Part shown: positions 1 through 64,000 of the stretch, one piece after another | How positions within the stretch are numbered: the stretch's first letter is position 1 | Layout of the letters: each line of letters opens with the position of its first letter | Source of the DNA: an uncultured Pleomorphomonas sp. | GTDB taxonomy: Bacteria > Pseudomonadota > Alphaproteobacteria > Rhizobiales > Pleomorphomonadaceae | Reading direction: 5' to 3' | Assembly (NCBI GenBank): GCA_937868725.1 | Contig: CALMMQ010000047.1 | Coordinates: 1 to 64,000, forward strand | DNA: 64,000 nt | Made by a program: the position numbers and the translations under genes | The notes under the pieces: generated by a model | Told to the model about the DNA's origin: nothing | Seen by the model: only the letters and a program-made list of their open reading frames with translations | Databases searched by the model: none

Positions 1-115
1 GGACGGGCGGCATGGACTTCTGATCGAAGAGAAGAACGTCCAGTCAAGCCGCCCAGCACTAAAGGTGGCCCAAGTCGGTCAAGCCGGCTTGGACGGGCGG
101 CATGGACTTCTGATC
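1..115. repeat. 25-bp exact direct repeat, 90 bp apart
   Basis: The 25 bases at 1-25 are repeated exactly at 91-115. Each copy, read in the same frame, codes for TGGMDF followed by a TGA stop (stops at 21-23 and 111-113), and the copies are exactly 30 codons apart. This suggests a duplicated 3' end of a plus-strand gene lying mostly outside the window. No complete gene is visible in 1-180. A strong terminator follows at 139. Confidence 0.6.
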
Positions 116-138
116 ACCGATCGGATCGACGAAGCATC

Positions 139-169
139 AAAGGGGCGTCGCGCAAGCGGCGCCCTTTTT
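139..169 (+). terminator. rho-independent terminator of the gene left of the window
   Basis: A 13-bp stem (139-151 with 156-168, one or two G-T pairs) closes a GCAA tetraloop and runs into five T residues. It faces the plus strand and probably ends a transcript that starts left of the window. Confidence 0.75.
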
Positions 170-333
170 GTTGCGAAGGACCGTCAGCGGCTTGATTGGC
201 TTACCAAACCTTCATGTTCGCCGCCGCAATGTCGCCGGGATTTGACGATGCTGTCGAAGCCGATACAGGGGACCGCCGCGGCATTTTTCCCCGGCCGATC
301 CCTCCCTCTGATCCCTCGCAGGACTGCTTGCCG

Positions 334-2145
334 ATGAAAGCTCTCAGACGTGCCCTGGCCGATACGTGGCGCTTGGCCGCGCCCTATTTCTGGGTAAAGG
401 ACAAGGGCGAATTCTCGCTCGGCCGCTTCGGAGCCTATCGCATGCAGGAGCGCTGGTTCGCCCTGCTGGCGCTGGCCTTCATCATCGTCTCCAATCTGGG
501 CCAGGTCTATGTCACGGTCCGGCTCAACTACTGGAACAACCGCTTCTACACAGCGATGCAGGAGCGCAACGGGCCGGCCTTCTACACCGAGCTGCTGTTC
601 TTCTTCCTGATGACCAGCCTGTTCATCGGGGCCTTCCTGGCGGAAACCTACGTGACGCGCTGGCTGCAGATGCGCTGGCGGCACTGGATGACCGGCCGCT
701 TCCTCGATCGCTGGATGGCCGGCGGTACCCACTTCCGCCTCGCCTTCGACTACTACCGCTCCGACAACCCCGACCAGCGCATCGCCGAGGACATCCGGCT
801 GTTCATCGAGAACACCTTCGCCATCGTCATCAGCATCTTCGCGCTCACGGTCAAGACGGCCGCCTTCGTCGGCATTCTCTGGAGCCTGTCGTCGGAGTTT
901 TCCTACGACATCGGCGCGTTCGACCTGTCGTCGATCCCGGGCTATCTGGTGTGGGGCGCCCTGCTCTACTCGGTGGGGGGGACGTGGCTGGCCTATCTCG
1001 TCAACCGGCCGCTGATCCGCATGTATTTCGACCAGCAGCACTTCGAGGCCGACTTCCGCTATTCACTGGCCCGCCTGCGTGAGAACTCCGAACAGGTGGC
1101 GCTGCTCAAGGGCGAGCCGGTGGAGCGACAGAAGTCGTTGCGCGTCTTCTCGTCCATCGTTGCCAACTGGTACCGCATCATGAACTGGCGCGTGCTGGTC
1201 GGCATCTACGCCAACCTGTTCGACCGCATTTCCTCGGTGATGCCGTTCATTCTGCTGGCGCCGGCCTACTTCCTGAGCTCGACCATGCCGCTCGGCAACA
1301 TGACGCAGACGGCAAGCGCCTTCAGCTCGGTGCAGGACGGCTTCTCGTTCTTCGTCGGCCTGTTCTCCAGCAACGACGACAGCGGCATCCCCAAGTGGAA
1401 GGCGGTGCTCGATCGTCTCACCACCTTCAACAACGCCATCATCGCCATCGAGCGTCAGAAGGACGAGCAGCACATCGTCACGGTCGCGGCGGCTGAACCG
1501 CAGGTGACCATCGCCGATCTGGCGATCACGCTGCCGTCGGGCGAGCCGCTGGTGTCGGTACACGATCTGAAGCTGGCCGCCGGTCAATCGGTGCTGATCT
1601 CCGGTCCGTCGGGGTCGGGCAAGACGTCGATCTTCCGCGCCGTTGCCGGCATCTGGCCGTTCGGCAAGGGGCGGATCGGCGTTCCGGCCAGCGCCAGCGT
1701 CATGCTGCTGCCCCAGCGCGCCTACCTGCCGCTCGGCACGTTGCGCGAAGCCATCGCCTATCCGCATCCGGCCGACCGCTATAGCGAGACCGAGATCACC
1801 GATGTGCTGGCGGCGGTCGGGCTCGGCGCCTTCGCCAGCCGGCTCGACGATCTGTCCGAAGGCCCCAACCTCACGGCCCGCCTGTCCGGCGGCGAGCAGC
1901 AGCGCGTCGCCGTAGCCCGCGCCATCCTCGCCCGCCCGGACTTCCTGCTGCTCGACGAGGCGACCGCCTCGCTGGACGAGCCGTCGGAAGTGGCGATGTA
2001 CCAGCTTATCAAGGCGCGGCTGCCGGGAACGGCGATCATCTCGATCGGTCACCGCTCCAACCTGTTCGCCCTGCACGAGCGCCACATCAGCCTGACACCC
2101 GGCGACGGCGGCCGCTTCCGGCTCGACGGCGAAGTGGCGGCCTGA
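334..2145 (+). CDS. ABC transporter permease/ATP-binding fusion, SbmA/YddA type
   Basis: Inner-membrane half-transporter of the SbmA/BacA-like group fused to an ABC ATPase (603 aa). The first ~330 residues hold the long hydrophobic segments and a YWNNRFYTA-like stretch typical of SbmA/BacA/YddA proteins. The C-terminal ~200 residues carry Walker A (GPSGSGKTS), signature LSGGEQQRVAVARA and Walker B LLLDEATASLDE. Family members move peptides or cobalamin-like compounds, but the substrate here is unknown. The open frame extends 46 codons upstream to a TTG. The ATG at 334 is preferred because an AGGA lies 10 nt upstream and the protein then begins like its relatives. It stands alone and converges on an L,D-transpeptidase across a strong terminator. 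Confidence 0.88.
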   Translation: MKALRRALADTWRLAAPYFWVKDKGEFSLGRFGAYRMQERWFALLALAFIIVSNLGQVYVTVRLNYWNNRFYTAMQERNGPAFYTELLFFFLMTSLFIGAFLAETYVTRWLQMRWRHWMTGRFLDRWMAGGTHFRLAFDYYRSDNPDQRIAEDIRLFIENTFAIVISIFALTVKTAAFVGILWSLSSEFSYDIGAFDLSSIPGYLVWGALLYSVGGTWLAYLVNRPLIRMYFDQQHFEADFRYSLARLRENSEQVALLKGEPVERQKSLRVFSSIVANWYRIMNWRVLVGIYANLFDRISSVMPFILLAPAYFLSSTMPLGNMTQTASAFSSVQDGFSFFVGLFSSNDDSGIPKWKAVLDRLTTFNNAIIAIERQKDEQHIVTVAAAEPQVTIADLAITLPSGEPLVSVHDLKLAAGQSVLISGPSGSGKTSIFRAVAGIWPFGKGRIGVPASASVMLLPQRAYLPLGTLREAIAYPHPADRYSETEITDVLAAVGLGAFASRLDDLSEGPNLTARLSGGEQQRVAVARAILARPDFLLLDEATASLDEPSEVAMYQLIKARLPGTAIISIGHRSNLFALHERHISLTPGDGGRFRLDGEVAA

Positions 2146-2160
2146 CACTGAGCCCATACG

Positions 2161-2201
2161 ACAAGGCCGCCGTCCGACATCGCGTCGGGCGGCGGCCTTG
2201 T
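2161..2201. terminator. bidirectional terminator between convergent genes
   Basis: An 18-bp stem (2161-2178 with 2184-2201, one G-T pair) with a 5-nt loop sits between the exporter (plus) and the L,D-transpeptidase (minus). AACAAGG/CCTTGTT ends on either side allow it to work both ways. Confidence 0.8.
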
Positions 2202-2225
2202 TCATTCAGAACTGGCGTCGATCGC

Positions 2226-2918
2226 TTACTGAACGACAACGCGCGTGCCAACGTGGACGCGCTCGTAGAGATCGATGACGTCGTTGTTGGCCATGCGGAA
2301 GCAGCCCGACGAGGCGCTGGTGCCGACCGACTTCGGCTCGAACGTGCCGTGAATGCGGAACAGCGTGTCCTTCTTGCCGTCGTAGAGGTACATGGCACGG
2401 GCACCGAGCGGATTGCCGATCTGGCCTTCCATCATGTCCGGGATCATGTGACCACGAGCGTGCTCGCGCACGACCATTTCCTTGGGCGGGAACCAGCGCG
2501 GCCACTTCTGCTTGCTGCCGATGGCAACGACGCCCTGCCAGCCGAAGCCCTCGCGGCCGACACCAACGCCGTAACGCTGGGCCTTGCCACCCTCTTCAAC
2601 GAGGTAGAGGAACTTGCTCTTGGTATCGATGATGATGGTGCCGGCCGGCTCGCTGGTGGCGTAGTCGACTTCGGCGTGCTTGAAGGCCGGCGGCGGATCC
2701 TGGTTGCCGCTGAGCGCCTGATCGAGCGGATTGTCGGCCGTATCGTCAGGGTTGGACAGATACAGCGGCTGACCGGCCGGATCGGGCTTGCTGGCCACCG
2801 GCGGCTGGACGGCAACGAGGCTTGCCGACTGGGGCGCCGGCTTGGTAACGCAGCCGGCCATCAGCAGGCCAACCGCCACGGCCAGGAAAGCGGTTCTCTT
2901 CGCGGTGGCAATCGTCAT
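2226..2918 (-). CDS. L,D-transpeptidase (YkuD/ErfK family), lipoprotein
   Basis: Periplasmic YkuD-fold enzyme (230 aa) that probably cross-links peptidoglycan or attaches proteins to it. The N-terminus is a lipoprotein signal with lipobox LMAGC, so the mature protein should be anchored by its lipidated Cys. The catalytic region near the C-terminus has IHGTFEP followed by the active-site SSGCFRM; this group uses SSGC instead of the commoner SHGC. The open frame runs 42 codons further upstream, but only the ATG at 2918 puts the signal peptide at the N-terminus. It is the first of two tandem paralogues; the other ends about 200 bp away on the same strand. The proline-rich linker after the lipobox is probably a spacer. 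Confidence 0.9.
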   Translation of the reverse strand: MTIATAKRTAFLAVAVGLLMAGCVTKPAPQSASLVAVQPPVASKPDPAGQPLYLSNPDDTADNPLDQALSGNQDPPPAFKHAEVDYATSEPAGTIIIDTKSKFLYLVEEGGKAQRYGVGVGREGFGWQGVVAIGSKQKWPRWFPPKEMVVREHARGHMIPDMMEGQIGNPLGARAMYLYDGKKDTLFRIHGTFEPKSVGTSASSGCFRMANNDVIDLYERVHVGTRVVVQ

Positions 2919-3119
2919 GGTCACGACATAATCCCAAGTTCTGCCGCTCTCTCCGCATCGGCAGAGGCAGCCATGGTCAAAAATTCGATGGTGGGCCAGA
3001 TTCGAACCGCCGCGCCAAACGGTGCCGGACGAATCGCCCGGCAAGATGAAATAGCCGAAAGGCGGTGTCTGTCGACCCGCGCCCGGCCATTCAAGTCAGA
3101 AATTCCTCTCATGTGCCAT

Positions 3120-3857
3120 TCACATCACGATCACCCGCGTGCCGACGCGGACACGCTCGTAGAGATCGGTGACATCCTCGTTGCGCATGCGGATGCAGCC
3201 TGAGGAAACGGCGTGGCCGATGGTCCAGGGCTCGGCGGTGCCGTGGATGCGGTAGAGCGTCGAGCCGAGGTACATGGCACGGGCGCCGAGCGGATTCCTG
3301 GGACCGCCGGGCATCATCACCGGCAGGTGCGGCTGGCGCTGACGCATTTCCACCGGCGGGTGCCAGTCGGGCCATTCGGCCTTGCGCGTGATGGTGTGTT
3401 CGCCCGACCAGGTGAAGCCCGGACGTCCGACGCCGACGCCGTAGCGGCGGGCCTGACCACCGTCTTCCACCAGATAGAGGAACTTGGTGTTGGTATCGAT
3501 GACGATGGTGCCCGGCTTCTCGCCGCCGTCATAGGCGACTTCCTGCGGCAGGAACTCCGGCGACACGACCTTGGGTGGGGCGATCGTGACGACCTTGGCC
3601 GTCGAGGCCGCAGCGGCGGCGGGCGCGTCGACATCGGGCAGGCGGGCGGACTGACGCGGGGTGCGCGGCGCCGGCGCGGCGTAGATCGGCATGCGGCCCG
3701 GCAGCAGCTGGGTGACCCAGGGCTCGGTCAGGTTGGGCGACAGCACCAGCGGCGGCGGCGGCGCGTAACGCGTGGTCTCGGCGGCGGCCGGCGCCAGGGA
3801 AGCGCCCGCGATCAGCGCCATTCCGATAATGACTGACGAAGCGGTTCTCAAAAACAT
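3120..3857 (-). CDS. L,D-transpeptidase (YkuD/ErfK family), secreted
   Basis: Second YkuD-domain transpeptidase (245 aa), with a classical Sec signal peptide ending APAAA-E instead of a lipobox, so it should be soluble in the periplasm. The catalytic block is RIHGTAEP with SSGCIRM 11 residues on, followed by the same DLYERVRVGTRV ending as the neighbouring paralogue. A Pro/Ala-rich linker of about 90 residues separates signal and catalytic domain. The start at 3857 is chosen for an AAAGG ribosome site 8 nt upstream; an in-frame ATG at 3872 is possible. The two genes share strand and C-terminal halves and look like an old tandem duplication whose export signals diverged. Confidence 0.9.
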   Translation of the reverse strand: MFLRTASSVIIGMALIAGASLAPAAAETTRYAPPPPLVLSPNLTEPWVTQLLPGRMPIYAAPAPRTPRQSARLPDVDAPAAAAASTAKVVTIAPPKVVSPEFLPQEVAYDGGEKPGTIVIDTNTKFLYLVEDGGQARRYGVGVGRPGFTWSGEHTITRKAEWPDWHPPVEMRQRQPHLPVMMPGGPRNPLGARAMYLGSTLYRIHGTAEPWTIGHAVSSGCIRMRNEDVTDLYERVRVGTRVIVM

Positions 3858-4346
3858 CGGCCAACCTTTCATTCCGCGTCTGGTCCGTGGCGACCGCCGC
3901 GACATTGGCCGGACGTTGTCCGCCAACCATCGCAACAGCACTGGGGAATCGATGCGCCCGACACGCACTCGCGGGCGAAGGCCCGGTGGCGAGCGCAGGC
4001 GATCCGACCCGACGAGCCTAGGGTCCGGGCTTCTACGTTTGGTGAACGAAAGGTAGGAACATGCCGACAAGTTTAGCGACTTCGGATCATGGTTAACGAG
4101 TTGCAGCGAAAACCGGCGCCAAGAGACCGGTCGGATGCCGTCGCGATCGTCGATGGCGCCCCGTTGCCGCCCCTCGGCGCTGCGGCGGACAACGCGTTGT
4201 TAACCGGGCGAATTTATCGTGAGGACATGACCTGACTTTGTCTGCTGCCCGGCGCGGCAGATTCCCGGGAGCCTCGGATTCGGTCAGGCACGAGGAACAG
4301 GCGGCGAGGACGTGTCCGGTCCGCGTTCAGGGTTCGGGAGAGGATG
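3858..4346. other. divergent intergenic region, no gene seen
   Basis: This 489-bp region lies between the divergent transpeptidase and cheZ genes. Open frames here have no ribosome site or family resemblance. It should hold the promoters of both genes, but no clear -35/-10 pair or operator stands out. Confidence 0.5.
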
Positions 4347-5060
4347 ATGGCATTGCCACGCAAGGCATTTCGTATTGAAGCAATGCTCGGTGCTTCCACG
4401 CCGTCCAGCATGCCCGACCCGACCGGCAGCGATCGCGCCGACGAGATCCTGCGCGAGATCGGCGAGATCAAAAAGCTGGTCAAGCCGCATCAGGAAATCA
4501 GCAAGGACATCATCGCCGACTACCAGAAGCAGTTTACCGAGGCCTACAAGCTCAAGCTCGAGATGGAAGAGATTCAGGAGGCGATCTCCCGCACCAAGCA
4601 GGAAATCGCCAGTCTGCACGTCTCGGGCTTCAAGGGCGAGGAAATGAGCCGCGTCACCGACGAACTCGACGCGGTGGTTGGCGGTACCGAACAGGCCACC
4701 GAACAGATCCTGTCGGCGGTGGAAGGCATCGACGACGACGCCAACAACCTCAGCGCCCACCTCAAGGGCGAGCAGCAGGCCATGGCCGCCGACATCCAGG
4801 AGCGCGTGCTGCAGATCTACGAGGCCTGCAATTTCCAGGACCTCACCGGTCAGCGCATCACCAAGGTGGTCAACGTGCTGCGGTTCATCGAGGACCGCGT
4901 CAACCGCATGATGGAGATCTGGGGCGGCATGGAAGCCTTCGCGTCCATCGAATCCGACGAGTCGCTACGTCGGGTGGGCGACGCTGCCCTGCTCAACGGC
5001 CCGGCCTTGCCCAACGCCGATCAGGCGACGCAGGACGACATCGACGCGCTGTTCGCCTGA
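4347..5060 (+). CDS. cheZ: chemotaxis protein phosphatase CheZ
   Basis: CheZ family phosphatase (237 aa) that would dephosphorylate CheY-P at the flagellar motor. Evidence is the long helical body with heptad-like spacing, the family core EACNFQDLTGQRITKVV, which contains the catalytic Asp/Gln pair, and a short acidic C-terminal tail DDIDALFA matching the CheY-binding tail of CheZ. Two ATGs (4344 and 4347) overlap. The second is preferred because GGGAG at 4336-4340 is then properly spaced. No other chemotaxis gene is nearby, so the gene stands alone here. A clear terminator follows at 5084. Confidence 0.9.
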   Translation: MALPRKAFRIEAMLGASTPSSMPDPTGSDRADEILREIGEIKKLVKPHQEISKDIIADYQKQFTEAYKLKLEMEEIQEAISRTKQEIASLHVSGFKGEEMSRVTDELDAVVGGTEQATEQILSAVEGIDDDANNLSAHLKGEQQAMAADIQERVLQIYEACNFQDLTGQRITKVVNVLRFIEDRVNRMMEIWGGMEAFASIESDESLRRVGDAALLNGPALPNADQATQDDIDALFA

Positions 5061-5083
5061 GCGGCGCGATCAGCCGACATCAC

Positions 5084-5111
5084 AAGGCGACCGCCCGACG
5101 GTCGCCTTTTT
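5084..5111 (+). terminator. rho-independent terminator after cheZ
   Basis: A perfect 10-bp stem (5084-5093 with 5099-5108) has a CCCGA loop and is followed by T residues. Confidence 0.9.
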
Positions 5112-5195
5112 CATTGCTGCCGCCCGGTGACAGCAGTCCTGCCGCAAGCTGGGGCGGAACCAAGCGACATCCACCGGCAGGCAGGAGAGCGGTAC

Positions 5196-5810
5196 ATGGC
5201 CGGATTGACAATCGACGCCGAAGGCCGGGCCCGTTGCTGGTGGCCCGGCGAGGACCCGCTCTATGTCGCCTATCACGACACCGAATGGGGGCGGCCGGTC
5301 GCCGACGACCAGCGCCTGTTCGAAAAGCTCTGCCTTGAGGGCTTTCAGTCGGGCCTGTCGTGGCTGACCATCCTGAGAAAGCGCGCCAACTTCCGCGCCG
5401 CCTTCGCCGGCTTCGACATCGACACGGTGGCGGCCTTCACCGACACCGATGTCGAGCGGCTGGTGCAGGACGCCGGCATCGTCCGCCACCGCGGCAAGAT
5501 CGTCTCGGTGATCAACAATGCCCGCCGGGCGCAGGACCTGCGGCGCGAGGCGGGGTCGCTGGCCGCCTTCATCTGGCGCTTCGAGCCGGCGCCGGCCAGC
5601 AAGGCGCTGACGGCTGGGGCCATTGTCGCCAAGACCACCGAATCGACGGCGCTGTCCAAGGCGTTGCGTCAGCGCGGCTGGAGCTTTGTCGGACCAACCA
5701 CCGTCTACGCCTTCATGCAGTCGATGGGCCTCGTCAACGATCATCTCGACGGTTGCTGGGTGCGCGACGCCGTGGAAGCCGAGCGCGCCGCCTTCACGCG
5801 GCCGCGCTGA
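5196..5810 (+). CDS. tag: DNA-3-methyladenine glycosylase I
   Basis: Base-excision-repair enzyme (204 aa) that removes 3-methyladenine from alkylated DNA in the cytoplasm. The family hallmarks are visible: RCWWPGEDPLYVAYHDTEWG at the N-terminus with the Cys and His that bind structural zinc, the FQSGLSWLTILRKR helix of the helix-hairpin-helix glycosylases, and the C-terminal His/Cys pair in NDHLDGCWV. An open frame begins 23 codons earlier, but the ATG at 5196 has AGGAG 8 nt upstream and gives the normal family length. It sits between cheZ and aqpZ with its own spacing, so it is probably transcribed alone. Confidence 0.95.
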   Translation: MAGLTIDAEGRARCWWPGEDPLYVAYHDTEWGRPVADDQRLFEKLCLEGFQSGLSWLTILRKRANFRAAFAGFDIDTVAAFTDTDVERLVQDAGIVRHRGKIVSVINNARRAQDLRREAGSLAAFIWRFEPAPASKALTAGAIVAKTTESTALSKALRQRGWSFVGPTTVYAFMQSMGLVNDHLDGCWVRDAVEAERAAFTRPR

Positions 5811-5962
5811 CCATTCGCCGTTTCTGAACCAGACCACCGGCATGGCGAGAGGGCATTGATCGCTCATCATTTCAGATTGTACTTGCCTGTTCCGCCGATC
5901 TCCGCGCATAACATCCGTAGTTCTCCTGGGAACTGAACTTGCGATTCATGCGGAGCTTTTCC

Positions 5963-6649
5963 ATGCAAAAGAAATTGGCCGCCGAAGCCCTCGGCACGTT
6001 CTGGCTGGTGTTTGGCGGCTGTGGCAGCGCCATTCTGGCAGCGGCCTTCCCCGAACTGGGAATCGGGTTTGCCGGCGTCGCCCTTGCCTTCGGCCTCACC
6101 GTGCTGACCATGGCCTATGCCGTCGGCGGCATTTCGGGCGGCCACTTCAACCCCGCCGTTTCGGTCGGCCTGACCGTGGCCGGCCGCTTGCCGGCGGCCC
6201 ATCTGGTACCGTACGTGCTGGCGCAGCTGGTCGGTGCCGTGCTGGCCGCCGCCGCTCTCTATCTCATCGCCTCGGGCAAGGCCGGCTTCGAAGTGGGCGG
6301 CTTTGCCGCCAATGGCTACGGCGAGCACTCGCCTGGCGGCTATTCGATGGTGTCGGCACTGGTCATCGAAGCCATCCTGACCGGCTTCTTCCTGATCATC
6401 ATCCTCGGCGCCACCCACGGGCGGGCGCCCACCGGCTTTGCGCCCATCGCCATCGGTCTGGCGTTGACGCTCATCCACCTCATCTCGATCCCGGTCACCA
6501 ACACCTCGGTCAACCCGGCGCGGTCGACCAGTCAGGCGCTGTTCGCCGGCGGCTGGGCGGTGGAGCAGCTGTGGCTGTTCTGGGTCGCTCCGATTGCCGG
6601 CGCCATCGTTGGCGCGCTGATCTGGAAGGCCATCGGCGAACGGGACTGA
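5963..6649 (+). CDS. aqpZ: aquaporin Z
   Basis: Inner-membrane water channel (228 aa, six predicted membrane helices). Both pore NPA motifs are present (GGHFNPAVS and TSVNPARS). The selectivity-filter residues of AqpZ-type channels can be seen: His in [10 protein letters not shown] and Arg directly after the second NPA, which favours water over glycerol. The start at 5963 has GGAG 7 nt upstream; an earlier in-frame ATG-like start would add eight residues absent from relatives. A strong terminator follows, so the gene is monocistronic. Confidence 0.95.
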
Positions 6650-6692
6650 ACGTCCCGCAGCCCTCGGCTGCGGTACAGCCATGAACAACAGC

Positions 6693-6720
6693 AGCCTCGG
6701 CGGCAACGCCGGGGCTTTTT
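6693..6720 (+). terminator. rho-independent terminator after aqpZ
   Basis: A 10-bp stem (6693-6702 with 6707-6716, one G-T pair) closes a GCAA tetraloop and ends in five T residues. Confidence 0.88.
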
Positions 6721-6891
6721 GCATCCTCGGTCCGGCGCCGGGCGCGGCATCGGCACTTCCAACAGGCATTCATCCACACAGTGGATCAGTTTCATATTTT
6801 CAATCTGTTGGACACATAGGCGCGATTGGCGCAAGGTCCTGCGACGCCGGGGGCCTGTCGCTCCCCGCGCCACTGGCGCCCGGATGCTCTC

Positions 6892-6962
6892 GCGCTTTCC
6901 GACCCGGCGGCATCGTCAGGTCGACAAGAAATCGCTCCAGATTCTAAGGGGTGAGCAGCCGC
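6892..6962 (+). repeat. dispersed ~67-nt repeat, copy A
   Basis: The 67 bases 6892-6958 align without gaps to 8028-8094 (52 of 67 identical by hand count). The shared core is GCGCTTTC, 16 variable bases, TCAGGTCGACAAGAA, then TCGCTCCAGA and TGAGCAG. A third, 64-nt copy is at 54602. It lies in the 372-bp gap between aqpZ and the aldo/keto reductase, which otherwise holds only the aqpZ terminator and the hairpin at 6968. Its nature (REP/RIME-like element or regulatory RNA) is unknown. Confidence 0.75.
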
Positions 6963-6967
6963 TTATC

Positions 6968-6989
6968 GATCAGGTCTATCAACCTGATC
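6968..6989 (+). promoter_or_regulatory. inverted repeat in the leader of the aldo/keto reductase gene
   Basis: A perfect 8-bp inverted repeat GATCAGGT-6 nt-ACCTGATC lies 32 nt upstream of the start codon. It could be an operator or a leader hairpin. The similar dyad GACCTGAT/ATCAGGTC occurs inside repeat copy B at 8037-8058. Confidence 0.5.
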
Positions 6990-7021
6990 GGCGGCCGCTT
7001 TAGCGGATCGAAGGACAGAAG

Positions 7022-7951
7022 ATGAAGCACTACGAAATTTCCCGAAGCGGGCTCAAGGCCTCCAGTGTCATCCTCGGGTTGATGCGTATCGCCAAGATGA
7101 GCGATGACGAGATCAGGGCCCTGGTTGACGGTGCCGTGGCGGCGGGCATCAACATGGTCGATCACGCCGATATCTATGGCGGCGAAACGCACCTCTGCGA
7201 ACAGCGGTTCGGCGCCGCCATGCGTCTGACGCCGGCGGCGCGTGAAAAGATCATCATCCAGAGCAAGGCCGGCATCCGCAAGGGCTACTTCGACTTCTCC
7301 GAAGCCCACATCCTCGAAGCCGTCGATGGCTCGCTCAAGGCGCTCCGGACCGACTATCTCGACGTGCTGCTGCTGCATCGCCCCGATGCCCTGGTCGAGC
7401 CGGAAGAGGTCGCCTCGGCCTTCGACAAGCTCGGCGCCGCCGGCAAGGTGCGTCACTTCGGCGTGTCGAACCACTCGGCCGGCCAGATCGAGCTGCTCAA
7501 GACCGCCGTCCGCCAGCCGCTCATCGCCAATCAGGTGCAGCTGTCCATCGTCCACGCGCCGCTGATCGCCCAGGGCGTGGCCATCAACATGGCCGATCTC
7601 GAACAGTCGGTGGACCGGACGCTCGGCCTGCTCGACTATTCGCGCAAGCAAGGCATGACGCTGCAGGCCTGGTCGCCGTTCCAGCGCGGCTTCTTCGGCG
7701 GTCCGTTCGTCGGCGATCGCGAGACCTATGCCGAACTCAACGTGGCGCTCGACGAGATCGCCGCCGCCCACAGCGTCACGCCGTCGGCCATCGCCGTGGC
7801 CTGGATCACCCGCCACCCGGCCAACATCCAGGTGGTGCTCGGCACCACCAAGCTCGCCCGCGTCAAGGAAGCGGTGGCCGGTGCCGGCGTGGCGCTGTCG
7901 CGCGAGGAATGGTACCGCCTGTTCCGGGCGGCCGGCTACATGGTGCCCTGA
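7022..7951 (+). CDS. aldo/keto reductase, YdhF-like
   Basis: NADPH-dependent aldo/keto reductase (309 aa), a cytoplasmic TIM barrel. The catalytic tetrad is recognisable: Asp and Tyr in VDHADIYGG, Lys in IIIQSKAGI and His in LLLHRPD. The VRHFGVSNHS segment and the C-terminal IQVVLGTTKLARV match the YdhF-type oxidoreductases. The substrate cannot be inferred. AAGGA 6 nt upstream supports the start. The gene is flanked on both sides by copies of the same 67-nt repeat and has its own terminator at 7976, so it is an isolated unit. Confidence 0.88.
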   Translation: MKHYEISRSGLKASSVILGLMRIAKMSDDEIRALVDGAVAAGINMVDHADIYGGETHLCEQRFGAAMRLTPAAREKIIIQSKAGIRKGYFDFSEAHILEAVDGSLKALRTDYLDVLLLHRPDALVEPEEVASAFDKLGAAGKVRHFGVSNHSAGQIELLKTAVRQPLIANQVQLSIVHAPLIAQGVAINMADLEQSVDRTLGLLDYSRKQGMTLQAWSPFQRGFFGGPFVGDRETYAELNVALDEIAAAHSVTPSAIAVAWITRHPANIQVVLGTTKLARVKEAVAGAGVALSREEWYRLFRAAGYMVP

Positions 7952-7975
7952 CCGACGGCCTTGCCATCGGACGAA

Positions 7976-8010
7976 AACGGCGGACGCCTATCCCAGGCGC
8001 CCGCCGTTGC
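7976..8010 (+). terminator. terminator-like hairpin after the aldo/keto reductase gene
   Basis: Arms AACGGCGG (7976-7983) and CCGCCGTT (8001-8008) enclose a second 5-bp stem (7985-7989 with 7995-7999). A weak T-rich stretch follows. Confidence 0.6.
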
Positions 8011-8027
8011 TGTTTCCGGGCTTCAGA

Positions 8028-8100
8028 GCGCTTTCTGACCTGATCGACTCATCAGGTCGACAAGAACTCGCTCCAGAGTCAATAAGTTGAGCAGCGGCTG
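8028..8100 (+). repeat. dispersed ~67-nt repeat, copy B
   Basis: Second copy of the repeat described at 6892, in the same orientation, abutting the hisG stop codon. It contains the perfect dyad GACCTGAT-6 nt-ATCAGGTC (8037-8058). Read from the minus strand, this hairpin lies just downstream of hisG and could protect or end its mRNA. Confidence 0.75.
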
Positions 8101-9099
8101 TCAGCCGAGCCGCGCCTCCAGGCTGTCGTAGAGGGCGTTGCGCGCCTCGAACACATACTCCACCGAGGCGATGGTCACCGTCGAGGCGCCATCGGCGATG
8201 AGACGTTCGGCTTCCTTCTGTGCCCGCTTCTTGGGGCAGATGAGGCTCAGCGCGTCCGAGGTCATGGCAATCACCGACAGCGCCGGATCGGCCTTGAGGC
8301 GACCGACCAGTTCGGCCGTCACCTTGATCGAGCAATCGAGACGCTTGACCGAGCGGGCCCGGTCGTCGGCGGCGATGCGCGTCAGCATGGCGCGGCAGGC
8401 GGTGCGCGCTTCCGGCGTCCAGCGGGCGGCGAGCGAAGCGGCGAGCGCCGCTTCCGAACGCATGATGACGCCGTCATCGACGATCTTGAGGCTGTTCTCG
8501 ACCAGCGTCCGGCCGGTGGAGGTGATGTCGACGATGAGCTCGGCGGTGCCGGCGGCCGGCGCCCCCTCGGTGGCACCCGGGCTTTCGACGATGAGATAAT
8601 CGTGGACGCCGTGGGCCGTCAGGAAGCGGCGGGTCAGCGCCACGTACTTGGTGGCCACGCGCATCGGCCGGTAGTGCTTGATGCGGAAGCGGGCGGCGAC
8701 GTCGGCGAGATCGGCCATCGACTGCACATCGAGCCAGGCCTGCGGCACCGCCACCACCACGTCGGCGTGGCCGAAGCCAAGGCGCGTCACCACGTGGGCC
8801 GGGGCCGGGGCCTCCTCGTCGGAGATGGCGGGGGCGCTGTCGTCGTCGCCACCCAGCGTCTCATGCAGCAGATCAATGCCGGTCACCGCCAGATGGACGT
8901 TGCCGGCGCCGATCTCGCGGGCGATCTCGGAGGCCGAGCGGAACTGCACTTCGACACCGGCGAGACCGTCGATGACGCCGGAGTAGTCGCGGGCGCCGCG
9001 CGCCTGCCGGATGGGCAGGCCGGAGCGCTCGAAGAAGGCCAGCGTCTGTTCCTGCAGCCGACCCTTGGAGGGAACGGCGACAACAAGGGGCTCGCTCAT
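8101..9099 (-). CDS. hisG: ATP phosphoribosyltransferase catalytic subunit
   Basis: First enzyme of histidine synthesis (332 aa): ATP + PRPP give phosphoribosyl-ATP. The N-terminus VVAVPSKGRLQE and the AVTGIDLLHE and LIVDITSTGRTL segments (PRPP site) are typical of HisG. It works with the regulatory subunit HisZ encoded immediately upstream: the two genes overlap by four bases (9096-9099, ATGA), a sign of translational coupling. Together with hisS this is the hisS-hisZ-hisG operon common in Hyphomicrobiales. Downstream lies repeat copy B. Confidence 0.95.
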   Translation of the reverse strand: MSEPLVVAVPSKGRLQEQTLAFFERSGLPIRQARGARDYSGVIDGLAGVEVQFRSASEIAREIGAGNVHLAVTGIDLLHETLGGDDDSAPAISDEEAPAPAHVVTRLGFGHADVVVAVPQAWLDVQSMADLADVAARFRIKHYRPMRVATKYVALTRRFLTAHGVHDYLIVESPGATEGAPAAGTAELIVDITSTGRTLVENSLKIVDDGVIMRSEAALAASLAARWTPEARTACRAMLTRIAADDRARSVKRLDCSIKVTAELVGRLKADPALSVIAMTSDALSLICPKKRAQKEAERLIADGASTVTIASVEYVFEARNALYDSLEARLG

Positions 9100-10232
9100 C
9101 GGTCGATCTCCCGGAAACGTTCGGTCCAGACGGCAAAGCCGACGGCCTTGATGGTCGGTCTGGCCTTGAAGTGGGCGACGAGACCGTCGTAGCGGCCGCC
9201 ACCGGCCAGCTGACCGGCGCCGCCGGCGCGCTCGTCGAAGATGTCGAAGACGAAACCGTCGTAGTAGCCGAGGCGGCGGCCGAAGCCGGCGGCGTAGACC
9301 ATGGCCGTAAGGTCGAGACCGCTGGCGGCGAAGGCGGCCACACGGGCCTTGAAGCGATCGACGGCGGCGCGGAACGGCGCCTTGTCGCCGATGCTGACCG
9401 CCAGGTCTTCGAGCTGGCGCACGCCGTCCTCGATGGCCAGCTCGGCGGCGCCGCCGTCAAGAGCCATGAAGCGGCGGATGGCGGCAATCGTCGTCTCGGC
9501 AATACCGTTCGAGGAGGCCAGCATCGCCTGTTCAAGCACGCGCTCGGCGATCTCGCCGGTGGTGCGACCGCCGACCGTCTGGACGCCGGCGATCGACAGG
9601 ATGTCGGCAAAGAGCTGCCCGACCTTGTCGGCCGGGAAGGCGCTCAGGGCCTCGATGATGTCGGCGTGGGCGGCAAAGCCCGGGAAACCGAAGCGTCGGT
9701 GTTCCATGCGATCAAGCGTGTCGGCGATCTTGGCCGGCTCGCCGAACAGCGTGGTGAGGCGCGACCGCCAGGCCGGCGGCACGTCGAGCGCGGTCAGCAG
9801 CGCCGAGAACAGGGCGACGTCGCCAACCACCGTGCGCGTGCGCTCGACGCCGCAGGCGCGGGTGATGTCGACGGCCTGCCGCAGCACGGCGGCGTCGGTG
9901 GCAATGGGGTCGTGATCGCCGAGGATTTCACCGCCGACCTGCCAGACCTCGTCGGCCTCGCCCGGTCGGCCGTTGCGGAAGATGCGGCCGGAGTAGCAGA
10001 AGCGGCCGCCTTCGGGGTGGGCGGCCAGCACCGTGCGCACCACGGGAATGGTGAACTCGGGGCGCAGGCACCAGTCGTGACCGTTGTTGGACGAAGTGAC
10101 GAACACCCGCCGGCGGAACTCCTCGCCGGAGATGCGGACGAAATCACCCATCGGCAGCAGCACCGGCACGTCGACCGCCTCGAAGGCCTGGGCCTTGAAG
10201 CTGTCGAGGGCAATGGCAAGCGCGTCGGTCAT
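9096..10232 (-). CDS. hisZ: ATP phosphoribosyltransferase regulatory subunit
   Basis: HisZ (378 aa) is a class II aminoacyl-tRNA-synthetase-like protein without synthetase activity, which binds HisG and gives histidine feedback control. The HisRS-like core is visible ([39 protein letters not shown] near the C-terminus), but the protein lacks the anticodon-binding domain and is shorter than HisS. The start at 10232 overlaps the hisS stop by four bases (ATGA), so the longer upstream open frame is not used. The operon order is hisS, hisZ, hisG. Confidence 0.94.
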
Positions 10233-11725
10233 GAACCGCTCCTCACCGCTTCGACGATCACGCGCACTTCGGCGACGAGATCGGCGCGATTGACTTCCTT
10301 CTGGGCCGGTCGGGCGGCGCGCCATTCGGCGTTGTCGGTGATGCCGGCCGACAGCTCCTTGCCGAGGGCGAGATCCTTGATCTGCACCTTGCCGGCCTCG
10401 CGTTCGCTGGAGCCGACGATGACGGCGCAGGGGGCGTTGCGGCGATCGGCGTATTTCATCTGCGCCTTCATGCCGGAGGCCCCGAGGTACATCTCGGCGG
10501 CAATCCCGGCCTGACGCAGTTCGGCGACCATGGCCTGATAGTCGGCCAGCGCCGCCGGGTCCTTGTCCATGACCAGCACGCAGACCGGGCCGGCCGGCTT
10601 GTCGTTGCCGAGCTTGCCCAGCGTCTTCAGCGCCGCGGCCAGGCGCGACACGCCGATCGAGAAGCCGGTGGCCGGCACCGGGTCTTTCAGGAAACGACCG
10701 ACGAGACCGTCGTAGCGACCACCGCCGCCGACCGAGCCGAAACGCACGGGCGCGCCGTCGTCGCCGGTCACCTGGAAGGTGAGTTCAGCCTCGAAGACGG
10801 GGCCGGTGTAGTATTCGAGACCACGCACGACGGAGGGATCGATACGGATGCGGGACTCGTAGCCGGCGGCAGCCACCAGCTCGGCGATCAGCTTCAGTTC
10901 GTCGACGCCCTCGCTGCCGCGTGGGCTGGCGGCGACCAGCGCCTTGAGATTGGCAATGGTGGCTTCGACGGCGGGGGCGCCGCTGGCCACGAAATCGATC
11001 ACCACCTGGGCGGCGGCGTCGGAAAGACCGGCGCCCTTGGTGTAGTCGCCCGACTTCTCTTCCGGGTTCTCCCAGCGGCCGGCGCCCAACAGATCGCGCA
11101 CGCCGGACGGGCCGATCTTGTCGAGCTTGTCGATGGCGCGCAGCACGGTGAGCCGGCTCGTCGCCTTGTCGTCGCCGGCCAGACCGATGACTTCCATGAC
11201 GCCGTCAAGCACCTTGCGGTTATTGACCTTGACCACATAGTCGCCACGCTTGACGCCCAGCGCCTCCATGGTGTCGGCCATCATCATGCAGAGTTCCGCG
11301 TCGGCGGCCACCGACGGCGCACCGACGGTGTCGGCGTCGAACTGCATGAACTGGCGGAAGCGGCCGGGGCCGGGCTTTTCGTTGCGGAACACCCAGCCGT
11401 TGCGGTAGCTGCGGTAGGGCTTGGGCAGTTTTTCGTGGTTTTCGGCGTAGTAGCGGGCCAGCGGCGCCGTCAGGTCGTAGCGCAGCGACAGCCACTGCTC
11501 GTCGTCGTCCTGGAACGAGAACACGCCTTCGTTCGGGCGGTCCTGATCGGGCAGGAACTTGCCGAGGGCGTCGGTGTACTCGATGAGCGGCGTCTCTACC
11601 GGCTCGAAGCCGTAGAGTTCGTAAGTATGTCGGATGGTCTCGAGCATCCGGTGAGCCGACTTGAGCTCGGCAGGAGTGCGATCGACGAGACCGCGCGGCA
11701 AGCGCGCCTTGAGAAAGTCCGACAT
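10229..11725 (-). CDS. hisS: histidine--tRNA ligase
   Basis: Class II synthetase (498 aa) charging tRNA-His. Motif 2 ([24 protein letters not shown]), the histidine-binding [13 protein letters not shown] loop and the C-terminal anticodon-binding domain with [15 protein letters not shown] are present. The start at 11725 is chosen because GAGG lies just upstream and the protein starts [12 protein letters not shown] as in relatives; the open frame extends 57 codons further without support. It is the first gene of the his operon and may supply its promoter. Confidence 0.95.
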
Positions 11726-11766
11726 GAACCTCAGCCTTGAATGGGCCGTAATTGGCCGAAAAGCGC

Positions 11767-11797
11767 GAAACCCGCGGGGCCGGGCCACGCGGGTTTC
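11767..11797 (-). terminator. terminator-like hairpin after doxX
   Basis: A perfect 10-bp stem (11767-11776 with 11788-11797) has an 11-nt loop. Read on the minus strand it is followed by a short T-containing stretch. It separates the DoxX gene from hisS. Confidence 0.6.
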
Positions 11798-11820
11798 CAA
11801 GTAATCGATCGGGAGAGAAA

Positions 11821-11840
11821 GGGCAAGGCGCGCCTTGCCC
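11821..11840. repeat. 20-bp perfect palindrome
   Basis: GGGCAAGGCGCGCCTTGCCC is fully self-complementary, seven bases before the DoxX stop codon (minus-strand downstream side). It may add to transcript termination as a cruciform or stem. Confidence 0.6.
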
Positions 11841-11846
11841 GCTGTC

Positions 11847-12263
11847 TCAGGCCTTGCCGAGCTTGCCGTCGACCGAGATCGAACCGGCACCGGCACCGAC
11901 GAGGGCGAAGAAGCCGCCGGCGATGGTGATGTTCTTCAGGAAGGCGAGCCAGTTCATGAGGTCCATCATTTCCTGGCCAGCCTGGCCGGTCATGCCCTTG
12001 TAGTGGAACAGGTAGCCGGCGATCAGCGTAAAGCCGGCAAGCAGGAAGGCGACGACGCGGGTCTGATAGCCGACGAGGATCAGCAGGCCGCCGCCGAGTT
12101 CGGTGATGATGACGAGCGGCAGCAGCCAGCTCGGCACGCCCATGGCGCCCATGTAGGCGGCGGTGCCGGCGTAACCGGTGATCTTGCCCCAGCCGGAAGT
12201 GATATAGAGGATCGACATCAAGACGCGGGCGATCAGCAGGCCAAAGGGTTCAACAGACTTCAT
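11847..12263 (-). CDS. DoxX family membrane protein
   Basis: Small inner-membrane protein (138 aa, four predicted helices) of the DoxX/YphA family. The [11 protein letters not shown] segment, the [11 protein letters not shown] helix and [15 protein letters not shown] near the C-terminus are typical. Family members have been linked to redox or quinone processes, but the function here is not known. GGAG 7 nt upstream of the ATG at 12263 fixes the start; the longer open frame upstream is not supported. It is followed by two hairpins, so it is probably a single-gene unit. Confidence 0.85.
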
Positions 12264-12444
12264 TTCAGGTCTCCGTAAGGTTGGGCGTCGGGGAGGACGA
12301 CGCCGCGTGGCCTCAGGGATACCGAGAACTCCTGATCCGGCATAGCCGCATAATCGAAGACTGATTGTTCGCGCTCTGAGAACAATGTTGCCGGCCTTCA
12401 CCGGACTTACGTGCAAAAGCTGATCAAAGCCCGGAAATCCGGCT

Positions 12445-12777
12445 TCAGGAGCCGCTCAGCCGCGAGCTATAGGCGTTGTGGATGCACTGGTGCGGGTTGC
12501 CGTCCTTGCCGCACTTCAGCAACTGTTGCCGCCAGGCCTTCTGCGAGGCCTTGAGAGCGGTGACGGCGTCGGCCGGCGCCTTGGCCAGCGCGGACGCGAA
12601 CATCTTGGCGAGCTTGACGTCGAGGGCGGCCAGCTCGTCGTCGGTGCAGATCAGCCGTTCGACTTCCGTCTTGGCGCCGTCGCAATCGAAGCTCGGCGTC
12701 GCGGCCGATGCCCGGACCAGCCCAAGCACGGCGACAATCATCCAGCACAATCCGAATATCACTACGATCCTGAACAT
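12445..12777 (-). CDS. LprI-like lysozyme-inhibitor-domain protein (DUF1311)
   Basis: Exported small protein (110 aa). After a signal sequence ending around VRASA, the mature part has the DUF1311/LprI pattern: FDCDGAKTEVERLICTDDELAALD, then a helical stretch with KAWRQQLLKCG and a Cys in HQCIHNAY, so two disulfides are likely. LprI of mycobacteria inhibits lysozyme; most DUF1311 proteins are uncharacterised. The ATG at 12777 has AAGGG 6 nt upstream; a GTG at 12780 is the alternative start. Confidence 0.8.
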   Translation of the reverse strand: MFRIVVIFGLCWMIVAVLGLVRASAATPSFDCDGAKTEVERLICTDDELAALDVKLAKMFASALAKAPADAVTALKASQKAWRQQLLKCGKDGNPHQCIHNAYSSRLSGS

Positions 12778-13048
12778 CACTCGCCCTTTGGCTGCCCTTG
12801 ACTGAACGCTTCACGTGCCATCGCTGGCGCGGGCTCCACGGCGACGCCCTCATCGCGGTCGCCGCTTCCGATGTGGCCGCCGATGCCACCTGCGAATGCC
12901 GGCATTTTCGAAATAAATCGTGGCAGCACTATTGCACAGCCCATGCCATATAACAAACAGGCCCACGGCGATCATCGATTTTGTATTCGACTGGAAACAA
13001 CCGCGAAATCTGCCCGTATTCTGGGCACGAAATCTGATGGCGACCAGA

Positions 13049-14365
13049 TCAGCCACCGTCCTCGCCGCTATGATGGTTGCGGATGACCCGCACCATCAGC
13101 CAGACCAGCACCACCACCGGCAACACGGCCAGCGCCGTGATCACCGTCGGATCGATGTCGAGGCCGAGGAGATGGTCACCCTTGGCGAGATAGCCGACAA
13201 GGCCGATGATGTAATAGCTGACGGCGGCCACCGACAGACCTTCCACCGTCTGCTGCAAGCGCAGCTGGACGCGGGCGCGGCGATTCATGCTCTCCAGCAC
13301 GTCGCGGGCCTGCTGCTCGTTCTCGACGTCGACGCGCGTCCTGAGCAGGTTGGCCGCCCGGCCGAGGCGCTGCGACAGGTCGTGCTGGCGATCCTGCAGC
13401 GACTCGAGCGTGCGCATGGCCGGTGCCGTGCGGCGGTTGAGGAAGGCCGCCCAGGTGGAATAGCCCTCGAACGGCTCCTCGCGGATGGCCTGCAGCCGCG
13501 AGCCGACGATCTCGTGATAGGCAAGCGAAGCGCCGAAGCGATAGGCGCTGGCCGCCGCCGCCGCCTCGAGATCGGCGGTGAGCGCCGACAGGCGGGCCAG
13601 CATGTCGCGGTTGCGCTCAAGCCCGCTCGAAGCCCGGATCTCGCCGGCGAGGGTAACCAGATCGCGCTCGATGGCGTTGACGGCCGGAGCGATGGCCTGC
13701 GCTTCCGGCAGCCCGAGCATGGCAAACGTCCGGTAGGTCTCGATCTCGATCAGCCGTTGCACCAGGGCGCCGATCTGACGTTCGGGCAGACCGAGGTCGA
13801 CGATCAGGATGCGGGTGCGGCCGTCGCGGTCGACGCGGAAATCGGTGACGATCAGCGCCGTGCGGTCGACGACGTAGGAGGCGGACACCCAGATGTCCTC
13901 GAAGCTGGCAAAGGCGCCGGCCAGCCCGCCGGCCAGACTGTCGAGGCTGACGAGGTCGAGGCGGGTGGCCACCACCAGTTCGCCCGGCGGATGAAAGCCG
14001 GCGCCGAAGGGATCGTCGATCCGGCCCTCGAAAGGCCGCGACCCGGCGGGTGGGCAGCAGTCGAAGGTGTAGCTGGTGAACTCGGAGAACTGTTCCCAGC
14101 GCAGACTGCCGCCGTTGACGTCGATCATGTGCACCTTGCGGTCCGGCCCCGGCCCCTCGCCGCCCCGCTCGCGACAAAAGCCATCGAGGAAGGCACGGTC
14201 GGCGCCGGCGGCGGCCGGCGGCGTCTCGAAGGCGTAGTGCAGAACGACGCGCGGCGCGGCCATGCGGCGGAACGGCCGGGCATGCACTTCGCCGAGAATG
14301 CGCGAGCGCAAGGGATGCATCGGCCATAGGCCGTGGCTGGCAGGCACCAGAGTGGATTGCGACAT
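13049..14365 (-). CDS. DUF3422 family membrane-anchored protein
   Basis: Conserved proteobacterial protein of unknown function (438 aa). The family opening HPLRSRILGEVHARPF is present, followed by a long soluble region with several predicted coiled-coil-like helices, and the C-terminus has two hydrophobic segments (around VAAVSYYIIGLVGYL and VITALAVLPVVVLVWLMV), giving a tail anchor. The start at 14365 (MSQSTLVPASHG) matches relatives; the open frame continues 37 codons upstream without support. It is divergent from the 5'-nucleotidase-like gene. No function should be assigned. Confidence 0.85.
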   Translation of the reverse strand: MSQSTLVPASHGLWPMHPLRSRILGEVHARPFRRMAAPRVVLHYAFETPPAAAGADRAFLDGFCRERGGEGPGPDRKVHMIDVNGGSLRWEQFSEFTSYTFDCCPPAGSRPFEGRIDDPFGAGFHPPGELVVATRLDLVSLDSLAGGLAGAFASFEDIWVSASYVVDRTALIVTDFRVDRDGRTRILIVDLGLPERQIGALVQRLIEIETYRTFAMLGLPEAQAIAPAVNAIERDLVTLAGEIRASSGLERNRDMLARLSALTADLEAAAAASAYRFGASLAYHEIVGSRLQAIREEPFEGYSTWAAFLNRRTAPAMRTLESLQDRQHDLSQRLGRAANLLRTRVDVENEQQARDVLESMNRRARVQLRLQQTVEGLSVAAVSYYIIGLVGYLAKGDHLLGLDIDPTVITALAVLPVVVLVWLMVRVIRNHHSGEDGG

Positions 14366-14552
14366 CGTTCCCCCGATGGTCGATTGCCGCCATCCTAACT
14401 GAATTCCCCTATGGGCCAATGACGCTTTTCGGCGATTTGTCGTGATCAAATCAGCGGTGGATGCCGGCAACTGCACTTAATCGCGTCTTGGATTCGTCAC
14501 CGAAATTGTCCAGTCTCGACGCTCTTGGAACAGGTGAGAGGTGGAGGTTGCC

Positions 14553-16067
14553 ATGAAACTCGTCTGCAAAACGCGCCTTGGAACGACAGTCGCCGCGCTG
14601 GCGCTTGCCCTGATGGCGACGACGGCGCAGGCCGAAACCGTCAAGATCACCATTCTCGGCGTCGGCGACATGCCGCTGTTCGATGGTGTCGGAGATCGTG
14701 GCGGCTATGCCCGACTCAACGCCGTGGCGCGGGCCGAACGCGAGGCCAACCCCAACTTCATCTATCTCCTGGACGGCGACCTGATCTCGCCGTCGCTGCT
14801 GTCGGGCCTCGACAAGGGGGCCAACACCATCGCCCTGACGTCGATCGTGCCGTTCGACCTGGCCGTGCCGGGCAACCACGAGTTCGATTTCGGCCAGGAG
14901 GTGTTCAAGGCGCGCGTTGCCGAGGCGAAGTATCCCTGGGGCGCCGTCAATCTCACCGACGCGGTCGGCCAGCCGATCGCCGGCGTCGGCGGCACCATCG
15001 TCAAGCAGTACGGCAGCCTCAAGGTGGCGCTGGTGCCGGTGACGCAGGACAGCGCCGGCGAAACGTCCTCGCTCGGCGACTGGAAGGTCGCCCCCTCGGC
15101 CGACAGCGCCATCGCCGCCGCCAAGGACGCCCGCAAGGCCGGCGCCGACCTGGTGATCGGCGTCATCCACGCCGCCCATGTCGACGACCAGAAAATCTAC
15201 GCCAGCCACGCCTTCGACGTGTTCGTCTCCGGCGACGATCACGACTACATCCTCGCCTACGACGGCATCTCCGTCTACGCCGAGACCTTCACCGACGCCC
15301 AGAAGCTGTCGCTGATCGACCTCGCGGTGGACGTGCAGGAGAAGGACGGCAAGCGGTCGGTGAAGTGGTATCCGACCTTCCGCACCATCGACACCGCCGA
15401 AGTGCTGCCCGATCCGGAGACGCAGAAGGTGGTCGACGGCTACAAGGACAAGCTCAACGCCGACCTCGCCACCGTCATCGGCACCACCGAGGGGCCGCTC
15501 GATTCGCGCCGCAACATCGTGCGCAAGCAAGAATCGGCCATGGGCAACCTGATCGCCGATACCATCAAGGCGGCGACGGGGGCCGACATCGCCATCGTCA
15601 ACGGCGGCGGCATCCGGGCCGACAAGCAATATGCCGCCGGCGCGACGCTGACGCGCAAGGACATCCTGTCGGAGCTGCCGTTCGGCAACACCACCTCGCT
15701 GATCGAGATCAAGGGCGCCGACCTGTTGGCGGCGCTCGAGAACGGCGTCAGCCAGGTGGAGAACGGCGCCGGCCGCTTCCCGCAGGTGTCGGCCGGCACC
15801 AAGATCGTCTATGACGCCGCCGCCGCGCCGGGCAAGCGCCTCGTCGCGGTGGAGATCGACGGCAAGGCGGTCGATCCGGAAGCCAGCTACAAGCTCGCCA
15901 CCAACGACTTCATGTTGTCGGGCGGCGACGGCTACACCTCGCTCGCCAAGGGCAAGGTGCTGATCGACGGCAAGGGCGGCAAGCTGCTGGCCACTGAAGT
16001 CATCGATTACATCGCCGCCCACAAGACGGTGGAGGCCAAGCTGGAAGGGCGCATAGCCGCCAAGTAG
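14553..16067 (+). CDS. 5'-nucleotidase/metallophosphatase-like exported protein with altered metal motifs
   Basis: Periplasmic protein (504 aa) of the UshA/5'-nucleotidase two-domain family. It has a Sec signal ending TTAQA-E, an N-terminal calcineurin-like domain with LLDGD (74-76) and GNHEFD (107-112), and a C-terminal 5'-nucleotidase domain with NGGGIR and NDFMLSGGDGY. Two metal-site motifs differ from the textbook family: the DxH motif reads DMP (39-41), and GHxH reads GDDH (228-231). It may use a different metal set or another phosphoester, or have reduced activity. GGAGG upstream selects the ATG at 14553 over a GTG at 14541. A hairpin terminator follows. Confidence 0.85.
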   Translation: MKLVCKTRLGTTVAALALALMATTAQAETVKITILGVGDMPLFDGVGDRGGYARLNAVARAEREANPNFIYLLDGDLISPSLLSGLDKGANTIALTSIVPFDLAVPGNHEFDFGQEVFKARVAEAKYPWGAVNLTDAVGQPIAGVGGTIVKQYGSLKVALVPVTQDSAGETSSLGDWKVAPSADSAIAAAKDARKAGADLVIGVIHAAHVDDQKIYASHAFDVFVSGDDHDYILAYDGISVYAETFTDAQKLSLIDLAVDVQEKDGKRSVKWYPTFRTIDTAEVLPDPETQKVVDGYKDKLNADLATVIGTTEGPLDSRRNIVRKQESAMGNLIADTIKAATGADIAIVNGGGIRADKQYAAGATLTRKDILSELPFGNTTSLIEIKGADLLAALENGVSQVENGAGRFPQVSAGTKIVYDAAAAPGKRLVAVEIDGKAVDPEASYKLATNDFMLSGGDGYTSLAKGKVLIDGKGGKLLATEVIDYIAAHKTVEAKLEGRIAAK

Positions 16068-16079
16068 CCGCCCATGGCG

Positions 16080-16116
16080 ACGACCGGCCGGGCCGTGGCG
16101 GGCTGGCCGGTCGTTT
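16080..16116 (+). terminator. hairpin terminator after the 5'-nucleotidase-like gene
   Basis: A perfect 10-bp stem (16080-16089 with 16105-16114), a 15-nt G-rich loop and a TTT end. Confidence 0.65.
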
Positions 16117-16196
16117 CCGGGTGGCGCCAACAGTGCCACCGGCGTATCGAAAAGCGGTTCCGGGCCAGCCGGACCAACGCCCGACAGGACCCTGCC

Positions 16197-16808
16197 ATGC
16201 CGTTCTTGACGCTGATCGTCTTCACCACCGCCCTGACGCTTGCTGCCATCTCGCCCGGACCGGGCATGAGCGCCGTGGTGGCCCGGGCGCTCGGTGGCGG
16301 CGTGCGCGGCGCCGTGCCGCTGGTGATCGGCATCGTGCTCGGCGACCTCACCTATTGTTCGCTGGCCATTTTCGGTCTGGCGGCGTTGGCGCAGCAGTTC
16401 TCGCTGGTGTTCACCATCGTCCGCTACGTCGGCGCCGCCTATCTCGTCTATCTCGCCTGGCGGATGTGGACGACGCGTCCCGATGCCCGGGAGATGGCGG
16501 CCGCGGCGGCCGAGCACCCGGGCCGCACCACGCTCGCCGGCCTGATGCTGACGCTCGGCAATCCCAAGACCATCGTCTTCTATATGGCGCTGCTGCCGAC
16601 GCTGGTGCCGATCGAGAGCATCGGCCCCCTCGCCTATACCGAGATCGTCACCATCATTGCCGTGGTGATCTTCCTGGTCGGCCTTGGCTATGCCGTGGCC
16701 GCCGCCGGCGCCCGGCAGATGTTCCGCAGCCCCAAGGCGCTTGGCCGGCTCAATCGCACGGCCGGCGTCGCCATGGCCGGCGCGGCCGCCGCCGTGGTCA
16801 TGCGCTGA
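16197..16808 (+). CDS. LysE family exporter
   Basis: Inner-membrane amino-acid/metabolite exporter of the LysE/RhtB family (203 aa, six predicted helices). The family motif AISPGPGMSAVVARAL lies in the first helix, and GNPKTIVFYMALLP follows the central cytoplasmic loop. The exported compound is unknown. The ATG at 16197 follows AGGA with normal spacing; the frame is open further upstream but overlaps the preceding hairpin. The gene ends 19 bp from a convergent LysR gene, which may or may not regulate it. Confidence 0.88.
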   Translation: MPFLTLIVFTTALTLAAISPGPGMSAVVARALGGGVRGAVPLVIGIVLGDLTYCSLAIFGLAALAQQFSLVFTIVRYVGAAYLVYLAWRMWTTRPDAREMAAAAAEHPGRTTLAGLMLTLGNPKTIVFYMALLPTLVPIESIGPLAYTEIVTIIAVVIFLVGLGYAVAAAGARQMFRSPKALGRLNRTAGVAMAGAAAAVVMR

Positions 16809-16827
16809 CCGCCATCACAGCACCGGT

Positions 16828-17718
16828 TCACTCGGCGGCGAGGTCCACCTGCTCGGCCGGTGTCAGGTTGCCGAGCGAGGTGGCGATGTGCTTGGCCAGC
16901 ACGTCGTGCACCGGCCCCTTGGCGTGTTCAGCCCGCAACAGGCCGATTTCGGCGCAGGCGAGATCAGGGAAGCCCTCGCGCAGACCGAGAACGCGCATGT
17001 TGGGCTTGAGGGCGCTTTCCGGCAACACCGATACGGCGAGACCGGCCAGCACGGCGCCCGACAGCGCCAGCGCCGCGCTCGACACATAGGCGACGCGGAA
17101 GCGCCGGCCCTCGCGATCGAGCGCCCGCACGATGTCGGAACGCCAGCAGCAATCCTCCGGCCCCAGCGCCAGCGGCACGGGATCGAGTTCGTGGGTGGCG
17201 TGGTCGCGCGAGCCGACCCAATGCAGGGACTCGCGGCGGATCACCTCGCCACGGGCGCCGGCGTAGGAGCCGTGATTGATGATGCCGAGATCGAGACGGC
17301 CGTCCTTGATCATTGTCGCCACCATGTGGCTGCGCTGACACTCGACAGTGATCTCGATCATCGGGTTGATGCGCGAGAAGCCGGCCAGCACGGTCGGCAA
17401 CAGCCGGTCGGCATAATCGTCGGGAATGCCGAGGCGCACCGAACCGGCCACGCCGGGGTCCTCGAAAGCCGCCAGCGTCTCATCATTAAGTCTGATGAGA
17501 CGGCGAGCGTACTCGAGCAGACGGCGGCCATCATCGGTGAGACGGCTCTGGCGCCCATCGCGCGAGAAGATCGGCGTGCCGACACGCTCTTCGAGGCGGC
17601 GCATCTGCATCGACACCGCCGACTGGGTTTTGTGAACAACATCAGCGGCCGACGTGAAGGAACCGACCTCGGCGATAGCCACAAAGGTGCGCAATTGGTC
17701 GAGATCGAGAACGTTCAT
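16828..17718 (-). CDS. LysR family transcriptional regulator (LrhA/HexA-like)
   Basis: DNA-binding regulator (296 aa) with an N-terminal winged helix-turn-helix (LDQLRTFVAIAEVGSFTSAADVVHKTQSAVSMQMRRLEE) and a C-terminal effector-binding domain. The helix-turn-helix and the following RDGRQSRLTDDGRRLLEYARR resemble the LrhA/HexA/PecT subgroup. The effector is unknown. The start MNVLDLDQLRTF at 17718 is the usual LysR beginning. It is divergent from a DUF1127 gene, with an AGCAT-TGTG-ATGCT dyad in between, and convergent with lysE. Confidence 0.9.
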   Translation of the reverse strand: MNVLDLDQLRTFVAIAEVGSFTSAADVVHKTQSAVSMQMRRLEERVGTPIFSRDGRQSRLTDDGRRLLEYARRLIRLNDETLAAFEDPGVAGSVRLGIPDDYADRLLPTVLAGFSRINPMIEITVECQRSHMVATMIKDGRLDLGIINHGSYAGARGEVIRRESLHWVGSRDHATHELDPVPLALGPEDCCWRSDIVRALDREGRRFRVAYVSSAALALSGAVLAGLAVSVLPESALKPNMRVLGLREGFPDLACAEIGLLRAEHAKGPVHDVLAKHIATSLGNLTPAEQVDLAAE

Positions 17719-17817
17719 GATGGTAGGCCCCAAGGCTGTCGGCAGACGGCGGGCGCGGCTTTTCGGGTGGCCAGGCCCGTTTCGGCGTGATCATATGACG
17801 ATGGCAACGATATATCA

Positions 17818-17831
17818 AGCATTGTGATGCT
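17818..17831. promoter_or_regulatory. possible LysR operator
   Basis: The inverted repeat AGCAT-TGTG-ATGCT lies 100 bp upstream of the LysR start and 145 bp upstream of the divergent DUF1127 gene. Its position fits a LysR binding site. Binding is inferred. Confidence 0.4.
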
Positions 17832-17975
17832 AAGGATAAAAAACATGCGTTGGACTGATCGATGGCAGCATGAGATAAATCCACTATCGAATTGCCGTCG
17901 TGGCATCCCCATCTCCTCGTACACAGGCGGAAAGCCGACCTGTTTCGGGGCTGTTTTCGCCGGATGGAGTAAGCA

Positions 17976-18299
17976 ATGTCCCTGATCCTGAACCACAACA
18001 CGTCGTCGACTGGCATGGTTGCGCGCCTGGCTATTTCGGCGGCACATGCCTTCACTCGCGTCACTTCTCGTCTCGGCGCCATCATCGCCGCCGAAATCGA
18101 TCGCCGCGAGACGATGGCCTTGCTTAATCTTGAGGCGCACGAACTCAAGGATATCGGCGTCACGCGCGGCGATGTCGAGGGTGCGCTCCTGATGGCGCCG
18201 ACCTGCAAGCCGAGCTTTGCCCTGGCCGCCAAGCGCGCTGAAATGCGCCACGGCGAGCGCGAGCAGGTGCTCGAGGTCCAGGCCGAGACCCGACACTGA
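17976..18299 (+). CDS. DUF1127 domain protein (YjiS-like)
   Basis: Small protein (107 aa) whose middle matches DUF1127: ALLNLEAHELKDIGVTRGDVEGAL. Small DUF1127 proteins in related bacteria have been tied to RNA turnover and to phosphate or carbon metabolism. This one is longer than the ~50-residue minimal members, with an N-terminal helix and a charged C-terminal tail. A GGAG-containing site precedes the ATG. It is divergent from the LysR gene. A second DUF1127 gene follows 177 bp downstream, so the two may be paralogues. Confidence 0.82.
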   Translation: MSLILNHNTSSTGMVARLAISAAHAFTRVTSRLGAIIAAEIDRRETMALLNLEAHELKDIGVTRGDVEGALLMAPTCKPSFALAAKRAEMRHGEREQVLEVQAETRH

Positions 18300-18476
18300 G
18301 CAGACGCGACCCATCAACGGATCGCATCTGTTCCATCAAAAACATTCGTCCGACTGACACTCAAGGTTAAGGCTTTCCTGCCAAAGCCCAAGGCGTCAGA
18401 TCATCCCTCGTCTCTAGCCCCTGAACCTGACATCGAACGCGCTCCGCGTCCTCCCCTGTCTCCTATGGAGCCGACC

Positions 18477-18806
18477 ATGACCTTCGCCGCCTTCTCCAGC
18501 ACCAAATCCGCCGCTTCGCTGCAGTCGTCCTGGCTGTACCGCTTCGCTCGCGCCTTGGACGGAATGCTGTCGGTATTGGTCAACCGTTGGCTCGCGCGCG
18601 ATCTGCATGATCTCACCGATCATGAGCTCGACGACATCGGCCTGACGCGCGCTGACCTCGTGCGCGCCACCGAACAGCCGCTGCTGTCCGATCCGACGCG
18701 CTATCTGGGAGAGGTGGCGCAATCGTCGCCCATGACGGTGACCAAGCGCAGCGATGCCATTTGGGCGCGGGAATTCCCGCCCGCGGTCAGGGGGAGGATT
18801 GAGTGA
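18477..18806 (+). CDS. DUF1127 domain protein
   Basis: Second DUF1127 protein (109 aa). The domain is seen as DLHDLTDHELDDIGLTRADLVRAT in the middle; the preceding helix has VNRWLARD. The ATG at 18477 is selected by TGGAG 8 nt upstream over an ATG at 18465. Its stop codon overlaps the GTG start of the next small gene by four bases, so the two proteins are probably made together. Function unknown. Confidence 0.82.
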   Translation: MTFAAFSSTKSAASLQSSWLYRFARALDGMLSVLVNRWLARDLHDLTDHELDDIGLTRADLVRATEQPLLSDPTRYLGEVAQSSPMTVTKRSDAIWAREFPPAVRGRIE

Positions 18807-19036
18807 GATCTCTCAGCCTGGCTGACTGCGTCAATGACGTCTGCCCGCTGACCGGTCGTCCGGTCAGCGAAGAGGCCCTGACCCTTTACAAGGGCAAGGT
18901 CGTCGGATTTGCCGATCGCGCCGCCCGCGACCACTTCGTGGCGACGGTCGTGGCTTTCGAAACTGCCATCCAGTTGCCGCCGGTGCCGCGCTATTCGCGG
19001 CCGCTGAAGCGCCGGACCGACTGCGTGGCCGCCTGA
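18803..19036 (+). CDS. YHS-like small protein lacking the second cysteine pair
   Basis: A 77-aa protein starting at a GTG that overlaps the preceding stop (GTGA, 18803-18806), with GGGGAGG just upstream. Residues 9-45 look like a YHS-type metal-binding fold: C9 and C14 lie in [14 protein letters not shown], then YKGKVVGF. At the place where YHS proteins have FCxxxCR, this one has FADRAAR (A37, A41). It therefore keeps only half of a possible metal site. Coupling to the DUF1127 gene suggests a shared role. Assignment to YHS is by eye and tentative. Confidence 0.65.
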
Positions 19037-19131
19037 CCAAGCTCGGGCGCCGGTCGCTCCCGGCCGACGCTCCGGGGCCGGATGAACCTCCCCGGCCCCA
19101 TCCCTTCACCGGCCCCCTGCCGGTTGCACCT

Positions 19132-19162
19132 GGCGACATCGCAAGATGTCGCCTCTTTTTTT
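19132..19162 (+). terminator. rho-independent terminator
   Basis: A perfect 9-bp stem GGCGACATC/GATGTCGCC around a GCAA tetraloop is followed by CT7. It ends the DUF1127/YHS-like transcript before rsmE. Confidence 0.92.
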
Positions 19163-19191
19163 GCCACCGCCGGACATGCTATCAGCCCGTC

Positions 19192-19935
19192 ATGGCCCAT
19201 TCCGACTTCCGCACGCCCCGCCTGTTCGTCACCGGTCCGCTCGACGGCACGCCGGTCGGCTTCGACCGTGAGCAGACCAACTATCTCCTCAACGTGCTGC
19301 GCCTCGGCGAAGGCGCCGACGTGCTGGTGTTCGATGGCCGGAACGGCGAATGGCGCGGCCAGCTCGCCGCCGCCTCGCGCAAGTCAGCGAGCCTCGTCGA
19401 ACTCCGTCCGAGCCGGCCGCAGCCGGCGGCGCCCGATCTGCTCTATCTCTTCGCCCCGCTCAAGCACGCCCGCCTCGACTACATGGTGCAGAAGGCGGTG
19501 GAAATGGGCGTCGGCCGGCTCAAGCCGGTGCTGACCCAGCACACGCAGGTGTCGCGCATCAATCTCGAACGCATGCGCGCCAACGCCATCGAGGCCGCCG
19601 AACAGTGCGGCGTTCTGCATGTGCCGGCCGTCGAAGCCGAGGAGCGGCTCGACGACGTCCTCGACCGCTTTGACCGCGACGAGCCCGGCCGCCGGCTGAT
19701 CTTCTGCGATGAGGGCGAAGACAGCACCAATCCGCTGCCGGCGCTCGGCGCCCTGGCGCGCGGGCCGCTGGCGGTGCTGATCGGTCCGGAAGGCGGCTTT
19801 TCGGTTGCCGAGCGGCAACGGCTGCGCCGGCTCGACTTCGTGACGGCGATCCCGCTCGGCCCGCGCATCCTCCGCGCCGACACGGCGGCGGTGGCAGCGC
19901 TCGCCGTCGTCCAGGCCTGCCTTGGCGACTGGTGA
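19192..19935 (+). CDS. rsmE: 16S rRNA (uracil-1498-N3)-methyltransferase
   Basis: SPOUT-class RNA methyltransferase (247 aa) that modifies U1498 of 16S rRNA using SAM. The N-terminal PUA-like domain ([10 protein letters not shown]) is followed by the trefoil-knot motifs [12 protein letters not shown] and [17 protein letters not shown], which bind the cofactor. Length and motif order are normal. It lies upstream of gshA in the same orientation, but a terminator-like hairpin separates them. Confidence 0.93.
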
Positions 19936-20076
19936 AGGGGCTGTCGTCGTGCTGTTGCGCACTGACACGACAATGTGTTGTCGTCGGCCCAGCCGCCCGC
20001 TTGCTGGGACGGTTGCATTCTGGAAAAACAGCTCGGCCCATCGCCGACGAACCGGACAGCATTAGAATTCTGTTTT

Positions 20077-20104
20077 GAAACCGCTTTTCTGAAAGGCGGT
20101 TTTC
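20077..20104 (+). terminator. probable terminator after rsmE
   Basis: Arms AAACCGC (20078-20084) and GCGGTTT (20096-20102), with a partly paired T4/A3 interior, are followed by TTTTC. Confidence 0.6.
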
Positions 20105-20190
20105 AGACGCCCTGTCGCCGCCTATAAATGCCCCCTTCGGGGTCAGGTTGGCGACTTGCCAGGCCGACGAACGAGACCGAGGAGAGTTCC

Positions 20191-21579
20191 ATGGCGCGCG
20201 ACACTTCCGACAACCGGCCGATCGCTTCGATCGCCGACCTTGCCGCCCGCCTCTCCGACGGCTGCAAGCCGAAGGCGCGCTGGCGCATCGGCACCGAGCA
20301 CGAGAAGATCGGCTTCCGCAAGACGACGCACGTGCCGGTGCCCTACGAGGGGGCGCGCGGCATCCGCCAGTTGCTCGAAGGCATGGAAGGCCTGCTCGGC
20401 TGGGAGCCGATCCGCGATCGCGGTGCCATCATCGGCCTTGTCGATCCGACGCACGGTGGCGCCATCAGCCTGGAACCAGGTGGCCAGTTCGAGCTGTCCG
20501 GTGCCCCGCTGGTGCACCTGCACCAGACGGCGGCCGAACTGCACGCCCACATGGCCCAGGTCCGCGAGCTGGCCGAACCGCTCGGCTTCGGCTTCCTCGG
20601 CCTCGGCGCCAGTCCGCTGTGGTCGCTGGCCGAGACGCCGGTGATGCCGAAATCGCGCTACGCCATCATGGCCAACTACATGCCGAAGGTCGGCACGCGC
20701 GGCCTCGACATGATGTTCCGTACCGCCACCGTTCAGGTCAATCTCGACTTCGCCAGCGAAGCCGACATGGTCCGCAAGATGCGCGCCTCGATCGCCCTGC
20801 AGCCGATCGCCACCGCCCTGTTTGCCAACTCGCCCTATCTCGACGGCCGCATCACCGGTCGCCAGTCGGAGCGCTCGGAGATCTGGCGCGACACCGACAA
20901 TGCCCGCGCCGGCATGGTGCCTTTCGTCTTCGCCCCCGGTTACGGCTTCGAGGCCTACGTCGACTGGGCGCTCGACGTGCCGATGTACTTCGTCAAGCGC
21001 GGCGACACCTATCACGATGCCACCCACGTCACCTTCCGCCAGTTCATGGCCGGGGCGCTGCGTGCTGACCTGCCCGGCGTCGTACCGACCATCGGCGACT
21101 GGGACAATCATCTCGGCACGCTGTTCCCGGAAGTGCGGCTCAAGCGCTACCTCGAAATGCGCGGTGCCGATTCCGGCTCGGAAGCCCACATTCTGGCCCT
21201 GCCGGCCTTCTGGGTCGGCCTGCTCTACGATGAGGCGGCCCTCGACGCCGCCTCGGACCTCATCGGCGACTGGAGCACGGCCGACATGCAGGCGCTGCGC
21301 GATGCCGTACCGGCGCAGGGGCTCGACGCCGTCATTGCCGGACGGCCGGTGCGCGAAGTAGCCCGCGAAGCGGTGGCCATCGCCCGCGAGGGCCTGCGGC
21401 GGCGCGGCTACGTCAATTGTTGCGGCAATGACGAAACGGTCTACCTCACGCCGCTCGACATCATCGTCGAGCGCGGCAAGACCGAGGCGCAGGTGCTGGT
21501 GGACAAATACGGCAGCGATTTCGAAACGCTGTTCACCGCCTGCGAGATGACTCCGACCGGCGATCTCGGCTGCCTGTGA
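20191..21579 (+). CDS. gshA: glutamate--cysteine ligase (plant/alphaproteobacterial type)
   Basis: Cytoplasmic enzyme (462 aa) catalysing the ATP-dependent first step of glutathione synthesis. It belongs to the plant-like class found in rhizobia: WRIGTEHEKIGF near the N-terminus (metal/ATP region), ISLEPGGQFELSGAPL, and a conserved Cys in YVNCCGNDE close to the C-terminus. GAGGAGAG directly upstream selects the ATG at 20191; 21 codons of open frame upstream are not used. It is followed by xseA. Confidence 0.93.
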   Translation: MARDTSDNRPIASIADLAARLSDGCKPKARWRIGTEHEKIGFRKTTHVPVPYEGARGIRQLLEGMEGLLGWEPIRDRGAIIGLVDPTHGGAISLEPGGQFELSGAPLVHLHQTAAELHAHMAQVRELAEPLGFGFLGLGASPLWSLAETPVMPKSRYAIMANYMPKVGTRGLDMMFRTATVQVNLDFASEADMVRKMRASIALQPIATALFANSPYLDGRITGRQSERSEIWRDTDNARAGMVPFVFAPGYGFEAYVDWALDVPMYFVKRGDTYHDATHVTFRQFMAGALRADLPGVVPTIGDWDNHLGTLFPEVRLKRYLEMRGADSGSEAHILALPAFWVGLLYDEAALDAASDLIGDWSTADMQALRDAVPAQGLDAVIAGRPVREVAREAVAIAREGLRRRGYVNCCGNDETVYLTPLDIIVERGKTEAQVLVDKYGSDFETLFTACEMTPTGDLGCL

Positions 21580-21658
21580 AATTGACCGCGCCGACGGCGG
21601 CGGCGATGATGGCCGCCGCTCCATCGTCTGAGTCGCCTTCGTGAAGAGTGAAGCCAAC

Positions 21659-23083
21659 GTGACCGACACGCCGTCGAATGCGCCCGACTATTCGGTGTCC
21701 GATATCGCCTTCGCTCTCAAGCGGACGGTGGAAGACCAGTTCGGGTTCGTGCGGGTGCGCGGCGAGATCTCCGGCTATCGCGGTCCGCACTCGTCCGGTC
21801 ACGCCTACTTTTCGCTGAAGGACGAGAACGCCCGCATCGAGGCGGTGGTCTGGCGCGGCGTGTTCGGCAAGCTGCGCTTCAAGCCGGAAGAAGGCATGGA
21901 GGTGATCGCCAGTGGCAAGATCACCACCTACCCCAACGCCTCCAAGTACCAGATCGTCATCGACGCGCTGGAGCCAGCCGGGGCCGGCGCACTGATGGCG
22001 CTGCTCGAAGAGCGCAAGCGCAAGCTCGCCGCCGAGGGGCTGTTCGAAGCCAGTCGCAAGCAGCTCCTGCCCTATCTGCCGCGCGTCATCGGCGTCGTCA
22101 CCTCGCCGACCGGCGCCGTCATCCGCGACATCCTGCACCGCCTGGCCGACCGCTTTCCGGTGCACGTGCTGGTCTGGCCGGTGCGGGTGCAGGGCGATAG
22201 CTGCGGCGCCGAAGTGGCGGCCGGCATCGCCGGCTTCAACGCGCTAGCCGCCGACGGTCCCATTCCCCGCCCGGATCTGATCATTGTGGCGCGCGGCGGC
22301 GGCAGCCTCGAAGACCTCTGGGGCTTCAACGACGAGGTGGTGGTGCGCGCCGCCGCCGCATCGGACATTCCGCTCATTTCAGCTGTCGGCCACGAGACCG
22401 ACTGGACGCTGATCGATTACGCCGCCGACGTGCGGGCGCCGACCCCGACCGGAGCGGCGGAAATGGCCGTACCGGTGCGACGCGAACTGCTCGACCGCGT
22501 CGACGACCTCGGCCGCCGGCTCAACGGTGGGGCTGCCCGGGCCCTTGATCTCCGGCGGACCCGCCTCGTATCCGCTGCGCGCGCCCTGCCACGCCCAGGC
22601 GACATGCTGGCCCTGCCGCGCCAGCGCTTCGACGCCGTGGCCAATGCCCTCGGTCAGGCGCTCACCGCCAACACCTCCGCCCACCTGCGCCGCTTCGAGC
22701 GTCTCGCCGCCCGACTGACGCCGCGCAGCCTGCTGGCCGGTCAGGCGCTGCTGGCCGAACGCGTCGCCGGGCTGCGGCGGCGGGCCGATCGCGCCATGGG
22801 CGAAGCGCTTGGCCGGCGCACAGCCGGCCTCGAACGGCTCAACGGCATTCTCGAGGCGGTGAGCCACAAGGCAACGCTCCGCCGCGGCTATGCCCTGATC
22901 CGCAACGCCGAGGGGACGCCGGTGTTTGAGACGACGGCCATCGCCGACGGCGACCGGCTGGATATCGAGTTCCGCGACGGCCACGTCAAGGTCGTCGCCG
23001 GTCACGAGGCGGGCGGACCGGCGCGGAGCGGACGCAAGGGAGCGAGGGGCAAGGACGGTCCCGATCAGGGCAGTCTGTTCTGA
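21659..23083 (+). CDS. xseA: exodeoxyribonuclease VII large subunit
   Basis: Large catalytic subunit (474 aa) of ExoVII, which degrades single-stranded DNA. The N-terminal OB-fold ([26 protein letters not shown]) and the nuclease core ([66 protein letters not shown]) are clear, followed by coiled coil and a Lys/Gly-rich tail. The GTG at 21659 gives the usual distance to the OB-fold; a GTG at 21641 would add six residues. The small subunit XseB is not in this window. Confidence 0.93.
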
Positions 23084-23094
23084 GCGACCGCCGT

Positions 23095-24702
23095 TCAGGC
23101 GACGCGGCGCGGTGACCGGCGGCACAGCCGGATGCAGTCGCGGCCGGAGTTCTTGGCGGCATAGACGGCCTTGTCGACCTTCTGCAGCAGCGTGGCGAAG
23201 TCGTTGGCGTGATCGGGATAGGCGCCGACGCCGGCCGAGAACGTCAGGTATACCGGACCGCGCGCGGTGGCCACCGGCAGCGTGGTCAGCACGGCCCGCC
23301 AAGCTTCGACCCGCGAGGCGGCGGTTTCAGTGTCGATGTCAGGCATCAGCACCAGGAACTCCTCGCCGCCCATGCGGATCGCCACTTCGTTGGGCCGCAG
23401 CGAGCGGATGAGGATGTCAGAGATCATCACCAGCGCGTCGTCGCCGGCCTTGTGGCCGTAGGTGTCGTTGAGCACCTTGAAGTGGTCGAGGTCGAGGGAG
23501 ACGGCGGCGAGCGGCTTGCCGGTGGCGTCGGCGTTGGCGATCAGCCGGTCGCCGATGTCCTCGAGGATGCGCCGGTTGTGCAGCCCGGTCAGGCTGTCGC
23601 GGACGGCCATTTCGCGCAGCTGCTCGTGCAGGCGCAGATTGGCGTCGAGGCGCTCTTCCATCAGCTTGGCGGCGACGCGCAGTTTGTTCTGCGTCTCGAC
23701 GAAGGCGGTCACCTCGCGCAACAGATAGGCGCAGGCCCGCTCGACGTTGCCGTCGATCACCGGGACGCGACGATATTCGTACCACTTGTTGCCGAGCCGC
23801 AGAATTTCGCCGTCGCCCTCGTCGATGGAGACGGTTTCGTCCTTGCGGCAGCGCGCCGCCAGCAGGGCGAACGGCTTGCCGACCAGCGGCGCTTCGTCGG
23901 GGAACAGCCGCTCGCCGGCCGGATTGGCCATCAGCACCAAGCCATCGGGCGCCACCACCAGCACGGCATCGGGATGGGCGCGATAGACCGAATTCAGGGC
24001 GATCGGCGCCACAGTGAACAGCTTGCGGCGCGAGATGGTGTAATTGTAGGTGATGGGCAGGATCCAGAAGGCCAGCGGCGTCGGATCGTAGCCGAGCACG
24101 CGCAACCCGCCGAAGTTATAGGCGACGTTGGCCGCCCAGGGCACGACCGCGGTCAGGAGCAGCAGCAGGAACTGCATGCGGTGCACCGGCGGCGCGACGA
24201 TGGCGGCGCGCAGCGTGTAAACCAGCGTCGCCAGCATCAGGGCGTAGACGCAGGCGGCGATGGCGAAATAGACGCGACCGTGGTTGAAGATCACCTGATT
24301 GGGGTAGTTGGGCGTCGGGTCGGGGATGACCGAGGTGTAGATCATGTGGTGGAACTGGTTGGTCAGCGCGATCATCAGCGCCGCCAGTCCGGCGGCCACC
24401 GCCAGGGTGATGTTGAGCGAGGTCTGGGGCGAGTCGCTGCCGCGCGTGTAGGAACGGATGAACAGCATCCAGAACAGCGGCGTGGTGACGATGCCGTACC
24501 AGGCCAGTTCCGAGAAGAACAGCTTGACCCCGACTTCCGTGGCGTTGGCATCGAAGACGGCGGTCGCTGCCCACCAGCTGCCCGACATCGTCATCAGGTA
24601 GTATTCCATGCGGCCGGGGAAAGCCGGCAGGCGTGTCGCACGCCAGACCGTCACCACGTTGCTCGCCAGAATCGCCAATAGAAGAATGACGGATGCCTGC
24701 AC
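23095..24702 (-). CDS. 7TM-PAS-GGDEF diguanylate cyclase
   Basis: Membrane-bound protein (535 aa) predicted to make cyclic-di-GMP. The first ~230 residues have seven hydrophobic segments of the histidine-kinase N-terminal 7TM type. A PAS-like domain follows (HPDAVLVVAPDGLVLMANPAGERLF), then a GGDEF domain (RDSLTGLHNRRIL, LDLDHFKVLNDTYGHKAGDDAL, RMGGEEF). The GGEEF active site is intact. The usual RxxD inhibition site five residues upstream reads RPNE, so product feedback may be weak. It starts at a GTG with AGGGAAG 8 nt upstream. It converges on xseA with an 11-bp gap. Confidence 0.88.
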   Translation of the reverse strand: MQASVILLLAILASNVVTVWRATRLPAFPGRMEYYLMTMSGSWWAATAVFDANATEVGVKLFFSELAWYGIVTTPLFWMLFIRSYTRGSDSPQTSLNITLAVAAGLAALMIALTNQFHHMIYTSVIPDPTPNYPNQVIFNHGRVYFAIAACVYALMLATLVYTLRAAIVAPPVHRMQFLLLLLTAVVPWAANVAYNFGGLRVLGYDPTPLAFWILPITYNYTISRRKLFTVAPIALNSVYRAHPDAVLVVAPDGLVLMANPAGERLFPDEAPLVGKPFALLAARCRKDETVSIDEGDGEILRLGNKWYEYRRVPVIDGNVERACAYLLREVTAFVETQNKLRVAAKLMEERLDANLRLHEQLREMAVRDSLTGLHNRRILEDIGDRLIANADATGKPLAAVSLDLDHFKVLNDTYGHKAGDDALVMISDILIRSLRPNEVAIRMGGEEFLVLMPDIDTETAASRVEAWRAVLTTLPVATARGPVYLTFSAGVGAYPDHANDFATLLQKVDKAVYAAKNSGRDCIRLCRRSPRRVA

Positions 24703-24827
24703 TGGGTTGTCTTCCCTCAGCGGTCACGGATGTGCCGTGACCAAGGTAGATTGCGGACCTTTCGATTTGGTTCACGTCTACCCGGGCGAAATACACCCAA
24801 AAGTTGCATAATACGCAGTTGCCGATC

Positions 24828-26189
24828 TCACGGCTCGCCGTCGATCTCCAGTCGGCGGCTGGGCGGGCAGGCCCGCTGGCCGCAGTCCGGGCGCGGACAG
24901 AGCTGGCAGCCGACACCGATCGGCACAACCAACTCTGGGTTGCCAAGATTGATGCCATCTGCATACACCATCTCGCTGGCGCAGGAGATGTGGCAACCGA
25001 TGCCGATCGACAGGTGACGGCGCGGGGCGTTGTGACGGTGGCCAGCCTTGGTGATCGACTTGGCGATGCAGAAATAACGGCTGCCGTCGGGCATCTGGCT
25101 CACCTGCACGCTCAGTCGGTCAGGATGCAGGAAGGCGCCGTAGATGTTCCAGCGCGGACAGGCGCCGGCGTGGCGCGGAATGTGGATGCCCGACAGCGAG
25201 AAGCGCTTGGAGATGTTGCCGGCAATGTCGGTGCGGACGAGATGCAGCGGAATGCCGGACAGGCCGGGGCGTTGCAGCGTCGTCATGCGGTGGCAGACCT
25301 GCTCGAAGGAGGCCTTGAAGCGGCGGGCGATGCGCTCGATGTCGTAACGCGTTTCGCGGCAGGCGCGGAAGAAGGCCTCGTAGGGCATGAGCAGCGCGCC
25401 GGCGAAGTAGGCCGACAGGGCATCGCTGGCGATCGGCGCGGCGTCGGCCGTCAGGGCGCTGTCCTCGATCAGCGCGGCGATGACGTGAGGAATGGCCAGC
25501 GTGCCGAGATGGCGGGCGGCGGCGAAGGTCGTCGATTCCGTCGGCTGCACGTCGCTGGTCAGGAATTCCTGGCGGTCGAGGTCGACGCGCTGCGTCAGGT
25601 CGCCGGGCAGCGTCACCGTGCGCCAGCGAACGCCGAAGGCGTTGAACAGATAGGCCTTGAGCCCGGTTTCCAGCCCGTCGGCGGCGCCGTCGAGCGCGGC
25701 GCGGATGCGCTCGGCCTCGGCCTCGATGGTGGGGAAGTAGTTGCCGTGTTCCTGCAGGAAATCGGACACGGCGTCGATGGCCGTGTCGAGGCTCGCCTCC
25801 GGGCCACGACTGGCGCCGCCCTGGCGCAGGGCACGGTAGGCGTCGAACAGGTGCACGACAGCGCGGGCGATGGCCGGGTTGGAGCCGGCGAAATCGCGGA
25901 TGTCCTGATTGGTCAGGCTGGCCTCGGCAAACAGATCGTCGCCGAACACTTCCATGAGATCGCCGGCGATGCGTGAGCCGTCGGCCTCGGCCAGTTCGCT
26001 GGTCTCGACGCCGAAGAAGCTCGAGGCACGCAGCAGCAGGCCGACGGTCAGGCGCCGACGATTGTGTTCGATGAGGTTGAGGTAGCTCGGCGAGATGCCG
26101 AGTGCCATGGCCAGATCGGTCTGGGAAATATTGCGCTGCCGGCGCAGCCTTTTGATCCGACTGCCGATCTGCGGTTCGTTCACGGCCAC
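24828..26189 (-). CDS. ScfR/RamB-type transcriptional regulator of short-chain acyl-CoA metabolism
   Basis: Cytoplasmic regulator (453 aa) with an N-terminal XRE helix-turn-helix (IGSRIKRLRRQRNISQTDLAMALGIS) and the long C-terminal domain of the RamB/ScfR family, ending in a Cys-rich segment (GVGCQLCPRPDCGQRACPP). RamB in actinobacteria represses glyoxylate-shunt genes, and related alphaproteobacterial proteins sense short-chain acyl-CoAs. The gene is divergent from a small protein and aceA, which fits this role. The GTG at 26189 is chosen because AAGGGGAG lies 7 nt upstream. The intergenic DNA carries four TTTACA-type repeats that may be its operators. Confidence 0.88.
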   Translation of the reverse strand: MAVNEPQIGSRIKRLRRQRNISQTDLAMALGISPSYLNLIEHNRRRLTVGLLLRASSFFGVETSELAEADGSRIAGDLMEVFGDDLFAEASLTNQDIRDFAGSNPAIARAVVHLFDAYRALRQGGASRGPEASLDTAIDAVSDFLQEHGNYFPTIEAEAERIRAALDGAADGLETGLKAYLFNAFGVRWRTVTLPGDLTQRVDLDRQEFLTSDVQPTESTTFAAARHLGTLAIPHVIAALIEDSALTADAAPIASDALSAYFAGALLMPYEAFFRACRETRYDIERIARRFKASFEQVCHRMTTLQRPGLSGIPLHLVRTDIAGNISKRFSLSGIHIPRHAGACPRWNIYGAFLHPDRLSVQVSQMPDGSRYFCIAKSITKAGHRHNAPRRHLSIGIGCHISCASEMVYADGINLGNPELVVPIGVGCQLCPRPDCGQRACPPSRRLEIDGEP

Positions 26190-26223
26190 GGATTTGCTCC
26201 CCTTAACAGATGTCAAAGCGACT

Positions 26224-26306
26224 TTTACATAACTTTACAAGTTTACAAGCGCCTCTACGTGTTTTCCTTGCGTTTTGTTACTCTCATTGTCAATACTCTT
26301 TACATA
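26224..26306. promoter_or_regulatory. TTTACA repeat cluster, possible ScfR operator/aceA promoter
   Basis: The divergent region has two perfect tandem TTTACAAG units (26234-26241, 26242-26249) flanked by TTTACATA at 26224-26231 and 26299-26306. It is markedly AT-rich compared with the surrounding genes. Being between the regulator and the aceA block, it is the likely control site for both. Binding is inferred. Confidence 0.5.
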
Positions 26307-26324
26307 GACATGGAGGACGGAACC

Positions 26325-26552
26325 ATGAACGAGCAGCATCACATCGAACGCAGCGACTTCATCACCATCATCGGCCGCGACATGGCCGACATCAACCGGC
26401 AGTTCAAGGCGGAAGGCCTGTCGGAAGCCAACTACTCGATCGTTCACCGCATCGGCAGCCACCGCTTCACCGTCGTCGAAGGGGCCAGCGCGGCGCCGCT
26501 GTTCGGTGGCGAACGGATGATTGCCGCCACTTTCCAGCGCCGGGCCAGCTGA
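26325..26552 (+). CDS. 75-aa conserved-looking small protein upstream of aceA
   Basis: A small soluble protein with an excellent ribosome site (GGAGG, 8 nt spacing). It starts MNEQHHIERSDFITIIGRD and ends MIAATFQRRAS; no signal peptide or membrane segment is seen, and no family is recognised. The longer in-frame open reading frame overlaps the ScfR gene and is not used. It is the first gene on the aceA side of the shared operator region, so it may be expressed on acetate or fatty acids together with isocitrate lyase. Confidence 0.7.
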   Translation: MNEQHHIERSDFITIIGRDMADINRQFKAEGLSEANYSIVHRIGSHRFTVVEGASAAPLFGGERMIAATFQRRAS

Positions 26553-26725
26553 ACCACCAACGTGCCCGGCGAGGACGGAGCGCCGGTGCATGACCACAGC
26601 GACGGAGACGGGAGATGTCACGACGGGATGCCCTGTCCGCTCTGGTGGAATGGGCCTCGATCGAAGGCAACGCCAAGTGCTTCGCCAAGTGCCTGGTTCC
26701 CTATGAGTTCAAAGAGGAGGATCAC

Positions 26726-28021
26726 ATGCTGAACAGGACCGAAACCAACCCGACGGATTTCCCGGCGCCCGAGTGGGCGCCCGACCGCTGGACGAACATT
26801 CGCCGCGACTACAGCCATGACGACGTGCTGCGCCTGTCCGGCTCGCTCACCGTTCGCCATACCCTGGCCGAGAACGGCGCCCGGCGCCTGTGGGAACTGC
26901 TGCACACCGAGGACTTCGTTCCCACCCTCGGCACCTTCACCGGCAATCAGGCCGTTCAGCAGGTCAAGGCCGGCCTCAAGGCCATCTACCTGTCCGGCTG
27001 GCAGGTCGCCGCCGACGCCAACTCGTCGGGCAACATGTATCCCGACCAGAGCCTCTACCCGGTCGACAGCGTGCCGGCGGTCATCCGCCGCATCAATCGC
27101 GCCCTGCAGCGTGCCGACCAGATCCAGACCATGGAGCGCTTCGACGGCAAGAGCGAGGAGACCACCGACTACTTCGTGCCGATCATCGCCGACGCCGAGG
27201 CCGGCTTCGGCGGCCCGCTCAACGCCTTCGAACTGATGAAGGCGATGATCGAGGCCGGCGCCGCCGCCGTGCACTTCGAAGACCAGCTGGCGAGCGAGAA
27301 GAAGTGCGGCCATCTCGGCGGCAAGGTGCTGGTGCCGACCCGCACCTTCGTCCGGACGCTCAACGCTGCCCGCCTCGCCGCCGACGTCATGGGCGTGCCG
27401 ACGCTGATCATGGCCCGCACCGACGCCGAGGCGGCGCGGCTCATCACCTCCGACGTCGATGAATATGACGCGCCGTTCGTCACCGGCGAGCGTACCGAGG
27501 AAGGCTTCTACCGGCTCAACGGCGGCATCGAGGCGGCCATCGCCCGCGGCATCGCCTATGCGCCCTACGCCGACCTCATCTGGTGCGAGACCTCCAAGCC
27601 CGATCTTGCCGAGGCTCGCCGCTTCGCCGAGGGCGTGCGCAAGGTCCATCCCGACCAGATGCTGGCCTACAACTGCTCGCCGTCGTTCAACTGGGCCAAG
27701 CACATGGACAAGGCGGCGATGAAGATGTTCCAGCGCGAAATCGCTGCCATGGGCTACAAGTACCAGTTCATCACGCTGGCCGGTTTCCACAACCTCAGCT
27801 ACACGACGTTCGACCTGGCCAGCCGCTACAAGGCCGACGGCATGGCCGCCTACTCGGAACTGCAGCAGGCCGAGTTCGCCGCCGAGGCCCGCGGCTTCAC
27901 CGCCACGCGCCACCAGCGCGAGGTCGGCACCAGCTACTTCGACGCCGTGTCGACGACGGTGAGTGCCGGCATGTCCTCGACCACCGCCATGAAGGACTCG
28001 ACGGAAACGCACCAGTTCTGA
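26726..28021 (+). CDS. aceA: isocitrate lyase
   Basis: Glyoxylate-shunt enzyme (431 aa) cleaving isocitrate to glyoxylate and succinate. The catalytic-loop signature [16 protein letters not shown] is intact, with [11 protein letters not shown] and the [10 protein letters not shown] segment. The ATG at 26726 has AAGAGGAGG just upstream. The reading frame is open for another 37 codons upstream to an ATG at 26615 that has only a poorly spaced ribosome site. Next to a ScfR-type regulator and followed by malate synthase G, it completes the shunt for growth on acetate or other C2 units. Confidence 0.96.
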
Positions 28022-28205
28022 TCCATCGAGCCCCTGAGCAGACGGCGGCGGCCGGGTTCGGATGACCTCCGGGCCCGGCCGCTGGCGTCACCCGCGACCA
28101 ATGTCGAGGGAAAATTCCGTAAAACTATCTAGACATGCGGCAGCGGGGCGGTTTTCCTCGCAACCGATCGAACGGGCGCGCTGCGCCGCTTAGGGGAGAC
28201 AGGAA

Positions 28206-30371
28206 ATGACGGAGCGCGTTCAGCGCCATGGGCTGTCGGTGGCTGCAGTTCTCGACCAGTTCATCACCTCGGAAGTGCTGCCGGGAACCGGTATCGACGC
28301 CGATCGCTTCTGGTCGGCGGCGGCGGCGGTCATCGGCCATTTCGCCCCGCTCAATCACGCGCTCTTGGTGCGCCGCGACCTGATGCAGGCCAAGATCGAC
28401 GCCTGGCACCGCGAACGAGCCGGCAAGGCCCACGACCCGGCCGCCTACCGGGCCATGCTGGCCGACATCGGCTACATCGTGCCCGAAGGCAAGCCGTTCA
28501 CCGTCGAGACCACCGGTACCGATCCCGAGATCGCCACGCTGGCCGGGCCGCAGCTGGTGGTGCCGGTGATGAACGCCCGCTACGCCCTCAACGCCGCCAA
28601 CGCCCGCTGGGGCAGCCTTTACGACGCGCTCTATGGCACCGACGCCATCGACGGGCCGATCGGCAGCGGCTACGACCGGACACGCGGCGCCGCCGTCGTT
28701 GCCCGCGCCAAGGCGGCGCTCGATGTCGCCGCGACGCTGACCATGGGCAGTCATGCCGACGTCGTCCGCTACTCCGTCGACGGCGACCGGCTGGCCATCC
28801 GTCTCAAGGACGGCTCGGAAACCGGCCTCGTCGATCCCTACGCCTTCGCCGGCTATGTCGGCCCGGCCGAGGCGCCGCACGCCATCGTGCTCGTCCGCCA
28901 CGGCCTGCATCTCGAGCTGCGCATCGATCGCGCCCATGCCATCGGCGCCGATGATCCGGCCGGCATCGCCGACATCGTCATCGAGAGCGCCCTTTCCACC
29001 ATCATGGACCTTGAGGATTCCATCGCCGCCGTCGACGCCGACGACAAGGTGGTGGCCTATCGCAACTGGCTCGGCCTGATGAACGGCTCCCTTGAGGCCA
29101 GCTTCGCCAAGGGCGGCGAGACGATCAGCCGCCGCCTCAACGGCGATCGCCACTACCTCAAGCCGGACGGCCGTCCGCTGACGCTCAAGGGCCTGTCGCT
29201 GATGCTGGTGCGCAACGTCGGTCACCTGATGACCAGCGATGCCATCCTCGATGGCCGGGGCGCCAAGGTGCCCGAAGGCATCATGGACGCGCTCATCACC
29301 ACCGCCATCGCCCTGCACGATGCCGGCCCGGCCGGCCGCCACGTCAACAGCCGCGCCGGCGCCATCTACATCGTCAAGCCGAAGATGCACGGTCCGGAGG
29401 AAGTGGCCTTCGCCAACCGGCTGTTCGACGCCGTCGAGGACGCCTTCGGCCTTGCCCGCCACACCATCAAGATGGGCATCATGGACGAGGAGCGGCGCAC
29501 CTCGGTCAACCTGCTGGAATGCGTCCGGGCGGCGCGCGGCCGGGTGTTCTTCATCAACACGGGCTTCCTCGACCGCACGGGCGACGAGATCCACACGTCG
29601 ATGCACGCCGGGCCGATGATCCGCAAGGGCGACATGAAGGGCTCGCGCTGGATCACCGCCTACGAGAACGGCAACGTCGACGTCGGCCTGCTCGCCGGCC
29701 TGCCCGGCCGGGCCCAGATCGGCAAGGGCATGTGGGCGGCGCCTGACCGCATGGCGGCGATGCTGACCGAAAAAGTCGGGCATCCGCGCGCCGGTGCTTC
29801 CACGGCCTGGGTGCCGTCGCCGACGGCGGCCAGTCTGCACGCCCTGCACTATCTCGAGATCGACGTCACCGGCCGCCAGCGCGTGCTGCGGGGACGGCCA
29901 CGCGCCAGCCTCGACGACCTCCTGGCCGTGCCCATCTCGCCCGACAAGCCGTGGAACCGGTCGGAGGTGCAGGCGGAGATCGACAACAACGCCCAGGGGC
30001 TGCTCGGCTACGTCGTGCGCTGGATCGATCAGGGCGTCGGCTGCTCCAAGGTGCCCGATATCCACGACGTCGGCCTGATGGAAGACCGCGCCACCTTGCG
30101 CATTTCCAGCCAGCACATGGCCAACTGGCTGAAGCACGGGGTGGTGACGGCCGAGCAGATCACCGAAACGATGAAGCGCATGGCGGCGGTTGTCGACCGC
30201 CAGAACGCCGGCGATCCCGCCTACCGGCCGATGGCGCCCGATTTCGAATCGTCGCTGGCTTTCCAGGCGGCGCTGGCCTTGGTCTTCGAGGGCGACAAGC
30301 AGCCGAACGGCTATACCGAACCGCTGCTGCATGCCTTCCGGATAAGAAAAAAGACTGAATTGGCAAAGTGA
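28206..30371 (+). CDS. glcB: malate synthase G
   Basis: Monomeric malate synthase (721 aa) condensing glyoxylate with acetyl-CoA. The length is typical of the G isoform. Visible signatures are [28 protein letters not shown], the catalytic-core [19 protein letters not shown]-like segment and the [14 protein letters not shown] stretch. AGGA immediately precedes the ATG. It lies 184 bp downstream of aceA on the same strand, so one transcript or two co-regulated ones are both possible. Confidence 0.95.
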
Positions 30372-30498
30372 TGAATTGATCGAAGCGAATGCCTATCTGA
30401 AGATTGTCACCTAAGCTGGACCCGCTGTCTCGACACGGGCCCGGTGAGGCGAGACCGAAGGCCCACGCCACGCGAGGCCGGAAAAATGGAGCGCCGCC

Positions 30499-31329
30499 AT
30501 GACGATCAGAGACATCTTCACCATCATCGACAGCTACAATGACAACATGGTAGCCGCCAACGCGGCGCTGCAGCTGGCCACCGTCAATCAGGCGCACGTC
30601 ACCGGCGTCGCCCTGGCGATGGAGCCGCTGACGCCGGGCTTCCTGGCCTCGCCCATCCCGGCCGAGTACCTCGTCGAGGCCATCGCCACCGCCGAGAACA
30701 ATGCCAAGGACGCCGCCGCCCGCTTCTCCGCCAAGGCGGCCGAACTCGGCGTCGAGGCGGAGGCGCGCGCCACCACCATCTATTCGGGCGGCACGCCGAC
30801 CATCGTTCGTCAGGCCCAGCTGTCCGACCTGATCGTCGTCGGCCAGGACGACCCCGAGCAGCCCGAACCGATGCGGGCGGCGCTGATTGAGGCCATGCTG
30901 TTCGATTCGGGCGTGCCGACGCTGATCATCCCCACCGGCTGGACGAAGCCGATCTCCTTCGAGCGCGTCATGGTGGCCTGGGACGGCTCGTCGACGTCGG
31001 CCCGCGCCGTGCACGCGGCGCTGCCGGTGTTCCACTTCTCGGCCCTCATCGACATCGCCATCGTCGCCGGCTCGAAGAAGTGGGAGGGGGAACCGGGCGC
31101 CGATGTGGCGGCCTATCTCGCCCGCCACAAGCATTCGGTGACGGTGAGCACCGTGACGCGCGACAACACCGACGTCTGCACGCGCCTGCTCGCCCACGCC
31201 GCCAAGATCGATGCCGATCTCGTCATCATGGGCGGCTACGGCCACAACCGCTTCCGCGAATTCGTGGTCGGCGGCGTGACGCGCGAGATGCTGTCGCGCA
31301 TGACCGTGCCGACGCTGATGATGCATTGA
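30499..31329 (+). CDS. universal stress protein, tandem UspA domains
   Basis: Cytoplasmic stress protein (276 aa) of two UspA-like halves. The second half keeps the nucleotide-binding signature GGYGHNRFREFVVGGVTREML at the C-terminus; the first half has a degenerate version around SDLIVVGQDD. This is the usual layout of double-domain Usp proteins, in which one half binds ATP. It stands between glcB and the acyl-CoA synthetase/GNAT gene with spacers over 120 bp. No specific role can be given. Confidence 0.88.
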   Translation: MTIRDIFTIIDSYNDNMVAANAALQLATVNQAHVTGVALAMEPLTPGFLASPIPAEYLVEAIATAENNAKDAAARFSAKAAELGVEAEARATTIYSGGTPTIVRQAQLSDLIVVGQDDPEQPEPMRAALIEAMLFDSGVPTLIIPTGWTKPISFERVMVAWDGSSTSARAVHAALPVFHFSALIDIAIVAGSKKWEGEPGADVAAYLARHKHSVTVSTVTRDNTDVCTRLLAHAAKIDADLVIMGGYGHNRFREFVVGGVTREMLSRMTVPTLMMH

Positions 31330-31493
31330 CCGGCGCGGGTCGCCGCACCGGCGCGGTGGTGGCCCGACCTCAGCCGAAAGAGCAAGCCCCGCCGCCCCAA
31401 ACGGGGCAGCGGGCCGGTCTCGGGATCTGCTAGGATGCCCGTCACGGTGGCGATCAGCCTCCCCGCCAACGCCACACGTTCGACGGAGACGAC

Positions 31494-34226
31494 ATGAGCC
31501 TCGAGACCATCGAGCCGTTCTTCAAGCCGGCAACGATCGCCTTGGTTGGCGCCTCGACCCGCCCCGGGTCGGTCGGTGCCATCCTGGCCCATAACCTCAT
31601 GGACTACGGGCGCGAGCGCCTTCACCTGGTCAATCCGGCCGGCGGCGACATTGATGGCCTTACCGTGCACACGTCGGTGGCGGCGCTGCCGCTGACGCCG
31701 GAACTGGCGATCATCGCCGTGCCGCCGACCGCCGTCGTCGAGGTGATGGAAGCGCTCGGCGCCAAGGGTGTGCGCCATGCGCTGGTGATCACCACCGGCC
31801 TCGGCCAGGGACCGGGCAGCATCTTCGCGGCCATGGGCGAGGCGGCCCGCCGCCACGGCATTCACGTCATCGGTCCGAACAGCGCCGGCATCCAGATTCC
31901 CGCCCTGAAGTTCAACGCCACCTTCGGCCCGCGCCTCGGCCGCAAGGGCGACCTCGCCTTCATTTCGCAATCGGGCACGCTGACCATGGTGGCGCTCGAC
32001 TGGGGCGAAAAGCACAAGATCGGCTTTTCCGGTCTGGTTTCGCTTGGCGATGCCGGCGATATCGGCTTTGCCGAGACGCTCGACCACTTCGCCCTCGACC
32101 ACACGACGCGGGCCATCCTCATCTACGTCGAGGCGATCCGCGACGCCCGCGCCTTCATGTCGGCGGCCCGCGCCGCCGCCCGTTCCAAGCCGGTGGTGCT
32201 GATCAAGGCCGGCCGCCACCCGCTCAGTGCCCGCGCCGCCGCCTCCCACACCGGCGCGCTGGCCGGCATCGATGGCGTCTACGATACCGCCTTCCGCCGA
32301 GCCGGCCTGCTGCGCGTTGCCGATCTCGGCGAGATGTTCGCCGCCGCCGAGACGCTGAGCCTGGTGCCGCGCATCAACGGCCGCCGCATCGCCGTCATCA
32401 CCAATGGCGGCGGCGTCGGCGTGCTCGCCGCCGACCGCATCGCCGATCTAGGCGGCGCTCTCGCCACCCTCGAACCTGAAACGCTCGACGAACTCGACAA
32501 GCTGCTGCCGCCCAACTGGTCGCACGCCAATCCGGTCGACATCGCCGGCAACGCCCCGGCCGAGCGCTACGCCGCCGCCCTCCGCGTCGTGCTCAACGAC
32601 AAGTCGGTCGATGCCATCATCGTCATGAATTGCCCGACGGCGCTGGCCCCCTCGCACGCCGCCGCCCAGGCGGTGGTCGAGACCATCGCCGAGTACAAGC
32701 GCAGCCATTTTGGTGTCAAGCCGATCATCGCCGCCTGGCTCGGCGCCGACGACGGCGCGGAAGACATCTTCGCCAAGGCCCGCATGCCGGTGCTCGACAC
32801 GCCGAACGCCGCCGTCGAGGGACTGATGCAGCTCGTCCATCATGCCGAGGCGCAGACGGCGCTGTCGGCAACGCCGGCCGACGTGCTGGCCGGCTTCTCG
32901 CCCGACCGGGCAGCGGCCCGCCGCGCTGTCGACGCAGCCATCGCCGACGGTCGCGACTGGCTGACGGCAAGCGAAGTCAACCAGGTGCTGTCGGCCTACG
33001 AGATCAACATCGCCCCGGCCATCATGTGCCCGACCGTCGAGGACGCCCGCCGCACGGCAGCGCGGCTGTTCGCCGACTACCGCTCGCTGGTGGCCAAGAT
33101 CGCCTCGCCCGACATCGTCCACAAGTCCGATATCGGTGGCGTCGAGCTGGAACTGGCGACGCCCGATGCGGTGGAAAGCGCCACGCGCCGCATACTCGAC
33201 CAGGCGCGCGCCGCCCGTCCCGATGCCCGCATCGACGGCGTAACGCTGCACCCGATGATCGTCGCCCCCAAGGCGGTGGAGCTGATCGCCGGCGTCGCCG
33301 ACGATCCGGTGTTTGGACCGGTGATCGTGTTCGGTCGCGGCGGCACCGCCGTCGAGGTCATCGACGACAAGGCGCTGGGTCTGCCGCCGCTCGACATCAA
33401 CCTCGCCCGCGACCTCATCGAACGGACGCGCGTCAGCCGCCAGCTGGCCGGCTACCGCGATCGCAAGCCGGTGGACAAGGATCGGCTGGCTCTGATGCTG
33501 GTCAAGGTGGCGCAATTGGTGGCCGAGGAGCCACGCATCCGCGAGATCGACCTCAACCCGCTGATCGCCGACCACGCCCGGCTGATCGTCGTCGACGCCC
33601 GCATCACCGTCAAGGCCGACACCAGCCTTGGCCTGCCCAACCTCGCCCCGCGCGTCGGCCACCCGCGGCTGGCCATCCGGCCGTATCCGACCGAATGGGA
33701 AAGCCACGCCATGCTGCCGAGCGGCCGGCGGGTGTTCCTGCGCCCGGTGCGGCCGGAGGACGAGGACCGCTATCTCGCCTTCTTCGAAAAGATGACCGAG
33801 GAGGACATGCGGCTGCGCTTCTTCGCCAAGGTGCGCGAGCTCGGCCACAGCTTCATCCTTCGCCTCACCCAGATCGACTACGCCCGCGCCATGGCCTTCA
33901 TCGCCCTCGACCCCGACAGCGGCGAGATGCTGGGCGGCGTGCGACTGCACGGCGACGCCGAGCACATCTCGGGCGAATATGCCGTGTCGGTACGCTCGGA
34001 CCTCAAGGGCCAGGGGCTCGGCTGGGTGTTGATGCGGCAGATCATCCGCTATGCCCGCAGCGAGGGCTTCCGCCACATCCACGGCGAGGTGCTGCGCGAG
34101 AACAACTCGATGCTGGCCCTTTGCCACGCCCTCGGCTTTTCGGCCAAGGTGGACCGCGACAGCCCGGAGATCATGAAGGTGGCGCTGGACGTCGCGGCGA
34201 CTTCGGACGACATCTACGGCGACTGA
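31494..34226 (+). CDS. ADP-forming acyl-CoA synthetase/GNAT acetyltransferase fusion (Pat-like)
   Basis: Large protein (910 aa) with three blocks: a CoA-binding plus succinyl-CoA-ligase-like region (IALVGASTRPGSVGA, FISQSGTLTMVALDWG, TNGGGVGVLAADR), an ATP-grasp domain (~480-690, with KSDIGGVELEL and VFGRGGTAVEV) and a C-terminal GNAT domain (~720-900, VSVRSDLKGQGLGWVLMRQII). This order is that of the Pat/PatZ/YfiQ protein lysine acetyltransferases, in which the synthetase part acts as acyl-CoA sensor. It could equally act as acetate-CoA ligase. Its position after the glyoxylate shunt genes fits control of acetyl-CoA metabolism. ACGGAGACG precedes the ATG. Confidence 0.88.
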   Translation: MSLETIEPFFKPATIALVGASTRPGSVGAILAHNLMDYGRERLHLVNPAGGDIDGLTVHTSVAALPLTPELAIIAVPPTAVVEVMEALGAKGVRHALVITTGLGQGPGSIFAAMGEAARRHGIHVIGPNSAGIQIPALKFNATFGPRLGRKGDLAFISQSGTLTMVALDWGEKHKIGFSGLVSLGDAGDIGFAETLDHFALDHTTRAILIYVEAIRDARAFMSAARAAARSKPVVLIKAGRHPLSARAAASHTGALAGIDGVYDTAFRRAGLLRVADLGEMFAAAETLSLVPRINGRRIAVITNGGGVGVLAADRIADLGGALATLEPETLDELDKLLPPNWSHANPVDIAGNAPAERYAAALRVVLNDKSVDAIIVMNCPTALAPSHAAAQAVVETIAEYKRSHFGVKPIIAAWLGADDGAEDIFAKARMPVLDTPNAAVEGLMQLVHHAEAQTALSATPADVLAGFSPDRAAARRAVDAAIADGRDWLTASEVNQVLSAYEINIAPAIMCPTVEDARRTAARLFADYRSLVAKIASPDIVHKSDIGGVELELATPDAVESATRRILDQARAARPDARIDGVTLHPMIVAPKAVELIAGVADDPVFGPVIVFGRGGTAVEVIDDKALGLPPLDINLARDLIERTRVSRQLAGYRDRKPVDKDRLALMLVKVAQLVAEEPRIREIDLNPLIADHARLIVVDARITVKADTSLGLPNLAPRVGHPRLAIRPYPTEWESHAMLPSGRRVFLRPVRPEDEDRYLAFFEKMTEEDMRLRFFAKVRELGHSFILRLTQIDYARAMAFIALDPDSGEMLGGVRLHGDAEHISGEYAVSVRSDLKGQGLGWVLMRQIIRYARSEGFRHIHGEVLRENNSMLALCHALGFSAKVDRDSPEIMKVALDVAATSDDIYGD

Positions 34227-34232
34227 AGGACG

Positions 34233-35630
34233 TCAGGCCGACTGGACGATGGCCGCCGACCAGGTGCAGACGCGGTTGCGCCCGTTGCGCTTGGCCTCGA
34301 GCAAAGCGTCGTCGGCCCGCTTGATCAGGTCTTCATCGCGCTCGCCAGCCTCCAGCGTGGCGAGACCGACGCTAATGGTCACCGGGCGCGGTACAGCTTC
34401 GGACTTGAACCAGGAAACGGCGACACGCAGGCGCTCGGCGATGCGCTGCGCTTCAGGCAGATCGCAATCGGCGAGAATGGCGACGAACTCCTCGCCGCCG
34501 ACGCGGCAGAGCAGGTGGTCGGCCTTGAGCGTCGCCGTCATGACGTGGGTGACGCCGATCAGCACCTGATCGCCGGCGGCGTGGCCGAGCGTATCGTTGA
34601 CGCGTTTGAAATGGTCGATGTCGATATAGAGCAGCGACAAGGGCCGCCCCGAGCCCCGGCTTTCCTCGGCAAGGCTGGCCAGACGGTCGAAGGCGACACG
34701 GCGGTTGCCGACGCCGGTCAGCGGATCGGTGAGCGTCAGCAGTTCCAGCTGATGGGTGCGCTGAGCTACTTCGAGCTCCAGCCGGCGGTTCGATTCGGCC
34801 AGCACTTCCTCCGACCGCTTGATCATGGTGACGTCGCCCGCCGCCGCCACCAAGCCGACACAGGCCTCGCCCTCGATGCGCGGCATGATGCGCTCAATGA
34901 TCCAGCCCCAACTGCCGTCGGCGGTGCGGATGCGCAGTTCGATTTCGGCCCGATGCGGCCGGGCGATGACGTCCGCGATCAGCTGACGGTAGCGGTCGAT
35001 ATCGTCGGGATGGACGAAGCGGTCCCAGTCGACGCTGGCGGTGGTGTCGGCGTCGAGCCCGACGTACTCGAACCAGGCGCGGTTGGTGAAATCGCGCCGC
35101 CCGGAGCGACCGGAGATCCAGATCATCGTCGGAGCATTGTCGGAGATCAGGCGGAAGCGGCGCTCGGTCTCGCTCAAGGCCTTGATGAGCACGCGCTCGA
35201 CCGAGAAGTCGTCGCCCATCGGGTCAACGGCGGCGTTGGTGATCGACCGGACGATCTTGAGGTCCATTCGGAGGATGTGCATCACCAGCCAGGTGACGAG
35301 GAACTCCAGGAAATGCTCAATGGTCTGCACTTCGGTGAGGTCGCCGCGGCCGGCGATCTCGTCGACGCGGGCGATAAAAGCCTTGTGGGCGCGGATGTGG
35401 CGGTCCTTCTCGAAGGCCGACAGCGGCGAGCGGGCCATCACCGCTTCCTCGTCGCGGAAGTGCTCGGTGGCGTAGGCGCGCAGGTTGGCGACGAGGCCGC
35501 TGAGGTCCGGCAGTGGGCCACCGCTCCCCAGCAGCAAGGCAAGCTCGTTGGTCATATCGAACAAACGCCGGTGCTGTTGGTCGATATGGGCGTTGCCAGT
35601 TTCAAGGCTGGAGTTCCAGAAGAACAGCAT
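34233..35630 (-). CDS. bacteriohemerythrin-PAS-GGDEF diguanylate cyclase
   Basis: Soluble cyclic-di-GMP synthase (465 aa). The N-terminal bacteriohemerythrin domain has all expected iron ligands (HIDQQH, HFRDEE, HIRAH, HILRMD), suggesting O2 or redox sensing. A PAS domain follows (RDFTNRAWFEYVGL, WGWIIERIMPRIEG), then GGDEF with LTDPLTGVGNRRVA and an intact RVGGEEF. No RxxD inhibitory site is visible upstream of the active loop (KADH). The open frame begins 47 codons earlier, but the ATG at 35630 places the hemerythrin fold at the N-terminus. It converges on the GNAT fusion with a 6-bp gap. Confidence 0.9.
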   Translation of the reverse strand: MLFFWNSSLETGNAHIDQQHRRLFDMTNELALLLGSGGPLPDLSGLVANLRAYATEHFRDEEAVMARSPLSAFEKDRHIRAHKAFIARVDEIAGRGDLTEVQTIEHFLEFLVTWLVMHILRMDLKIVRSITNAAVDPMGDDFSVERVLIKALSETERRFRLISDNAPTMIWISGRSGRRDFTNRAWFEYVGLDADTTASVDWDRFVHPDDIDRYRQLIADVIARPHRAEIELRIRTADGSWGWIIERIMPRIEGEACVGLVAAAGDVTMIKRSEEVLAESNRRLELEVAQRTHQLELLTLTDPLTGVGNRRVAFDRLASLAEESRGSGRPLSLLYIDIDHFKRVNDTLGHAAGDQVLIGVTHVMTATLKADHLLCRVGGEEFVAILADCDLPEAQRIAERLRVAVSWFKSEAVPRPVTISVGLATLEAGERDEDLIKRADDALLEAKRNGRNRVCTWSAAIVQSA

Positions 35631-35886
35631 GTCGTCGCTCGCCGAACGGGGCGCGCGTCTGCCCCGTTGCTTCACACCATTTCGGCCGGATCGTGCCGCG
35701 CCCGACCCCATCCTGGCGGCTGCGTTCCCTTCCGCCGGAACCAGGGAAAGAAAACAGAAGCCGCCAAACATCTTCTAAAGTCAGACAAAAACGTTAAAAA
35801 AGCTGTGCGACCTCAGCGTGCCCCAAGAATGCCTTCCACCCTTTCTGCATGTCATTGATAACTAGGTTACAACCAACCACCACGTG

Positions 35887-37110
35887 TTACCGACCGTAGA
35901 TCGGATTGGTGAAAAGCTTGGGTTCGCCGCCGTGCCAGACTTCGAAGCGCAGGAAGCGGCCGTCGAGGCGGCATTCGCAGATATGGCGATCGGCTTGCGG
36001 TTGTTCAACGGCGATGAGGCCGGTCTCGGTGACGAGGCGCACTTCATCGCCGCCCGACAGACCGTCGAAGACGATGGCGATGGGGCTGCCGACGGCGACA
36101 TCGTCGCCAAACAGCGGTGCGCCAGGCAGCGGCTCGGCGGTAAGATCGTCGGCGGCAAAGCCGACGACGTTGTGACCGGCGCGCACGGCGGCGAGGATGG
36201 CGGCGATCGACCGGCCGTCGGCGGCGAGGCGATTGGACGGCCGGCCGTGACGACGGCGGTTCTTGAGGTGGAAGTCGCTGCCGCCAGTGATGGGGAGGCG
36301 GCGACCGGCCACCAGCTGGTCCTGCCAGAAGGCCAGCGCATCGACGTTGTGCGCCGCCCAGGTGCCGTTCCAAATCTCCAGCGCGTCGAACGGCACGTCG
36401 AAGCCGGCCTGCCACTTGCCTCCAGCCGAGCGCTGGAAGGGATGGTTGATGACCACGGTGGCGCCGTTGTCCCGGGCTTCGCGCATCTTGTCGCCGACCT
36501 CCTCGGGAGCGCGGCAGCGCCAGTCGGCCACCGGCTCGACGAGACCGAAGAAATTGGTATGCCCCCAGAACGTGGTGAGCTCCATGGCCGGCAGGACCAG
36601 GATGCCCGGATCGTCGGGCCGGATGGTGTTTTGCGTCACGGTGTTGTGGTCGGTGATGGCGACGAAGTCGAGCCCGCCCTGACGGGCGCGATAGATGGCG
36701 TCGAGCACGGTGACGCCACCGTCGGAGTGTTCAGTGTGGCTGTGCAGTTCGCCGGTGAGCCAGCGGCGTTGGCGCGCGATCAGCCGCACCGTGACGTTGA
36801 CGCGCGCCTCCGGCCCGAGCTTGACGATGCCGAGCACGACGTGCCAGCGGCCGGACAGCGCGCCGGGCTGGTAGCCGGGCGTCGCCACGTCGGCGGCGAC
36901 GGTGACGTGGCCGCGCTCCGAACCGGACCACCCGCGCATGCGTCCCTGCCGGGCCAGTCCGAGATCGATGACCGAACCGGACGAAAAGCCATAGGACACC
37001 TCGATGCGGTCGACGTCGGCGGACACCTCGAACGGCAACTCGACGAACGACTTCTCTCCGCCGGGGAAATCGCTGACCGAGAACGTCAAGTGGTCATTCG
37101 AGTGGGTCAT
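35887..37110 (-). CDS. CehA/McbA-like PHP-domain metallohydrolase
   Basis: Protein (407 aa) with a C-terminal PHP metal-dependent hydrolase domain: ELHSHTEHSDG, ITDHNTVTQ, VINHPF and GGSDFH supply the metal ligands. The first ~115 residues form a beta-rich domain. CehA/McbA relatives hydrolyse phosphoesters or carbamates. The start codon overlaps the stop of the upstream alpha-mannosidase gene by four bases (ATGA), so the two are translated together. This suggests it acts on a glycan-derived or substituted substrate, which remains unknown. Confidence 0.82.
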   Translation of the reverse strand: MTHSNDHLTFSVSDFPGGEKSFVELPFEVSADVDRIEVSYGFSSGSVIDLGLARQGRMRGWSGSERGHVTVAADVATPGYQPGALSGRWHVVLGIVKLGPEARVNVTVRLIARQRRWLTGELHSHTEHSDGGVTVLDAIYRARQGGLDFVAITDHNTVTQNTIRPDDPGILVLPAMELTTFWGHTNFFGLVEPVADWRCRAPEEVGDKMREARDNGATVVINHPFQRSAGGKWQAGFDVPFDALEIWNGTWAAHNVDALAFWQDQLVAGRRLPITGGSDFHLKNRRRHGRPSNRLAADGRSIAAILAAVRAGHNVVGFAADDLTAEPLPGAPLFGDDVAVGSPIAIVFDGLSGGDEVRLVTETGLIAVEQPQADRHICECRLDGRFLRFEVWHGGEPKLFTNPIYGR

Positions 37111-40100
37111 GGCGCGGCGGCTCCGATCTTCAGGGTCTTGATTTCAAAGGGTTTGAACGTCAGCGTCACGACGCCGTGCCGCGCGGCAAGCGGCTTGTCG
37201 CCGGCCTCGAGGAGATCGGTCTCGGCCACCGGCGAGGCGCTCGCCAGTTTGGCGGTCGCCTGACGGCCGCGCGCCTCGAACAGGCGAACGATCAGGCCAT
37301 CGCCGGCCTCGGCCGGCTTGACCGCCTCGACGACGATGCCGTCGCCCTCAAGCGTCACAGGCGGCGACAGCGCCGCGGTGGCTGGCGCGCCAGAACCGAC
37401 CAAGCGCAGCGGCATGTTGAAGTCCTCGGCCGCCGCGATCACCCGACCACCGTCGCGGGCAAAGCCGCCGTGCGGCATCACGGCGTAACGGCAGCGGTGT
37501 TCACCCTGATCGGCATCCGGCCAGGGATCGACTGGCGATTTCAGCAGCGTCAGACGCAGGCGGTTGCCACGGGCGTCGTAGCCGTACTTGCAGTCGTTGA
37601 GCAGGGCGACGCCAAAGTCGGCCTCGGAGAGATCGACCCAGCGCTGCATCGACGTCTCGAAGCGGGCGGCATCCCAGCCGGTGTTGGCGTGGGTTGGCCG
37701 GCGGACGTGGCCGAACTGGATTTCGGCCCGGCTGTCGGCGGCAGCAAGCGCCAGCGGCAGGTGCACCTTCACCAGCGTGGCGTGCTCGTGCCAGTCGATG
37801 CAGCAATCGACCTCCAGCCGGTCGGCGCCGACCGCGAGCGACAGCACCTCGACGATGCGCGAGTGCTCGTAAACCCATTCGAGACGGATGGCGGCGCGCA
37901 GCGGCCCCGTCTCCACCACCTCGGCGGCGACGAGCTCGTCGATCTCCCAGGCCTGATCCTCGAAGCTGCGGTCGATGTCCCAGGCGTCGAAGGCCGGTGG
38001 CATGTCGCGATAGGCGACGAGACGGTTGCCGACCTCGCCCGCCGGCAGCAGCTGGCGTTCGGCCTGCTTGTCGTAGAACGAGGCGATGCGGCCGCGATCG
38101 TCGAGGGTGATGCGCAGCCGGTCGTTTTCGAGACTGATGGTCGTCGCCGTCGGCGTCGGCGCGGCGGCCGGCACGGCAACGAGCGGCGCCAAGGTCAGGC
38201 CGGGCACCGGGGCGGCGGCGATGAGCCAGGCCGGGCGGCCGTCGGCACCGACGATGGGCTGCGCCTCCGGCCGTTCGGGCACGACGACGAGGCCGCCGCG
38301 CGACCGGCCCGAGGCGTTGAGCAACAGCGCGCCGCCGAAGGCCGCCAGCAAGCGGGCCTCCAGCGCCGCTGCCTCGGCGAACAGGCGGGCGAACTCGGCA
38401 TCGCTGTCGTCATAGACGGCACCGATGGACGAGCCCGGCAGGATGTCGTGGAACTGGTTGAGCAGCAGGATATCCCAGAGCGCCTCAAGTTCGGCGCGGC
38501 AGTCGGCGCCGACGAGACAGGCGAGCAGGTCGAGCTCGCGCAGGGCGATCTCGGCCCGGCGATTGTGGCGTTTGACCTTGGCAACCGAGGTCAGGGTGCC
38601 GCGGTGAAATTCGAGGTAGAGTTCGCCGACCCAGACCGGGAAGCATTCGGGGCTGGCAGCCATGCGGGCAGCCAGGCGGGCAAAATAGTCGCCGAGCGCG
38701 CCCTGCCGGACGCGTGGACTGCCGGGAATGCCGCGCTCGAAACGGCGCAGCGTCTCGATCATGGCACGCGTCGGACCGCCGCCGCCATCGCCGTGGCCAT
38801 AGATCATGAACAGCTCGGGCATGGCGGCCTTGTCGGCGTGGCGCTTGTAGGTACCGAGCACGTGCGAGGCTCTGAGATCGGCGCAATAGGTGGTCTCGAT
38901 GCCGTCGTATTCGTAGGTCTGGGTGGTGACGAAGCTGGCCGGCCGGCGCGTGCCGTCGATGCCTTCCCAGAAGAAGGTGTCGTGCGGCATGCGGTTGGTG
39001 TCGTTCCAGCTGAGCTTGTGCGTGACGAAGGTCTCGAGGCCGGCCAGCGCCATCAGCTGCGGCAGGGCAGCGGAATAGCCGAACGTGTCCGGTAGCCACA
39101 TCAGCCGGGGCCGCACGCCGAACGTCCGCTGGTGATAGTGCACGCCCTTGAGGATATGGCGGACCAGCGCCTCGCCACCGGCGATATTGACGTCCGGTTC
39201 CAGCCACAGCGCCCCTTCGATCTCGAACTGACCGCCGGCCACTTTGGCCCTGAGCCGCTCGAACAGCTCGGGGTAGTCGGTGGCCAGCCAGTCGAACAGG
39301 ACGCACTGGTTGTACATGAAGCGATAGTCGGGACACTCGTCCATCAGCTGCAATGCGGTCGCCATGGAACGGGCCATCTTGCGCCGGCTTTCCCGCGTCC
39401 GCCACAGCCAGGCAACGTCGATATGGGTGTGGCCGGCGGCGATGATGGTCGGCCGGTCGGCTGCGCCGGCGTCGTCATAAAGGCCGGCGGCGATGCCTTG
39501 CGCCGCCGCCAGGCTGGCGGCGAAACGCTCTGGCCGGCCAGGGCGGAAATCGACAGCGTCGAGCGCCGCCTCGACGTGGTTGACGATGGCCACCGCCCTG
39601 AAATCGTCGGGCTTCAGCAGGCGGGCGACGTCGAGCGGCACCTTGAGGTCGAAGTACAGCGCCTGAGCCAAGGGATCCTCGACGACGAGGGTCAGAGCAA
39701 AGCCGAGCTGGCGGCGGTTCTCGATGGTGCCAGCCTCGATGGCGATGGCATAGCGTCGCCCCGCCACCGCCGCCTCGTCGAGCAGCACGGTACGATGGTT
39801 GCCGTCAGCCCCCTGGACGAGGCGACCGTCGACAAACACCAGGCATTGCGGATCGGAGCGGCCATAAGTGTTGCCGAACGCCGCCTCGATGCGCACGTGC
39901 AGGCGCCGGCCAGAGGCCGCCGCCGGCACGATCACCTCGCCGCGAAACCAGAAATAGCCCTCCGGCTCGCCCCAGACGAGATCGGCGTCGACCGGTCGCC
40001 AGTCGGCAAGGCCGCCCGCCGACTCGATGCGTTCGTCGGGCGTGGCGCGGCGGAAGGTCAGCGGCAGATCGGCGGTGACAGGGGTGAAGATCCGGCCCGA

Positions 40101-40142
40101 CAATTCGGCGAGCAGGCGGTCGAGTTTGGCGATGCGCTTCAT
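37107..40142 (-). CDS. alpha-mannosidase, glycoside hydrolase family 38
   Basis: Large glycosidase (1011 aa) that releases alpha-linked mannose. The GH38 catalytic domain has GHTHIDVAWLWR (236-248, zinc ligands), the nucleophile Asp in WLPDTFGYSAALPQL (D352) and HGDGGGGP. An N-terminal beta-domain (~1-225) precedes it, and the long C-terminal beta-sandwich region is typical. No signal peptide is seen, so it acts in the cytoplasm on imported oligosaccharides. GGGAG 6 nt upstream supports the start. It is divergent from a LacI regulator only 59 bp away and heads a two-gene operon with the PHP hydrolase. Confidence 0.93.
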   Translation of the reverse strand: MKRIAKLDRLLAELSGRIFTPVTADLPLTFRRATPDERIESAGGLADWRPVDADLVWGEPEGYFWFRGEVIVPAAASGRRLHVRIEAAFGNTYGRSDPQCLVFVDGRLVQGADGNHRTVLLDEAAVAGRRYAIAIEAGTIENRRQLGFALTLVVEDPLAQALYFDLKVPLDVARLLKPDDFRAVAIVNHVEAALDAVDFRPGRPERFAASLAAAQGIAAGLYDDAGAADRPTIIAAGHTHIDVAWLWRTRESRRKMARSMATALQLMDECPDYRFMYNQCVLFDWLATDYPELFERLRAKVAGGQFEIEGALWLEPDVNIAGGEALVRHILKGVHYHQRTFGVRPRLMWLPDTFGYSAALPQLMALAGLETFVTHKLSWNDTNRMPHDTFFWEGIDGTRRPASFVTTQTYEYDGIETTYCADLRASHVLGTYKRHADKAAMPELFMIYGHGDGGGGPTRAMIETLRRFERGIPGSPRVRQGALGDYFARLAARMAASPECFPVWVGELYLEFHRGTLTSVAKVKRHNRRAEIALRELDLLACLVGADCRAELEALWDILLLNQFHDILPGSSIGAVYDDSDAEFARLFAEAAALEARLLAAFGGALLLNASGRSRGGLVVVPERPEAQPIVGADGRPAWLIAAAPVPGLTLAPLVAVPAAAPTPTATTISLENDRLRITLDDRGRIASFYDKQAERQLLPAGEVGNRLVAYRDMPPAFDAWDIDRSFEDQAWEIDELVAAEVVETGPLRAAIRLEWVYEHSRIVEVLSLAVGADRLEVDCCIDWHEHATLVKVHLPLALAAADSRAEIQFGHVRRPTHANTGWDAARFETSMQRWVDLSEADFGVALLNDCKYGYDARGNRLRLTLLKSPVDPWPDADQGEHRCRYAVMPHGGFARDGGRVIAAAEDFNMPLRLVGSGAPATAALSPPVTLEGDGIVVEAVKPAEAGDGLIVRLFEARGRQATAKLASASPVAETDLLEAGDKPLAARHGVVTLTFKPFEIKTLKIGAAAP

Positions 40143-40201
40143 TCGTTGCTCCCGTGGCGAATCCTACATATACCGGACGGATCGAAGAGGTGGGCACGTC
40201 G

Positions 40202-41239
40202 ATGAAGGCCGGGGTCAAGGAAATCGCCAAACAGGCTGGCGTCGCCATTTCCACTGTCAGCCACGTCCTCAACGGCACGGCGCCGCTCAGCAAGGACGTG
40301 CGCGACCGCGTGCTGCAAGCCGCCCGCCAGCTCGGCTATCTCGAACAGCGGCGGGTGCGGGCGTCGATCTCGGCGCTCACCGACGTGGTGCTGGCCATCG
40401 CCGAGGACGCGACACCGCAGATCGACACCAACATGTTCACGGTGGCGATCCTCAACAGCCTGCGCCAGGAGTGCGACCGCCGCTCCATCCGCCTCATCCC
40501 GGCCGTCGGCGTCGGACAGAAGGTCGACGTCGCCGCCGTACGCGACATTCTCAAGGCCGAAACGCCGCAAGGGCTGATCCTCTACACCGACGACCGGCCG
40601 GAACTGATCCAGGCCGTCGCCGGCCTCGGGGTACCGACGGTGCTGATCAACGGCGAAGACCCGACCATGTCGGTCGACAGCGTCGTGCCGGCCAACCGCT
40701 TCGCCGGCTTGCAGGCGACGCGTCACCTGCTCCAGCTCGGCCACCGCAACATCCTGCACATGACCTGGCACCGGCGCCAGACCATCCGCCGTCGTCTCGA
40801 AGGCTTCATGGACGCTTTCCGCGAGGTCAACCTGCCGCTGCCGGCCGACGCCATCATCGAGGCGGACAGCTTTGAGCCCGAACACGCCGAACAGCTGATC
40901 GACCGGCTGATGGCCCGCGACGGCGGCCTGCGCGGCGCCACCGCCATCTTCTGCGCCTCCGACAATCTGGCGCTCGGCACGCTGCGGGCGCTCGAACGCC
41001 ACGGCGTCGGCGTGCCTGACGACGTGTCGGTGATCGGCTTTGACGACATCATGCTGGGCGAGCTGTCGCGGCCGCCGCTGACCACCATCCATGTCCCCCT
41101 CGATCAACTGGGACCGGCGGCCCTCGGTCTCATCGAACAGCGCATCCTGGCCAACTCGCCGACACGCGCCGCCATGCGGGTGGAACTGGGCTGCCGGCTG
41201 ATCCAGCGCGCCACCGTCCGCTCGCTCAACGGCGCCTGA
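40202..41239 (+). CDS. LacI family transcriptional regulator
   Basis: Sugar-responsive repressor (345 aa). The N-terminal LacI helix-turn-helix is clear (VKEIAKQAGVAISTVSHVLNG, then RVLQAARQLGY), followed by a periplasmic-binding-protein-like effector domain ending with VIGFDDIMLGELSRPPLTTIHV. The ATG at 40202 starts right at the helix-turn-helix and has GAGGTGGG upstream; an ATG at 40154 would add 16 residues. Divergent from the alpha-mannosidase gene, it probably regulates this glycan-use locus. Its 3' end overlaps the convergent GH88/105 gene by 14 bp. Confidence 0.92.
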   Translation: MKAGVKEIAKQAGVAISTVSHVLNGTAPLSKDVRDRVLQAARQLGYLEQRRVRASISALTDVVLAIAEDATPQIDTNMFTVAILNSLRQECDRRSIRLIPAVGVGQKVDVAAVRDILKAETPQGLILYTDDRPELIQAVAGLGVPTVLINGEDPTMSVDSVVPANRFAGLQATRHLLQLGHRNILHMTWHRRQTIRRRLEGFMDAFREVNLPLPADAIIEADSFEPEHAEQLIDRLMARDGGLRGATAIFCASDNLALGTLRALERHGVGVPDDVSVIGFDDIMLGELSRPPLTTIHVPLDQLGPAALGLIEQRILANSPTRAAMRVELGCRLIQRATVRSLNGA

Positions 41240-42308
41240 CGGCATCGCCGGCCCGGAGCAGCTCGACGAGCAGCAGCATGACCAGCGCCTGGCCGTAGGG
41301 CGCGGCGACGTTGCCGATGGCCTTGTAGAACTCCAGCGAATGGCCCATGGCGGTGCCGTCCGACACTTCGAGCACGATGCCATCGGCATCGATGCGCTGC
41401 AGCACGGCAGCGATGGCCCGATCGGCGGTGTCGCGATAGTCGGCCGGAATGAGGCCGCCGTCGATGCCGCGCAGGATGCCGTAAGCAAAGCCGGCGGTGG
41501 CCGACGCTTCGACCGGCGAAGTGGGGTCGACGAGCAGCGTCGTCCACATGCCGTCGGGACGCTGCAGCGCGGCAAGACTCGCGACTTGGGCGGAATAGAC
41601 GCGCTTGAGATAGCGGCGGGCCGGCTCGGGCACGTCCGGCACCAGTTCCAGCAACTCGGGAATGGCGACGGTGATCCAGGCGTTGCCCCGGCCCCAGAAG
41701 GCCTTGGCGAAATTGTGCCGGCCGTTGAACGTCCAGCCGTGATACCAGAGGCCGGTGGCCGGGTCGGAGAGATAGCGGCTGTGGACGAGGAACTGGTAGG
41801 TCGCTTCCTCGATCCAGTCGCGGCGGCCGAGCGCCCGGCCGGCGCGGGCCAGGAACAGGCCGGCCATGAACAGCGTGTCGTCCCAGAGTTCGCCGTCGTT
41901 GAGGCGCTCCTTGACGACGTGCTGAAAACCGCCGTCCTCGGTCTTGGGCAGGCTCTGCACCAGCCAGTCGGCCCAATCGGCGACCAGGGCCCGGAAGGCC
42001 GGACGATCGACGTGGTCGATGAGCATGACCAGCGGCAGCATCGGCGCCGTCGAGTTGATCTGGCGCGGCGGCAGGCCGCGACCGATCTGCCAGTCGTACC
42101 AATCGACGAGGGCGTCGATGGCGGCGGCATTGCCGGTCAGCACCGCCTGCTTGTAGAAGCCGTAGAGGCCGACGCCGACCTCCCAGTCCCATTCCTCGAA
42201 CTGGATGCGGGCGCCGCCGCCGGCCACCGTTTCGCCGATGCCCTTGAGGCGGCACAACCCGTCGGCAACTTTTCCCAGAGTGTCGGAAATCTGATCGACA
42301 GCCAGCAT
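41226..42308 (-). CDS. unsaturated glucuronyl/rhamnogalacturonyl hydrolase (GH88/GH105)
   Basis: Cytoplasmic (alpha/alpha)6 glycosidase (360 aa) that removes unsaturated uronic acid residues left by polysaccharide lyases. The LWDDTLFMAG segment (catalytic Asp about residue 143), the AFWGRGNAW motif and TAGFAYGILRGI match the YteR-like GH105 proteins. No signal peptide is seen. It follows the 846-aa unknown protein gene by 4 bp on the same strand, so they form an operon. Together with the ABC importer this points to use of pectin- or rhamnogalacturonan-type or related lyase products. Confidence 0.88.
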   Translation of the reverse strand: MLAVDQISDTLGKVADGLCRLKGIGETVAGGGARIQFEEWDWEVGVGLYGFYKQAVLTGNAAAIDALVDWYDWQIGRGLPPRQINSTAPMLPLVMLIDHVDRPAFRALVADWADWLVQSLPKTEDGGFQHVVKERLNDGELWDDTLFMAGLFLARAGRALGRRDWIEEATYQFLVHSRYLSDPATGLWYHGWTFNGRHNFAKAFWGRGNAWITVAIPELLELVPDVPEPARRYLKRVYSAQVASLAALQRPDGMWTTLLVDPTSPVEASATAGFAYGILRGIDGGLIPADYRDTADRAIAAVLQRIDADGIVLEVSDGTAMGHSLEFYKAIGNVAAPYGQALVMLLLVELLRAGDAVRRR

Positions 42309-42312
42309 GTTG

Positions 42313-44853
42313 TCACTTTCCCGAAGCGAGGAAGGGGTGAAGGGGCGAAATCTGCGGCCGGGCGCTGTGGAAGGTCAGCGTCGGCACCGGCGAGAGGTGG
42401 CGGAACGGCATCGCCTCGCCACCGAGGCTGAGCCCCGCCTGATAGTCGAGGGCCAGAACCGGCCGATCGGGCAGATCAAGCGCGAGGCGCCGCGCCGCGG
42501 CATCGAAGGTGACGGTCGCGGTGGCGAGCCGGGCGGCCAGCGCCTCGAAGTCCTGACCGACAGCGACGATCCAGCCGTTGTTCCGGCCGGGCGAACGCAC
42601 CTCGCAGCCGGCGGTCGAGCCGGTGGTGACGAGGTCGAGCCCGTTGGCGGCGTAGAGCGCCGCCGCGCCAAGGCCGGAGCGAACGAGCAGCCAATCGCCG
42701 ACCCGCCGCACCTCGTCCATGCCGTCGCGGCCATAATAGGCATGCGTCCAGCCAATCCGGTCATCACCGAGGTCGAAGACCAGCATCGACACGTCGAGCA
42801 GCTGGCCGACGCGCGGCAGCACGCCGTTGCCGGCCCAGAACGACGGCCGGTGCGAGCCGGACGGGTCTTCCTCGCCGGGGTGATTGACCCAGAGCCGGGC
42901 CAGCGGATGGCCGGACAGCTGCACGTCGACGACGTGCTGCTGATGGCCGTGGCGGCCGGTGGCGTGATCGACCACCGACGACAACTGCGCGTGGCGCGAG
43001 CGATAGACGACGAGGCGGGCGGTGTGGTCGAGCCCCTGGGTGTAGCGGGCCTCCAGCGATTGCCCCTCGCCGGGATCGGCGAAGGCCAACGCGCTCGCCG
43101 GCGGCCGGTAATCGGAAGCGGCGAGCAGCGGCGGCGCCGTGACGCCGCGATTGAGCCAACCGGAGCCGAAGGCGATGCGGACAATCGACACCAGTTCGGT
43201 GAGCGGACCGCCGAGCAGTTCCTTGTTGTAGGCCCGCCCCTGCGAGCCGCCGGGCACGCCGGCCATGGTGTGCAGCGCCACCATCTGGCAGATGCGGTCG
43301 AGTAGGCCGCTGGCGCGGGTGGCGAGCGACGCCTCGCCGAGATGATGCAGGCCGAGCAGGCCGAGAAAATCGATGGGGTAGTAGGCCGACGAGTTCCACT
43401 CGGCGAGACCTTCGACCTCGATCGAATCGAACCAGCGGCCGAGCCGCTCGGCGCCGAGACGGGCCTGCTCGGCGCCAAGCCGACCGGAACAGGTGAAGCG
43501 GTCGTCGGGATAGAGCCGGCCGGCGATGTGCTGGGCAACGTGGAAGCACAGCACGTGATTCTCGCTCCAGAACCACATGGCGTCGTTGCCCGGCTCGTCG
43601 ACCCAGTAGCGGAAGCCGAGGATGGAGGCGCGGGCGGCGGCGGCGAGGTCGGCCGGCAGCGCCTCGGCGTAGTCGGCGCAGATCCAGATCAGCGGCACGA
43701 TCCAGAAGTCGGCGCAGTCCTCGCGGTGGTCGATGTAATCGAGGGTACGCGCGACGATGCGGCGCAGCATGTCGGCGTCGACGTCGCCGCTCTTCAGCAT
43801 GGCGAGGACGCGGCCGATCAGCGGCTGACCGTTACGGGCGAAGAACCGGGACGCCTCCGCCTTGGCGGCGGCGAGGTCGGCGACCGGCGGCCGGGGCGTC
43901 AGCGAGGCGAGAAACGCCGCTTCGATATGGCGCTCGACGCGGGCGTCGCCAACGGCGAAATCGATGGATACCTGGAACATGCCGTCAGGGACCGTGCCGG
44001 CCTCGGTCACCTCGAGGCGCGTAGCGCCGGCCGGCAGGGTCAGCGTGCGGTCGACCAGGGTCCAGCGCTCGTGAACGTGGTTGCCGATGCGCACGCGCAG
44101 CGTCACGTCGACCGGCGCCGGCGCGTCGAAGGCGAGCCCGAACGGCGCGTCGACCGTCAGCCCGGCGGCCGGACGGACGCTTTCGGCCAGAGCACGCACG
44201 GCGTCGACCGTGGTGGCCGGCGCGTCGAACGGCAGGCGGGCGACGAGCGGCGCCGCGTCGAGGTACTCCAGCGCGAAGAACCAGTCGGTGTCGCGTTCAG
44301 CCAGGTCCTCGGTGAAGACGACGAGCTCGTTGCTGCCGGCCCGGAGCGGCAGACGCACCGTTTCGCTGGCCTCGCGATTACGGGTGAACGGCTCGAAACG
44401 GGCAGCCTCGTCACCATTGACGAACAGGCGCACACCGCCGCAGGTGGTGAGGCGGAAGCTAGCGAGGCGGGCGGCATCAGCCTCGAGGATAGTGGCGGCC
44501 CAGGCCGACAGGTGCGTCGGCCGATACCAGAACTCGGAAAAGTCGACCCGGCGGCTCATGGCCGGCAGGCGCAGGCGGGCAAGCGGCCAGTCGCGCGCCA
44601 GCGGCAGCGGTCGCCCGGCCATGTCGGCGCGAAAGGCCTGGCGGCAGGGCAGATCGCCGACACCGACGAAGCCGTTGACGAAGCGATAGTTCTGCGGGTC
44701 GGACGCCAGCGCCGGCGCGCCGGTGAACGGCTGTTCGACGATGTCGGACAGCGCCCAGACGTCCAGCGCTTCACCCGGCGCCACCGTCCGGGCAAAGCCG
44801 GCGGCGCCCGACGCCATCAGTGCATTCGATACGTGAAAATATTTTCTTGCCAT
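42313..44853 (-). CDS. large uncharacterised protein, probably carbohydrate-active
   Basis: An 846-aa cytoplasmic protein with no signal peptide. Residues ~1-330 look like beta-domains: a carbohydrate-binding-like region with the sequence LFVNGDEAARFEPFTRN. The middle has alternating aromatic/helical segments (FWSENHVLCFHVAQHIAGRL, LAEWNSSAYYPIDFLGLLGLHHLGE) that recall (alpha/alpha)-toroid lyases and hydrolases, and the C-terminus is beta-rich. I cannot place it in a named GH or PL family. It heads an operon with the GH88/105 gene and faces the ABC importer, so a glycan substrate is likely. The palindrome GAAAATATTTTC lies inside codons 3-7. The ATG at 44853 is preferred to an open frame starting 33 codons upstream. 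Confidence 0.72.
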   Translation of the reverse strand: MARKYFHVSNALMASGAAGFARTVAPGEALDVWALSDIVEQPFTGAPALASDPQNYRFVNGFVGVGDLPCRQAFRADMAGRPLPLARDWPLARLRLPAMSRRVDFSEFWYRPTHLSAWAATILEADAARLASFRLTTCGGVRLFVNGDEAARFEPFTRNREASETVRLPLRAGSNELVVFTEDLAERDTDWFFALEYLDAAPLVARLPFDAPATTVDAVRALAESVRPAAGLTVDAPFGLAFDAPAPVDVTLRVRIGNHVHERWTLVDRTLTLPAGATRLEVTEAGTVPDGMFQVSIDFAVGDARVERHIEAAFLASLTPRPPVADLAAAKAEASRFFARNGQPLIGRVLAMLKSGDVDADMLRRIVARTLDYIDHREDCADFWIVPLIWICADYAEALPADLAAAARASILGFRYWVDEPGNDAMWFWSENHVLCFHVAQHIAGRLYPDDRFTCSGRLGAEQARLGAERLGRWFDSIEVEGLAEWNSSAYYPIDFLGLLGLHHLGEASLATRASGLLDRICQMVALHTMAGVPGGSQGRAYNKELLGGPLTELVSIVRIAFGSGWLNRGVTAPPLLAASDYRPPASALAFADPGEGQSLEARYTQGLDHTARLVVYRSRHAQLSSVVDHATGRHGHQQHVVDVQLSGHPLARLWVNHPGEEDPSGSHRPSFWAGNGVLPRVGQLLDVSMLVFDLGDDRIGWTHAYYGRDGMDEVRRVGDWLLVRSGLGAAALYAANGLDLVTTGSTAGCEVRSPGRNNGWIVAVGQDFEALAARLATATVTFDAAARRLALDLPDRPVLALDYQAGLSLGGEAMPFRHLSPVPTLTFHSARPQISPLHPFLASGK
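44835..44846. promoter_or_regulatory. 12-bp palindrome GAAAATATTTTC, site 1
   Basis: A perfect palindrome inside the first codons of the 846-aa protein gene (encoding RKYFH). Site 2 is identical and lies 141 bp away. The pair suits a repressor acting by looping or roadblock. Confidence 0.55.
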
Positions 44854-44975
44854 GGTGCCTTTTCGCCTGCAAGCGCCGAAGCATCCGATCCTCGCAGCAG
44901 GAATCGATCCAAACCGTCCGGCTGTCAAGCCTGTCGAAAGCGCGGCCGTCATATTGCCTTAGGATGACTGTTTTA

Positions 44976-44987
44976 GAAAATATTTTC
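44976..44987. promoter_or_regulatory. 12-bp palindrome GAAAATATTTTC, site 2
   Basis: Exact second copy, 122 bp upstream of the minus-strand start at 44853, in the divergent promoter region. Confidence 0.6.
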
Positions 44988-45251
44988 ATTGGCCTTCAAG
45001 CACATTTATGCGGACGGCGACGCTCGTCTTTTCCGCCGTCAGCGCGACCAGATACAGACGCCGGTCCAAAAGCACCTCATTGTTTCTACGTCGTTTTTTG
45101 TGAGATTCACCGCAACCGCCGCACTGCGGGCGACATGATCAGCCTATCGCCGCCGCCGTCTACATCGATTAAGGCCGGGAATGCTGCCCGGCGCATCACG
45201 GATACAAGCGGACAAATGCCCGCATAGACCAACGTCTATGCTGACGCATAT

Positions 45252-45263
45252 AAAAATCTTTTC
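45252..45263. promoter_or_regulatory. operator-like site 3 (AAAAATCTTTTC)
   Basis: Ten of twelve bases match the palindrome of sites 1 and 2, and the flanks (TAT...CAT) are also shared with site 4. It lies about 300 bp upstream of the substrate-binding protein gene. Confidence 0.45.
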
Positions 45264-45371
45264 ATATTGCACCATAGTCCGGACCGCCACATACTCCCGC
45301 CATCGACTAGACATGGACGATCAAGCCGAGCGCGTCGAAACGCGCCATCGCCAGAGGCCGGGAAACATCAT

Positions 45372-45383
45372 AAAAATGTTTTC
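45372..45383. promoter_or_regulatory. operator-like site 4 (AAAAATGTTTTC)
   Basis: Ten of twelve bases match sites 1 and 2. It is 120 bp from site 3 and about 174 bp upstream of the substrate-binding protein start. Confidence 0.45.
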
Positions 45384-45556
45384 ATTAATGGCCCGATGTG
45401 CGAGCTGGGAAGATGTACAGGTCCGATCCGTCTTCCGGGTGGGAGTGCCCCGGAGGAGGCGCGTTCGGTCATCGTGGCGCTCGACCCGGCAACGGAGCGG
45501 GCGGCTCGTGACTAGGTGAGAGGTTTCTCTACAACAGTCGAGAGAGGAGAACAGTC

Positions 45557-47464
45557 ATGTATGTGAGCCGTTCGGTTGGCCGTTTTGCCCTGGCCTCGCT
45601 GCTCATGCTCGGCGCGGCGACGTCCGCCCTGGCCTTCAACGAATCCCCGATGCTGTCGGGTCTGGTGTCGGCCGGCAAGCTGCCGCCTGTGGATCAGCGC
45701 CTGCCCAAGGCGCCGCCGGTGATGGACGTCTTCGGCGAAGTCGGCAGCTACGGCGGCACGCTGCACCGCGCCTACAAGGGCGTCGGTGACCGCTGGGGCA
45801 CGACCAAGCTCATGGAAGAGCGCGTCGTCAAGTTCATGCAGGACGTCAACGGCAAGACCGTGCTGAAGCCGCGCTTCATCGAGTCCTACGCCGTCAACGC
45901 CGACTCGACCGAATTCACCTTCACCCTGCTCGACGGCCTCAAGTGGTCGGACGGCGAGCCGGTAACCACCGAGGACGTGCGCTTCTGGTATGAGGACGTG
46001 TTCCTCAACAAGGACCTGACGCCAACCATTCCGGTGTCGCTGATGGCCGACGGCAAGCCGCTGGTCGTCACCATCAAGGACGCCCGCACCTTCACCGTCA
46101 CCTTCGCCAAGCCCTACGCGCTGTTCCTGGAGATCGTCGCCAAGGACGGTACCGGCAAGCCCGGCCTTGACCGCACCTCGTTCCTGGTGCCGGCCCACTA
46201 CATGAAGAAGTTCCACCCCAAGTACGTCTCGGCCGACGATCTCGCCAAGCTCGCCGCCGACAAGGGCGTCAAAGGCTGGGTCGATCTCTGGGGTGAAAAG
46301 GGCCCGATCCAGTCGTGGTGGCTCAACCCCGACTATCCGGTCATCACCGCCTTCCGCATGGTGACGCCGCCGCCGGCCGACACCATCGTCATGGAACGCA
46401 ATCCGTACTTCTGGATGGTCGACAAGGACGGCAACCAGCTGCCCTACATCGACCGCATCGAAAGCAAGGTGTTCCAGGATCAGCAGGCGATGAACCTGAT
46501 GATCATCCAGGGCCAGGTCGACATGCAGTCGCGCTTCGTCCCGGCCACCGACTTCCCGCTCTACAAGCAGAACGAGGCCAAGGGCGGCTACAAGGTCGAA
46601 GTGTCCAAGGGCGGCGAGAACGTCGCGGTGTTCCCGAACATCGCCTCGGCCGATCCGGTCAAGAACAAGCTGTTCAACGATCCGCGCTTCCGTCAGGCGC
46701 TGTCGATCGCCGTCGACCGCGACGCCATCAACGAGGTGGTCTACTCCGGCCTCGCCAAGCCGCGTCAGGCTTCGCCCGTGTCGGCCTCGCCCTACTTCGA
46801 CAAGGACTTCGCCGACAAGTGGGTGAAGTTCGACAAGAAGGCCGCCAACAAGCTGCTCGACGACATGGGCCTGACCAAAAAGGACGGCAAGTTCCGTCTC
46901 GGTCCGGACGGCAAGCGCCTGTCGCTGATGCTGGAAGCGGTGCAGGACGACCTGCCGCCGCAGACGCTCGAACTCCTGCGCAAGAACTGGGAAGCCATCG
47001 GCATCGAAATCCTGATCCGCATCGAGCAGGAAGACATGGCGACGCAGAAGTTCAAGAACGGCGACTTCGACCTGTTCTACACCTATGCCGACCGCATGCT
47101 GCAGGTTTCGGCCGATCCGACGCTGGCCCTCGGCCACGAGTCGTTCGCCGAGAACTACTACAAGTGGTGGAACACGCAAGGGGCCGACGGCGTCGAACCG
47201 CCGAAGGATCATCCCATCCGCAAGATCTGGGCTGACTGGGAAAAGGCGGCTTCCGCCCCGACCATCGACGAAGCGCACAAGCACGTGCAGGACATGATCA
47301 CCGATCTCAAGGACGACGTGTTCATGATCGGCCTGGTCGGCGAAGGCGCCGCGCCGGTGATCGTCAATGCCAAGCTCGGCAACTTCCCCAAGGGCTTCAC
47401 CAACGAGGAAGTGCTGCGCAACGAGGGCAACTTCCAGCCGTCTCAGCTCTACTTCAAGAAGTGA
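45557..47464 (+). CDS. ABC transporter substrate-binding protein, family 5
   Basis: Periplasmic binding protein (635 aa) of the peptide/nickel/oligosaccharide SBP_bac_5 family. It has a Sec signal ending ATSALA-F, the domain start YGGTLHRAYKG, DGLKWSDGEPVTTEDVRFWYEDV and DPRFRQALSIAVDRDAINEVVYSG. Members of this family next to glycosidases bind oligosaccharides, so the ligand may be a uronate- or mannose-containing oligomer rather than a peptide. AGGAG precedes the ATG. It is the first gene of a six-gene operon. The hairpin after it (47476-47501) probably keeps its mRNA in excess over the permease genes. Confidence 0.9.
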   Translation: MYVSRSVGRFALASLLMLGAATSALAFNESPMLSGLVSAGKLPPVDQRLPKAPPVMDVFGEVGSYGGTLHRAYKGVGDRWGTTKLMEERVVKFMQDVNGKTVLKPRFIESYAVNADSTEFTFTLLDGLKWSDGEPVTTEDVRFWYEDVFLNKDLTPTIPVSLMADGKPLVVTIKDARTFTVTFAKPYALFLEIVAKDGTGKPGLDRTSFLVPAHYMKKFHPKYVSADDLAKLAADKGVKGWVDLWGEKGPIQSWWLNPDYPVITAFRMVTPPPADTIVMERNPYFWMVDKDGNQLPYIDRIESKVFQDQQAMNLMIIQGQVDMQSRFVPATDFPLYKQNEAKGGYKVEVSKGGENVAVFPNIASADPVKNKLFNDPRFRQALSIAVDRDAINEVVYSGLAKPRQASPVSASPYFDKDFADKWVKFDKKAANKLLDDMGLTKKDGKFRLGPDGKRLSLMLEAVQDDLPPQTLELLRKNWEAIGIEILIRIEQEDMATQKFKNGDFDLFYTYADRMLQVSADPTLALGHESFAENYYKWWNTQGADGVEPPKDHPIRKIWADWEKAASAPTIDEAHKHVQDMITDLKDDVFMIGLVGEGAAPVIVNAKLGNFPKGFTNEEVLRNEGNFQPSQLYFKK

Positions 47465-47475
47465 TATAGCTCGGT

Positions 47476-47501
47476 GGGGAGGGACGGTTCCGCCCCTCCC
47501 C
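47476..47501 (+). other. intercistronic stabilising hairpin
   Basis: An 8-bp stem GGGGAGGG/CCCTCCCC with a 10-nt loop and no T-tract lies between the substrate-binding protein and the first permease gene. Such stems commonly raise SBP expression by protecting the 3' end. Confidence 0.6.
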
Positions 47502-47539
47502 CAGCCTTGGCCCTCCTCGCATACGGAGCGCGATCGACA

Positions 47540-48526
47540 ATGCTTGCCTACCTGACAAGACGGCTTCTCTGGTCCATTCCCATGCTGGTCGCCGTGTCGA
47601 TCGTCGCCTTCCTGATCATCCAGCTGCCGCCCGGCGACTACGCCACCGCCTACGTCGCCGAACTCAAGCACAACGGCGATACCGTCGACCCGCTGATGGA
47701 GCAGGAAATCCGCCATCACTTCGGTCTCGACCAGCCGATCTACGTGCAATACTGGTGGTGGATCTCCGGCATCATCTTCCACGGCGACTTCGGCCTGTCG
47801 CTCGACTACAACATGCCGGTGTCGAACCTCATCTGGATGCGCCTCGGCCTGACGCTGGCCATCTCGGTGTCATCGCTGCTGCTCACCTGGGCCATCGCCA
47901 TTCCCATCGGCGTCTACTCGGCGACGCGGCAATATTCCTTCCTCGACTATCTGTTCACGGTGTTCGGCTTCATCGGCCGCGGCTTCCCGGAGTTCCTGAC
48001 GGCGCTGGTGCTGATGTGGCTCGCCTACTCCTGGCTCAACATGGACGTCGGCGGCCTGATGAGTCCGGGCATGGAGCACGCGCCCTGGTCGATCGCCAAG
48101 ATCCTCGACGTCGCCGAACACATCTGGGTGCCGCTGGTGGTGCTCGCCACCTCGGGCACCGCCGGCCTCATCCGCGTCGTCCGGGCCAACATGCTCGACG
48201 AGCTCAACAAGCCCTATGTCGAGACGGCCTACGCCCAGGGCCTTTCCGAACGGCGCGTCGTCTGGGGCTATCCGGTGCGCGTCGCCCTCAATCCTTTCAT
48301 CTCCACCATCGGCTGGGCGCTGCCGTCGCTGATCTCCGGCGACGTCATCACGGCGGTGGTGCTGAACCTGCCGACCACCGGCCCCTTGCTGCTGCGTGCC
48401 CTCAAGAACCAGGACATGTATCTCGCCGGCAGCTTCATCCTCATTCTCTCCGTCTTCACGATTATCGGCACCCTGATCTCGGACATCCTCCTGGCCCTGT
48501 CCGACCCGCGCGTCCGGCGCGGCTGA
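47540..48526 (+). CDS. ABC transporter permease, DppB/OppB type
   Basis: Inner-membrane permease (328 aa, about six helices) of the first type in binding-protein-dependent peptide/oligosaccharide importers. RRLLWSIPMLVAVSIVAFLIIQLPPGD at the N-terminus and the cytoplasmic EAA-like loop (YVETAYAQGLSERRVVWGYPVRVALNP) are typical. The ATG at 47540 starts directly at the first helix; the open frame upstream covers the hairpin and is not used. It pairs with the permease encoded 10 bp downstream. Confidence 0.92.
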   Translation: MLAYLTRRLLWSIPMLVAVSIVAFLIIQLPPGDYATAYVAELKHNGDTVDPLMEQEIRHHFGLDQPIYVQYWWWISGIIFHGDFGLSLDYNMPVSNLIWMRLGLTLAISVSSLLLTWAIAIPIGVYSATRQYSFLDYLFTVFGFIGRGFPEFLTALVLMWLAYSWLNMDVGGLMSPGMEHAPWSIAKILDVAEHIWVPLVVLATSGTAGLIRVVRANMLDELNKPYVETAYAQGLSERRVVWGYPVRVALNPFISTIGWALPSLISGDVITAVVLNLPTTGPLLLRALKNQDMYLAGSFILILSVFTIIGTLISDILLALSDPRVRRG

Positions 48527-48536
48527 GGAAACGGAC

Positions 48537-49676
48537 ATGACAGCCACGAGCCCCACCGATACGCCGGCCGTTGATCCGCGCGACGCCAAGGAAGCGCTCT
48601 ACCGCGCCACGCCGCGCCAGCTGATGTGGTGGCGGTTCCGCCGCCACAAGCTGGCCCTCGTTTCCCTGTGCGTGCTGGTCTTCGCCTACCTGACCGCCGG
48701 CTTCGCCGAGTTCACCGCCCCCTACGATCCGTTCGAGATCACCGAGACGGCGACCATGCGGCCGCCGCAGCCGGTGCACCTGTTCGACGCGGACTGGACC
48801 TTCCAGGGACCGTTCGTCTACGGCCTCAAGCGCTCGCGCGACCTCGAGACGGCGGCGGTGATCTACACCGAAGACACCGACGACATCGTGCCGCTGCGCT
48901 TTTTTACCGCGGGGCCGGAGTACCAGCTCTGGGGCCTCATCCCCGGCTCGCTGCACCTGTTCGGCGCCGAGGATCCGGATGCCCGCATCTACGTGCTCGG
49001 CACGGATACGCTCGGTCGAGACCTGTTGAGCCGCCTCATCCACGGTGGCCGCACGACGCTGACCATCGGCATCGTCGGCGTCGCCTTCTCATTCCTGATC
49101 GGCATCACCATGGGCTCGATTTCCGGCTTCTACGGCGGCCGTATCGACAGCGCCATTCAGCGCCTGATGGAGTTCATCCGCTCCATCCCGACCATCCCGC
49201 TGTGGATGGGGCTGGCAGCGGCGCTGCCGGTCGAATGGGATCCGCTCTACGTCTACTTCCTCATCACCGTGCTGCTGTCGCTGATCAACTGGACCTACCT
49301 CGCCCGCACGGTGCGCGGCTCGTTCCTCAGCCTGCGCGGCGAGGACTACGTGCTGGCGGCCCGCCTGACCGGGGCCTCGGAAAGCCGGATCATCATCAAG
49401 CACATGCTGCCGGCCATGACGAGCTACATCATCGCCGCCGTGACGCTGTCGGTGCCGGAGATGATCCTCGGCGAAACCGCCCTCTCCTTCCTCGGTCTCG
49501 GCCTGCGGCCGCCGGTGGTCAGCTGGGGCGTGCTGCTGCAGGAGGCGCAGAACCTGCGCGTCATCGTCCAGGCGCCCTGGTTGCTGCTGCCGGGTCTGGC
49601 CATCGTCATCATCGTTCTGAGCTTCAACTTCCTGGGCGACGGTCTGCGCGACGCAGCCGATCCTTACGGCCGATGA
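48537..49676 (+). CDS. ABC transporter permease, DppC/OppC type
   Basis: Second permease (379 aa). After an N-terminal helix it has a long periplasmic insertion (~60-150), then the conserved YVLGTDTLGRDLLSRLIHGGRTTL and the EAA loop DYVLAARLTGASESRIIIKHMLP. The long insertion is seen in oligosaccharide-type members of this family. Its stop overlaps the ATG of the next gene (ATGA, 49673-49676), so translation is coupled. Confidence 0.92.
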   Translation: MTATSPTDTPAVDPRDAKEALYRATPRQLMWWRFRRHKLALVSLCVLVFAYLTAGFAEFTAPYDPFEITETATMRPPQPVHLFDADWTFQGPFVYGLKRSRDLETAAVIYTEDTDDIVPLRFFTAGPEYQLWGLIPGSLHLFGAEDPDARIYVLGTDTLGRDLLSRLIHGGRTTLTIGIVGVAFSFLIGITMGSISGFYGGRIDSAIQRLMEFIRSIPTIPLWMGLAAALPVEWDPLYVYFLITVLLSLINWTYLARTVRGSFLSLRGEDYVLAARLTGASESRIIIKHMLPAMTSYIIAAVTLSVPEMILGETALSFLGLGLRPPVVSWGVLLQEAQNLRVIVQAPWLLLPGLAIVIIVLSFNFLGDGLRDAADPYGR

Positions 49677-50702
49677 GCGCTTCCATGACAGATCAAACTC
49701 CTCTCGTCGAAATCCGCGATCTCGGCGTCGAATTCCGCCGCCGCGAGGGTGTGGTGCGCGCCGTCGATGGTGTGTCGCTGCACGTCAACCCTGGCGAGGT
49801 GCTGGGCATCGTCGGCGAAAGCGGTTCGGGCAAGTCCATCTCGGTGCGCTCGATCATGCAGTTGCTGCCGCAGGCGGCGACGCTGGCCCGCGGTTCGATC
49901 CTGTTCCACCCGCCCGGACAGGACGAGATCGACATCGCCAAGCTCGACCGCAAGGGCAAGGCCATCCGCGCCCTGCGCGGCCGCCACATCGGCATGATCT
50001 TCCAGGAGCCGATGACGGCGCTATCGCCGGTGCACACCATCGGCAAGCAGGTGATGACGCCGTTGCTGCTGCACACCGACCTGTCCAAGCCGGCGGCGCG
50101 CGACCGGGCGCGCGAACTGCTGCAACTGGTGCAGATGCCGCGTCCGGACCAGATGCTCGACGCCTATCCGCACGAGCTGTCGGGCGGCATGCGCCAGCGC
50201 GCCATGATCGCCATGGCGCTGGCCTGCAGCCCCAGTCTGCTCATCGCCGACGAACCGACCACCGCCCTCGACGTGACGACCGAGGCGCAGATCCTCGACC
50301 TCTTGAAGTCGCTGCAGCAACGGCTCGGCATGGCCATCATCTTCATCACCCACAATTTCGGCGTGGTGGCCGATATCGCCGACCGCATCGCCGTCATGTA
50401 CATGGGCCGGGTGGTGGAGACGGGCGACGTCGACGCCATCTTCGAAAGCCCCCGCCATCCCTACACGCGGGCGCTGATGGAATCGGTGCCGCGCCTGGGT
50501 GGCGACAAGCAGCGCCGCCTCAAGACCATTCCGGGCATGGTGCCCGATCCGTTCGAGCTGCCGCGCGGCTGTTCGTTCCATACCCGCTGCAGCGAGGCCG
50601 TGGCCGGTACCTGCGACCGCCTGGAGGCGCCCAACGTCGCCCTCGGCCGCAACCGCTTTGCCCGCTGCCATCTCCTTGCCGAACAGACCGCCGGAGGTAC
50701 CG

Positions 50703-50713
<11 letters not shown>
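49673..50713 (+). CDS. ABC transporter ATP-binding protein, DppD/OppD type
   Basis: Cytoplasmic ATPase (346 aa) with Walker [11 protein letters not shown], signature [15 protein letters not shown], Walker [13 protein letters not shown] and the C-terminal oligopeptide/dipeptide extension with the Cys pattern (CSFHTRC, TCDRL, FARCHL), which may bind an Fe-S cluster as in related proteins. The ATG at 49673 overlaps the permease stop; a Met four codons later is an alternative. It acts as a heterodimer with the next ATPase. Confidence 0.92.
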
Positions 50714-51739
<1,026 letters not shown>

Positions 51740-51740
<1 letters not shown>

Positions 51741-52957
51741 TGCCTGAATCGCTGCTTCGGGCGAGCGCCGAGCGCATCGCCAACGTTCACCGTCCGGTGC
51801 TGATCACCTGTGCCAGCGAGCCGTATCCGCCGACGCGCATCGGTTACGCCATCGCCAAATTGCCGGCGGCCTCGCCATCGAGCGATTTCACCCTGACGCC
51901 GATCGGGGCGATGGTCGTCGAGTATGCCATCTGGTTCGATTGGGACATCGGCCATCTCTACGACCTTGAGCACGTCTGGGTCCATCTCGACGATCTCGGC
52001 AATGTCGTCCGCGTTGAGGGCTCGCAACACGGCCGCCGCGTCGACATGGCGGGATGCGCCGTCGACAACGGCCGCCCCGTTCTCTATCTCGAACCGGGAA
52101 AGCACGCCGTCTGGCCCTCGCCGGCTGCCATGGCGACCGAGCGTTCCCGCATCATCGCCGACTGCCAGGCGCTGGCCGGGCGCGACGGCATCCACATCGA
52201 CAATCCCTTCGGCGCGCGCGGGCTGATCGTCGCCGGCCGCCTCGACCACCGCCTCGCCCGGCTGAAGCTCAAGCGTGACGCCTTCCGGCCGGCGTTCGAC
52301 TTCCGTCGTACCGACGCAGCGGCGGCCCGCCTGGTGCCCTGGACCGAACTCTGCAGCTACATTCCGCGCCGCGTCGCCGACCTCATCGCCCGCAACCGCG
52401 TCGAGGTGCCGCACCTGGCGGCCGTATTCCTCGACTGCGGCGATACGCTGGTCGACGAAGGCACCGAGATCAAGGACGAGGCAACGGAGATCGTCAGCGC
52501 CGCCGCGCTCATTCCGGGCGCCGAGAACGTGCTGACGCGACTGCGCCAGCGCGGCTATCGCCTGGCGCTGGTGGCCGACGGGCCGCGCGAGACGTTCGTC
52601 AACGTGCTCGGGGCCCACGGCATGTGGGATGATTTCGACGCTCACGTCATTTCCGGCGATGTCGGTGCCCACAAGCCCGACGCGCGCATGTTCCGCACGG
52701 CCATCGACGCTCTCGGGCTGACGCCGGCGGCGGCGCCGCGCATCGCCATGGTCGGCAACAATCTCGAACGCGACATCAAGGGCGCCAACGCCCTCGGCCT
52801 CGTCTCGGTGTTCATGAGCTGGTCGACACGACGCAGCCATAGCCCGCGCGACGCGTCGGAGAAGCCGGCCTTCACCATCGGCTACATCGAAGATTTGCCG
52901 GAGTGCCTTGAAACCATCGAGCTGGCGTTACCGGCCACGGATGCCCAGACAAGCTGA
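51740..52957 (+). CDS. HAD-family hydrolase with an extra N-terminal domain
   Basis: A 405-aa protein, last gene of the importer operon (TGATG overlap with the ATPase). Residues ~225-395 form a HAD hydrolase: FLDCGDTLVDE (nucleophile D232), a Lys in GAHKPDARMF and MVGNNLERDIKGAN. The first ~215 residues are a separate domain with DIGHLYDLEHVWVHLDD and VLYLEPGKHAVWPS, which I do not recognise as a named family. The fusion may phosphatase-process a sugar phosphate derived from the imported glycan, with the front domain binding sugar. This is inference. It is followed by a convergent small gene. Confidence 0.78.
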
Positions 52958-53009
52958 ACGGCGGACCCGACGCCGGCGTGGCGGTGCCAGGACCGCCGCG
53001 CGGCGGGTT

Positions 53010-53267
53010 TCAGACGGGAACGGCGACGCGGCGTTCGGCCTGGCCCTCGAAGGCGGCCGGCAGGCTGGCACTGAGCTGCGGCTCGGCGACAAAGCTGCCG
53101 CTCAGCACCTGGGCGGCGGCCCGTTCGGCGGACATGACGGACGAGAACACCCGCCCATCCAGGCTCCAGACATCGAACTTGACGGCAACGAACTTGTAGC
53201 CCCCCGGAACGGGGGCGGCGACGGCGACGGCCTGACCGGCGACCTCGATAACGATTGACTTGCTCAT
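53010..53267 (-). CDS. 85-aa hypothetical protein
   Basis: A small soluble protein starting MSKSIVIEVAGQAVAVAAPV at 53267 with AGGAG about 8 nt upstream. It contains VAVKFDVWSLDGRVF and ends RVAVPV. No family, signal peptide or membrane segment is recognised. It faces away from the AT-rich region 53268-53774, where the inverted repeat GAATGTT-9 nt-AACATTC (53338-53360) lies 71 bp upstream of its start and could be an operator. Confidence 0.65.
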   Translation of the reverse strand: MSKSIVIEVAGQAVAVAAPVPGGYKFVAVKFDVWSLDGRVFSSVMSAERAAAQVLSGSFVAEPQLSASLPAAFEGQAERRVAVPV

Positions 53268-53774
53268 GACTCTACTCCTGGCCCACGGGTCCTGCGGGTC
53301 ATCATCCATGCATCTCAAGATTTCTTGCTGTATTGCGGAATGTTCAGAAGCTAAACATTCGCCATTGGCATTTGATACAGGGATGATTGGGACGGAACGT
53401 CGAATGGCGTACATTCGTGCGCGTAAGTCGCGTTACCGAAATGTTAGTCATTCTAGTGCTCCTTTCCCAAGGTGAGGTCATCTTTACCTCGGTTGGTGCC
53501 CCTTCTAGCGATCAACGAAGACCGAATTATGACACCAACGATTTCCTATCACGAACGAATTTCGGATTCCTTATCCAATCCCCGTCGTTGCATCAGCCTT
53601 TTGTCTAAGCCCGTGGATAACTAGGCTATTTTGCCTTCAATCCATCCACCGAGCCTTACGATGCAGAAATCGTGCCACGGTTCGGCGCCGATTTCCAGCA
53701 ACGTTTTGCCAAATCGCGCCACGATTTGGTGAACGTTTTTTGATCGCCTGCCGCTTGGTGCGCCACCCCGGCCA
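53268..53774. other. AT-rich 507-bp gap with inverted repeats
   Basis: No convincing gene is present. It contains GAATGTT/AACATTC (53338-53360), a hairpin with GAAATCG/CGATTTC arms (53666-53695) and another with perfect CCAAATCG/CGATTTGG arms (53709-53729) followed 5 bases later by T6. Base composition is clearly lower in GC than the flanks. It might hold promoters, a terminator or a small RNA; nothing decides between these. Confidence 0.5.
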
Positions 53775-54008
53775 TCAAGCCGGGCGCGACCGCCAGCGTG
53801 CCCACGCCACCTCGGCGCGTCGCCGCAGGCGCCGCGCCCAATGGGAATCGACCGACAGCACCAATATGCCGGCCGGGATCATCCAGAAGCCGAGAATGGG
53901 CAGGAAGCCGAACAGGCCGAAAACGACGAGTACGATGCCGAGCGTCAGACGCGCCAAGCGATTGCCGGGCAGGCCGATGCTCCGTCCTGCAAACTTCACG
54001 CGTGCCAT
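53775..54008 (-). CDS. small PGPGW-like membrane protein
   Basis: A 77-aa protein with two predicted membrane segments (LTLGIVLVVFGLFGFLPIL and FWMIPAGILVLSV) followed by an Arg-rich cytoplasmic tail. It resembles the short PGPGW-type putative transmembrane proteins of alphaproteobacteria. GGGAGAG just upstream of the ATG supports the start. Function is unknown. Confidence 0.7.
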   Translation of the reverse strand: MARVKFAGRSIGLPGNRLARLTLGIVLVVFGLFGFLPILGFWMIPAGILVLSVDSHWARRLRRRAEVAWARWRSRPA

Positions 54009-54275
54009 TGCTCTCTCCCTGTCGTGTCCGTGCCTCGGTCAGCCCTCCGGCGGCGCAGCCGGCGTCGTCGACTTCTTACGTGGGAAGTGATTTGCCGATT
54101 TGAACCCTGGGCCGGCGATAAAAGCCATCTTCACTGCCGTCCGCGACGATCGCGGTCAACGCAATCGTCGTCCTGTGGATAGAATTTTCCGTTGTTTTGC
54201 AGGGATTTGCCCCGTTTCCCGCCAAAGCGCCACCAGGGAGTCGACGATCTGACGTTTTTTCCTGCGGAAGGGGCT

Positions 54276-54303
54276 TTGCAAACCGGACGAGCTTTGTTAT
54301 ACG
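54276..54303 (+). promoter_or_regulatory. probable promoter of tRNA-Asn
   Basis: TTGCAA (54276-54281) and TATACG (54298-54303), 16 bp apart, end 16 bp before the tRNA. The spacing and position fit a sigma-70 promoter. Confidence 0.5.
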
Positions 54304-54319
54304 CACCGCCACAAGCTGT

Positions 54320-54395
54320 TCCGCGATAGCTCAGTTGGTAGAGCAGGTGACTGTTAATCACCGGGTCGTAGGTTCGAGTCCTACTCGCGGAGCCA
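54320..54395 (+). tRNA. tRNA-Asn (anticodon GTT)
   Basis: A 76-nt cloverleaf: acceptor TCCGCGA/TCGCGGA, D-arm AGCTCAGTTGGTAGAGC, anticodon stem GGTGA/TCACC with loop CTGTTAA (GTT at 54353-54355), T-arm GGTTCGAGTCC, discriminator G and encoded CCA. It reads AAC/AAT. It stands next to the tungsten locus. No integrase or truncated tRNA copy is visible nearby. Confidence 0.97.
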
Positions 54396-54601
54396 TCTTT
54401 CCCCCTTGAAATGTTTAGGCTTTTAGTGCCGAGCCGTAGCGCTGCCGGGTAGCGACTGCACGTTTTCCCATGGATCGAACTCTGGGCAACGGCGAGAGGC
54501 CGACGGACGGGAACGCCGAGACTGCGGGCAGCGGCCAATTCTGGAGAATCGTATGGCGCGACGGCCCGCCGTCGGCGCATGATGATCGCCTTCTTGCCGT
54601 A

Positions 54602-54665
54602 GCGCTTTCCAAACTGCGGCTCCGTCAGGTCGACCAGAGATCGCTCCACATTCAGAAACGAGAAG
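54602..54665 (+). repeat. dispersed ~65-nt repeat, copy C
   Basis: The third copy shares GCGCTTTCC, 15 variable bases, then CAGGTCGACCAGAGATCGCTCCACATTC (3 mismatches in 28 to copy A). It lies in the 336-bp gap between tRNA-Asn and the ModE-like gene, where no other feature is seen. Its first base is 130 bp upstream of the ModE-like start codon. Copy A is also 130 bp upstream of its gene. Confidence 0.6.
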
Positions 54666-54731
54666 GGCCGTCGTTTTGATTAGATTGTTATAGTCTGATC
54701 AACAGGGATACGAGATCGAGCGAGCAGCCAC

Positions 54732-55106
54732 ATGATTGAACTTCGCCTGCAATTGCGGATCGACGCCGACACACGAGTTGGACCCGGCAAGGTCAGGCTG
54801 CTGGAGAAAATCGGCGAAGCCGGTTCCATCTCGGCAGCGGCGCGCGAAATGGGCATGACCTATCGGCGCGCCTGGGAACTGGTCGACCACATGAACAAGG
54901 CGTTCGGCCAACCGTTGATCGTCGGGCATACCGGCAGCACCGGCGGCGCCGACCTCACCGAACTCGGGCGCACCGTCGTCGACCGCTTCCGCCGCATCGA
55001 AGCGGCAGCCGCCGCAGCCGCAGCCGACCATCTGACCACGCTTTCATCCCTCATCGTCGCGCCTGTTGGACGAGATGGTTCGCCAACGGATTCGACCAAA
55101 GGATGA
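54732..55106 (+). CDS. ModE-type winged-helix regulator without metal-binding domain
   Basis: A 124-aa DNA-binding protein matching the N-terminal domain of ModE: LRIDADTRVGPGKVRLLEKIGEAGSISAAAREMGMTYRRAWELVDHMN, then TGGADLTELGRTVVDRFR. The C-terminal Mop/TOBE domains that bind molybdate in ModE are missing; the rest is an Ala-rich tail. Similar short proteins exist in several Mo/W loci. Just upstream of the aldehyde-oxidoreductase gene cluster on the same strand, it probably controls the locus or senses metal through another partner. The ATG at 54732 is plausible, but no strong ribosome site is seen. Confidence 0.85.
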   Translation: MIELRLQLRIDADTRVGPGKVRLLEKIGEAGSISAAAREMGMTYRRAWELVDHMNKAFGQPLIVGHTGSTGGADLTELGRTVVDRFRRIEAAAAAAAADHLTTLSSLIVAPVGRDGSPTDSTKG

Positions 55107-55249
55107 TTCCACCCGCAACGGGCGCTGGCGAATTGTGCTCCGAAAGTAATAAAAGCCGAAGTCTGGCTATTTATCTGCTCGAATGGCGGCTTTCCGGCAA
55201 TTTTTGACCTGACACGGCGAAATACATCATCGCATAGGCGCACATTTCA

Positions 55250-55271
55250 ATTATGTTCGGCAAAACATAAT
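55250..55271. promoter_or_regulatory. inverted repeat operator upstream of the AOR gene
   Basis: Perfect 8-bp arms ATTATGTT and AACATAAT with a 6-nt spacer lie 157 bp upstream of the oxidoreductase start, in a 321-bp AT-rich gap. TATAGAT just downstream could be a -10 element. This is a good candidate site for the ModE-like regulator. Confidence 0.55.
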
Positions 55272-55427
55272 AGTATAGATATGTATTTTTTCCATTTGCT
55301 CTGACTTTATTCTTTTGGCATGGATGAGCCGAGACGAACCGAGCACCGGCTCGTTGGCTCACGATTTGGCAAGGCCGAAGTCACGAGGCGATTGGGGACC
55401 TCCGGATCGGCAGTTGGAGGAAATGCC

Positions 55428-57161
55428 ATGCCCAAGATCATTCGCATCAACATGTCCGACCTCTCGGTCCGCACCGAGGAAACTCCGGCGGAATGGGCCG
55501 GGCTTGGCGGTCGCGCCCTGACATCGACCATCGTCGCCGCCGAAGTGCCGCCGACCTGTCACGCGCTCGGTCCGAGCAACAAGCTGGTGTTCGCCCCTGG
55601 TCTTCTCTCCGGCACCGCCGCCGGCAACGCCGGCCGCATGTCGGCCGGTGCCAAGAGCCCCCTGACCGGCACCATCAAGGAAAGCAATGCTGGCGGCACC
55701 TGCGGCCGCATGCTTGGCCGCCTCGACATCAAGGCGATCATCATCGAGGGTCAGCCGAAGGCTGCCGATACCTGGTACCGGATCGGCATCAGCGGCGAGA
55801 GCGTGGTGATCGAGCCGGAAACCGAAACAGTCGGCATGAACAATTTCGCCGTGCTTGAATCGGTGGCCCGGCGTTACGGCGAGGACAAGGGCGTCATCAC
55901 CCTCGGCAGCGCCGGCGAGAACCTGATGCTGATCTCGAACATCTCGACCCGTGATCCGGAAGGCAAGCTGCGCAGCTTCGGCCGCGGCGGCCTCGGCGCC
56001 GTCATGGGATCGAAGAAGATCAAGTTCATCACCATCGACCAGGAGGGCACGCGCCCGGTGGCGCTGGTGGACCCGGCGGCCTTCAAGGCAGCCAACATGG
56101 TGTTCAGCAAGGCACTCAAGGATCACCCGGTTTCCGGTCAGGGCCTGCCGACCTACGGCACCGCCGTTCTGGTCAACATCCTGCATGAAATCGGCGGCCT
56201 GCCGACCCGCAACTTCACATCCGGCCAGTGCGATCATCATGACATGATCTCCGGCGAGCACATGTATGAAACCATCGTGGCGCGTGGCGGCGAGCCGACG
56301 CACGGCTGTTCGCTCGGCTGCATCATCCAGTGTTCGCAGGTTTACAACGACAAGGACGGCAAGTATCTGACGTCTGGCTTTGAGTACGAGACGATCTGGG
56401 CCTACGGTGCCGACTGCCTGATCAACAATCTGGACCTTATCGCCGAGTGCGACAACGTCATGGACGATCTCGGCGTCGACAGTATTGAGACGCCGGTGAT
56501 GTTCGGCGTGGCCATGGAAGCCGGCCTGCTCAAGTTCGGCGACGGCACGGAAGTGCTGCGCATGCTGCGCGAGGAGATCGGCAAGGCAACGCCGCTCGGC
56601 CGCATTCTCGGTGGCGGCACCGCCATGGTCGGCAAGACCTACGGCGTCGCCCGCGTGCCCGTCGTCAAGGGTCAAGCCATCCCCGCCTACGATCCACGCT
56701 CGGTCAAGGGCATCGGCGTCACCTACGCGACGACGACCCAGGGCGCCGACCACACCGCCGGCTACGCGGTGGCCACCAATGTGCTCAACGTCGGTGGCAA
56801 GGTCGATCCGCTCTCCAACGTTGGACAGGTTGAACTGTCTCGCAACCTGCAGATCGCCACCGCCGCCATCGACTCGACCGGTCTCTGCCTGTTCATCGCC
56901 TTCCCGGCGCTTGACATCGCCGAGTGTCTGCCGGCCGCCGTCGACATGCTGAACGCCCGTTTCGGCACCAAGCTGACGATGGATGACGTGGTTGGGCTCG
57001 GCAAGACCGTGCTGAAGCTCGAGCACGAGTTCAACCTCAAGGCCGGCATCGGCCCCGAGCAGGACCGCCTGCCGGAATTCTTCGAACTCGAGGCCATTGC
57101 CCCCCACAACGTCAAGTGGGACATGGATCAGAAGGAACTTGAGACGTTCTGGAACTTCTGA
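55428..57161 (+). CDS. aldehyde:ferredoxin oxidoreductase family enzyme (tungsten/molybdenum, 4Fe-4S)
   Basis: Cytoplasmic AOR-family enzyme (577 aa) expected to carry a bis-pterin W or Mo centre and one [4Fe-4S] cluster. The N-terminal domain has GGRALTSTIVAAEVP and RMSAGAKSPLTGTIKESNAGG; the middle has FGRGGLGAVMGSKKIKF. The cluster cysteines are C294, C298, C302 and C487. The first three are spaced C-x3-C-x3-C rather than the C-x2-C-x3-C of archaeal AOR. FEYETIWAYGADC and GADHTAG are also family-like. TTGGAGGAA fixes the start at 55428. With pterin and tungstate genes downstream, tungsten is the likely metal. The substrate is unknown; an aldehyde or carboxylic acid couple is the family norm. 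Confidence 0.92.
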   Translation: MPKIIRINMSDLSVRTEETPAEWAGLGGRALTSTIVAAEVPPTCHALGPSNKLVFAPGLLSGTAAGNAGRMSAGAKSPLTGTIKESNAGGTCGRMLGRLDIKAIIIEGQPKAADTWYRIGISGESVVIEPETETVGMNNFAVLESVARRYGEDKGVITLGSAGENLMLISNISTRDPEGKLRSFGRGGLGAVMGSKKIKFITIDQEGTRPVALVDPAAFKAANMVFSKALKDHPVSGQGLPTYGTAVLVNILHEIGGLPTRNFTSGQCDHHDMISGEHMYETIVARGGEPTHGCSLGCIIQCSQVYNDKDGKYLTSGFEYETIWAYGADCLINNLDLIAECDNVMDDLGVDSIETPVMFGVAMEAGLLKFGDGTEVLRMLREEIGKATPLGRILGGGTAMVGKTYGVARVPVVKGQAIPAYDPRSVKGIGVTYATTTQGADHTAGYAVATNVLNVGGKVDPLSNVGQVELSRNLQIATAAIDSTGLCLFIAFPALDIAECLPAAVDMLNARFGTKLTMDDVVGLGKTVLKLEHEFNLKAGIGPEQDRLPEFFELEAIAPHNVKWDMDQKELETFWNF

Positions 57162-57174
57162 GCAGGGACAAGGC

Positions 57175-57399
57175 ATGCAGATTACCATCAAGCTGTTCGC
57201 GAACTTTCGTGAGAACCGCTTCAAGGAAGCTCGGCGGGACTACCCGTCGGGCACGACGATCGGCGATGTCGCGACCGGCCTTGAGATCGAGCATGGGCTG
57301 ATCGGCATGATCTTCGTTCACGGGCGGGCCGCTGAGCTCGACCGTGAACTCCAGGATGGCGACGTTCTGGCACTGTTCCCTCTTCTCGGAGGGGGGTAG
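57175..57399 (+). CDS. MoaD/ThiS-like sulfur-carrier protein
   Basis: A 74-aa beta-grasp protein (MQITIKLFANFRE at the start, IFVHGRAAELDRELQDGDVLALFPLLGGG at the end). The C-terminal Gly-Gly-Gly is the form that is adenylated and thiocarboxylated in MoaD/ThiS. It is 13 bp downstream of the AOR gene and probably gives sulfur for the pterin dithiolene of its cofactor, or serves a dedicated role for this enzyme. Its activator would be the HesA/MoeB-like protein encoded next. Confidence 0.85.
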   Translation: MQITIKLFANFRENRFKEARRDYPSGTTIGDVATGLEIEHGLIGMIFVHGRAAELDRELQDGDVLALFPLLGGG

Positions 57400-57499
57400 G
57401 CTCTGGATTAACTTCCTCCTTGGCGGGAAGCCCGCCCCTGGCGCGAGGGATGTGCCCCCAACATATCCTTCGTGGCAGTACAGTGTCGGAATGAACGTC

Positions 57500-57526
57500 G
57501 AGGAGGCCCGCGATCCGGGCCTCCTC
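57500..57526 (+). other. strong intercistronic hairpin
   Basis: An 11-bp perfect stem GAGGAGGCCCG/CGGGCCTCCTC with a 5-nt loop lies in the 165-nt spacer between the MoaD-like and MoeB-like genes. There is no T-tract, so it may be a processing or stabilising element or a leaky attenuator. Confidence 0.55.
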
Positions 57527-57564
57527 AGTCGCGTCTGCGCCAATCCCGTCAGGAGAAGGCTATC

Positions 57565-58323
57565 GTGCTGTCAAAACTGGAGATTGATCGCTACAGTCGG
57601 CACATTCTGTTGCGCGAGGTAGGCGGTACCGGCCAGCAGAAGCTCAAGGCCGCGCGGGTGCTGTGCGTCGGGGCCGGGGGCCTCGGCTCGCCCGTCATCG
57701 AGTATCTGGCCGCCGCCGGCGTCGGGACGCTCGGTTTGGTCGATGACGACCGGGTGAGCCTCTCCAACCTGCAGCGGCAGGTCATCCACTCCACGGCCAA
57801 AGTCGATCAGCTCAAGGTATTCAGCGCTGCCGAGCGCGTCGATGCTCTCAACCCCAACGTCAAGGTCGAACTGCACCCGGTTCGCCTCGGCGCCGACAAT
57901 GCCCAGAAGCTGGTCGAGCGCTACGATATAGTCGTCGACGGCACGGACAACTTCCCGACGCGCTTTCTAGTGGCCGACACGGCTTACGCCCTCCGCAAGC
58001 CGCTGGTGACGGCCGGCGTGCTGGAGTTCTACGGTTCGCTGACGACGCTGCTGCCTTTCGCCACGGGCGCCAACGGAGAGAGCAACCCGAGCTGGCGCTG
58101 CCTGATGCCGCGCGAGCCGGATACGGCGGCGCTGACCTGTTCGCAGGTTGGCATTCTCGGCGCTGTCGTCGGTGTGCTTGGCACGCTCGCCGCCTGCGAA
58201 GTGCTCAAGCTGATTACCGGCGTCGGCGAGCCGCTGATTGGCCGACTGCTGATGGTCGATGTCCGCGACATGGCGTTCGACATCGTCGACTACAAGCGAA
58301 ATCCGGCGTCTCCCGCCTTTTGA
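57565..58323 (+). CDS. HesA/MoeB/ThiF-like adenylating enzyme, C-terminally short
   Basis: E1-like enzyme (252 aa) that would activate the C-terminus of the MoaD-like protein. RYSRHILLREVGGTGQQKLKAARVLCVGAGGLGSPVIEYLAAAGVG, LVDDDRVSLSNLQRQ and VVDGTDNFPTR are the nucleotide-binding signatures, and a Cys lies in LTCSQVGILG. The zinc motif of MoeB is incomplete: the first CxxC is reduced to SWRC, and the protein ends before the second CxxC. It starts at a GTG with AGGAGAAGG upstream. It probably works only for this operon. HesA-type naming fits better than MoeB. Confidence 0.85.
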   Translation: MLSKLEIDRYSRHILLREVGGTGQQKLKAARVLCVGAGGLGSPVIEYLAAAGVGTLGLVDDDRVSLSNLQRQVIHSTAKVDQLKVFSAAERVDALNPNVKVELHPVRLGADNAQKLVERYDIVVDGTDNFPTRFLVADTAYALRKPLVTAGVLEFYGSLTTLLPFATGANGESNPSWRCLMPREPDTAALTCSQVGILGAVVGVLGTLAACEVLKLITGVGEPLIGRLLMVDVRDMAFDIVDYKRNPASPAF

Positions 58324-58341
58324 GAGGATTGGGGAAAGCCC

Positions 58342-58695
58342 ATGGCCAGACAGATCGAGCTTATCGCCTTCATGGGACTGCGGACGCTGTTCAAGGAACG
58401 AGGCTGGTCGATTCCGCATTTTCTGGAACTGGAGGCGGACATGACTGGCGCGGAGCTCCTACGCTTTCTGTCCATCAATGGCGACAAGGTCGAGTCGCTG
58501 ATCGTCAACCGGTCGGCCATCGCCGTGGAAGACGCGGTTATCCATCCCGGCGACCGCGTGGCTCTTGTCCCGCCCGGCGTGCCCGGCCCGCATCGACTGT
58601 TGCTCGGCATTCACGGTCAGGCCAAACCCTCTCAGCCCTTCGGGCTGTCCTACGCCGCCGCCCCCACGGCACCTGACGAAAGGCGCAAGGAATGA
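58342..58695 (+). CDS. second ubiquitin-like (MoaD-like) protein without GG tail
   Basis: A 117-aa protein whose first ~85 residues look like a MoaD/ThiS beta-grasp fold: IELIAFMGLRTLFKERGW, AELLRFLSINGDKVESLIVNRSAIAVEDAVIHPGDRVALVPPG. After VPPGVPGPHR it runs on for ~30 residues and has no terminal GG, so it cannot be thiocarboxylated in the usual way unless processed. Pairing of one GG-tailed and one tailless member in the same operon is unusual. It may be a structural or electron-transfer partner of the AOR enzyme. It overlaps the next gene by four bases. Confidence 0.72.
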   Translation: MARQIELIAFMGLRTLFKERGWSIPHFLELEADMTGAELLRFLSINGDKVESLIVNRSAIAVEDAVIHPGDRVALVPPGVPGPHRLLLGIHGQAKPSQPFGLSYAAAPTAPDERRKE

Positions 58696-60188
58696 ACTTC
58701 GACAAGCCTGAGGCGCTCGCCAAGGCGGTGATGACAACCTGCGTCAACTGCGACCAGTGCCGGGAGCTGATGGAAGACGCGCCTTGCCAGTATTTTCCCC
58801 GCCTGTTCAACCTGGCCGACCGGGCGAAAGCGGGCGGCGCGCCGGTTTCCGCCAGGGATCTCGCCGATCTGGTCGATCTCTGCAATGCCTGCGGCCAGTG
58901 CCCCTGTCGCCCGGTACAGATCGACATCCGCAGGGCCAAGGATGCCTTCGTCGAGCGCGACGGCCTGCCGACGGCGGTCCGTTTCATCGAGAATGTCGAA
59001 CTGGTCGGCAAGGCTTGCGGCACGTTCCCGGCACTGACCAACCTTATTCTGGACGCGCCAGCCCTCGGCCGTCTGGCGCGGCGCATCGTCGGCGTCCACC
59101 CCGAGCGCAAGATGCCGAAGTTCCCGCGCGACCGGCTGGCGCGCTGGATCTTCCGGCGCGGCCTCGATCGCCCGCGTCCCGCCGCGGGGCGCAAGGTCGC
59201 CTACTTCGTCGGCTGCACGGCCCGCTACCTCTTTCCCGACGTCGCCAAGGCAACAGTCGAAGTTCTTGAACGCAACGGCATTTCCGTCTACGTGCCGGAG
59301 CAGAAATGCTGCGGCATGCCGAGTTTTCTCGAAGGTGACCAACCGTTCACCTCCAGGCTGGCCGACACCAACTTGCCGGTTCTCAGGCAGTGCATTGACG
59401 ACGGCTACGATATCGTCTCCGCCTGCCCGACCTGCTCGTTCATGTTCAAGTCAATTCTGACGCGCGACGCCCAGTTCTCGCCGGCTTTCCGCGACCGCAT
59501 TCGCGCGCTGGGGAAAGCTCTCGGCGACGACACGAACGCCATCCGCGACCAGCTCGTGGCCGAGCTGAACGCGCCGACGGGCCGGAGCAGCAGCGCTGCC
59601 GTCAGCTTTACGCAAGCCTGGGTCATCAACTACAATCTTGGCCTGCACGCGGAGAGCGACAAGGGCGATGTCGGCTACTTCAGTTCGCGTGACGCCAACC
59701 AGCGCATCAAGGTTGCCTCGCATGTCTTCGAGTTGGGCGAATACCTGCGCGATCTCGACAAGGATGGCGCCCTAAACATGCCGGCAACGGCGCCGGTCGA
59801 CAGGCTCGCCTATTTCCCGCCTTGCCACCTGCGGGAACAAGCGATGGGCAAGCCATGGCTGGAGCTTCTCGGCCGCCTTCCCGAAGCCGACGTCGCGCCG
59901 GTCGGCAGGCCGCTGGACTGCTGCGGTCTTGGCGGCATCATGGGCTTCAAGACCAACTTCCACGCTGCGTCGCTGGCCATGGGGCGCGGCTTGATCGACC
60001 GGATCGCCGCCGCCGCGCCCGACCGGATCGTCACCGAATGCCTGGCTTGCCGCTTGCAGTTTACCCAGATGCAGGCCAAGCCGGTTGTGCATCCGGTGGA
60101 ACTTCTGGCCGACGCTTACCGTGCCGAGGCGGCGCCGGGGAAAGCGAATGACCGTAGCAGCGGCCTGCGGCAACGCCTGAGCCCGTAA
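58692..60188 (+). CDS. double-ferredoxin/double-CCG iron-sulfur protein (HdrB/GlpC/GlcF-like)
   Basis: A 498-aa electron-transfer protein. The N-terminus holds eight Cys: C17, C20, C23, C32 and C64, C67, C70, C72, probably two [4Fe-4S] clusters, the second with an unusual C-x2-C-x2-C-x-C spacing. Two CCG modules follow: C174 with CCG 206-208 and C245/C248; C378 with CCG 410-412 and ECLAC. These resemble the noncubane cluster domains of HdrB and the GlpC/GlcF subunits. There is no signal peptide or transmembrane helix. Its start overlaps the preceding stop (ATGA). It probably passes electrons from the AOR enzyme to a quinone, thiol or flavin partner. Confidence 0.82.
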   Translation: MNFDKPEALAKAVMTTCVNCDQCRELMEDAPCQYFPRLFNLADRAKAGGAPVSARDLADLVDLCNACGQCPCRPVQIDIRRAKDAFVERDGLPTAVRFIENVELVGKACGTFPALTNLILDAPALGRLARRIVGVHPERKMPKFPRDRLARWIFRRGLDRPRPAAGRKVAYFVGCTARYLFPDVAKATVEVLERNGISVYVPEQKCCGMPSFLEGDQPFTSRLADTNLPVLRQCIDDGYDIVSACPTCSFMFKSILTRDAQFSPAFRDRIRALGKALGDDTNAIRDQLVAELNAPTGRSSSAAVSFTQAWVINYNLGLHAESDKGDVGYFSSRDANQRIKVASHVFELGEYLRDLDKDGALNMPATAPVDRLAYFPPCHLREQAMGKPWLELLGRLPEADVAPVGRPLDCCGLGGIMGFKTNFHAASLAMGRGLIDRIAAAAPDRIVTECLACRLQFTQMQAKPVVHPVELLADAYRAEAAPGKANDRSSGLRQRLSP

Positions 60189-60215
60189 AATGTCTTGAAA
60201 ACTGGAGACAGGACC

Positions 60216-61469
60216 ATGGTGCAGCTGAGTTCGGATGCCTTCGCCTTCGGTGGCGATCTGATGCCGGTGCACGCGGCGCTGGCGCTGGTGGTGGAGACCA
60301 TTCCGCCCGTGCCGGAAACCGAGCGCGTGCCGCTGGTCGAGGCTGACGGTCGCTTTCTCGCCGCCGACGTCTTCGCCCCGGTCAATCTGCCGGTGTTCGA
60401 CAACACCGCCGTCGACGGCTATGCCGTCGCCCACGCTTCCCTCAACGCCGGCGTGGTCACCGTACTGCCGGTCGGCGCCCGCATCGCCGCCGGCCAAGCG
60501 GCGAGCGGCAGCGTTGCCGCCGATACGGCGGCGCGCATTTTCACCGGCGCGCCGATGCCGCCGGGAACCGATACCGTGTTCATGCAGGAGGATGTCGTCG
60601 TGCGCGACGACGGCCGGGTCGAACTGCCGCCGGGCCTAGAGAAAGGCGCCAACTGCCGGCCGAAGGGCGAGGACATCGCCATCGGCAGCGTCGCCGTGCC
60701 GGCGGGGCGCCGCCTTGAGCCGCGGGATATCGCCCTGCTGGCGGCCCTCGGCGTCACCGATTGCGCGGTGCGGCGGCGGCCACGGGTGGCCGTGTTCTCG
60801 ACCGGCGACGAGCTGCGCAACCCCGGCGAGGCACTGGGAGAAGCTGCCATCTACGATTCCAACCGCTTCTCGCTGATGGCCATGCTGAAGCGGGCCGGCG
60901 CCGTGGTGACCGACCTCGGCATTCTCGCCGACGACCGCGACATCACCGCCAGCCGGCTCGAAGACGCCGCGGGCCAGCACGATCTGGTCCTCACCTCGGG
61001 CGGCGTTTCCACCGGCGAGGAAGATCACGTGCGGGCGGCCATTGCCGCGCGGGGCTCGATCGTGTTCTGGCGGCTCGGCATCAAGCCCGGCCGCCCCGTC
61101 GCCATGGGCATCATCAACGGCACACCGCTGATCGGCCTGCCCGGCAATCCGGTCGCCGTGTTCGTGACCTTCGCCCACGTGCTGCGGCCGCTGGTGACGG
61201 CGCTGGCCGGCGGCAAGCCGGTGCCGCCGGTGGCCATGACCGTCCAGGCCGGCTTCGACTATGCCAAGAAGCCCGGCCGGCGCGAATACGTCCGGGTTTC
61301 TCTCGAGCAGCGCCACGGCGTCACGCTGGCCCTCAAGTATCCGGTCGATGGCGCCGGCGTGCTGACGTCGCTGACCCGGACGGACGGCATGGTCGAACTA
61401 CCCGAAGACTGTACCTCGGTCTGCGCTGGCGACGCCGTGTCGTTCTTTGCCTACAGCCAGCTGATCTGA
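60216..61469 (+). CDS. moeA: molybdopterin molybdenumtransferase MoeA
   Basis: Metal-insertion enzyme (417 aa) of the pterin cofactor pathway. PVFDNTAVDGYAVAH, ARIFTGAPMPPGTDTV, RRRPRVAVFSTGDELR, SRLEDAAGQHDLVLTSGGVSTGEEDHV and IIGLPGNPVAVFVTF-like segments are clear. In an operon with an AOR-family enzyme and tungstate transport genes, it may insert tungsten rather than molybdenum. GGAGACAGGA supports the start at 60216. It is separated from the tup genes by a 286-bp AT-rich gap that probably has its own promoter. Confidence 0.93.
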   Translation: MVQLSSDAFAFGGDLMPVHAALALVVETIPPVPETERVPLVEADGRFLAADVFAPVNLPVFDNTAVDGYAVAHASLNAGVVTVLPVGARIAAGQAASGSVAADTAARIFTGAPMPPGTDTVFMQEDVVVRDDGRVELPPGLEKGANCRPKGEDIAIGSVAVPAGRRLEPRDIALLAALGVTDCAVRRRPRVAVFSTGDELRNPGEALGEAAIYDSNRFSLMAMLKRAGAVVTDLGILADDRDITASRLEDAAGQHDLVLTSGGVSTGEEDHVRAAIAARGSIVFWRLGIKPGRPVAMGIINGTPLIGLPGNPVAVFVTFAHVLRPLVTALAGGKPVPPVAMTVQAGFDYAKKPGRREYVRVSLEQRHGVTLALKYPVDGAGVLTSLTRTDGMVELPEDCTSVCAGDAVSFFAYSQLI

Positions 61470-61755
61470 AGCCCGGTCGCTATCAAATCCGGTCGCCGCT
61501 GCCGCTCTCGCGGCGCGGTTTGACTGCATTTCAGCACGCCCTACGTTATATAATAAAAGTTATATCGGCCTGTTGGCCGTATTTATTGAAAGCCGTCTGA
61601 TAAGCTACGACTATCGTATACTTATTTTATCATGTTGATCTGTGTCATGTAATGCGGCTATGAGCCGGTATATTTCTGACACTTGTTACTGAGACGCGAA
61701 ATGGTCGTTACCAATTTGCTATCAGATCACAAGCTAAATAGATGCAAAGAGCGAC
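61470..61755. promoter_or_regulatory. AT-rich promoter region of the tup operon with GTTATAT repeats
   Basis: Two GTTATAT units (61545-61551 and 61559-61565, 14 bp apart) lie in CGTTATATA-ATAAAA-GTTATATCG. Each half resembles the CGTTATAT arm of ModE boxes, but the second is direct rather than inverted. A short hairpin CGGCC-TGTT-GGCCG follows at 61566-61579, and CGGCT-ATG-AGCCG at 61655-61667. No gene is seen in this gap. Confidence 0.5.
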
Positions 61756-62466
61756 ATGTTGCAAGATGCGACACTTTTATCATTCATTGCTTCACTCTTG
61801 AGTGGTGAAGGTGGAGAATTCTATCGAATTATCCTACTTTCCCTTGAGGTTACCGTGACCGCCGTCACTTGTGCCGGTATTGTTGGCCTGCCGATCGGGG
61901 CGGCATTGGCACTGGCTCGTTTCCCCGGCAGGACGGCAATCATCGTCATTGTCAACACGCTGATGGGCTTTCCACCCGTCGTTGCCGGCTTGGCAATTTT
62001 CCTGCTGCTGTCGCGCTCCGGTCCGCTGGGCGGCTTCGGGCTGCTGTTCACGCCGCAGGCCATGATGATCGCCCAGTTCGTGCTGGTGCTGCCCATCATC
62101 GTTGCCCTGTCGCGCCAGACGATCGAAGACCTTTGGACGGAATACCGTGATCACCTGACGTCGCTCGGCGCCAACCGGCTGAGATCCATTCCGACATTGC
62201 TTTGGGATGGCCGCTTCTCGCTGGTCACCACCATGCTGGCCGGACTTGGCCGCGCCAGCGCCGAAGTGGGGGCGATCCTGATCGTCGGTGGCAACATCGC
62301 CGGCTTCACGCGCACCATGACGACGTCGATCGCCCTTGAGACGTCCAAGGGTGATCTCGCCCTGGCCATGGCCCTTGGCATCGTCCTCATGAGCCTGACG
62401 CTGGCCATCAACGGTCTTGCCTATGGCATCTCGCGCGTCGGCGCTCGCTTTACCGGGAGAGCGTGA
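61756..62466 (+). CDS. tupB: tungstate ABC transporter permease
   Basis: Inner-membrane permease (236 aa, about six helices) of the TupB type. FYRIILLSLEVTVTAVTCAGIVGLPIGAALAL, GFPPVVAGLAIFLLLSRSGPLG, and the EAA-like loop HLTSLGANRLRSIPTLLWD-GRFSLVTTMLAGLGRASAEVGAILIVGGNI match. It starts at the ATG at 61756. Its first ~35 codons are noticeably AT-rich, then the composition becomes GC-rich. The stop overlaps the tupC start by one base. Confidence 0.9.
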   Translation: MLQDATLLSFIASLLSGEGGEFYRIILLSLEVTVTAVTCAGIVGLPIGAALALARFPGRTAIIVIVNTLMGFPPVVAGLAIFLLLSRSGPLGGFGLLFTPQAMMIAQFVLVLPIIVALSRQTIEDLWTEYRDHLTSLGANRLRSIPTLLWDGRFSLVTTMLAGLGRASAEVGAILIVGGNIAGFTRTMTTSIALETSKGDLALAMALGIVLMSLTLAINGLAYGISRVGARFTGRA

Positions 62467-63194
62467 TGCGCGACACCGCCTCGATGCTGCCGCTCGTCGT
62501 GCGCGACCTCCGCCTCGAACTGGACGGTCGCGTCCTGCTCGATGTTCCCACAGTCAGGATTCAGAACCGGCGCCGCACCGTCGTGCTCGGCCCGAATGGA
62601 GCCGGCAAGACACTGTTCCTCAAGGTCTGTCACGGTCTGATCGCACCAACATCTGGAACCATGACCTATACCGGTGCCCGACCGCCGAGCGAGATCAGGC
62701 GCAAGCAAGGCATGGTCTTCCAGAAGCCAGTGATGTTGCGGCGCTCGGTCCGGTCCAACGTCACCCATGCGCTCGCCCTGGCCGGTGTTGGTTGGTCCGA
62801 GCGCCAGCGGATCGCCAGCGAGACGATCGCTCAGTTTGGACTGACGGCCCTCGCCAATCAGCCGGCCCGCGTGCTGTCGGGTGGAGAACAGCAGCGCCTC
62901 GCCATCGCGCGCGCCGCCAGCCTCGATCCGGACCTGCTGTTTCTCGACGAGCCGACTTCGGCGCTCGATCCGACTGCCAGCCGGCAAATCGAGGAGATGC
63001 TGGACTTCCTGCATGGGCGCGGTGTCAGCATGGTCCTGACCACGCACGACCTCGGTTTGGCCCGGCGGTTCGCCGACGTCGTCCTGTTTTTCCACAATGG
63101 CCGCCTTGTCGAGGAAGACGAGGCCAAAAACTTCTTTTCCGCCCCCAGCAGTCCCGAAGCTCAGGCTTTTCTGGAGAACCGACTGTTCTGGTAA
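62466..63194 (+). CDS. tupC: tungstate ABC transporter ATP-binding protein
   Basis: ATPase (242 aa) with Walker A LGPNGAGKTLFLK, signature LSGGEQQRLAIARA, Walker B LLFLDEPTSALD and a switch His in LTTHDLGLARRF. The ATG at 62466 shares its A with the tupB stop; a GTG three bases earlier is the alternative. It powers tungstate import with TupA and TupB. Confidence 0.92.
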   Translation: MRDTASMLPLVVRDLRLELDGRVLLDVPTVRIQNRRRTVVLGPNGAGKTLFLKVCHGLIAPTSGTMTYTGARPPSEIRRKQGMVFQKPVMLRRSVRSNVTHALALAGVGWSERQRIASETIAQFGLTALANQPARVLSGGEQQRLAIARAASLDPDLLFLDEPTSALDPTASRQIEEMLDFLHGRGVSMVLTTHDLGLARRFADVVLFFHNGRLVEEDEAKNFFSAPSSPEAQAFLENRLFW

Positions 63195-63227
63195 ACGCCC
63201 TCTGATAACCTGAAACTGGAGGAACTC

Positions 63228-64000
63228 ATGCTCCGTCGCGCCTTTCTGACCGCCGCCGCTTCTGTTCTGGTCGCGGCAGGCCTTCTGCTTCCCGCCCACG
63301 CCGAAGACCGCTTCATCACCGTGGCTTCGACGACCTCGACGCAAGACTCCGGCCTGTTCAACGTGTTGCTGCCGGCGTTCACTGCCAAGACCGGCATTAC
63401 CGTCAAGGTGATCGCGCAAGGAACCGGCCAGGCCCTCGATACGGCTCGCCGGGGCGACGCCGACGTCGTGTTCGTGCACGCCAAGGCTCAGGAGCTCAAA
63501 TTCCTGGCGGACGGCTTCGCCACCAAGCGCTTTCCCGTCATGTACAACGACTTTGTCGTCGTTGGACCGAAGAGTGATCCGGCGGGTATTTCCGGCACCA
63601 AGGACGTGGCCGCTGCTTTCAAGACGATTGCCGACAAAAAGGCCCCCTTTGTTTCGCGCGGCGACAAGTCTGGCACCAACACCGCCGAACTGAGCCTCTG
63701 GAAGACGGCGGGCGTGGACCTGCAGGCGGTTCGCGGCGAATGGTACCGTGAAATCGGCCAAGGCATGGGCGCGACGCTCAACACGGCAAACGCCATGGCC
63801 GCCTATACGCTGTCCGACCGCGCCACCTGGATCGCTTTCGCCAACAAGGGCGACCTCGGCATTGTCGTCGAGGGCGACAAGAAGCTGTTCAACCAGTACG
63901 GCGTCATGCTGGTCAACCCTGAGAAAGTCCCGACGGTCAAGGCCGCAGACGGACAGGCGTTCATCGATTGGCTCGTTTCGCCCGAAGGTCAGGCTGTCAT
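63228..64000 (+). CDS. tupA: tungstate-binding periplasmic protein (partial, cut by window end)
   Basis: The N-terminal 257 residues are visible; the gene runs off the right edge. A Sec signal (RRAFLTAAASVLVAAGLLLPAHA) precedes the TupA signature ASTTSTQDSGLF, and GDADVVFVHAKAQE, FVVVGPKSDPAG and TLSDRATWIAF are family segments. The TTSTQDSGL motif distinguishes TupA from ModA, so the specificity is tungstate. GGAGGAA precedes the ATG. It is the substrate-binding part of the TupABC importer. Confidence 0.93.
   Translation, partial: MLRRAFLTAAASVLVAAGLLLPAHAEDRFITVASTTSTQDSGLFNVLLPAFTAKTGITVKVIAQGTGQALDTARRGDADVVFVHAKAQELKFLADGFATKRFPVMYNDFVVVGPKSDPAGISGTKDVAAAFKTIADKKAPFVSRGDKSGTNTAELSLWKTAGVDLQAVRGEWYREIGQGMGATLNTANAMAAYTLSDRATWIAFANKGDLGIVVEGDKKLFNQYGVMLVNPEKVPTVKAADGQAFIDWLVSPEGQAV

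Follow-up and report, generated by a model that had tools for sequence, protein, structure and literature searches.

Which protein receives the electrons of a single-subunit tungsten-type aldehyde oxidoreductase (AOR) whose gene is inherited together with that of a CCG-type Fe-S protein? The question is raised by a Pleomorphomonas gene island at the end of the window (the whole 64,000-nucleotide stretch that was analysed), which comprises modE, AOR, moaD1, moeB, moaD2, the CCG Fe-S gene, moeA, tupB, tupC and tupA, all on the + strand. An initial annotation had described a tungsten-type island equipped with dedicated genes for uptake and for the cofactor, and this is borne out, as the AOR-family, MoaD-like, second ubiquitin-like, CCG, moeA and tup genes that it named are all present on that strand. 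It left out the first gene of the span (54732-55106), which encodes a 124-residue ModE-type regulator consisting of the DNA-binding half alone (HTH_1 37.5 bits, above cut-off; TIGR00637 ModE domain E 1.2e-20, below that model's cut-off) and lies upstream of AOR in 11 of 11 genus loci. Its description of the spacing as mostly very short fits the 13 bases between AOR and moaD1, the 27 bases between CCG and moeA, and the 4-base overlaps of moaD2/CCG (ATGA) and tupB/tupC, but not the gaps of 165 bases between moaD1 and moeB and 286 bases between moeA and tupB. The former gap holds a strong stem-loop with an 11-bp perfect stem (57500-57526, + strand), whose surrounding 60 bases fold at -30.4 kcal/mol. 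A search of Rfam over positions 53,000-64,000, aimed at a possible molybdenum/tungsten cofactor riboswitch, returned a tRNA as its sole match. The set modE-AOR-moaD1-moeB-moaD2-CCG-moeA is present in all 11 AOR-bearing genomes of the genus, the window's included, and because the same set recurs in each of them the arrangement is not a product of chance.

The AOR gene (55428-57161) encodes a 577-residue protein of the AOR/WorL type, in which the AFOR_N and AFOR_C domains score 195.4 bits (cut-off 29.8) and 241.8 bits (cut-off 27), respectively. The closest solved chains are 9mqx_D, 1aor_A, 9g7j_A and 8c0z_A (251-308 bits). The protein scores 308.4 bits against 9mqx_D but 53.7 bits against the BamB chain 4z3w_A, and a BamB-like reductase was rejected on these values. 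In a HMMER alignment to 1aor, T245, E321, Y421 and H442 correspond to Thr243, Glu313, Tyr427 and His448 of PfAOR; according to the available text of PMC12096430, these second-shell residues typify aldehyde-oxidising AORs and are said to be missing from YdhV and BamB. The [4Fe-4S] ligands C294, C298, C302 and C487 are invariant in the eight rows of the AOR alignment, with the first two cysteines spaced one residue wider than in 1aor. Of the bridging-iron ligands of PfAOR, Glu332 is kept as E340, whereas His383 is replaced by R378. In a tree that excludes the broken or fused sequences of loci L098, L108, L113 and L127, the enzyme nests within a Geobacteraceae/Pelobacter clade, and it was therefore probably acquired horizontally. 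A class-wide search with the AOR alignment (E 1e-60) found at least 31 of 385 genomes, a lower bound, as are all genome counts from our class and phylum searches, in which three to four candidates were scored per genome; the best match beyond the window's own genome (1314 bits) reached 376 bits. Relatives occur in 86 plasmid records, none above 60% identity, and the best 20 of these comprise one full-length match of 55.4% in Acetoanaerobium noterae and others of 36-38%.

The remaining genes point to cofactor assembly and tungstate uptake. Specifically, moaD1 (57175-57399) encodes a WorX/ThiS-like sulfur carrier (ThiS 33.5 bits, above cut-off) that terminates in GGG; a MoaD-like neighbour is found in 66 of the 80 loci of this AOR subfamily, and the moaD1-type neighbours in other loci carry a C-terminal GG in 55 of 57 cases. 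The 252-residue E1-like adenylyltransferase that follows (57565-58323; ThiF 234.9 bits) had been called HesA-like, a name that we dropped because the NCBIfam MoeB model exceeds its cut-off (PRK05690, 284 bits against 266). The second MoaD-like protein, MoaD2 (58342-58695), scores just below the ThiS cut-off (21.9 bits against 22.5) and carries a PPGxPGPxRxxLG motif. Its AlphaFold model has a beta-grasp fold with a core pLDDT above 90 and finds MoaD and SAMP1 as its best PDB folds (best E 1.9e-3), while a C-terminal GG is missing both from the window's protein and from all 24 rows that represent other loci. The product of moeA (60216-61469) has the MoeA_N, MoCF_biosynth and MoeA_C domains of a molybdopterin metal-insertase, all above cut-off, and two further moeA-type genes lie downstream of tupA. 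The transporter consists of the permease TupB (61756-62466; NF041773 TupB 158.9 bits, cut-off 320; ABC_perm1 239 bits, above cut-off), the ATPase TupC (62463-63194; ABC_tran 95 bits; the TupC model gives 103 bits, which is under its cut-off, and another ATPase model scores higher) and the tungstate-binding protein TupA (63228-64000, continuing past the window end; NF041772 TupA 218.7 bits on the in-window piece, cut-off 400). All three fall below the NCBIfam cut-offs, and the tup assignments are thus putative ones based on the best specific model and gene order.

The CCG gene (58692-60188) encodes a 498-residue GlpC/HdrD-type protein with two N-terminal cysteine clusters and two CCG domains (98.8 bits in total). 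It had been labelled HdrB/GlcF-like, which is broadly correct; its five PDB profile matches are indeed all HdrB chains, but the nearest NCBIfam model is GlpC, which it matches below cut-off (PRK11168, 216.9 bits against 278; second GlpC score 130.9 bits against 279.9). The protein has two complete C...CCG...CxxC motifs, and C175, C206, C207, C245, C248, C378, C410, C411, C450 and C453 are invariant in 10 CCG proteins (the window's and nine congeners; L036, one of the 11 genus proteins, is not in the alignment). The architecture is that of GlpC, HdrD and EtfD. However, unlike GlpC it is not accompanied by glpA or glpB in the island, and unlike EtfD, which has a transmembrane heme domain, it contains no transmembrane-like stretch (top 19-residue hydropathy 1.17). 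Both of its CCG sites retain two adjacent cysteines (CC), one of which is lost at the linear-cluster site of EtfD (available text of PMC13083937). The island also encodes neither an HdrE membrane partner nor an HdrA flavin partner. A structure prediction from two sequences reached a pLDDT of 35.3 and was discarded. The most divergent protein of the genus is 65% identical to the window's, and the nearest relatives outside the genus share 37-42% identity. When the CCG alignment was searched against 385 genomes of the class (E 1e-60, three to four candidates scored in each), the own genome was the sole one retrieved, and a phylum search at E 1e-25 found it and at least four others of 398 (91-99 bits). 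None of the relatives in 82 plasmid records exceeds 60% identity, and the best 30 are mostly FAD-linked (Fe-S) proteins and GlpC.

Within the genus, the AOR and CCG genes co-occur in the same 11 of 14 genomes and share one locus in all 11, which together represent one linked island rather than 11 independent tests; locus L049 was not counted as an additional congener, its contig being of equal length (34,705) to that of G001. The linkage persists even in L035, where part of the locus is inverted and CCG sits in the inverted moeA-tup block. In the island itself, CCG adjoins moeA and not AOR, as it is placed between moaD2 and moeA. Beyond the genus, the AOR subfamily is represented by 79 further loci, and none of them shows a CCG gene in the stretch examined (40 of all 80 loci are covered for 5 kb in each direction), so other members of the subfamily appear to manage without a nearby CCG protein.

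Viewed from the CCG side, we compared 44 neighbourhoods from 39 of 41 genomes with CCG relatives (G996 and G998 were left out). The pairing proposed initially was expected to fail if CCG homologues did not neighbour AOR elsewhere, and this expectation holds in part: the relatives are found most often in stretches with arsenic genes (25/44), yet three directly adjoin an AOR gene (L256, L257 and L300, from two lineages) and five have AOR in the stretch. The AOR of L256 and L257 is about 31% identical to the window's, while that of L300 is 52.7% identical and belongs to the same subfamily; the L300 CCG frame is missing the N-terminal part with the clusters and is possibly a remnant. By chance, 0.026 neighbours immediately upstream would be expected in 41 genomes (two or more: Poisson P = 3e-4); this estimate is rough and post hoc, and is based on genome sizes that were rounded, a single CCG locus per genome and hand-entered AOR counts. 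Direct adjacency outside the genus thus exceeds a rough chance estimate, but the pairing is no rule there. Arsenic genes are the commonest setting of the relatives overall, but in the second set, 13 of the 44 stretches, they are a minority feature (3/13). Four of the five nearest CCG orthologues, all four in Pelobacter/Geobacteraceae genomes, lie beside arsR, arsP, arsC- or ACR3-type genes; the fifth, L211, does not. Relatives near moeA (6/44), about as many as with AOR, and near modE (4/44) were also found; the second set has no moeA in any of its 13 stretches. The CCG tree covers 28 of the first 31 loci, with frames of up to 400 residues and all 13 second-set loci, L300 included, left out.

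We compared the island with the five classes into which a 2026 scheme divides tungsten oxidoreductases by subunits and electron carrier (PMC13328260). An AOR with a CCG Fe-S partner is a combination not met among these classes, as the available text names no GlpC/HdrD-type partner apart from the Hdr-like subunits of benzoyl-CoA reductase. The island resembles Class I, which is defined by WorL alone (CsWOR87 and PfAOR, with WorX and ThiF), in having one large subunit, a MoaD/ThiS-like gene and ThiF/MoeB, but differs from it in co-inheriting the 498-residue CCG protein, and from PfAOR in the arginine that replaces bridging-iron His383. Pcar_0456 and Pcar_0665 of Pelobacter carbinolicus, described in the available text of PMC4275255 as W-dependent tungsten acetaldehyde:viologen oxidoreductases of about 65 kDa, probably belong to the same subfamily; the AORs of the Pelobacter loci L053, L057, L067 and L074 are 62-70% identical to the window's, and no CCG gene was seen in those stretches, unlike in the island. 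Class II benzoyl-CoA reductase (BamB-I), like the island, combines an AOR-family subunit (BamB) with HdrB/C-like proteins, in this case the HdrA/B/C-like BamD/E (PMC13328260, available text), but the window's AOR is not BamB-like by score, and genes resembling BamC/WorS or HdrA are absent from the island. Two MoaD-like genes (aorD and aorE) are a feature that the island shares with AorABC of Aromatoleum (Class III; available text of PMC6365974). In contrast, neither its polyferredoxin AorA (WorS) nor its FAD subunit AorC was found beside AOR among the island ORFs and Pfam matches, and an AorABC-type complex was therefore rejected. This agrees with the initial observation that no flavin/NADH subunit accompanies AOR. 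Among the naive downstream ORFs up to the contig end at 91,796, a few of which were Pfam-scanned, none of the AorC type was recognised; the scan identified a Gfo/Idh/MocA oxidoreductase near 68.1-69.2 kb on the opposite strand and, at 85,025-86,449, an FAD-linked oxidase, both of other types. In Methylorubrum extorquens, moeA likewise adjoins tupBCA (moeA1-mobB-tupBCA) and moeA3 and moeA5 are neighbours by locus number, but that cluster serves a formate dehydrogenase with W-bis-MGD and the available text mentions no AOR (PMC13197769).

Taken together, these genes very likely serve to assemble and supply a tungsten-dependent enzyme that oxidises aldehydes. TupABC would bring tungstate into the cell, MoaD1 and MoeB would provide sulfur for the pyranopterin and the MoeA proteins would insert the metal; tupBCA alongside AOR points indirectly to tungsten rather than molybdenum. 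The single-subunit AOR, for which aldehydes are the presumed substrate class, would convert these to acids, its electrons leaving via its own [4Fe-4S] cluster. The best reading of the CCG protein, to which we give an even chance, is that it is a dedicated soluble HdrD/GlpC-type acceptor: in Pleomorphomonas it would most probably receive the AOR electrons, and its two N-terminal clusters and two CCG sites could then hand them on, whether to a quinone, a disulfide/thiol carrier or some other carrier. In favour of this reading are the co-inheritance in the genus, the retained second-shell residues, the lack of an adjacent AorA or FAD subunit, the invariant CCG-site cysteines, the AOR-CCG adjacency in L256/L257 and L300, and the absence of a transmembrane-like stretch. 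Against it stand the 79 loci in whose examined stretches no CCG gene was seen, the place of CCG apart from AOR in the island and within the inverted block of L035, the arsenic and moeA settings of its relatives, and the possible remnant in L300. If the reading is right, the island would use AOR electrons in a new way.

A serious rival, which we consider possible though less probable, holds that the CCG protein serves the tungsten cofactor as a maturation factor or reductant, for instance by contributing electrons or thiols to the steps of sulfur transfer or of metal insertion, while AOR uses ferredoxin; it would then be a new component of cofactor assembly. It is consistent with the position of CCG, which adjoins moeA in every one of the 11 genus loci and moves together with moeA-tupBCA in L035, with the relatives near moeA and modE that have no AOR in the stretch (L255, L258, L270 and L272), and with the use of ferredoxin by the Class I enzymes characterised so far (PMC13328260, available text). 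However, a MoaD-like neighbour is common in the subfamily, whereas CCG is seen in the Pleomorphomonas locus only, so that the other loci apparently do without CCG in making the cofactor; moreover, L300 pairs AOR and CCG but shows no labelled cofactor gene next to the pair, and moeA is absent from the second set.

A narrower and rather doubtful form of the acceptor reading is that AOR gives very low-potential electrons to an HdrD-type protein that reduces a disulfide of a thioredoxin-like or small-thiol partner. Aldehyde oxidation would then drive thiol chemistry, a further type of electron output for tungsten AORs, and the same CCG family would do this job from other donors in arsenic loci. 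It is improbable that the protein instead performs arsenic or thiol work inherited from its relatives' loci and entered the island by an accident of assembly while AOR uses ferredoxin. The ars genes beside its relatives and the placement of the AOR in the same Pelobacter/Geobacteraceae donor group would fit, but inspection by eye noticed no ars gene in the own contig or the L049 neighbourhood, and CCG is kept with AOR in all 11 genus loci, the most divergent included. It is very improbable that the AOR is instead some other kind of tungsten or molybdenum enzyme, in the manner of YdhV or BamB, with CCG as its electron donor, since the Hdr-like partners of BamB that would favour it are set against 54 bits to BamB (4z3w) compared to 251-308 for the four best AOR chains, and against the retention of all four second-shell residues.

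Whether acceptor or maturation factor, the answer bears on the role of the CCG family in the arsenic loci of Geobacter relatives. The genus is culturable, as shown by an isolate of Pleomorphomonas that was recovered under anaerobic conditions and cultivated aerobically (available text of PMC13286885).

Within Pleomorphomonas, the gene for the tungsten-type aldehyde oxidoreductase (AOR) is present in 11 of the 14 genomes, and the gene for the GlpC/HdrD-type Fe-S protein (the CCG protein) occurs in the same 11. In the window, which covers bases 1-64000 of contig C47 in a source genome of 4.13 Mb, the genes modE, AOR, moaD1, moeB, moaD2, CCG, moeA, tupB, tupC and tupA follow one another on the + strand. 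Two more moeA-type genes, one of them fused to a PBP-like domain, lie past the window end, and the island therefore reaches ~67,350 in window numbering. The grouping of modE through moeA recurs in all 11 genus loci fetched, the window included, and tupBCA is found in ten of these, the eleventh (L043) stopping at a contig end; at L035 the block CCG-moeA-tupBCA is inverted. Identity to the window's proteins is 65-74% for CCG in nine congeners and 80-94% for AOR in the five aligned, the nearest named locus being that of a Pleomorphomonas MAG (L049), with a 94% identical AOR. As one linked island accounts for the co-occurrence of the two genes, the genus genomes do not amount to 11 independent tests. 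The gap between moeA and tupB varies, measuring ~2.2-2.3 kb in eight congener loci and only ~270-290 bases in the window genome (61470-61755) and L035; at L049 a GAF and Crp-HTH protein (14498-16240) lies between the two genes.

Outside the genus, no gene of the CCG family was found at any of the other 79 AOR-subfamily loci (E 1e-2, in the stretches examined at the best 80 of at least 579 relatives), with at least 5 kb present on both sides at only 40 of the 80. An unrelated CCG-type protein lies four genes off at one of these loci (L073), and 23 stretches from the same order or class, 22 of them with an AOR, gave no CCG gene of this family at E 1e-3. At the genome level, some CCG match at E 1e-12 was present in 31 of 49 AOR-subfamily genomes, mostly weak; strong orthologues were confined to four of the 49, in five copies scoring 255-280 bits over the N-terminal part, with the next best at 108 bits. 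These five are 37-42% identical to the window's protein and have in common with it the second cluster motif, CxxCxxCxC. Four adjoin arsenic-type genes (L211 is the exception), comprising ArsR, ArsP, Thioredoxin_3, an ArsC-type LMW-phosphatase and an SBF/ACR3-type transporter.

Wider searches, in which at most five candidates were scored per genome, placed CCG relatives in at least 28 of 277 genomes from the class of a Pelobacter genome (G834; E 1e-40) and in at least 13 of 326 from the phylum of a Desulfobulbaceae genome (G839; E 1e-60). At least one ars-type gene occurs in 25 of 44 CCG neighbourhoods (22/31 in the first set and 3/13 in the second) and an arsP-like gene in 19, while moeA (6/44) and modE (4/44) are found in the first set only. 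Pelobacter and Geobacter relatives (L210, L212 and part of L247-L272) have a recurrent set of arsR, the CCG protein, arsP and a Thioredoxin_3 protein, often with an ACR3-type gene and a DsbD-like gene (named by eye, with no Pfam match); a brief literature search found no description of this arrangement. AOR genes are present in five of the 44 stretches (L256, L257, L295, L300 and, at the stretch edge, L297), and in three (L256, L257 and L300) the AOR and CCG genes are immediate neighbours with the same orientation. L256 and L257, whose AORs share 91% identity with one another and ~31% with that of the window, were scored as one event. The L300 AOR belongs to the window's subfamily (52.7%), and the CCG frame there is without the N-terminal cluster region. 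From the 203 AOR matches in 41 CCG-bearing genomes only (at least one in 40 of the 41), we roughly expected 0.95 AORs within 19 kb of a CCG gene (P(>=4) = 0.016) and, for an AOR lying next to it upstream on the same strand, 0.026 cases (P(>=2) = 3e-4). In the CCG tree, Pleomorphomonas (99/96) stands apart from the other 28 rows, within which L256 and L257 are nested. At L295 (2-10548) an alcohol dehydrogenase fragment (named by eye), an AOR of the window's subfamily, an NfnA/NfnB-type pair (DHODB_Fe-S_bind in one, Fer4_20 with Pyr_redox_2 in the other), two large proteins and the CCG gene run in one direction, an arrangement possibly linking AOR electrons to a bifurcating flavoprotein.

The reading we favour is that the CCG protein acts as a soluble relay, which would receive electrons from AOR and pass them on to an acceptor of its own. 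Its N-terminal cysteine clusters comprise C17, C20, C23 and C32, followed by C64, C67, C70 and C72, and both CCG sites are complete. PMC13083937 describes EtfD as a membrane CCG protein with five transmembrane helices, a proposed menaquinone reductant in which Thr replaces one cysteine of the first CCG site; the window's protein, in contrast, keeps the CC pair at both sites and has no transmembrane-like stretch. Both sites are likewise retained at L215, whose protein was judged by eye from its neighbours to be GlpC, and intact sites therefore do not decide between quinone and thiol. Alternatively, the CCG protein could serve in cofactor maturation, which we regard as less likely but take seriously, mainly because its gene is sited among cofactor genes, in the island and in some relatives. 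Besides the island gene, CCG domains occur in one other protein of the source genome, a 780-aa product that combines NAD/FAD and Fer4 domains with a single CCG domain (contig C119, 2455-2691; L275, 1129-3468) and might couple Fe-S electrons to NAD(P). No report of the AOR-CCG pairing was found in the literature covered, whether on AORs with Hdr- or GlpC-type partners, AOR surveys and the main text of PMC13328260 included, or on Pleomorphomonas and tungsten, with a brief look beyond the cited papers in both cases.

The AOR, the only one found in the source genome, is a full-length family member. Judged by residues listed in PMC12096430, Thr243, Glu313, Tyr427 and His448 of 1aor are kept as T245, E321, Y421 and H442, four cysteines are kept (C294, C298, C302 and C487), and the bridging-iron His383 is replaced by Arg. 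A quick-method tree of 92 AORs, with SH-aLRT support only, nests the Pleomorphomonas and Telmatospirillum enzymes together in a starred clade of 11 rows that also takes in Geobacteraceae and Pelobacter, which suggests that the gene was gained by horizontal transfer. The best 80 of at least 579 subfamily loci come from Desulfobacterota, Campylobacterota, Bacillota and others (we take Desulfobacterota and Desulfuromonadia to be the GTDB names), and of these, 66 have a MoaD-like gene within seven genes of the AOR, 34 a ThiF-like gene, 18 moeA and 16 what was judged by eye to be an iron-type alcohol dehydrogenase. Two W-dependent acetaldehyde:viologen oxidoreductases of 65 kDa are produced by Pelobacter carbinolicus (PMC4275255), and we infer both to be members of this subfamily.

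The source genome has three ThiF-family genes, and the island has two MoaD-like genes of different kinds. A C-terminal GG is present in 55 of the 57 rows of moaD1-type AOR neighbours and in none of the 24 moaD2 rows (L049-L124); every moaD2 row except L111 (23 of 24) has a GxPxxxR motif, mostly in the form PPGxPGPxRxxLG. The moaD2 product (58342-58695, + strand) has a beta-grasp fold; its predicted structure shows a confident core and most resembles MoaD and SAMP1 among PDB folds, with no match below E 0.001. It is a separate MoaD-like family adjoining AOR genes in several phyla, and lies on the strand opposite to AOR in six Campylobacterota loci (L076, L082, L083, L087, L088 and L094). MoaD-like genes adjoining AOR are already known (PMC1779556), among them WorX (PMC13328260) and aorD/aorE (PMC6365974); the accessible parts of these three papers do not mention a division into two kinds, of which one cannot bear a thiocarboxylate on a terminal GG. 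A tRNA-Asn gene (54320-54395) lies immediately upstream of the island; as tRNA genes occur in just two of the 11 genus stretches and differ in kind, no shared integration site is apparent. Between moaD1 and moeB, a perfect 11-bp stem-loop (57500-57526) with no T-run after it is possibly an attenuator or an mRNA processing site.
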